This document shows positions 1-32,800 of a stretch of 32,800 nucleotides of DNA, one piece after another. Every line of letters starts with the position of its first letter. Within the stretch, counting starts at the first letter, position 1. A model generated the notes under the pieces. It made no database searches, was not told the origin of the DNA, and worked only from the letters and a program-made list of their open reading frames with translations. A program made the translations under genes and the position numbers. Source of the stretch: Treponema sp. (GTDB lineage: Bacteria > Spirochaetota > Spirochaetia > Treponematales > Treponemataceae); the NCBI GenBank assembly GCA_024695625.1, contig JAILHV010000014.1, positions 1 through 32,800 of the forward strand, read 5' to 3'.

Positions 1-92
1 TCTATGCCGGGAATGCCGATGGCGTATTTGTTGTCCCATTTTACATAATCACGTACTTCGTAAGTACCAGCGCTTTCGTTGTTAGTTGCCAT
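1..92 (-). CDS. Bacteriohemerythrin, N-terminal fragment
   Basis: The first 30 codons of a minus-strand gene that runs off the left edge. They read MATNNESAGTYEVRDYVKWD and then NKYAIGIPGI, followed by a partial acidic codon. The tryptophan, then a Tyr/Val-Gly-Ile stretch and an expected Asp, is the start of the hemerythrin four-helix fold (family pattern W-x(3)-Y-x-V/I-G-I-x-x-I-D-x-Q-H). The iron-binding histidines lie outside the window. Family members bind O2 at a di-iron site and are used for oxygen sensing or delivery, either free in the cytoplasm or joined to chemotaxis receptors. The start is supported by an AAGGA Shine-Dalgarno 7 nt upstream. Because only 30 residues are visible, a longer multidomain protein cannot be ruled out. 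Confidence 0.72.
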   Translation of the reverse strand, partial: MATNNESAGTYEVRDYVKWDNKYAIGIPGI

Positions 93-184
93 ATTTTGTT
101 CCTTTATATGTGTGAATCTATTTTGTGCTACGCGTCCAGAAAAATCTTTTGCGGCGGGTCCACATTTATTTTGAAGTTACGTTA

Positions 185-322
185 GTCTGTTTTGTGCGCA
201 ACGAGAGGAAAAATTTGGCTGAAAAGACGCTTTGCGCGAGCGAGCGTAGCGAGTCGGACACCTAATACGCGCAACTGTGGCTTTTCAGACAAATTTTTCC
301 GGTAGTGGAGCACAAAACAGAC
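185..322. repeat. 138-bp near-palindromic element between divergent genes
   Basis: Two 42-nt arms, 185-226 and 281-322, are inverted copies. The outer 13 bp (GTCTGTTTTGTGC) and the inner 20 bp (one mismatch) pair; 9 bp between them do not. The 54-nt centre is GC-rich and contains overlapping GCGAGCG/GTAGCGAG motifs. No ORF lies in it. It sits in the divergent spacer between the bacteriohemerythrin and pyrophosphatase genes. It could be a small non-autonomous mobile element, or a hairpin acting on the flanking transcripts; the sequence does not decide which. Confidence 0.75.
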
Positions 323-344
323 TGCCGTGTTCTTCTTCCCATTA

Positions 345-373
345 TAGCACGAAATGCACACTTGTGGTATAAT
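345..373 (+). promoter_or_regulatory. Probable promoter of the pyrophosphatase gene (leaderless geometry)
   Basis: A perfect TATAAT -10 box lies at 368-373. The -35 region (around 345-350) is weak. Only 8 nt separate the -10 box from the ATG at 382, and no Shine-Dalgarno is present, so transcription would start at or within about two bases of the start codon. Confidence 0.6.
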
Positions 374-381
374 AAAACATC

Positions 382-2037
382 ATGACAAAGAAAGTTTATA
401 TCATTGGACATAGAAATCCCGACACAGACTCCATCGTTGCAGCCATTTCCTACGCAAGGCTCAAGCAGCTCTTGGGTCATCCCGAATACATTGCAGCCCG
501 TGCCGGCCACCTTTCCCCTCAGACTGAATACATCCTTAAAAGGTTCAAGATAAAACCCCCGCTTTACATGGCAGACCTTATCCCCAAAGTGGAATTCTAC
601 ATGAACACAAACTACGAATCCGTAAAAGAGGACGTTTCCCTTTGCAAGGCAGTAGACAAAATGATGGGCACAAATTCTTCCATATTACCCATCGTGGACG
701 AAAAGGGCCTCTACAAGGGTGTCCTAAATTATAACGCCTTTGCCCTAAATTCCTACAAGCTCCTTAACCCCAACCGCGGGGACATCTTCCTTGCAAGCCT
801 GCGCCTAATAGAAAAAACGCTCAACGCCACCCCCATCGTGGAGTTTGATCCCGACACATACTTCAACTGCTTTATCATGATAGCAGACGACGACGTGCCA
901 ACATTCAAAAAGCTCCTGGAAGCGCGTAAAAGCGAAAACATAATCGTAATCACAGGCGACCGCGAAGACATACAAAGGCTTTGCATTGAGGCAAAAGTAA
1001 AAGCCCTAATCGTAACCAGGGACTACATAATCAACAAGGAACTCCGCGAACTTGCCAAAAAGAACCGGGTATCAATAATTTCGGGGCATGATTCAACCGC
1101 AACCACCGCCATGCTAATAGAATTCTCGTCCCCGGTAAGCGCAATGGCAGACTCCAAGGCAAAACCGGTGCGCCAAGACGAAACCGTACAGAAAATCCGC
1201 CCCCTGCTTGCAGAAAGCACAGCCCGCTGCCTGCCAGTAATAGACGCAAACAACAAGGTAATCGGAACCCTTAGCGAAAGCGACCTCTTGGCAGAAGCAA
1301 ACATACAGGTAATCCTTGTGGACCACAACGAAGCCCGCCAGGCAATAGAAGGGGTTGAGCACTACGTAATCCAGGAAATAATAGACCACCACAGAATCAA
1401 CACCTTCTCCACCCGCTACCCAATAACACTAATCAACAAGCCGGTTGGTTCAACAAGCACAATAATTGCAAGCCTCTACCGCGAAAACCACGTCTCAATC
1501 CCAAAAGACATAGCAAGCCTGCTCTTGTGCGGAATCCTAAGCGACACCCTGATTCTACAGTCAGCAACCACAACAGAACACGACGTCTCCACAGCCCAGT
1601 ACCTTTCAAGCATAACGGAACTTGACATAAAGGAACTTGGCAGCGACATAATCCGCCACGGAAGCAAAATAGGCGGCCGCAGCGCAAGCGACGTAATTGG
1701 CCAGGACCTAAAGGAATACGAAGACGGCAAAATAAAATACAGCGTAAGCCAAATAGAAGTGGACGACCCGGGAGAAGTTCTAAAGCGCAAGGACGAATTC
1801 TTTGCAGACCTGGAAGCAAGCCGGCGTGCAGGCGGAAAACTCTTCCACGCCCTTCTGGTAACGGACATAACCCAGCTAAGCAGCATAATGCTAATAGCCT
1901 CCGAACCTTCATTCGAAAGCATCCTGGGCTTCCCCAAAACCGAAGAGCACACCTATTACCTAAAGGACGTAGTTTCCCGCAAAAAACAGCTGGTGCCCCT
2001 GCTCTCCGAATTGGTTGCAAAACTGGTAGAAGGCTAA
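382..2037 (+). CDS. Manganese-dependent (family II) inorganic pyrophosphatase with CBS and DRTGG regulatory domains
   Basis: Hydrolyses pyrophosphate to two phosphates in the cytoplasm, pulling biosynthetic reactions forward. The 551-residue protein has the DHH catalytic fold split by a regulatory insert. Residues 9-18 carry GHRNPDTDSI (His10, Asp14, Asp16 as metal ligands). CBS-like segments are at about 75-125 and 260-305, with a DRTGG-like region between. DHH motifs VDHNE (313-317) and IDHHR (334-338) follow, then GSTST (356-360) and a C-terminal DHHA2 domain to the end. This is the architecture of adenine-nucleotide-regulated CBS-PPases, and the length fits that class. The first ATG is used; there is no Shine-Dalgarno, and the -10 box suggests a leaderless mRNA. 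The gene is monocistronic as far as can be seen. It uses ATA (Ile) codons often, unlike the rpo and ribosomal genes here, as expected for lower expression. Sometimes annotated ppaC. Confidence 0.93.
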   Translation: MTKKVYIIGHRNPDTDSIVAAISYARLKQLLGHPEYIAARAGHLSPQTEYILKRFKIKPPLYMADLIPKVEFYMNTNYESVKEDVSLCKAVDKMMGTNSSILPIVDEKGLYKGVLNYNAFALNSYKLLNPNRGDIFLASLRLIEKTLNATPIVEFDPDTYFNCFIMIADDDVPTFKKLLEARKSENIIVITGDREDIQRLCIEAKVKALIVTRDYIINKELRELAKKNRVSIISGHDSTATTAMLIEFSSPVSAMADSKAKPVRQDETVQKIRPLLAESTARCLPVIDANNKVIGTLSESDLLAEANIQVILVDHNEARQAIEGVEHYVIQEIIDHHRINTFSTRYPITLINKPVGSTSTIIASLYRENHVSIPKDIASLLLCGILSDTLILQSATTTEHDVSTAQYLSSITELDIKELGSDIIRHGSKIGGRSASDVIGQDLKEYEDGKIKYSVSQIEVDDPGEVLKRKDEFFADLEASRRAGGKLFHALLVTDITQLSSIMLIASEPSFESILGFPKTEEHTYYLKDVVSRKKQLVPLLSELVAKLVEG

Positions 2038-2158
2038 ATTTCCTCCTGAATTCTAATCTGGAGCCACTTTTTTGGTTAAACTGCTTGCAATTTCTACCCT
2101 AATTCGTAAACAAGCAGTGCCAAGAAGGGCGCGTCATTTCTTTGCAAACAGAGCTGGT

Positions 2159-2211
2159 CAGTTTTCGAAGAAAACTGACGGGTAAAAATTGCAAGGAAGC
2201 AATTTTTACCC
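2159..2211. repeat. Two adjacent perfect hairpins
   Basis: The first has 8-bp arms CAGTTTTC (2159-2166) and GAAAACTG (2170-2177) with a 3-nt loop. The second has 13-bp arms GGGTAAAAATTGC (2180-2192) and GCAATTTTTACCC (2199-2211) with a 6-nt loop. The right arm of the second runs straight into the R1 repeat. No T-run follows, so they are not ordinary intrinsic terminators. Confidence 0.7.
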
Positions 2212-2297
2212 GCTTTCCAGGGTTCCGGGGGGCCCTACCCCCTCCATTGCCTTACGGCAACGGCTCCGCCGCCCTTCCAATCGGGGCTAGGCTTTTT
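2211..2297 (+). repeat. Dispersed repeat R1, copy 1
   Basis: About 90 bp, also found at 9968-10060 (opposite strand) and 12708-12800. Shared blocks are GCTTTCCAGGGTTCCGG, CCTCCATTGCC and CCCTTCCAATCGGGGCTAGG (copy 2 diverges slightly in the first and last). Two small stems are kept in each copy: TTGCC/GGCAA with a variable 4-nt loop, and a second whose pairs change together (here CGGC/GCCG, in the other copies CCCGC/GCGGG and CCGC/GCGG). There is no ORF. Confidence 0.8.
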
Positions 2298-2336
2298 GGT
2301 GTAAAAAAAACTGTCATTCCCGCAAAAAAAAGTGTC

Positions 2337-2357
2337 ATTCCGGGCTAGACCCGGAAT
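2337..2357. repeat. ATTCCGGG hairpin repeat
   Basis: Perfect 8-bp arms ATTCCGGG and CCCGGAAT with loop CTAGA. Similar GTCATTCCGGG...CCCGGAATC palindromes are a common class of small intergenic repeat in bacteria. A partial GTCATTCC copy lies just upstream at about 2313. Confidence 0.6.
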
Positions 2358-2484
2358 CTGTGGAAGACGGCATTTTTGCTTGCACAGATGCTGTGGTTCG
2401 GCAGGTGGTTCCTGAGCGTGTCGAAGGACTCACCAACCGTTCAGGGTGACGGGCTTTGTTATGGGTGACGGATTTTTTTATGCG

Positions 2485-2590
2485 ACCTACGCCGCCATGG
2501 AGCCCCGGGTTGCTTGCAACCCTTTAGTACCGCGCAAGCGGTATGAGCCGAATAGGCGAAGGGCGGAACGGCGGTGGCGCATAGGCATGG
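2485..2590 (+). other. Possible structured RNA or structured repeat
   Basis: On the + strand a GGGTTG/CAACCC stem is closed by a CTTG tetraloop (2507-2522) and a TACCGC/GCGGTA stem by a GCAA tetraloop (2528-2543). Both loops are known stable RNA tetraloops. An outer CCTA..CGCCGCC segment (about 2486-2496) can pair imperfectly with the GGCGGTGGCGCATAGG stretch (about 2572-2587), which would enclose both hairpins. No promoter or terminator was identified, and it matches no RNA family I recognise. Confidence 0.35.
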
Positions 2591-2681
2591 GCGGTCGGAT
2601 TAGCCAAAGGGTAAAATGGTAGAGCGGTGGAAGGTACCGTCCATAAAGAGGAAATAAACTAAAGCCTGGAATTTATACAGA

Positions 2682-2700
2682 CCCTGAAACAAGTTCAGGG
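2682..2700. repeat. CCCTGAR-ACAAG-YTCAGGG hairpin repeat, copy 1
   Basis: Arms CCCTGAA (2682-2688) and TTCAGGG (2694-2700) flank the loop ACAAG, followed by TGACGG. The same loop and trailing TGACGG recur at 7075-7098 with compensating arms. It is the kind of short palindromic repeat scattered through many bacterial genomes. Confidence 0.65.
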
Positions 2701-2739
2701 TGACGGGCAGTTCGGAATGACAGGTTTATCAAAAATCGA

Positions 2740-2768
2740 TTGTATAAAGGCTGTTTTTTTGGTAAAAG
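2740..2768 (+). promoter_or_regulatory. Probable promoter of the DMT transporter gene (leaderless geometry)
   Basis: TTGTAT (2740-2745), a 17-bp spacer and TAAAAG (2763-2768), with only 6 nt before the ATG at 2775. There is no Shine-Dalgarno in that interval. Confidence 0.5.
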
Positions 2769-2774
2769 TATTGC

Positions 2775-3704
2775 ATGACAAAAAAGAGTTTGGGTGCCTT
2801 TTGCAGCGTGGGGCTGGTGCTTTGCGCGGCTATATGGGGATTTGCCTTTGTTATTGTAAAGGACAGTCTTGACTACATTGGGCCTGTCTGGATGATTGCC
2901 TTTAGGTTTTCGATTGCTGCCGTTTGTCTTGGGATTTTGCTGCATAAGAAATTTATTGGGCTTACAAAAAAGACCTTCCTGCGCGGAATGCTTTTGGGGG
3001 GATTTTTGTTCATGGCCTACCTTTTGCAGACAATCGGGTGCAAGTTCACTACTGCCGGAAAGAATGCCTTTCTTACTACTGTCTACGTTGTTCTTGTTCC
3101 TATTTTTGCATGGCCACTTTTTAAGAAGCGTCCCAAGTGGTATGTTTTTGTGGCTGCCCTTATGTCTGTTAGCGGGATTGGGCTTTTGGCCCTTAAAAAC
3201 GAGGGCAATATCCTTAGCATGAACAAGGGTGATGTGCTTACTCTTTCTTGCGGTATTTTTTACGCCCTGCATATTTTGTTCACGTCGCATTTTAATGCCT
3301 ATGACGATCCGCTTTTGCTTACCGTTTTGCAGTTTGCGGCGGTGGCTTTTCTTGGCTGGGTATGTGCCCCATTCATGGACGGTGCATTTCCGCTTGAAAT
3401 TTTTGCAAATGCCCGCGTGGTGCTTTCTGTTTTTTACCTGGGGCTTTTGAGTACGCTTGTCTGCTTTGTCCTTCAGAACGTGGGGTTAAAGTATGTTGCC
3501 CCGGCACTGGCATCGCTTTTTCTTTCGCTTGAGTCTCTCTTTGGTGTTCTATTTAGTACCTTGCTGCTGCACGAAGCCGTTACTCCCCGCATGCTCCTTG
3601 GCTGTGGTCTTATTTTTGCCGCGATAATTCTTGCGGAAGTGGTGCCGGAAGTTGTGAAGGAGCGTAAATTTCTAGACAAATCCCATGACTTAATGTATAA
3701 TTGA
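2775..3704 (+). CDS. DMT-superfamily transporter, EamA family
   Basis: Predicted ten-helix inner-membrane permease of the drug/metabolite transporter superfamily; the substrate cannot be read from sequence. The protein is 309 residues, the usual length, with two EamA repeats. The first begins at about residue 10 with the typical CAAIWGFAFVIVKDSL segment. The second begins at about 155 and ends in the hydrophobic run LLGCGLIFAAIILAEVV. Family hallmarks include the early W-G-x-x-F/x-x-x-K signature and a G-x-x-x-T/A-x-x-N/F-L loop (residues about 92-101, TTAGKNAFLT). The C-terminus is short, charged and probably cytoplasmic. The first ATG is chosen because the promoter ends 6 nt before it. The last codons overlap the promoter of the next gene, so the two are probably separate units. 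Confidence 0.9.
   Translation: MTKKSLGAFCSVGLVLCAAIWGFAFVIVKDSLDYIGPVWMIAFRFSIAAVCLGILLHKKFIGLTKKTFLRGMLLGGFLFMAYLLQTIGCKFTTAGKNAFLTTVYVVLVPIFAWPLFKKRPKWYVFVAALMSVSGIGLLALKNEGNILSMNKGDVLTLSCGIFYALHILFTSHFNAYDDPLLLTVLQFAAVAFLGWVCAPFMDGAFPLEIFANARVVLSVFYLGLLSTLVCFVLQNVGLKYVAPALASLFLSLESLFGVLFSTLLLHEAVTPRMLLGCGLIFAAIILAEVVPEVVKERKFLDKSHDLMYN
3673..3701 (+). promoter_or_regulatory. Promoter of the TSCPD-yet-unknown-purN-deacetylase operon
   Basis: TAGACA (3673-3678), 17 bp, then a perfect TATAAT (3696-3701), lying inside the last codons of the upstream transporter gene. Transcription would begin near 3708, giving a leader of about 14 nt with a GGGGA Shine-Dalgarno before the ATG at 3723. Confidence 0.65.
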
Positions 3705-3722
3705 AAAGACGTGGGGATAAAA

Positions 3723-3965
3723 ATGGAAGAAATCACTTACAAAACAAGCGGGACTTGTGCTAAAGCCATTCATTTTAGCAGAGATGGGGAGCGGATTACA
3801 AACATCCGTTTTGACGGTGGCTGCAACGGCAATCTTAAGGCCATTTCTAAGCTTTGCGAGGGCATGACTGCCAAGGAGATAGCAGGCAAACTGCTTGGGA
3901 ACTTGTGCGGTGCAAAGAACACTTCATGCGCGGATCAGCTTGCGAAGGCTGTAATGGCTAACTAA
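3723..3965 (+). CDS. TSCPD-domain (TIGR03905-like) small protein
   Basis: An 80-residue protein matching the small TSCPD family: Y-K-T-x-G-T-C near the N-terminus, then I-x-F-x-G-G-C-N-G-N-L and a C-terminal CGAKNTSCADQLAKAV. Four or more conserved cysteines suggest metal or iron-sulfur binding; the family's biochemical role is not established, and related domains occur at the C-terminus of some ribonucleotide reductases. The signature Thr-Ser-Cys-Pro-Asp here reads Thr-Ser-Cys-Ala-Asp. An in-frame GTG lies at 3711, but the ATG at 3723 fits the family start and has GGGGA 6-7 nt upstream. It is the first gene of a four-gene operon; the next gene begins 9 nt downstream. Confidence 0.82.
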   Translation: MEEITYKTSGTCAKAIHFSRDGERITNIRFDGGCNGNLKAISKLCEGMTAKEIAGKLLGNLCGAKNTSCADQLAKAVMAN

Positions 3966-3974
3966 GAGAAAGAA

Positions 3975-5765
3975 ATGTATATTCAGTCTAAATTTTCACA
4001 GAACACAATTGAAAGAATCTTTGCCGATTTTCAGATTAACAGCGGGGAAGAGGTCCTTTACGCAATCTGGCTTTCTGGCGGAAGAAAGGGCTTTGTTTTT
4101 ACGGACAGGCGCTTTTACTGGAATATTAAGACTTCCATAGTGCGCAATTCGGAGGTTACGGACGTAAAGCTTCCTTCCAATATTATGGAAAAGAATGTTA
4201 ACGGCCTTTCCGTAAAAATTATCAGCAAGGAAAAGGAAAAGACTTCTCCGGCAAGCAAGTACCTTTATTTTGCGCTTATTTCCCACATTGGTCTTATCCG
4301 CTACGATGCGGCAAGCCTTTCTTATGACGAGGCGCTTAAGCTAAAGAAGATTTTTACCCAGTACATAAACGAGTCTACCCTTCCTGAACCCAGGCACAAG
4401 TCCTTTATGGACAAGGTTTGGGCAAACAAGGAAGATGCCGTTGACTTTCTCTGGTGTCTTAAGAACGGTTCTCTTTTTAAGAGGCAGCACAAGTATATTG
4501 CCACCCGCCAGGACATTGAGGCCCGCAACGAAAAGATTACTTCCTATGAAGAGGAGGAAAATCCTTCCCAGGTTTACGAAGATGGCGAAGAGCTTGAATA
4601 CGAGGACAGGGCAGGTTCTCCGCAGGTGCAGGATTCCCGCTATGAGGCAGAAGACGGCGGTGCGGATGAAGACAGGTCTTCCCGCGGTGAAATTGCTGAT
4701 GACGCTGGAGCTTCAGACGAGGATCTTGCCGGTGATTCAGGCAGTGAAAGCAGCGAGGTTAGCGGAGATGGCGGTACAGTCGATAAGCGTGAAGAAGCTT
4801 CGGCATACGGATATGATGACCAAGAGGAAGTCCCTCCCGGACCCGGGCGCGAGTACCTTAGGGAAAGTGCCTACCAAAGGTCCTATGATGAAGATGAAGA
4901 GGATGATTCAGATGAATCTGATGAGGAGGAAAATGAAGGTGAGGAGGCTTCCGATGCAAGGAAAAAGCATTTTGTGCAGAGGAGGCTGCGCGCTCTTTTA
5001 ATCAGGCAGAAGAGGGCAAAGGCCAGGAGGGAGGCTGAACGCTATGCGGCTTCCCGCAAAAGTGAAGATGAATCTTATGAAGATGAGGATGCACCCCGCC
5101 AGAATGCGGATTCCCAGGATACGTATTCGCCTGATGCCAATGCGTCCGGTCAGAATGATTCTCGTCCGCTCCCCCTGCAGAACATTCACTACCATATACT
5201 TGACGTTTTTGTTACCCTTGTTTATGCAACGGCCAGTCTTTTTGCGGTAAAGCCCATTCTCTTTGCAAAGTCAATCGCAAAGCCACTAAACGGAATCGGA
5301 AGGTTCTTTGCTGAATTTGGAAAGCTCTTTTTCTTTGGCGACAAGGCCACCGCTGCCCGCCTGTCTGAAATAGAAATCAGAAGCGACTACGTTACGGTTC
5401 TTATAGACAAGCGCAACTGTGTCTTTGCAGTTCTCCTGATTTTCTATCTTATAGGACGCAGCCTGCTTATCCTGCGCAACAAGGAGGCCAACAAAAAACT
5501 CTGCTTTATCCTTATGCTGGGCTTTGTACTGATAAGCTTTTTGATGCCGGTAAAATTCTTTATTTTCCTTCTGCTCGCATTTGCCATTTACGGTGCCATG
5601 CAGTTTGCGGAAGGGGCTTCAAAGATGACGCTTTTGTGCAAGCTCTTTGCCTTCCTGCTTTTGTTTGGAATGGAATACTATCTTGTCCACCTTTTGCTTT
5701 ACCCAGGATTCCCGGATGTTATGGCAAACGTTGTTCAGATTCTTGGGCTGCATGCAAACTGGTAG
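3975..5765 (+). CDS. Unknown membrane protein with PH-like N-terminus and long acidic linker
   Basis: I do not recognise this 596-residue protein. Residues 1-135 are soluble and mixed alpha/beta; GEEVLYAIW...GFVFTDRRFYW (24-49) resembles the start of bacterial PH-like domains, but this is only a pattern impression. Residues about 190-330 are extremely acidic and low in complexity (runs such as YDEDEEDDSDESDEEENEGE). Residues 329-362 are strongly basic (KKHFVQRRLRALLIRQKR and following), then a second short acidic patch to about 395. The C-terminal third has membrane segments at about 407-430, 482-500, 507-543 (probably two) and 553-577. It has no signal peptide. It starts 9 nt after the TSCPD gene and ends 17 nt before purN, so it is co-transcribed. 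A scaffold or membrane-anchored regulator is possible, but no function is assigned. Confidence 0.85.
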   Translation: MYIQSKFSQNTIERIFADFQINSGEEVLYAIWLSGGRKGFVFTDRRFYWNIKTSIVRNSEVTDVKLPSNIMEKNVNGLSVKIISKEKEKTSPASKYLYFALISHIGLIRYDAASLSYDEALKLKKIFTQYINESTLPEPRHKSFMDKVWANKEDAVDFLWCLKNGSLFKRQHKYIATRQDIEARNEKITSYEEEENPSQVYEDGEELEYEDRAGSPQVQDSRYEAEDGGADEDRSSRGEIADDAGASDEDLAGDSGSESSEVSGDGGTVDKREEASAYGYDDQEEVPPGPGREYLRESAYQRSYDEDEEDDSDESDEEENEGEEASDARKKHFVQRRLRALLIRQKRAKARREAERYAASRKSEDESYEDEDAPRQNADSQDTYSPDANASGQNDSRPLPLQNIHYHILDVFVTLVYATASLFAVKPILFAKSIAKPLNGIGRFFAEFGKLFFFGDKATAARLSEIEIRSDYVTVLIDKRNCVFAVLLIFYLIGRSLLILRNKEANKKLCFILMLGFVLISFLMPVKFFIFLLLAFAIYGAMQFAEGASKMTLLCKLFAFLLLFGMEYYLVHLLLYPGFPDVMANVVQILGLHANW

Positions 5766-5782
5766 CGCGGAAGGGGGAAATG

Positions 5783-6403
5783 ATGAATATTGCAGTTTTT
5801 GTTAGCGGAGGCGGAACAAACCTTCAGGCTCTTATTGATTACGAAAAAAATACGGCTGGCTGCCCTTACCACATTGTGCTTGTGGCTTCAAACACAAAAA
5901 AGGCCTATGCTCTTGAGCGGGCGGGGCTTGCAGGAATCCCGGCTTTTGTAAGAAGCCCTGTTTCCGTCCTTGGGGCAGACAAGGCGGCTGGGGCTGACCG
6001 CGACCAAAAGCGTGAGGCTGTTAGCGATGCAATGCTTGCCCTTTGCAGGGAACACAAGGCAGATGCTATTGTTCTTGCTGGTTATCTTTCTGTTCTTAAG
6101 GGTGCAATCATTGATGAATACAAGGACCGCATAGTTAACCTTCATCCGGCTTTGCTTCCGAAATTTGGCGGAGTTGGAATGTGGGGCGACAACGTGCACG
6201 AAGCTGTTCTTGCAGCTGGCGAAAAGGAGAGCGGCTGTACGGTTCATCTTGTGGATTCAGGCTGCGATACCGGTAAAATCCTTGTGCAGAAAAAGGTTCC
6301 TGTTATGGAAGGCGACACTGTGGAAAGCCTCTATGCCCGCATTGCACCTAAAGAACACGAGGCTATTGTTGAGGGCGTATGTCTGTTGGCAAAAAATATC
6401 TAG
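5783..6403 (+). CDS. purN: Phosphoribosylglycinamide formyltransferase (GAR transformylase)
   Basis: Transfers a formyl group from 10-formyltetrahydrofolate to GAR, the third step of purine synthesis, in the cytoplasm. The 206-residue protein opens with the phosphate-binding VSGGGTNLQALID (7-19). It has the catalytic Asn119 and His121 in NLHPALLP and the catalytic Asp162 in VDSGCDTG, with GCTVH before it. The substrate loop reads KFGGVGMWGDNVHEAVL, the longer version also seen in Bacteroidetes-type PurN, rather than the E. coli KYPGLHTH form. The reading frame is open upstream into the previous gene, but the family start is at 5783. An AAGGGGG Shine-Dalgarno lies 5 nt before it; an ATG one codon earlier (5780) is too close. 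It overlaps the downstream deacetylase by 25 nt. The other pur genes are not in the window. Confidence 0.94.
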   Translation: MNIAVFVSGGGTNLQALIDYEKNTAGCPYHIVLVASNTKKAYALERAGLAGIPAFVRSPVSVLGADKAAGADRDQKREAVSDAMLALCREHKADAIVLAGYLSVLKGAIIDEYKDRIVNLHPALLPKFGGVGMWGDNVHEAVLAAGEKESGCTVHLVDSGCDTGKILVQKKVPVMEGDTVESLYARIAPKEHEAIVEGVCLLAKNI

Positions 6404-7005
6404 CGCTTTCTTTTGATGATGGGCCTAACTGTACTACTACGGTTCATGACCTTGACCTGCTTGAGCAGTTTTGCATTCCCGCCTCATTTTTTTTAATCGG
6501 ACAGAATATTACTGAGCAGACTGTGCCTGTTATAAAGAGGCAGCTGGAGCTTGGCTGTACGGTGGAGTGTCATTCCTGGTGCCACCCCCACATGGGCAGC
6601 ATGGGTGCAGAAGAAATTAAGAGCGAGGTTTTGCGCACGGACACCCTTATTGAAAAGTATACCGGAAGGATTCCTGAATTTTTTAGACCGCCATACATTG
6701 ACCTTTCCGAAACCTTGTACAAGAGCGTGGACAAGCCCTTTATCTGCGGTGCCGACTGCCAGGACTGGGAAGATTCCGTTTCTTGCGGCGAGCGCGTAAG
6801 GATGGTTTTGGATTCTGCAAGGGAAGGGCAGATTTTTCTGCTGCACGACACCAAGGGAAACGAAAAGACCGTTGAAGCCCTTAAACAGATAATTCCGGCC
6901 CTGCTTGACCGGGGATTTACTTTTGTTACAGTGCCGGAGCTTTTTAAGCTTTACGGTGTGAATCCCCATGTCCGGGGTAAGATTTGGTCTAACGTGCTGG
7001 ACTAG
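6379..7005 (+). CDS. Polysaccharide deacetylase family (NodB domain) protein
   Basis: A 208-residue carbohydrate esterase 4 fold: a metal-dependent enzyme that removes acetyl groups from N-acetylated sugars. All five motifs are visible: SFDDGP (11-16, catalytic base and metal Asp), HSWCH (65-69, metal histidines), RPPY (103-106), DCQDW (126-130) and LLHD (154-157, catalytic His). The active site therefore looks intact. There is no signal peptide or membrane helix, so unlike most peptidoglycan or chitin deacetylases it would act in the cytoplasm unless exported by an unusual route. The start overlaps the end of purN by 25 nt and has GAGGG just upstream, which suggests translational coupling. 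It ends the + operon; convergent genes follow. The substrate is unknown. Confidence 0.88.
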   Translation: MSVGKKYLALSFDDGPNCTTTVHDLDLLEQFCIPASFFLIGQNITEQTVPVIKRQLELGCTVECHSWCHPHMGSMGAEEIKSEVLRTDTLIEKYTGRIPEFFRPPYIDLSETLYKSVDKPFICGADCQDWEDSVSCGERVRMVLDSAREGQIFLLHDTKGNEKTVEALKQIIPALLDRGFTFVTVPELFKLYGVNPHVRGKIWSNVLD

Positions 7006-7074
7006 TCTTTTTTTGTAAGCAAGTGCGTGTGAATGTGGCTTGTTTCTAAAACAGGCACTTGGTTGCGATACAGC

Positions 7075-7093
7075 CCCTGAGACAAGCTCAGGG
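7075..7093. repeat. CCCTGAR-ACAAG-YTCAGGG hairpin repeat, copy 2
   Basis: Arms CCCTGAG (7075-7081) and CTCAGGG (7087-7093) with the loop ACAAG, followed by TGACGG. This is the same element as 2682-2700 with one base pair changed from A-T to G-C. It lies between two convergent operons, where it might also help end transcription, although no T-run follows it directly. Confidence 0.65.
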
Positions 7094-7117
7094 TGACGGT
7101 TGTTGGTTTGTAATTTT

Positions 7118-8620
7118 CTAGCGTCTCTGTGCGTCTGCGGCTTGCGGGACTAGCTTTATTACTACGCGGCGGTTCTTTGCGCGGCCTGCGGCTGTATTGT
7201 TGCTTTCCACCGGCTTTGTTCCACCGAAGCCCTTGTAGGAGAAGAGCTTATCGTCGATGCCGTCCTGCTTGAGGGCTTCTATTACGGCCTGTGCACGCTG
7301 GATACTGAGCGTCATCTGGCCTGTAGGCTTGTTTACGTCTGCGGTGTGGCCTTCCACTATGATTGAATATTTTCCGCCGTCTGCAAGTGCAGTCTTTATC
7401 TGCTTTGCAATCAGGCTTACGCGGGGGCGTTCTTCCGGCAGAAGTTCTGTTGAGTCAGCTATAAAGCGGAGGTCGCTTATGGTAAGGGTAAGCTCCATGC
7501 CGCCCGTTGGAGAGTCTTCCAGTGTTATAGGAGGCTCCTTGCCGCTCTCCCTTTCCTTTTCAAGTTCCTTCTGAATCTTTGTGTAGTCCAGGTAGTACTT
7601 TGTGTTGCGCTCGGGGGCTGTTACCACGCGGGAAATTTCCTTTTCGCCCAAAAGGATTACGACCTTGCCGTTCTTTAAGAGCTCGCGGTTCTGGGGGACC
7701 GTTGCAATGCGCAGGTAGTCGTCGTAGGAGATTACCGGGTCGCAGCGGTTAACGCCGTAGACTTTCTTTGCCATAATCCAAAGCGGGTCTTTTCCGGCTC
7801 TTTCCGTGATGCCGCGGGGACCTGTTGCCGTCATGTATTCTACAATGCCGACTGACTTGGCGGTTTCCGGCTCCACCATGTTGCGCTCGTAAACAAGTGT
7901 CATGTTTTCGTCCCAGATGCGGGGGAAAAGGCAGGGGCTTACCGAGCTTGTGGTGAATTCGCCCTGTATTGGCAGGGAACCCCTTGCGTCGATTATGATT
8001 CCGCTGTAGGGGCGGGACGCTATGCGGTCAATGGGGAGTTCCTGGACGTATGGCTTTCTGTGCTTGATGATGAGCTGGCCTATGTCCTGCAGCTTGATTG
8101 TGTTTGTGGTCTTTAGGTTGTTCGTTCCCTGGTGGAAGTAGGCCGGGGTCTGCTTGCTTCTGTCGATGATGTGGGTCAGCTCTTCCAGGGTGAGGCTTCC
8201 TTCGCGCACAAGGTCTTCTATGGTGCGGGTGTCGTCCACGTAGAGTGAGAGCAGGGGGTCCTTTACCAGTATTGGAAGGTCCATCTTGATTCTGTTTACG
8301 GCAAGGGACTTTCCGCTTGGCATGGGAATTCCGGCCTTTACGACATTCATTGAGATGTCTGAGATGAAGGCCTGCTTTGTCCAGTCAACGCGGCTTTCCG
8401 AACTGACGATGGACTTGTCGCGGGAGGCGTTTGCCGCAGCATAGGCTTTTTCTTCTGCATCACGGATTTCCTCTTCCGTAAAGCCCTGCATCCTGAATTC
8501 GGCATGGCTTTCGGCAGAGCTGGACTGTGCCGCCGCATTTACAGCACCTAGGCTCGTCAATATAAAAAATAGGCCGCTTGCGGCAATCAATACTTTCTTT
8601 TGCATGACTTTCTTTTGCAT
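7118..8620 (-). CDS. OmpA-family protein with C-terminal peptidoglycan-binding domain
   Basis: A 500-residue exported protein that probably anchors the cell envelope to peptidoglycan. A signal peptide with hydrophobic core covers about residues 10-31 (ending near VNAAAQ). A central region of about 340 residues has no domain I can name. Residues about 375-495 form an OmpA C-terminal domain: LTISDLRFIADSTELLPEER, VEGHTAD, LSIQRAQAVIEAL, GFGGTKPV and AKNRRV. The Arg in IQRAQAV that contacts diaminopimelate is present. The start region is a 15-bp tandem duplication (MQKKVMQKKV), giving two possible ATGs; the upstream one (8620) has AGGGGAAG 5 nt before it and is preferred. It is the last gene of the - operon, 11 nt after the lytic transglycosylase. 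Spirochaetes lacking lipopolysaccharide may use such proteins for envelope tethering. Confidence 0.88.
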   Translation of the reverse strand: MQKKVMQKKVLIAASGLFFILTSLGAVNAAAQSSSAESHAEFRMQGFTEEEIRDAEEKAYAAANASRDKSIVSSESRVDWTKQAFISDISMNVVKAGIPMPSGKSLAVNRIKMDLPILVKDPLLSLYVDDTRTIEDLVREGSLTLEELTHIIDRSKQTPAYFHQGTNNLKTTNTIKLQDIGQLIIKHRKPYVQELPIDRIASRPYSGIIIDARGSLPIQGEFTTSSVSPCLFPRIWDENMTLVYERNMVEPETAKSVGIVEYMTATGPRGITERAGKDPLWIMAKKVYGVNRCDPVISYDDYLRIATVPQNRELLKNGKVVILLGEKEISRVVTAPERNTKYYLDYTKIQKELEKERESGKEPPITLEDSPTGGMELTLTISDLRFIADSTELLPEERPRVSLIAKQIKTALADGGKYSIIVEGHTADVNKPTGQMTLSIQRAQAVIEALKQDGIDDKLFSYKGFGGTKPVESNNTAAGRAKNRRVVIKLVPQAADAQRR

Positions 8621-8631
8621 GTATACTTCCC

Positions 8632-9966
8632 CTAATTGAATATCGGCACAATTAGCTTTTTACCAATAGATAAAACCTTTTTTTCGCTTATTTCGTTAAC
8701 GGAGCAAAGGTCTTCCACCGTGATTCCGTACCTGCGGGAAATTCCCCAAAGGGAATCGCCTTCCTTTACGGTGTACATGACTGCGTCGGTTGCAACGCCC
8801 TGCTTCTTGAGGTTTTCCTCCGTGTCGGCGGGCATGTCTCCGGGCAGCCTTAAAGAGTAAACCTCTCTTGCTGGCGTACAGTTACGGAAAAGTGCCGGGT
8901 TCAGCGTCTTTACCCTGGCCTTGCTAACACCTGTTGCCTTTGAAATTTGGTTAAAGCTGAACATTCCGGCGGTTTTTATGTAGGTGAATTTTTCCGGCTC
9001 AACGTTTTCTATTGCCTTTACTGCTTCTTCGATGCCTGTTGCCCCGTAGTAGTGGGCGTTTTCGATTATGTCGGCTATGGCGAGGAGCTTTGGCACGTAC
9101 AAAATGGACTCTTTTTTAAGGATTTCGTTTTCTGCAAGGTACCAGAAGTCTTTGCCGGGGTTCTTCTTTACGAATTTGCCCATTGCTCCGGCACCGCAGT
9201 TGTAGGCGGCAAGTGCCAGCTCCCAGTCTCCAAAGAAGCGGAAGTTGTATTCCAGTTTGGAAAGGGCTGCGTCGGTGGACTTCCATGGATCTCTCCTTTC
9301 GTCGTACCAGCTGTCTTTTTCCAGGTAGGGTGCCATGGAATTTGCCATGAACTGCCAGATTCCTGTTGCACCTGAGCGGGAAACGGCGTTTGGTATGTAG
9401 TTTGACTCTACTATAGGAAGGTATTGCAGGATAAGGGGCATGTTGCGCTCCTTAAGCTGTTCAAGTATGTAGGGCAGGTAGGGGGCAGCGTTTTCCAGTG
9501 AGCGCACAAGGACCTTCTGGCCGGAAGCGGTAAGGTACTGCCTTAGGAATTTCTGGCTAAGCTCGTGTTCGATTCCGGGAAGCTCAAGTTCCTTACGCCT
9601 TACTCCGTTTTGTATTTCTTCGCCGGACTTCATGGCGGCAACTTCTTCTTCTATAAGGGTTACCTTGTCCTTTTCCTTGCTCTTTTTGTTTTTGGAGGAC
9701 TTTTTCTTCTTCTTTTTTAGCTCTTCCTGAATCTCTTTTTCAAGAAGCTTTTCCTGTTCGCTTGCGTATGTGTCGGAAGCGTCCAAAAGGTTTTCCTGGG
9801 AAATGGCCTTTCCGTCTGGGTCATTTGTGTTTGCGGAGGCAAGTTCCTGGGCAGTCGCGCAGGATGTCATGAAGACCAGGCATGAAAGCGTAAGGAGGAA
9901 AATTTTCCTCGCAAAAGCCGGACGGCATTTTTTTGATGTTGGCAGGGAAAGTTTCCCCGTCTGCAT
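8632..9966 (-). CDS. MltD-like membrane-bound lytic murein transglycosylase with LysM
   Basis: Cleaves the glycan strand of peptidoglycan to give anhydromuramyl products. From the start at 9966 it is 444 residues. A lipoprotein signal ends at Cys36 (LTLSCLVFMTSC). A lysine-rich, probably disordered stretch follows at 83-101. The SLT catalytic domain spans about 150-280: PIVESNY with the catalytic Glu187, SGATGIWQFM, and LALAAYNCGAGAM. One LysM domain is at 397-441 (YTVKEGDSLWGISRRYGITV). The start is uncertain: the frame stays open to an ATG at 10116, 2 nt after the upstream gene's stop, but those extra 50 codons would translate an R1 repeat. The start at 9966 follows the repeat directly and gives a normal lipoprotein signal. 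The Shine-Dalgarno there (TAGG) is weak. Second gene of the envelope operon. Confidence 0.88.
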   Translation of the reverse strand: MQTGKLSLPTSKKCRPAFARKIFLLTLSCLVFMTSCATAQELASANTNDPDGKAISQENLLDASDTYASEQEKLLEKEIQEELKKKKKKSSKNKKSKEKDKVTLIEEEVAAMKSGEEIQNGVRRKELELPGIEHELSQKFLRQYLTASGQKVLVRSLENAAPYLPYILEQLKERNMPLILQYLPIVESNYIPNAVSRSGATGIWQFMANSMAPYLEKDSWYDERRDPWKSTDAALSKLEYNFRFFGDWELALAAYNCGAGAMGKFVKKNPGKDFWYLAENEILKKESILYVPKLLAIADIIENAHYYGATGIEEAVKAIENVEPEKFTYIKTAGMFSFNQISKATGVSKARVKTLNPALFRNCTPAREVYSLRLPGDMPADTEENLKKQGVATDAVMYTVKEGDSLWGISRRYGITVEDLCSVNEISEKKVLSIGKKLIVPIFN

Positions 9967-9967
9967 A

Positions 9968-10060
9968 TTAAGGCCTACCCCCGGCTGGAAGGGCCCGCGC
10001 AAGCGGGTTGCCGACAGGCAATGGAGGGGGTAGGGCCCCCCGGAACCCTGGAAGGCGGGT
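9968..10060 (-). repeat. Dispersed repeat R1, copy 2, between operon genes
   Basis: The reverse complement matches the copies at 2211 and 12708, including the CAGGGTTCCGG block, the TTGCC/GGCAA hairpin and the covarying second stem (here CCCGC/GCGGG). It lies between the stop of the lipoprotein gene and the chosen start of the transglycosylase, inside one operon, so it is transcribed. Confidence 0.8.
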
Positions 10061-10118
10061 TTGCAAAGGCAAGCTGGTCCAGAAAAGAATTTAAAAGAAA
10101 GAAAAGAGAATTTCATAA

Positions 10119-11201
10119 TTACATTTTGTCTCCGTAATAGATTCCGGCCCATTCCCAGTTTCCGTGTACTTTTGGGTCAACGGGAAAATTTATTTTCCGG
10201 AAGTAGAAATACCATACCTTGGAATTTGTCCATCCCCATGTGCGAAGGTATGCCTCGGTGGGGGTGGAAATCTCGTCCAGTGTGTCATTGAAGCGGATTC
10301 TGTTTCCCCTCATGTAGTCGCTCGCATAGAATGTTGCCTGCGGATTACTTGAATTTTCGTCCTGCCGCCAGGATATGTTAAAGAAATTTACGCGGGACTT
10401 GTAGCTGTCCAGCTGGCCGGGGTTGTAGGTGGAGATGGCTTTTTTTACCGCCGCCACAAGTTCGTCCAGTGTCTCGAAGGTCCAGTTTTTGCTTGAATTG
10501 TAGAAGTCCACGAACTGCCTTGCGTTTGCAAATGCGTTGGGAAGGTCTGAAATCCTGATTGTGGATGCGTCGTCCTGTGCCAGAAACTGCCTGAATGCGC
10601 GCAGGGCCAGAGCCCATTCCCCCTCTTTTTCGTATTCAAGTGCCAGGCGGACGTACAGTTCGGTGATTTTTACCTTGTCGGGGAAGCGGGTGATAAGCTG
10701 GTTGAAGTAGGAAATCCTGTTGGTGGGGTTCTGGCTTATCTGGATCAGGTGCTGCAGGCTCATGAAGTGTACGGAAAGCCTTTCGCCCGAGTTTGCGGTA
10801 ATCATCAGGTCGTTGTAGTTGTTGATGATGCGTTCAAAGTAGTATTCTGCTACCGGCTTGGAGTCTATTTCCAGGTAGGTGTTGGCCGTTACCAGGAGCC
10901 AGTAGGCGTTGTACTGGTCGTCGGGGTGGTTTTCCACCCATTCGGAAAGGAAGAGGATTAGGCCGGGATAATCTTTTTGCGAAAGCATGTTCTGTGCAAT
11001 GTTCTTGATCAGCGCAAAACGCGTCTCTTCCGAAATGTCCTTTTTGTCCAGCAGCTTGCCCAGCTGTTCCTGGTTATATTCGTAGGTCTTTTCCCTTTCC
11101 TTCTGCGCCTTGCCCTTGCAGGAAAAAAATACCGCGGTGCTTGCGGCTGCAAGGAAAATGCCAGCGCAGATGAGGGTTGCCTTTTTTTTTGTCTGAAACA
11201 T
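10119..11201 (-). CDS. Predicted lipoprotein with helical-repeat (TPR-like) region
   Basis: A 360-residue protein with a lipoprotein signal: a basic N-terminus, a hydrophobic segment from about residue 9 to 27, and Cys28 in STAVFFSC, a loose spirochaete-type lipobox. Residues about 35-250 look all-helical, with TPR-like spacing of aromatic and small residues (for example YNAYWLLVTANTYLE and LYVRLALEYEKEGEWALALR). The C-terminal 100 residues are rich in Trp, Tyr and Phe and end in NWEWAGIYYGDKM; I cannot name this part. It is the first gene of the - strand operon with the transglycosylase and OmpA-like protein, so a role in envelope or peptidoglycan assembly is inferred from context only. It starts 5 nt from a good -10 box and has no Shine-Dalgarno. 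Confidence 0.78.
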   Translation of the reverse strand: MFQTKKKATLICAGIFLAAASTAVFFSCKGKAQKEREKTYEYNQEQLGKLLDKKDISEETRFALIKNIAQNMLSQKDYPGLILFLSEWVENHPDDQYNAYWLLVTANTYLEIDSKPVAEYYFERIINNYNDLMITANSGERLSVHFMSLQHLIQISQNPTNRISYFNQLITRFPDKVKITELYVRLALEYEKEGEWALALRAFRQFLAQDDASTIRISDLPNAFANARQFVDFYNSSKNWTFETLDELVAAVKKAISTYNPGQLDSYKSRVNFFNISWRQDENSSNPQATFYASDYMRGNRIRFNDTLDEISTPTEAYLRTWGWTNSKVWYFYFRKINFPVDPKVHGNWEWAGIYYGDKM

Positions 11202-11206
11202 ACGGT

Positions 11207-11235
11207 ATTTTAGCAGTTCTCCGCATTTCTTTCAA
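11207..11235 (-). promoter_or_regulatory. Promoter of the envelope operon (leaderless geometry)
   Basis: On the minus strand: TTGAAA (11235-11230), 17 bp, TAAAAT (11212-11207), then only 5 nt (ACCGT) before the ATG at 11201. The boxes and spacing are close to sigma-70 consensus. There is no room for a Shine-Dalgarno in the transcript. Confidence 0.68.
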
Positions 11236-11275
11236 TGGTTTTTGTTGCCAAGGGACAGCCGGTAACGCTACCGCG

Positions 11276-11453
11276 CCCCTCCATGGCTTGATAATTAATT
11301 GCAAGGAAGAAAAAGCTTTTTTCATGGGGCAACAAACGAGAATGTTTGCAAAAAAAACACGTGTAAAAGTGGAGTTCTTAGGGAGGAAACAGCAGGCTTC
11401 GGACTCTGAGCGGTTTCCTCCCCTCCAGGCCGGGATCCAAGGGCTCACCCTTG
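11276..11453 (+). repeat. Multi-hairpin repeat R2, copy 1
   Basis: Matches 13106-13328 closely over its first 100 bp: CCATGGCT, then GCAAGGAAGAAAAA, a CAACAAACGAGAATGTTTG block, an A-run, CACGTGTAAAA and GTTCTTAGGG. It then holds a perfect 10-bp hairpin GGGAGGAAAC (11381-11390) / GTTTCCTCCC (11413-11422). A terminal CAAGGG/CCCTTG hairpin (11438-11453) follows. The hairpin sequence in the middle differs from the other copies although its position is kept. No ORF is seen. Confidence 0.78.
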
Positions 11454-11519
11454 AAAAAACTAGTATTTTTCATCTTTTTAGAGTTTACATTTTTTTTAGA
11501 GATTTTTTTAATTTTCCTA

Positions 11520-11548
11520 TTGACATATTTATAAAAATGGAGTATTTT
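11520..11548 (+). promoter_or_regulatory. Promoter of the candidate small RNA
   Basis: A perfect TTGACA (11520-11525), 17 bp of A/T-rich spacer and TATTTT (11543-11548). The region upstream is strongly A/T-rich and may act as an UP element. Transcription would start near 11554. Confidence 0.6.
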
Positions 11549-11553
11549 AATAT

Positions 11554-11648
11554 TAGCTTGTAAATAAGCTGATAAACTCTCTCCGATGTCCAGATTTCTG
11601 GACGTAGGGGCTGCGGGCGCGTTGACGTTCACAGCCCCTATTTTTTTT
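11554..11648 (+). ncRNA. Candidate small RNA of about 95 nt
   Basis: The transcript from the preceding promoter would form three hairpins in a row: TTAGCTT/AAGCTGA (11553-11572), GTCCAGA/TCTGGAC (11588-11603) with a 2-nt loop, and the terminator stem (11605-11640) followed by eight T. There is no ORF. It does not show the SRP RNA core motif, 6S architecture, or a SAM or T-box signature. The downstream gene cysE has its own promoter candidate, so a free small RNA is favoured, but a cysE leader with an attenuator remains possible. Confidence 0.5.
11605..11648 (+). terminator. Intrinsic terminator
   Basis: Stem TAGGGGCTG (11605-11613) / CAGCCCCTA (11632-11640), 9 bp with an 18-nt loop, followed at once by eight T residues (11641-11648). 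It ends the candidate small RNA in front of cysE. Confidence 0.82.
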
Positions 11649-11715
11649 GCCCTCAGGCCTTTTCCCCGCGGTCCAATTTCTTCCGTAGTATCTTGTAGCC
11701 TTTCTGCTTCCTTCC

Positions 11716-11744
11716 TTGCCTTTTTCTCATAAAATCAGTAGATT
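11716..11744 (+). promoter_or_regulatory. Probable cysE promoter
   Basis: TTGCCT (11716-11721), 17 bp, TAGATT (11739-11744), placing the start near 11751 and giving a leader of about 24 nt with an AAGGGGAAG Shine-Dalgarno. Confidence 0.45.
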
Positions 11745-11774
11745 AAGAACAGAATAAAATGCAAGGGGAAGCGA

Positions 11775-12638
11775 ATGAATTCAATAGACAGCGCAATCGA
11801 CAACATTCTTGAGTCCTACAAAAAGTACGGCGGAATAAACTTGGAGGAGGCCAACGACTTTCCCAACCGCGAAAACGTTGTGAATGTGCTGCGCGACATA
11901 CAGTGCCTCATATTTCCCGGCTTCCGGGTTGCAGAAGACCTTGACTCCCAGAACCTGCGCTTTGTGACCGGCGAACGCGTGAACCGCATAATTTCCATAC
12001 TCACCCGTGAGATAAAAAAGGCCCTGGTCTACGTAATACAGGACGACATGGTAAAAAAGACCCACTGCTTTGCCCTGGCGGAACAGACAAGCCGCGCTTT
12101 GATAGAAGAAATTCCTGAACTCCGCCGCAAGATAGGACTGGACGTGCAGGCTGCCTACGTCGGTGACCCTGCCGCAAAGTCTACGGAGGAGGTAATAGTC
12201 TCCTACCCCTGCCTTGAGGCCATCACAACCTACCGCATAGCCCATTTCCTCTGCAAGGCCGGCGTTCCCGTAATCCCCCGCATCATGAGCGAGCATGCCC
12301 ACGGTAAGACCGGAATAGACATAAACCCGGGGGCTGAAATCGGCGAAAGCTTCTTCATCGACCACGGAACAGGCGTCGTAATAGGCGAAACCTGCGTCAT
12401 AGGCAACAACGTAAAAATCTACCAGGGCGTAACCCTTGGTGCTCTCAGCGTAAAAAAGAACCTGATGGACAAAAAAAGGCATCCTACTATAGAAGACAAC
12501 GTGACAATCTATGCGAACGCCACGATACTGGGCGGCGAAACCGTAATCGGAGCCGGCAGCACAATCGGCGGAAACACCTGGGTTACAAAATCCGTGCCTC
12601 CCAATACCCTCTTTACCCAGAGCGGCAGCGGACGCTGA
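11775..12638 (+). CDS. cysE: Serine O-acetyltransferase
   Basis: Acetylates L-serine with acetyl-CoA to O-acetylserine, the first step of cysteine synthesis, in the cytoplasm. The 287-residue protein has a helical N-terminal half (about 1-165) and a C-terminal left-handed beta-helix of hexapeptide repeats. The active-site region reads [20 protein letters not shown] then [14 protein letters not shown], with the conserved Asp and His of the family. Hexapeptides such as VIGNNV, TIEDNV, ILGGET and VIGAGS follow. The length matches the longer plastid/EpsC-like form rather than the minimal one. The ATG at 11775 is preceded by AAGGGGAAG at 3 nt distance. It is apparently monocistronic: a terminated small-RNA candidate lies upstream and a repeat block downstream; no cysK is in view. 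ATA codons are frequent, as in the pyrophosphatase gene. Confidence 0.93.
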
Positions 12639-12707
12639 ATTTTCTTTCTTTCTCGGAGCCACCGTCCTGTATTACCGTGGCCGGCCACTACGTGCCCGTC
12701 CACCCCA

Positions 12708-12800
12708 TGCAATTTCTACCCGCTTTCCAGGGTTCCGGCATCCGCCTCCATTGCCTGCCGGCAACCGCTGCGCGGCCCTTCCAATCGGGGCTAGGCTTTA
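12708..12800 (+). repeat. Dispersed repeat R1, copy 3
   Basis: About 93 bp with the R1 blocks GCTTTCCAGGGTTCCGG, CCTCCATTGCC/GGCAAC and CCCTTCCAATCGGGGCTAGG. The covarying stem is CCGC/GCGG. The GC-rich run found in copies 1 and 2 after TTCCGG is shorter here. It abuts the R2 block that follows. Confidence 0.8.
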
Positions 12801-13020
12801 TATGCTGTACGCTGCCCCAGAAAAATCCCTCCATGGATTTTTCTGGGGATCGGAGGTTTGCAGGCAAATCTCCGCGCTGCTAAGCCGCCCGTCCATGGGC
12901 TCTATGATTATTGGCAAGGAATAAATAATTTTTTTGTATGTCTTGCAAAGATGCGTTTGTTTGATAACAAAGTCGGGTTCTTAGGCATATCGCGAAACAT
13001 TGAGCGATATGGCCCCTAAG
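12801..13020 (+). repeat. Multi-hairpin repeat R2, tandem unit A
   Basis: Hairpin 1 has perfect 14-bp arms (12815-12828 with 12835-12848) and loop CTCCAT. Hairpin 2 pairs GGAGGTTTGC (12852-12861) with GCAAATCTCC (12864-12873) through one G-T wobble. A shared GCTAAGCCGCC...TCCATGG and ATTGGCAAGGAA block follows. Hairpin 3 is CTTAGGCATATCGC (12980-12993) with GCGATATG and CCTAAG (13004-13020, 3-nt bulge). Unit B repeats this order with different stem sequences. Confidence 0.75.
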
Positions 13021-13328
13021 CCGTGCCTGCCTTAAAAAAAATCCTTCCATGGATTTTTTTAAGGATTGCAGAATCGCTACGCAATTCTGCATGTTGCTAA
13101 GCCGCCATCCATGGCTATGTAATTGTTGGCAAGGAAGAAAAAACTTTTTTCATTGGGCAACAAACGAGAATGTTTGTAAAAAAAAGCACGTGTAAAAAGT
13201 GGGGTTCTTAGGGGCTTTGCCCCTAAGCCGTGCCGGAAAAGGGAGGGGTTTAAGGGGAGGGGAAAACCTCGCTTCGGAGTAGGGGTTTTCCCCTCCCCTT
13301 ATTCTGGGGTCCAAGGGTCCACCCTTGA
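13021..13328 (+). repeat. Multi-hairpin repeat R2, tandem unit B
   Basis: It has the same module order as unit A. Hairpin 1 is CCTTAAAAAAAATCC / GGATTTTTTTAAGG with loop TTCCAT (about 13029-13063). Hairpin 2 is GCAGAAT/ATTCTGC (13068-13090). The CTAAGCCGCC and TTGGCAAGGAA blocks come next. Hairpin 3 is CTTAGGGGC/GCCCCTAAG (13207-13227). Hairpin 4 has perfect 18-bp arms (13251-13268 with 13284-13301). Hairpin 5 is CAAGGGT/ACCCTTG (13312-13327). The part from 13106 on is also shared with 11276-11453. Confidence 0.78.
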
Positions 13329-13345
13329 TAATTTACATTAGAAAT

Positions 13346-13374
13346 TTGCATTATATTTAAATTAGGCTTATAAT
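13346..13374 (+). promoter_or_regulatory. Promoter of the cheX-like gene (leaderless geometry)
   Basis: TTGCAT (13346-13351), 17 bp, perfect TATAAT (13369-13374), then 7 nt before the ATG at 13382 with no Shine-Dalgarno. Confidence 0.72.
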
Positions 13375-13381
13375 ATCTGTT

Positions 13382-13849
13382 ATGGAAGCATCTTTTCTTA
13401 ATCCCTTCCTCAGCGCATGTGAGGAAGCTTTTGTTACAATGTTCAATATCAGTCCTGAGCACAGGCAGCCATACCTGCTCAACCCAATTGCTCAGCACTC
13501 CTGGGAAATTTCGGGGCTTGTGGCGGTATCAGGCGACGAGACGGGCATAGTTGCCTTCCGCCTGCACAAGATTCTTGCCGCAAAGATGATTCAGCTCTCC
13601 AACATAGAAATTTCCTCTCCCGAAGAGCTTGAGGACATGGAAAAGGGGCTCGTCAGCGAATTTACCAACATCATTACGGGAAACGCAGTGTCTGCAATTA
13701 CGGACAGGGACATATCGGTTTCTGCCCCGGACATACGCTACGGAGAAAACCATGTGATTCCCTGGCCCCGCTCTGCAAAGATTCTTGCCGTTCCCTTCTA
13801 TACAAAGCACGGAACCTTCGAGGTGGACCTTTGCTTTAGGGGCATGTGA
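13382..13849 (+). CDS. CheX-like phosphatase of the CheC/CheX/FliY family
   Basis: Family members dephosphorylate CheY-P and so reset the flagellar motor signal; spirochaetes rely on CheX for this. The 155-residue protein has the characteristic helix EFTNIITGNAVSAI (93-106), with the catalytic pair Glu93 and Asn96 (E-x-x-N) and the following G-N turn. There is a single such helix, as in CheX, rather than the two found in CheC. The gene stands alone, with no cheA, cheW or cheY beside it, so it may be a second, paralogous CheX whose partner is another response regulator. The first ATG is used, because the -10 box lies 7 nt upstream. A 12-bp inverted repeat and the promoter of the rpmG operon follow. 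Confidence 0.82.
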   Translation: MEASFLNPFLSACEEAFVTMFNISPEHRQPYLLNPIAQHSWEISGLVAVSGDETGIVAFRLHKILAAKMIQLSNIEISSPEELEDMEKGLVSEFTNIITGNAVSAITDRDISVSAPDIRYGENHVIPWPRSAKILAVPFYTKHGTFEVDLCFRGM

Positions 13850-13911
13850 CCCTGCCTCCGCATCCTCCGGGACGCGTGGTGGGAGCCAGTGCGTTTTTCA
13901 TCCATATAAAA

Positions 13912-13963
13912 AAGCGAATTTGCTTTTCTAAAATCTTTCACCGTAAATTCCGCAAATTCGCTT
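13912..13963. promoter_or_regulatory. Perfect 12-bp inverted repeat touching the rpmG-operon promoter
   Basis: AAGCGAATTTGC (13912-13923) and GCAAATTCGCTT (13952-13963) are perfect inverted copies, 28 nt apart. The right arm overlaps the first two bases of the -35 box. It may be an operator, or a hairpin ending the cheX-like transcript; no T-run follows it. Confidence 0.55.
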
Positions 13964-13990
13964 GACATAATTTATTGAATTTTATATATT
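13962..13990 (+). promoter_or_regulatory. Strong promoter of the tRNA-Thr/rpmG/secE/nusG operon
   Basis: TTGACA (13962-13967), 17 bp of A/T-rich spacer, TATATT (13985-13990). The start would be near 13997, 30 nt before tRNA-Thr. Confidence 0.8.
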
Positions 13991-14026
13991 CTTAGAACGC
14001 AATCACTATATTGGTGTGCATTGATT

Positions 14027-14099
14027 GCTCTTGTAGCTCAGTCGGTAGAGCACATCGTTGGTAACGATGAGGTCAGCGGTCCGATTCCGCTCGGGAGCT
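14027..14099 (+). tRNA. tRNA-Thr (anticodon GGT)
   Basis: A complete cloverleaf: acceptor GCTCTTG/CGGGAGC (two G-T pairs), D-arm GCTC/GAGC, anticodon stem CATCG/CGATG around the loop TTGGTAA (GGT), T-arm AGCGG/CCGCT. The T-loop is TCCGATT, with C where most tRNAs have T at the second position. The 3' CCA is not encoded. It is the first gene of the operon and is co-transcribed with rpmG. Confidence 0.95.
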
Positions 14100-14127
14100 T
14101 TTCTAAATAATATAAGGAGCTAATAAA

Positions 14128-14304
14128 ATGGCAAGCAAGAAAAAGACGGCCGTGGAAATCATCGCTTTGCAGTGTACAGAATGCAAGCGCAAGAACTATA
14201 CAACATATAAGAACCGTAAGAACATCACCGGCAAGATGGAAAAGAACAAGTATTGCCCCTTCTGCCGCAAGGAAATCCTTCACAAGGAAACAAAGGTAAA
14301 ATAA
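14128..14304 (+). CDS. rpmG: 50S ribosomal protein bL33
   Basis: A 58-residue large-subunit protein near the E site, starting MASKKKTAVEIIALQCTECK. It is the zinc-binding (C+) type: Cys16, Cys19, Cys43 and Cys46 form two C-x-x-C pairs (CTEC and CPFC). The ATG has AAGGAG 8 nt upstream. It lies between tRNA-Thr and tRNA-Trp, the usual place in treponemes. A hairpin CTGCATGA/TCGTGCAG (14317-14337) follows the stop, inside a 144-nt spacer with no other gene. Confidence 0.95.
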   Translation: MASKKKTAVEIIALQCTECKRKNYTTYKNRKNITGKMEKNKYCPFCRKEILHKETKVK

Positions 14305-14448
14305 TTAGGTTTTTGTCTGCATGAATTTTTCGTGCAGCTAAGATAGGCGGTTGTTTACCGGAGTTTGCCTCTGGTTTCGCCGCTGCGGTTTTGCTGGAGT
14401 GTCCGGCCTGCTTGTGCAGTTTGCCTGTCGTTCAGCCTACCGAATCTT

Positions 14449-14521
14449 AGGTCAGTAGCTCAGTTGGTAGAGTCCCGGTCTCCAAAACCGGTTGTCGCGG
14501 GTTCGAGTCCTGCCTGGCCTG
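14449..14521 (+). tRNA. tRNA-Trp (anticodon CCA)
   Basis: Acceptor AGGTCAG/CTGGCCT (one wobble), D-arm GCTC/GAGT, anticodon stem CCGGT/ACCGG around loop CTCCAAA (CCA), T-loop TTCGAGT with stem GCGGG/CCTGC (one wobble), and discriminator G. CCA is not encoded. A tRNA-Trp in front of secE is common in bacteria. Confidence 0.95.
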
Positions 14522-14550
14522 TTTTTTCTATCAAATAGAAGAGGTTGGAA

Positions 14551-14733
14551 ATGAAGAAGATTATTCAGTTTTGCAAAGAATGTGTGGGTGAACTTAGGAA
14601 GGTAACCTGGCCAACCCGTGGTGAAGTCGTTGCTTCTGTAAAAGTCGTTCTTGTTTCCACTATCTTCCTTGCCGTTACCCTGGGATTTTTGGACTGGCTC
14701 TTCGTTGAAGGTATGCGCTTGCTGTTTAAATAG
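14551..14733 (+). CDS. secE: Preprotein translocase subunit SecE
   Basis: A 60-residue inner-membrane clamp subunit of the SecYEG channel. It is the short, single-helix form: an amphipathic N-terminal part with the conserved ECVGELRKVTWPTRGEV (10-26), then one membrane helix at about 30-56. The ATG at 14551 has GAGG 6 nt upstream; a TTG two codons earlier is less likely. It ends 9 nt before nusG. Confidence 0.95.
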   Translation: MKKIIQFCKECVGELRKVTWPTRGEVVASVKVVLVSTIFLAVTLGFLDWLFVEGMRLLFK

Positions 14734-14742
14734 GGTAGGGGT

Positions 14743-15306
14743 ATGGCAAAAAGCTGGTATATAATTCATACTTTCACAGGCTACGAACAGAAGATTGAGC
14801 GTACTCTCCGCGAGATGCTTGAACGTGGCCAGTTGGATTCCAATATCGTTTGCGACGTAAAAGTTCCTACTGAAGAAGTCGTTGAAATCCGCAACAATAA
14901 AAAATACGTAAAGCGCAACAAGTTTTTGCCCAGCTACATCATGCTGGAACTTGATTTGCCGCAGGTGGGCTGGAAGCCTGTCTGCAACGCAATCCGCCAT
15001 ATTCAGGGTGTTACGGGCTTTGTCGGTACAAATCCACAGGAGCGCCCCCGCCCAATATCTTCTGATGAGGCAAAGAACCTCCTTCAGCAGTCCGGCGAAA
15101 TCAAGGGCGAAAAGACTGTTCGCATCAAGCAGAGTTATGAAGTGGGTGACCACGTTAAGATTAAGGACGGACCTTTTGCTACATTCAGCGGAATCGTGGA
15201 AGAAGTTCTGCCGGACAAGAACAAGCTTCATGTCAACGTGCAGATTTTTGGCCGCGAAACGCCGGTTGAGGTTGACCTCCTGCAGGTAGAAAAAGAAGTA
15301 GTCTGA
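14743..15306 (+). CDS. nusG: Transcription termination/antitermination factor NusG
   Basis: A 187-residue factor that binds the RNA polymerase clamp and links it to Rho or the ribosome. The NGN domain spans about residues 3-115 (KSWYIIHTFTGYEQKIERTL at the start; LPSYIMLEL). The KOW domain is at about 130-185 (YEVGDHVKIKDGPFATFSGI, PVEVDLLQVE). There is no large insert. The start has TAGGGG upstream. The gene is followed by a 199-nt spacer before rplK that contains a possible terminator. Confidence 0.96.
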   Translation: MAKSWYIIHTFTGYEQKIERTLREMLERGQLDSNIVCDVKVPTEEVVEIRNNKKYVKRNKFLPSYIMLELDLPQVGWKPVCNAIRHIQGVTGFVGTNPQERPRPISSDEAKNLLQQSGEIKGEKTVRIKQSYEVGDHVKIKDGPFATFSGIVEEVLPDKNKLHVNVQIFGRETPVEVDLLQVEKEVV

Positions 15307-15316
15307 TCCGCTGATT

Positions 15317-15358
15317 GCTGCCACGGGCCCAAGGTCTGTTTTGGCAGCTTGTTCTTTT
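15317..15358 (+). terminator. Possible partial terminator or attenuator in front of rplK
   Basis: GCTGCCA (15317-15323) pairs with TGGCAGC (15342-15348) across an 18-nt loop, followed by TTGTTCTTTT. The T-run is interrupted, so read-through is likely. The rest of the leader to 15505 has a CGGCA/TGCCG hairpin and could hold an L1 autoregulatory site, which I could not demonstrate. Confidence 0.4.
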
Positions 15359-15505
15359 ACAGAAAGTTTTGCCGTGAAAACGGTTTAACTCCGGCACTCT
15401 TGTGAATGCCGATTTGGGAGAAGCGCAAGTCCGTTGGACATAGGCGTTTCGTTAGGGACCGTCTGTTTTTTAGGCGGATTCCACACCAATGCAAGGAGTA
15501 ATATT

Positions 15506-15940
15506 ATGGCCACAAAAAAGGTAACAGCTGTTATTAAGTTGCAGTGCCCCGCTGGTGCTGCTACTCCGGCTCCACCAATCGGTCCTGCTCTTGGACCCCA
15601 TGGTGTTTCTGCGCCAAAGTTCGTGCAGGAATTCAACGCCAAGACAGCTAAGATGGAAAAGGGACTCATCATCCCTGTCGTTCTTACAGTCTATCAGGAC
15701 AAATCCTACACATTCATCCTCAAGACTCCGCCTGCAGCAGTTCTTATTGCAAAGGCAGCAGGAATCAAGAAGGGGTCTGGAAATCCTCTCCGCGACAAGG
15801 TTGGAAAGATTTCAGCAAAGGCTCTGGAAGAAATCGCAAAGCAGAAGCTTCCTGACCTCAATGCAAACGACCTTGAAGCCGCAAAGAAAATCATCGCCGG
15901 TACTGCACGCAGCATGGGCGTAGAAGTGGAGGGCAAGTAA
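15506..15940 (+). CDS. rplK: 50S ribosomal protein uL11
   Basis: A 144-residue protein of the GTPase-associated centre, binding 23S rRNA with the L10-L12 stalk and needed for RelA activation. The N-terminal domain has the proline-rich [20 protein letters not shown]; the C-terminal RNA-binding domain ends with [15 protein letters not shown]. The frame is open further upstream, but the start [13 protein letters not shown] at 15506 has AAGGAG 8 nt before it and matches the family. The stop overlaps the rplA start (TAATG). Confidence 0.96.
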
Positions 15941-16620
15941 TGAAGCACGGTAAGAAGTATAACGAGGCTCTTAAAAAGTATGACCCCGCAAAGAAATACG
16001 AAATTGCCGAAGCATGCAAGCTCGTAAAGGACATTCACTACACAAAGTTTGACGAAACTGTTGAGCTTTCAGTTTCCTTGAAGCTGGAAAAGAACCAGAC
16101 AGTCCGCGACACTTTGGTATTCCCGCACCAGTTCACCGGTGAGAAGCGCGTATTGGTTTTCTGTAAGGAAGACCGTGTACAGGAAGCTTTGGATGCAGGT
16201 GCAACTTATGCAGGTTCAACAGAATACATCGACAAGGTAAAGGGTGGCTGGACAGAATTTGACGTTGCAGTTGCTACACCAGACATGATGAAAGACGTTG
16301 GCCGCCTTGGTATGGTTTTGGGCCGCCGTGGCCTTATGCCAAACCCAAAGACTGGAACCGTTACCCCCAACATTGCACAGGCTGTTGCTGAACTCAAGAA
16401 GGGACGCACAGAATTCCGCGCAGACAAGGGTGGAGTAATCCACATTCCTGTAGGAAAGGTTTCAATGTCCGAAAGCGACACAGCAGAAAACGTAACCACA
16501 TTCCTTGCCGAACTTGGCCGCAAAAAGCCGTCCGATGCAAAGGCTGGCTTCGTACGCTCTGTTTCCTTGAGCTCTTCTATGGGCCCCGGCGTTTGGATTG
16601 ATTATAAGGAGGAAGCATAA
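15940..16620 (+). CDS. rplA: 50S ribosomal protein uL1
   Basis: A 226-residue protein of the L1 stalk, which helps release deacylated tRNA and in many bacteria represses the L11-L1 mRNA. Family features include the GRLGMVLGRRGLMPNPKTGT loop and FRADKGGVIHIPVGKVS. The length is normal. Start and stop overlap the neighbouring genes by one base (TAATG at both ends), indicating translational coupling with rplK and rplJ. A GGAGGG Shine-Dalgarno is present inside the rplK end. Confidence 0.96.
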   Translation: MKHGKKYNEALKKYDPAKKYEIAEACKLVKDIHYTKFDETVELSVSLKLEKNQTVRDTLVFPHQFTGEKRVLVFCKEDRVQEALDAGATYAGSTEYIDKVKGGWTEFDVAVATPDMMKDVGRLGMVLGRRGLMPNPKTGTVTPNIAQAVAELKKGRTEFRADKGGVIHIPVGKVSMSESDTAENVTTFLAELGRKKPSDAKAGFVRSVSLSSSMGPGVWIDYKEEA

Positions 16621-17195
16621 TGGCAGTATTGGCTAAGAAACTTCAGCCTGCTAAGACCGCAGCTATCGAAGAAGCAAAAAAGACACTGAGCGAATATCAG
16701 AACTATGTTTTCATTGACTACCGCGGACTTACCGTGGAGCAGATTACAAAGCTCCGCCACAGCCTTGCTGAGCACAAGGCAGCCCTCAAGGTTTTCAAGA
16801 ACAATTTTGCACGCGTTGCTTTTGACGAGCTCAAGAATGATGCAGTTGTAGAATACCTCAAGGGACCTACGGCTATTACGCTTATAAAGGAAGATGCCAA
16901 CGAAGCAGCAAAGGTTCTCTTTGACTTCTCCAAGGACGCTCCTAACCTTGTTGTTAAGGGTGCATGGGTTGACAATGAGCTTTACGATGCAGCAAAGATT
17001 GAGGCATTCTCAAAGCTCCCTGGAAAGAAGCAGCTTATCGCAATGCTTATGTCTGCAATCAACGGTCCTGCAAGAAAACTTGCTGGTACTTTGCAGGCTT
17101 ATGTGGAAAAGCTGGAAAAGGAAGGCGGCGCAGCTCCTGCAGCAGCACCAGCCGCTGAAGCAGCCCCGGCTGCAGAGGCAACACCGAGCACCTAG
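16620..17195 (+). CDS. rplJ: 50S ribosomal protein uL10
   Basis: A 191-residue base of the L12 stalk. The N-terminal rRNA-binding domain contains FIDYRGLTVEQITKLRHSL and VFKNNFARVAF. The C-terminal helix that binds L12 dimers is followed by an Ala/Pro-rich tail (about 170-191), longer than in E. coli. The start overlaps the rplA stop (TAATG) with AAGGAGGA upstream. In many bacteria a leader upstream of rplJ binds the L10-L12 complex; here there is no gap before rplJ, and instead a 203-nt spacer lies after it. Confidence 0.95.
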   Translation: MAVLAKKLQPAKTAAIEEAKKTLSEYQNYVFIDYRGLTVEQITKLRHSLAEHKAALKVFKNNFARVAFDELKNDAVVEYLKGPTAITLIKEDANEAAKVLFDFSKDAPNLVVKGAWVDNELYDAAKIEAFSKLPGKKQLIAMLMSAINGPARKLAGTLQAYVEKLEKEGGAAPAAAPAAEAAPAAEATPST

Positions 17196-17398
17196 TAAAG
17201 GTTTTAACCGGTTACTTGGTACTCAGTTAATTCTGAAACCCGGCCGTTCCCTCAAAGGAATGGCCAAAACCGCAGTCAGGCTTCAACGTGCTGATTACTG
17301 TCTGCGGAAAATAACCGTAAGCGGGCAAAAATGGACAGTTTGTCCTATTCCGCAACGGAAATCAATTAATCGCAATGATGATTATGGAGAAGACAATT
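17196..17398 (+). other. Structured 203-nt spacer between rplJ and rplL
   Basis: Two clear hairpins: GGCCGTTCC (17242-17250) with GGAATGGCC (17257-17265), and CCGCAGTCAG (17270-17279) with CTGTCTGCGG (17298-17307, one T-T mismatch). A GGACA/TGTCC stem follows. There is no T-run. Position suggests a role in setting the excess of L12 over L10, by RNA processing or translational control; that is inference. Confidence 0.5.
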
Positions 17399-17770
17399 AT
17401 GGCACTTTCAAATGATGAAATCTTAGACGCAATCGCTAATATGACAGTTCAGCAGGCAGCTGACCTTGTAAAGGCAATGGAAGAAAAGTTCGGCGTTTCT
17501 GCAGCAGCTCCTGTAGCAGTAGCAGCAGCAGGCCCAGCAGCAGCAGCTGAAGAGCAGACTGAATTCACAGTTACTCTTGACAGCGTTGACGCAGCAAAGA
17601 AGATTGCAGTTATCAAGGCTGTTCGCGCAATCACAGGTCTCGGACTTGGTGAAGCAAAGGCTCTTGTTGAAGGTGCTCCTCAGACACTCAAGGAAGGTGT
17701 TTCTAAGGAAGATGCAGACAAGATGATCGCTGACATCACAGCAGCCGGCGGTAAGGCAAGCAAGAAATAA
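17399..17770 (+). CDS. rplL: 50S ribosomal protein bL12 (L7/L12)
   Basis: A 123-residue flexible stalk protein present in several copies per ribosome that recruits translation GTPases. An N-terminal dimerisation region ([20 protein letters not shown]) is followed by an Ala-rich hinge (about 38-52) and the C-terminal domain with the [20 protein letters not shown] factor-binding surface. The start at 17399 has GGAGA 8 nt upstream; an in-frame ATG at 17375 would add eight atypical residues. Confidence 0.96.
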
Positions 17771-18079
17771 TTTTGAATAGCAGATTGTTGTTCAATACAG
17801 ACAAAATTAATTTTTGACTTATTAGCTTCAGGAAAGCGGGTTAAGGCCTGACTTTTCTGAGGCTTTTAGCGTCTATTGATATTGGTTCAGTGCGGGAATT
17901 TGTTTTGCCGGACTGTCCCGATGCCCATGCGTCGTGAAATAAACTTTATGCGGTGAACGTGACGCCCGCCGCGTAGCGGTTTCAAACACCCGCTGAGGAC
18001 TCCGGTTCTTGTGCTGAGCAAAGTTTTTGCTTGTAGCGGCTCCGGCGTACCGGTTTTCGTACACCTGCGAGGGAAACAG
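17771..18079 (+). other. 309-nt spacer between rplL and rpoB
   Basis: There is no gene. A weak GCCT/AGGC stem followed by TTTT (about 17847-17868) could be a partial terminator, lowering rpoBC relative to the stalk genes as in other bacteria. Further on are an AGCAAA/TTTGCT hairpin (about 18016-18032) and two similar segments of the form GTA-CGGTTT...ACACC...GAGG. No convincing promoter was found. Confidence 0.45.
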
Positions 18080-21000
18080 ATGTTTGCTAAAAGCAAAAAA
18101 ATAAACCGTCAGTACTTTGGCAAGGAAATCAAAGATTTCTGGGAAATCCCTGATTTAATCGACATTCAGACTTCATCCTACGAAGAATTCATTCAAAAAG
18201 AAAGGTTGGACAAGGGAGAGCCTCTCTTGAACCAGGGCCTGCAGGAAGTTTTTACTTCCACCTTCCCGATTGAAGGCGGCCCGGACAACAATATGACCCT
18301 TGAATACGACCACTATGAGCTTGATGAAAAGAACATCAAATTCAGTGAGCTTGAATGCAAGAAAAAGGGTCTTACCTATGCAGTTGCCCTCAAGGCCAGA
18401 ATCAGCCTGAATTTTAAGGACACCGGTGCCATTTTGCAGAAAGACATTTACATGGGTGACATTCCTCTTATGACGGAACGCGGCACTTTTGTTATTAACG
18501 GTGCAGAACGCGTTGTTGTCAGCCAGATTCACCGTTCACCGGGTGTTATCTTCAAGTACGAAAAGGGTGTCTTTTCCAGCCGCATCATTCCCTACCGCGG
18601 TTCATGGCTCGAATTTGAAATTGACCAGAAGAAAGACCTGATCTACGCAAAGATTGACCGCAAGAAGAAGATTCTCGGTACCATATTCCTCCGCGCACTT
18701 GGATATACAACGCGTGAGATGATTATCAACTGCTTCTACCAGACGGAGACAATCAAGGTTCCTTCAAAGAAGGACGCAAGGGAAGCCCTCATCGGAAGGG
18801 TTTTCTCTGCCAACGTTGTCATTACAGACGAAAACGGCGAGGAGAAGAGGCTTTTCCGTGCAGGAGACGAAATCCATCCGCACGACTTGGACGAACTCGT
18901 TGCCAATAAGATAGGTGAAATCAGCCTAATCAAGTTCAATGCCAGGGTGCATCCCAACAAGAAGGATGAAAAGAACCCGTCGCTTGACAGCAAGATGATT
19001 GTAAACTGCTTTGAAAAAGAGGAAATCATCTTTACAAAGGAAGGTGCAGACGTTTCCGAAGAGCCTTCACAGGATGCATGTCTTGCAAAGGTTTATGCCG
19101 TAATCCAGACTGGCGACCCGATTTCTACGGAGCAGGCCCAGAAGGAAATCACTGGCATCTTCTTTAACCCCAAGCGCTATGACCTTGGCCGCGTTGGCCG
19201 CTACAAGCTCAACAAGGCATTTGACTACGAAGACCAGTCAACGGACAACACCGTCCTTACCCAGGAAGACATCATCAATACGATGAAGCGCCTTATTGAA
19301 GTTTACATTGGCGACCAGCCTTTGGATGACCAGGACCACTTGGGTAACCGCCGCGTTCGTTCTGTTGGCGAGCTTCTTACAAACCAGTTCAAGACTGCAT
19401 TCAGCCGCATGGAGCGCACCGCAAAAGAGCGCATGAACCTTAAGGAGACAGAGACCCTTAAGCCACAGGACTTGATTTCCATAAAGCCGATTAACTCAGG
19501 CCTCAAGGAATTCTTCGGTTCATCACAGCTTTCACAGTTCATGGACCAGTGTAACCCGCTTGCAGAGCTTACCCACAAACGCCGCCTTAACGCTTTGGGC
19601 CCGGGTGGTCTTAGCCGCGACAGGGCAGGCTTTGAAGTCCGCGACGTTCACTATACACACTACGGACGCATGTGCCCGATTGAAACCCCAGAAGGTCCGA
19701 ACATCGGTCTTATCGTTTCCCTCTCCATCTTCACCAAGGTAAACGAATACGGATTCCTTGAAGAGCCGTACCGCAAGGTTGAAAACGGAAAGGCTACCAA
19801 CAAGGTTGACTATCTTACCGCCACCGACGAAGACAAGTACTACGTTGGTCAGGTAACAGAAGGCATGAAGGATGACGGTTCCTTCCCGACAGAACTTGTT
19901 TCCTGCCGCCACAGGGGCGACTATACAAGCCGTTCCGTAAAGGACATCCAGTACATGGACGTTTCTCCTCGCCAAGTTATCTCCGTATCTGCATCCCTTG
20001 TTCCATTCCTTGAACACGACGACGCAAACCGCGCTTTGATGGGCTGCAACATGCAGAGACAGGCAGTACCGCTCTTGTTCCCTGAGCCGCCGCACGTTGG
20101 TACAGGCATGGAGGCAAAGACAGCCTACGATTCAGGTGTTCTTGTAAAGGCAAAGCGTGCCGGTGAAGTTGTATGGGTAGAAAGCGACCTCATTAAGATT
20201 AAGCCCGACGGGGTTAAGGGCGGTGAACTTGACGAATATCCGCTCCTCAAGTACCAGAAGACAAACTCTGATACAGTTAACCACCAGCGTCCGACAGTAC
20301 AGGTCGGCGAAAAGGTAAAGAAGGGTGACGTAATAGCTGACGGTCCTGCAACCTTCAACGGCGAACTTGCACTTGGCCGCAATATCCTCGTTGGATTCGT
20401 TCCGTGGAATGGCTACAACTACGAAGACGCTGTCCTTATCAGCCAGCGCGTAGTAAAGGAAGATATGTACACATCCGTTCATATCCACGACTTCCAGACG
20501 GAAATCCGCGAGACAAAGCTTGGTCCCGAAAAGATTACCCGCGATGTTCCCAATACTTCCGAGAAGAACCTTGACCGCCTTGACGCAGAAGGTATCGTCC
20601 GCATAGGCGCAAAGGTAAGAAGCGGTGACATCCTTGTTGGAAAGGTAACGCCGAAGAGCGAAACGGAAAATACCCCAGAATTCAAGCTTTTGAATTCAAT
20701 CTTTGGTGAAAAGGCAAAAGAAGTACGCGATACATCCCTCAAGCTGCCTCACGGTGTTGAAGGTGTCGTAATTGGCGTTGAGCGCCTCAAGCGTTCTCAG
20801 GGTGATGAACTTAGCCCGGGCGTAGACGAGGTTGTAAAGGTTATAATCGCAGACAAGAGAAAGCTCCGCGTAGGAGACAAGATGGCAGGACGCCACGGTA
20901 ACAAGGGTGTTGTTGCCCGCATTCTTCCTGTTGAAGACATGCCTTACCTTGAAGACGGTACTCCTCTTGACGTCTGCTTGAACCCGCTTGGTGTTCCTTC

Positions 21001-21632
21001 CCGTATGAACATTGGTCAGATTATGGAAAGCGAACTTGGACGCGTTGGCCAGCTCCTCGGCGAATGGTACAATTCACCTGCATTCCAGACTCCAAGCCAG
21101 GAACAGATTGCAGAAAAGCTTAAGGAAGCAGGCTTGTCCCCCGACTGTAAGCAGATTGTCCGCGACGGATTCACAGGCGAGCCTTTCGTCAACCCGATTT
21201 TTGTCGGCGTAATCTACTTCATGAAGTTGCACCACTTGGTAGACGACAAGATGCATGCCCGCTCAACAGGTCCCTATTCACTTGTTACCCAGCAGCCTTT
21301 GGGCGGTAAGGCCCAGTTCGGTGGCCAGCGTCTCGGTGAAATGGAGGTTTGGGCTCTCGAAGCATACGGTGCCGCAAACACACTCCAGGAAATGATGACA
21401 ATCAAATCCGACGACATGACAGGACGCTCAAAGGTTTACGAATCAATCGTAAAGGGAGACCCGACAGCTCCAATCGGTGTGCCGGAGTCATTCAACGTGC
21501 TTGTGCAGGAACTCCGTGGACTTGCGCTTGACTTTACAATTTACGACGACAAGGGCAAGCAGATTGCCCTTACCGAACGTGATCAGGAATTAATCGACAA
21601 GGCCAGCCAGGGCTTTGACAAGGAGAACGTAA

Positions 21633-21640
<8 letters not shown>
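18080..21640 (+). CDS. rpoB: DNA-directed RNA polymerase beta subunit
   Basis: A 1186-residue catalytic subunit of RNA polymerase. Family segments visible include [21 protein letters not shown], the Rif cluster [34 protein letters not shown] and the C-terminal [24 protein letters not shown], written in parts here. In the Rif cluster ([30 protein letters not shown]) residue 504 is Asn where E. coli has Ser531. This change is reported in spirochaetes and is linked to their natural rifampicin resistance. The start at 18080 ([16 protein letters not shown]) has GAGGGAA upstream; the frame is open to 18011, but those codons look non-coding. It overlaps rpoC by 8 nt. Confidence 0.97.
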
Positions 21641-26138
<4,498 letters not shown>

Positions 26139-26172
26139 TTGCAGGAAACTTGAAAATTTCAGATGAATTTTG

Positions 26173-26223
26173 CCGAATTCAGCCCAAATTCCCTTGACTG
26201 GAATTAACTGAATTCGGTAAAAT
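26173..26223 (+). promoter_or_regulatory. rpsL-rpsG promoter embedded in a nested palindrome
   Basis: TTGACT (26194-26199), 18 bp, TAAAAT (26218-26223). Around it, CCGAATTCAG (26173-26182) pairs with CTGAATTCGG (26208-26217), and inside that AATTCC (26187-26192) pairs with GGAATT (26200-26205), leaving the -35 box in the 7-nt centre. The right arm ends exactly before the -10 box. Confidence 0.65.
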
Positions 26224-26286
26224 ATGTTTACTTTTGTTTATTTTGTCCGAGGTGCTGCTCGGCGTTAAAAATAGGAGAATAGGCCG

Positions 26287-26661
26287 ATGCCTACAATAAA
26301 CCAATTAATTCGTAAGGGTCGTCATTCTGCTGCAAACAGAACTAAAGCTCCCGCGCTTGAGTCTTGTCCGCAGAAACGTGGTGTTTGCACCCGCGTTATG
26401 ACAATGACACCTAAAAAGCCGAACTCAGCTCTCCGCAAGATTGCCCGTGTTCGTTTGTCAAATGGAATCGAAGTTACTGCATACATTCCTGGTGAAGGAC
26501 ATAACTTGCAGGAACACTCAGTAGTATTGATCCGCGGTGGCCGTGTAAAGGATCTTCCTGGTGTACGCTACCACATTATCCGCGGTTCAAAAGATACTCT
26601 TGGCGTTGAAGGCCGCAAGAGAGCCCGCTCTAAGTACGGTGCAAAGAAACCAAAGGCATAA
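26287..26661 (+). CDS. rpsL: 30S ribosomal protein uS12
   Basis: A 124-residue decoding-centre protein. [11 protein letters not shown] at the start, [20 protein letters not shown], and [18 protein letters not shown] are all conserved. Lys43 (in TPKKPNS) and the Lys of RVKDLPG are the usual streptomycin-sensitive residues, so no resistance substitution is present here. AGGAG lies upstream of the ATG. rpsG follows after 15 nt. Confidence 0.97.
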
Positions 26662-26676
26662 TAGGAGGTTTGAACT

Positions 26677-27147
26677 ATGGGAAGACATAAGAAATCAGTT
26701 AACCGTCCGATTGTGCCGGATGAAAAATACAACAGCACTGTTGTCTCAAAGTTTGTTACACGCATGATGCTTGACGGAAAGAAATCCATCTGTACAAAAA
26801 TCGTTTATGATGCATTGGACAAGCTCAAGGGCAAGACAGACAAGGATCCTCTTGAAGTATTCATGAAGGCCTTGGACAACGTAAAGCCAATGGTAGAAGT
26901 AAAGAGCCGCCGCGTTGGTGGTGCTACATACCAGGTTCCGATCGAAATCCGCGAAACACGCCGCGAAGCTCTTGCAATGCGCTGGATGATTACAGCTGCC
27001 CGCAACCGCTCAGGCCACGGTATGGCAGAAACTCTTGCTGCTGAACTTTTGGATGCATACAACAACACAGGTACAGCATACAAGAAGAAGGAAGACACCC
27101 ACAAGATGGCAGAAGCCAACAAGGCATTTGCCCACTACAGGTGGTAG
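26677..27147 (+). CDS. rpsG: 30S ribosomal protein uS7
   Basis: A 156-residue primary 16S rRNA binder that nucleates the small-subunit head and lines the E site. Conserved parts are [40 protein letters not shown] and the C-terminal [13 protein letters not shown] near-perfect AGGAGGT Shine-Dalgarno precedes it. In most bacteria fusA follows; here a terminator and then tuf follow. Confidence 0.97.
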
Positions 27148-27184
27148 AATCCTGCTTCTGAACGCACTGTTTTCCAGTGCAGAG

Positions 27185-27214
27185 TCCCTCGTCTTTTGGC
27201 GGGGGATTTTTTTT
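27185..27214 (+). terminator. Intrinsic terminator after rpsG
   Basis: TCCCTCG (27185-27191) pairs with CGGGGGA (27200-27206, one G-T), followed by eight T residues. A GCACTG/CAGTGC hairpin (27164-27180) precedes it. Confidence 0.85.
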
Positions 27215-27257
27215 ATAAATTTTTGTAATATTTTCCGGTATTTTAACCGAAATCCCC

Positions 27258-27286
27258 TTGATTTAATTTTATAAATAGTATATAAA
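27258..27286 (+). promoter_or_regulatory. Probable promoter of tuf and the S10 operon
   Basis: TTGATT (27258-27263), 17 bp of pure A/T with one G, TATAAA (27281-27286), directly after the rpsG terminator. An ATCCG/CGGAT inverted repeat (27304-27317) lies just downstream of the expected start. A second TATAAT at 27646-27651 lacks a good -35 box. Confidence 0.6.
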
Positions 27287-27785
27287 TTACGTACTATTTG
27301 AATATCCGTAATCGGATTACCTTGCGGAAAGCTTCGCTAAGGTTTTGTAAGGGTTCTTTGAGAAGTCAGGCAGACGGTTTTGCCGTCCGGTTAAAGTCGT
27401 AAAGTTCAGTGCTTGTGCATTGTTCAGATTTTGGCACCCTTATTTGCAGCATGAGCGCGTTGCGTTTGTGCCGACTGGAAAGCATTTAAGGCGTCCGGAC
27501 TTAAAAAAGGCTTGGGCTTGTCCCTTTGAATGCCAGACCAGTCATTTGGAAAACTTGAGTTTTCCTTGCGATGATGATAGGTGGTATAGGCCAACTGTTC
27601 CGAATTGATGAAACAGGTTTATGAAAAGTTGTCCTTTCCTTCTATTATAATCGTCTCAATTTAGGTTCTAAAGTGTGTATGCGAAAATGCTTTTCCTTGT
27701 TTGGAAACAGCTTTTTCTGGCTTAAAGTGCAGCACATTAATTTTATACATGCCACAGGGTAAACCTGCAAGGCAAGGAGAAAATC
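27287..27785 (+). other. Long gene-free leader before tuf
   Basis: About 490 nt with no supported ORF, no T-run terminator, and several hairpins: GACGG/CCGTC (27373-27387), a GGCAC/GTGCC long-range stem (about 27432-27472), GGAAAAC-TTGA-GTTTTCC (27548-27565). It ends in the tuf Shine-Dalgarno AAGGAG. It matches no riboswitch I recognise. Confidence 0.5.
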
Positions 27786-28973
27786 ATGGCAAAGGAAGAG
27801 TTCAAAAGAACTAAACCTCACATGAACGTTGGAACCATCGGTCACGTAGACCATGGTAAGACCACTCTTTCCGCAGCTATCACAACATATTGTGCAAAAA
27901 AATATGGTGATAAGCTCTTGAAGTATGACGAAATCGACAATGCTCCAGAGGAAAAGGAACGTGGTATCACAATCAACAGCCGTCACCTTGAGTATCAGTC
28001 AGACAAGCGCCACTACGCTCACATTGACTGCCCAGGACACGCAGACTATGTTAAGAACATGATTACTGGTGCTGCACAGATGGACGGTGCTATCCTCGTT
28101 GTTTCAGCTCCTGACTCAGTTATGCCTCAGACAAAGGAGCACTTGCTCTTGGCACGCCAGGTTGGTGTACCGAAGATCATCGTATTCTTGAACAAGGTTG
28201 ACCTTGTTGACGATCCAGACCTTCTTGAACTCGTTGTTGAAGAAGTAAAGGACACAGTTGCTTCTTACGGCTTCTCTGAAGAGACACCTATCGTTAAGGG
28301 TTCTGCATTCAAGGCTCTCAACGAAAGCGACAATCCAGACAACACAAAGTGCATTGAAGAGCTTCTTGCAACTATGGACTCATGGTTCGAAGATCCAGTC
28401 CGCGATGACCAGAAGCCATTCCTTATGCCAATCGAAGACATCTTCACAATCTCTGGTCGTGGTACAGTTGTTACTGGCCGTATCGAACGCGGTGTTATCC
28501 ACATGGGTGACCCAGTTGAATTGGTTGGTATCCGCCCGACACAGTCTTCTACTGTTACTGGTATCGAAATGTTCAACAAGACTTTGAACGAAGGTATGGC
28601 TGGTGACAACGCTGGTATCCTTCTCCGTGGTATTGAAAAGAAGGACGTTATCCGTGGTCAGGTTCTCGCTGCTCCTGGAAGCATCCACCCACACACAAAG
28701 TTCGAAGCTCAGATTTACGTTCTTTCAAAGGAAGAAGGCGGACGCCACAGCCCATTCTTTACAGGTTACCGCCCACAGTTCTACTTCCGCACAACAGATA
28801 TTACAGGTACTGTAAATCTTGAAGCCGGAACAGAAATGGTAAAACCAGGCGACAACGTAAAGATCATCGGAGAACTTATCCACCCGATCGCTATGGACGA
28901 AGGTCTTAAGCTTGCTATCCGTGAAGGCGGACACACAATCGCTTCCGGCCAGGTTACAAAGGTTCTTGAATAG
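27786..28973 (+). CDS. tuf: Elongation factor Tu
   Basis: A 395-residue GTPase that brings aminoacyl-tRNA to the ribosome. It has G1 GHVDHGKTT (19-27), the switch [13 protein letters not shown]3 DCPGHADY with catalytic His85, G4 NKVD (136-139), and the C-terminal beta-barrel domains II and III ([38 protein letters not shown]). The length is normal. Codon choice is strongly biased, as expected for the most abundant protein. It heads the S10 gene cluster; rpsJ begins 54 nt later. Spirochaetes usually carry one tuf copy. Confidence 0.98.
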
Positions 28974-29027
28974 TTTTTGAATTAAACGGGGCAGGGGTTA
29001 TCCCCTGTTCCGCTTTTAGGAGTAATT

Positions 29028-29336
29028 ATGGCAAACGGCAAGATTCGTGTAAGCCTTCGTGCTTTTGACGTAGCGCTTATCGATCAGAGTGCAAAAGACA
29101 TCGTTCAGCAGGTTCAGAAGGCAGGAGCAAAGGTTTCAGGACCAATCCCGCTTCCAACAAGAATCAACAAGGTAACTGTGTTGCGTTCAGTTTTTGTTAA
29201 CAAAAAGTCACGCGAACAGTTTGAGATGCGCACACACAAGCGCCTTATTGATATTTTTGAACCTTCTTCAGAAGTGATGGATTCACTTATGAAGTTGGAA
29301 CTTCCTGCAGGTGTTGCAGTAGAAATCAAGCAATAA
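29028..29336 (+). CDS. rpsJ: 30S ribosomal protein uS10
   Basis: A 102-residue small-subunit head protein that also partners NusB and NusG in antitermination. [40 protein letters not shown] and the HKRLIDI segment are typical. AGGAG lies upstream. First ribosomal gene of the S10 operon. Confidence 0.97.
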
Positions 29337-29402
29337 TTTAATTATTGAAATAAAAGGTACGGTCCCTTGGATCGGGATGGCGGCCTAGTTAGGAGTATTC
29401 AG

Positions 29403-30023
29403 ATGAAAGGTCTGATAGCAAAAAAAGTGGGAATGACCCAAGTTTTTGACGAAAACGGAAATCTGACACCAGTAACCGTGATCCGCGTCGAACCGAATAC
29501 GGTCATTGCTACAAAGACAGAGGAAAAGTGCGGCTATAACGCAGTTGTTCTTGGTTTTGAGGACATGAAGGCCAAGAATGTTACAAAGCCTTATGCAAAG
29601 CAGTTTCCTGAAAATGTTGCGCCAAAGCGGCACTTGAAAGAATTCCGCGATTTTGATGGCGAAGTAAAAGTCGGCGACCAGATTGGCGTTGAGCTTTTTG
29701 ACAAGGTGCGCTTTATTGATGTAACCGCTACCTCCAAGGGTAAGGGTTTCCAGGGCGTAATGAAGAGATGGGGTTTCCATGGTGGTAGAGCAACTCACGG
29801 TTCTAAGTTCCATAGAGAAGCCGGTGGCACTGGATGCTGTACAACTCCGGGACACACACTTAAGAATATTAAGATGCCTGGCCACATGGGTTGTGACCGT
29901 GTTACAGTTCAGAATCTCAAGGTTGTAAAAGTAGACCCTGAGCTTAAAGTTTTAATGGTACGCGGAGCAGTTCCTGGGACAAAAGACAGCACGCTTATTG
30001 TTAAGGCTGCTGTTAAGAAATAA
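29403..30023 (+). CDS. rplC: 50S ribosomal protein uL3
   Basis: A 206-residue early assembly protein reaching the peptidyl-transferase centre. It starts MKGLIAKKVGMTQVFDENG at 29403, with AGGAG 8 nt upstream; the frame is open 12 codons further, but these do not match the family. KGKGFQGVMKRWGFHGGRATHGSKFHR is the conserved tip region (residues split by normal variation). GCCTTPGHTLKNIKMPGHMG follows. Confidence 0.96.
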   Translation: MKGLIAKKVGMTQVFDENGNLTPVTVIRVEPNTVIATKTEEKCGYNAVVLGFEDMKAKNVTKPYAKQFPENVAPKRHLKEFRDFDGEVKVGDQIGVELFDKVRFIDVTATSKGKGFQGVMKRWGFHGGRATHGSKFHREAGGTGCCTTPGHTLKNIKMPGHMGCDRVTVQNLKVVKVDPELKVLMVRGAVPGTKDSTLIVKAAVKK

Positions 30024-30037
30024 GGTCGAGGAATAGT

Positions 30038-30751
30038 ATGGAAAAGAAAGTCTATTCAACCGATGGTAAAGAACTCAGGACTATTAATCTTGACGATAAA
30101 ATTTTCGGACTCCCAGTCAACGAAGACGTTATCTATTACGCCATCACAAACGAATTAGCAAATAAACGTGTTGGAACAGCTTGTACAAAGACACGCGCAG
30201 AAGTTCACGGCAGCAATGCCAAGCCATACAAGCAGAAGGGAACAGGAAACGCCCGCCGTGGTGACAAGAAGTCCCCGATTACTGTTGGTGGCGGTACAAT
30301 TTTTGGACCGAAGCCGCGCGACTACAGCTATTATATCCCTAAGAAAGAGAAGCGCCTTGCAATGAAGACGATTCTTAGCCTTCAGGCACAGAACGACAGA
30401 CTTACAGTTGTTGAAGACTTCAGCATTGAAAGCGGAAAGACAAAGGATCTCGTAAAGGTTCTTGACTCCCTCGCAAAGAATGCACCTGTAAAGTTTGAGC
30501 CTGTTCTCAAGACTGGTGCCGGCAAGACTCATCAGAAGAAGGGCGACAAGGCAGAAGACTACCGCACAGTCATCCTCTTGAAGGACGATGACAAGCTTAT
30601 TAAGCAGGCTGGTAGGAACCTTCCTTATGTTTCATTCCTTTCTTTCAACCGCCTTCGCGCACATGACCTCTTCTATGCAAGAAAGATTGTTATGCTTGAA
30701 GGTGCTGCAAAGAATCTTACAGAATTCTTTGAAAAAGTGGAGGCTGAATAA
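30038..30751 (+). CDS. rplD: 50S ribosomal protein uL4
   Basis: A 237-residue exit-tunnel protein, and in enterobacteria the autoregulator of the S10 operon. The tunnel loop reads [20 protein letters not shown] then [11 protein letters not shown], and [15 protein letters not shown] follows. It is longer than the E. coli protein (201 residues), mostly in the C-terminal half. The stop overlaps the rplW start (TAATG). Confidence 0.95.
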
Positions 30752-31035
30752 TGACATACGAAGATGTTCTTATTGAACCTATTCTTTCTGAAAAAGCGAC
30801 ACTTCTTCGTGAAGAAAACAAGTATACTTTCAAAGTAGACCCTGCTTCTACGAAGATTCAGATTAAGGAAGCTGTACGCAGACTCTTTAACGTAAAGGTT
30901 GTGGACTGCACAACAATCAACGTAAAGGGAAAGACAAAAAGACTTCGTGGTAAGCCTGGCAAGACAGCTAGCTGGAAGAAAGCAATCGTTAAGCTTGCTC
31001 CTGGCGAAACAATCAAGGTGTTTGAAGGCGCTTAA
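30751..31035 (+). CDS. rplW: 50S ribosomal protein uL23
   Basis: A 94-residue protein at the tunnel exit; docking site for trigger factor and SRP. It has LIEPILSEKATLLREENKYT, VKVVDCTTINVKGKTKRLRG and the C-terminal KKAIVKLAPGETIKVFEG. It is translationally coupled to rplD by a one-base overlap. Confidence 0.96.
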   Translation: MTYEDVLIEPILSEKATLLREENKYTFKVDPASTKIQIKEAVRRLFNVKVVDCTTINVKGKTKRLRGKPGKTASWKKAIVKLAPGETIKVFEGA

Positions 31036-31064
31036 GCCTTTGAACGATAATTAAGGGGAACCAT

Positions 31065-31889
31065 ATGGCTCTTAAGATATACAAACCTTATTCAAAAGGT
31101 ACACGTGGCCGTGTTGATTTGGTTCGTGAAGAACTGACAGCCGATAAACCCGAAAAAAGCCTTACTCACGGTATTAAAGCTCATGCTGGCCGTGGCGCAG
31201 GCGGACGGATTTCTGTTCGTCACCAGGGTGGCGGTCACAAGAGAAGATATCGTGACATCGACTTTAAGCGCGACAAGCACGGTATTCCTGGAACTGTAAA
31301 AACTATTGAATACGATCCATTCCGCAGTGCAAACATTGCTTTGATTGCATATGCAGACGGTGAAAAGCGCTACATCATCGCTCCAAAGAATTTGACTGTT
31401 GGTCAGAAGATTATGTCCGGTGAAAATGCAACACCTACAGTAGGAAATGCACTTCCGCTTTCCGTAATTCCTGTTGGTTTTACAGTACACAATATTGAAC
31501 TTACGCTCGGACGTGGTGGACAGCTTGTTCGCTCTGCCGGTGCAGGTGCTTTGATTGCTGCAAAAGAAGGTGATTATGTTACAATTAAGCTTCCTTCTGG
31601 AGAACTTCGCCGCATCCATGGCAAGTGCTATGCTACAATCGGTATCGTAGGCAACGAAGAACGCATGAACACAAAACTGGGTAAAGCAGGCCGCAACCGC
31701 TGGAGAGGCATCCGCCCGACAGTTCGTGGTATGGCTATGAACCCTGTTGACCATCCGCTTGGTGGTGGTGAAGGTGCAGGTAAGGGACACTTGCCTGTTA
31801 CTCCTTGGGGACAGCCTTGTCGTGGTTACAAGACGCGCAATAAGAGGAAGCCTTCCAACCGCTTCATTATTAGTCGCCGCAAGAAGTAG
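31065..31889 (+). CDS. rplB: 50S ribosomal protein uL2
   Basis: A 274-residue protein required for subunit joining and peptidyl transfer. [32 protein letters not shown] and [17 protein letters not shown] (with the functionally important His of the PVDHP loop) are conserved. The C-terminus is basic ([19 protein letters not shown]). AAGGGGAA lies upstream of the ATG. Confidence 0.97.
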
Positions 31890-31904
31890 AGCGAGGAGTA
31901 GAAA

Positions 31905-32189
31905 GTGTCTAGATCTGTAAAAAAAGGACCTTTTGTAGATAAATCACTTTACAAAAAGGTAACAGAAATGAATAAGGCGGCAGCAGCTGACAAGAAGATG
32001 ATTAAAACATATTCCCGCTGCTCCACAATTATCCCGGAAATGGTTGGAAACACTATTTCCGTTCATAACGGCAAGTCCTGGATTCCTGTGTACATAACAG
32101 AAAACCTTGTTGGCCACAAGCTCGGCGAGTTTGCTGCTACACGTACATTCAAGGGCCACGGCGGTACAGACAAATCTGCAGGTAAATAA
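31905..32189 (+). CDS. rpsS: 30S ribosomal protein uS19
   Basis: A 94-residue small-subunit head protein in contact with S13. [37 protein letters not shown] and [13 protein letters not shown] are conserved. The start codon is GTG (31905), with GAGGAG 8 nt upstream, and it is the only position that fits the family. Confidence 0.96.
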
Positions 32190-32200
32190 GGAGCAAGATT

Positions 32201-32620
32201 ATGGCTGAAACTGAGAACAAAGAAACAAAACGCAGGCTTAAGAAAAGCGTGCGCGCTGCTAACAGACCGGAACAGCCCGGCTATGTTGCTACAACTAAGT
32301 TCCTTATTGCATCACCTACAAAGGTTCGTCCTGTAGCCAATGTAATAAGAAGCAAGTCAACAACAGAAGCTCTTGCTATCCTTGATGTTATGCCTCAGAA
32401 GGGTGCACGTCTTATCAGCGGAACATTAAAGTCTGCTGTTGCAAATGCACTTTATGCAAACAAGAAGTTGGATGAAGATATGTTGTATGTAAGGGAAATT
32501 CGCATCGACGAAGGTCCCCGTCTTAAGAGGGTATGGTTCCGTGGCCGTGGCCGTGCAGACCAGCTCCTTAGGCGTATGTGCCATATCACTGTAATCGTTG
32601 ACGAAAAGGCGGGTAAATAA
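32201..32620 (+). CDS. rplV: 50S ribosomal protein uL22
   Basis: A 139-residue tunnel protein. The family core begins at about residue 28 ([20 protein letters not shown], then [21 protein letters not shown]) and ends with [21 protein letters not shown] charged N-terminal extension of about 25 residues ([20 protein letters not shown]) is present compared with the E. coli protein. AAGGAG precedes the ATG. Confidence 0.95.
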
Positions 32621-32621
32621 C

Positions 32622-32800
32622 ATGGGTCAGAAAGTTAGTCCTATCGGTTTACGTCTTGGAGTAAACAAGACATGGCAGTCCCGTTGGTATGCAGATCCAA
32701 GGGAATATGCAGATCTCTTTCTTGAAGACATCAAAATCCGTAAGTTGGTAAACAGTCTTCCTGAATGCAAGAACGCAGACATTGCCGAAATCGAAATTGT
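32622..32800 (+). CDS. rpsC: 30S ribosomal protein uS3, N-terminal fragment
   Basis: Cut by the right edge after 59 codons and two bases. [20 protein letters not shown] and [20 protein letters not shown] are the standard start of S3, an mRNA-entry-site protein with a KH domain (not yet reached). It begins 1 nt after the rplV stop, with AGGCGGG upstream. rplP and the rest of the S10/spc cluster are expected beyond the window. Confidence 0.96.

Follow-up and report, generated by a model that had tools for sequence, protein, structure and literature searches.

What is conserved when the hairpins of a tandem repeat keep their order but change their sequence? This question is raised by two units, A and B, at positions 12801-13328 of the analysed window, which comprises 32,800 nucleotides of contig C35 of a 3.29-Mb Treponema draft genome (G000). 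The repeat, named R2, is flanked by a serine acetyltransferase-like gene (11775-12638) and a cheX-like gene (13382-13849), and the region 12801-13328 folds 7 standard deviations more stably than dinucleotide shuffles. An earlier note on this DNA had taken the paired changes as a sign of selection, acting either on folded RNA or on single-stranded DNA in folded form. The wider surroundings are an ordinary housekeeping context, with tRNA-Thr and tRNA-Trp (window 14027-14522) upstream of a nusG-ribosomal protein-rpoB cluster.

All linear blocks that had been quoted as common to A and B were located: TCCATGG at 12830, 12892, 13046 and 13108, TTGGCAAGGAA at 12911 and 13126, GGGTTCTTAGG at 12975 and 13202, and CCCCTAAGCCGTGCC at 13013 and 13220. 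The hairpins of both units indeed follow the same order with differing arms, and their positions had been given exactly or within a few bases. Unit A ends at about 13027 and not at 13020.

R2 is the 3′ portion of a larger modular element of ~690 bp (about 12645-13328), whose parts are given here on the plus strand. The 5′ leader (12645-12711, start approximate) is an M0a-like remnant according to by-eye alignment with M0a of other copies; it starts just past the serine acetyltransferase stop codon (12638), and BLAST query coverage is thin there. It is followed by module M1 (12712-12812), a closed multi-branch palindrome identified by a covariance-model match of 105.8 bits and by covariation, in which P1 (CCCG/CGGG) and P2 (AGGG/CCCT) precede three hairpins. 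In unit A, module M2 begins with hairpin 1 (12815-12848), the arms of which (12815-12828/12835-12848) form a perfect 14-bp stem around the loop CTCCAT (minus strand ATGGAG). Hairpin 2 (GGAGGTTTGC/GCAAATCTCC, 12852-12873, arms 12852-12861/12864-12873) and hairpin 3b (GCCC-GTCCAT-GGGC, 12887-12900, minus-strand loop ATGGAC) come next. The counterparts in unit B are hairpin 1 (CCTTAAAAAAAATCC/GGATTTTTTTAAGG, 13030-13064, arms 13030-13044/13051-13064), with an additional A in its left arm and the loop TTCCAT (minus strand ATGGAA), hairpin 2 (GCAGAATCGC/GCAATTCTGC, 13068-13090, arms 13068-13077/13081-13090) and hairpin 3b (GCC-ATCCAT-GGC, 13104-13115).

The M3 head of unit A (12975-13027) contains CTTAGG (12980-12985) and CCTAAG (13015-13020) with CATATCGC/GCGATATG nested between them and a GCC remnant, whereas that of unit B (13202-13234) consists of CTTAGGGGC/GCCCCTAAG (arms 13207-13215/13219-13227) and then CCGTGCC. 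The arms that had been quoted for this third hairpin are present in both units, but unit A does not simply carry the hairpin of B in another sequence: a small nested hairpin substitutes for the left GGC arm and loop of B, so that the right-hand GCC (13012-13014) is left unpaired. The M3 inner hairpin was found in both orientations, being inverted in other copies. The element closes with the long M3 hairpin (13251-13301), which has perfect 18-bp arms, and with the terminal hairpin CCAAGGG-TCCA-CCCTTGA (13306-13328), its 3′ end. A proposed third copy (R1, 11277-11457, plus strand) exists, but only as a partial copy with an M2 tail and M3, lacking hairpins 1 and 2. The window holds further M1 copies at 2202-2308 (plus strand), after the M0b palindrome CGGGTAAAAATTGC-AAGGAA-GCAATTTTTACCCG around 2191, and at 9957-10066 (minus strand, covariance model). 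Where M0b lies beside M1 (e.g. L115:19333-19600 and L099:10036-10203), an X...X′-loop-X arrangement was seen, the middle arm of which is able to pair with either outer copy; one of these pairings competes with the M1 outer stem P1.

The two R2 units are pieces of a larger family of DNA repeats, of which each rumen Treponema genome carries hundreds of copies; its building blocks are interchangeable perfect hairpins that retain their shape while their sequence is swapped. The lack of further copies would have spoken against the earlier note, and a BLAST search of R2 against its own genome gave at least 55 matches (40 of 117 candidates scored), while the M1 covariance model found 126 copies in a 0.91-Mb sample of that genome, 29 of them inside mechanically called ORFs. 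Most stretches of this sample had been chosen for repeats, and the density was therefore taken from 183.6 kb selected by contig number alone, in which 20 copies correspond to about 359 per genome. Across the genus, the M1 model matched in 92 of 118 species and R2 by BLAST in only 3 of 39, indicating that shape outlasts sequence. In the order, M1 was found in 24 of 119 genomes and 8 of 53 genera. Named Treponema MAGs also carry a 22-base M1 sequence as an exact match; several of these come from the rumen of sheep, yak and water buffalo, which makes the host a rumen Treponema. In L186-L193 (G018 and G155) many M1 matches span only model positions 9-76, without the outermost pair and the flanks; these are possibly a related yet distinct subfamily.

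We also looked for this repeat among described families. No Rfam family matched at gathering score (only tRNAs matched, and weak hits were far below the cut-off), so that a known RNA family was dismissed. A phage or plasmid origin was likewise dropped, as neither collection gave a BLASTN match and an exact-pattern search found nothing in viral contigs. The open-access literature on Treponema intergenic repeats, REP or MITE does not describe the family; subscription papers were outside this search.

Strong covariation is usually taken to prove functional RNA. In a sequence-only alignment (A2) of 50 M1 copies of the own genome, 91.6% of the cells were paired compared to 76.3% after shuffling, and slid controls reached 40-58%; in other species, these values were 95.3%, 66.6% and 41-54%. 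Doubly changed cells numbered 131 versus 43.9 in the own genome, 235 versus 70.5 in other species (covariation score 0.626 versus 0.161) and 77 versus 28.4 in M2; the shuffles do not preserve relatedness and these counts are not event numbers, gene conversion among copies leaving fewer independent changes behind them. The M2 outer helix (columns 69-76/102-109) received no covariation support. The argument rests on the slid controls and on the occurrence of CG, GC, AU and UA at one and the same position in different species. Stems are preserved among the copies, and covariation, far above shuffles and slid controls, goes beyond chance in M1 and M2 as expected of a structured RNA.

The earlier note leaned towards an undescribed structured non-coding RNA under ordinary compensatory selection, in line with the strong covariation and the stable folding of the region. 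The composition of the pairs suggests otherwise. Stem pairs change among all four Watson-Crick states with hardly any wobble (G·T 0.3-0.7%): M1 contains 17 G-T and 11 A-C among 2276 pairs, M1 of other species 3 and 8 among about 900, and the long hairpins 16 and 17, with part of the hairpins counted on both strands. The covariance model contributed to part of these alignments, but wobble is equally low in A2, which was aligned by sequence only. In contrast, tRNAs of the same genome showed G-U in 17 of 251 pairs (6.8%; Fisher p about 2e-9 for the difference from the repeats). A tolerance of G-U above A-C on a sense strand was seen neither in M1 nor in the long hairpins nor in other species. In addition, M1 is evenly oriented, the upstream gene being co-directional in 51 cases and opposite in 65, and the single-strand MFE structure of M1 differs from the covariation-supported fold. 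The low wobble, G·T being no commoner than A·C, and the random orientation argue against a strand-specific RNA fold. Selection on a single RNA strand would tolerate G-U and not A-C, and since this pattern was not observed, the conserved object would be the DNA palindrome. Together, the data favour maintenance of the palindromes themselves at the DNA level over conservation of an RNA fold. Of the two forms of selection that had been suggested, the one on folded RNA is thus disfavoured, while the one on folded DNA is compatible with our results, and we regard a compensating RNA as improbable.

How the stems change was visible in a genome about 92% identical to G000 (G073), which was used for orthologous comparison. 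All 16 testable M1 loci were common to both genomes, indicating that movement is slow. At one locus (L050 versus L165) the flanks are 97.4% identical and an internal block is replaced; the block of G000 shares 93% identity with a paralogue (L100) versus 74% with its orthologue, which, judged from these identities, is a signature expected of ectopic gene conversion. At a second locus (L056/L164) the P5 hairpin is CGTTCCG in one genome and GCTACGC in the other, the remaining sequence matching, and at a third (L099/L165) a different subtype occupies the same place. Among orthologous M1 copies, with L099 left out, 7 doubly changed Watson-Crick pairs were counted versus 2 single changes. Small hairpins are also found nested in the loops of other hairpins. 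A mini-insert (GAAACTTCGTTGC/GCAACGAAGTTTC) recurs in loops of unrelated M1 and M3 hairpins (L065, L070, L093, L127 and L132), as would be expected if hairpin loops served as targets for insertion. The exchange of hairpins and conversion among copies suggest that the paired changes are mostly replacements of one hairpin by another and not stepwise RNA compensation. The paired changes on which the earlier note relied are real, but many of them reflect replacement of blocks by family copies rather than base-by-base compensation.

Whole elements also come and go. At one orthologous site, G000 has an M3-type element and G073 an M0-M1 element, whereas G102, with intact flanks, lacks both; in this single empty site, no obvious target duplication was seen by eye. 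Dispersed, intergenic, non-coding copies with presence and absence at orthologous sites characterise MITE- or BOX-like repeats in the broad sense, and this is the pattern found here. The serine acetyltransferase-cheX gap holds only an M2 tail and M3 with different stems in G132, and a different structured repeat in G102 (L149). A second multi-branch repeat family occurs in the own genome (CAAACCCCAAAGGGAGCGAAAGTCCTATTACCGCGC, L147 about 2220-2400), and a similar one is present at the R2 site of G102.

A search for an enzyme mobilising the repeat found none. The Y1 transposase of G000 is encoded by one ordinary IS200-like gene with no M1 within 1.5 kb, and the number of Y1 genes is not associated with repeat copy number across the genus; a Y1/RAYT mobiliser was therefore dropped. 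Divergence of stems with conserved shape is typical of integron attC sites. An integron integrase well above the NCBIfam cut-off is encoded in G000 (L328, C91, 302-1234) and in G132 (L329, C157), and the repeats could thus be attC-like, folded single-strand recombination sites used by this integrase, with stems free to diverge. However, the intergenic copies are dispersed in both orientations without cassette spacing, the copy-rich G073 has no integrase above the cut-off, and the M1 base (CCCG/CGGG) is, by inspection, not an attC core. Instead of a one-orientation cassette array beside intI, only scattered M-type copies were found near it. The integrase gene of G000 lies at a contig end, so that any cassette array would be cut off. 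With an integrase present and the geometry wrong, the attC explanation was dropped as very improbable.

Copy number, genus-wide spread, conservation of structure, block exchange and presence or absence at an orthologous site are established by these comparisons. The explanation that we favour, with somewhat better than even confidence, is that R2 is part of a dispersed, non-autonomous family of modular Treponema DNA repeats whose hairpins act as DNA and whose paired changes are mostly hairpin replacements. The modules would be hairpin-forming palindromes that insert in intergenic DNA, duplicate, nest in each other's loops and exchange whole hairpins with one another. As cruciforms or single strands, they may be recognised by a mobilising or recombination activity, and/or their perfect complementarity may be kept by one arm templating the other, in addition to ectopic gene conversion among copies. 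Template switching at quasi-palindromes, a well-documented source of mutation, makes their arms more alike (PMC3820800), and such a process would yield the observed lack of intermediates.

A fixed element within these variable hairpins is the loop. Of 444 strand-wise counts of strong hexaloop hairpins, 47 show ANGGAN, well ahead of any other pattern; a C-G pair closes 45 of these loops, in which positions 2 and 6 vary freely. This loop is probably the site read by a protein. CANGGANG apical hexaloops are a high-affinity target of CsrA/RsmE (PMC4894983), and the ANGGAN loops match this consensus and have this apical form. The match is a strong lead, though not a test, for candidate CsrA sites. 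The hairpins could then be CsrA-binding RNA sites, with read-through transcripts whose CANGGANG hexaloops would either titrate CsrA or serve as marks on mRNAs. The same loop sits on unrelated stems in G155, and the spacing between motifs of one strand is mostly 60-75 nt, both of which fit such a role. CsrA is encoded in 110 of 118 genomes of the genus, in agreement with this, but as it is nearly universal, its presence failed as a discriminator. On the other hand, hardly any G-U occurs on either strand, M0b and M2 carry the motif on opposite strands (plus and minus, respectively), and no sense bias relative to neighbouring genes was seen for CANGGANG hairpins of tandem gaps (11 sense, 9 antisense; threshold 4). 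Moreover, G059 has CsrA and no M1 match, and no such hairpins were found in sampled stretches of G059 and G133 (the latter also without M1 match); several M1-bearing species likewise have none. We consider CsrA-binding sites of this kind unlikely. A combined possibility, to which we give similarly limited credence, is that a mobile repeat family has spread through Treponema genomes with hundreds of hairpins showing the CsrA loop on both strands, so that any read-through transcript would bear CsrA decoys, the palindromes being kept as DNA and the loop being selected via a host RNA-binding protein.

Hundreds of these repeats covary strongly with almost no wobble and no strand preference while hairpins are swapped whole at orthologous loci, which calls for caution in covariation-based RNA discovery. 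They also offer a natural setting in which to ask how palindromes in DNA remain perfect during sequence turnover. Should the loop prove to be a CsrA site, the repeat family would be tied to a global regulator.

Several known systems share features with this family. CsrB/RsmZ-type sRNAs and the CsrA sites of the flaA leader likewise have ANGGA in C-G-closed apical hexaloops (PMC4894983), whereas the Treponema repeats are dispersed on both strands with almost no G-U pairs and are known here from DNA. REP/BIME sequences with RAYT transposases also form hundreds of intergenic palindromes per genome; however, no RAYT lies beside the Treponema repeats, and REP sequence is conserved, while here the stems are free and the loops fixed. 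Integron attC sites are folded and have sequence-free stems as well, but the Treponema repeats are found outside cassette arrays in random orientation, and no attC core was seen. BOX elements of Streptococcus pneumoniae are composed of boxA-boxB-boxC. Like the Treponema family, they are modular, intergenic, hairpin-forming and non-coding, with a variable number of modules and about a hundred or more copies. In this comparison, which is by description only and spans different phyla, the Treponema modules differ in that they nest, invert and retain the loop although their stems vary in sequence.
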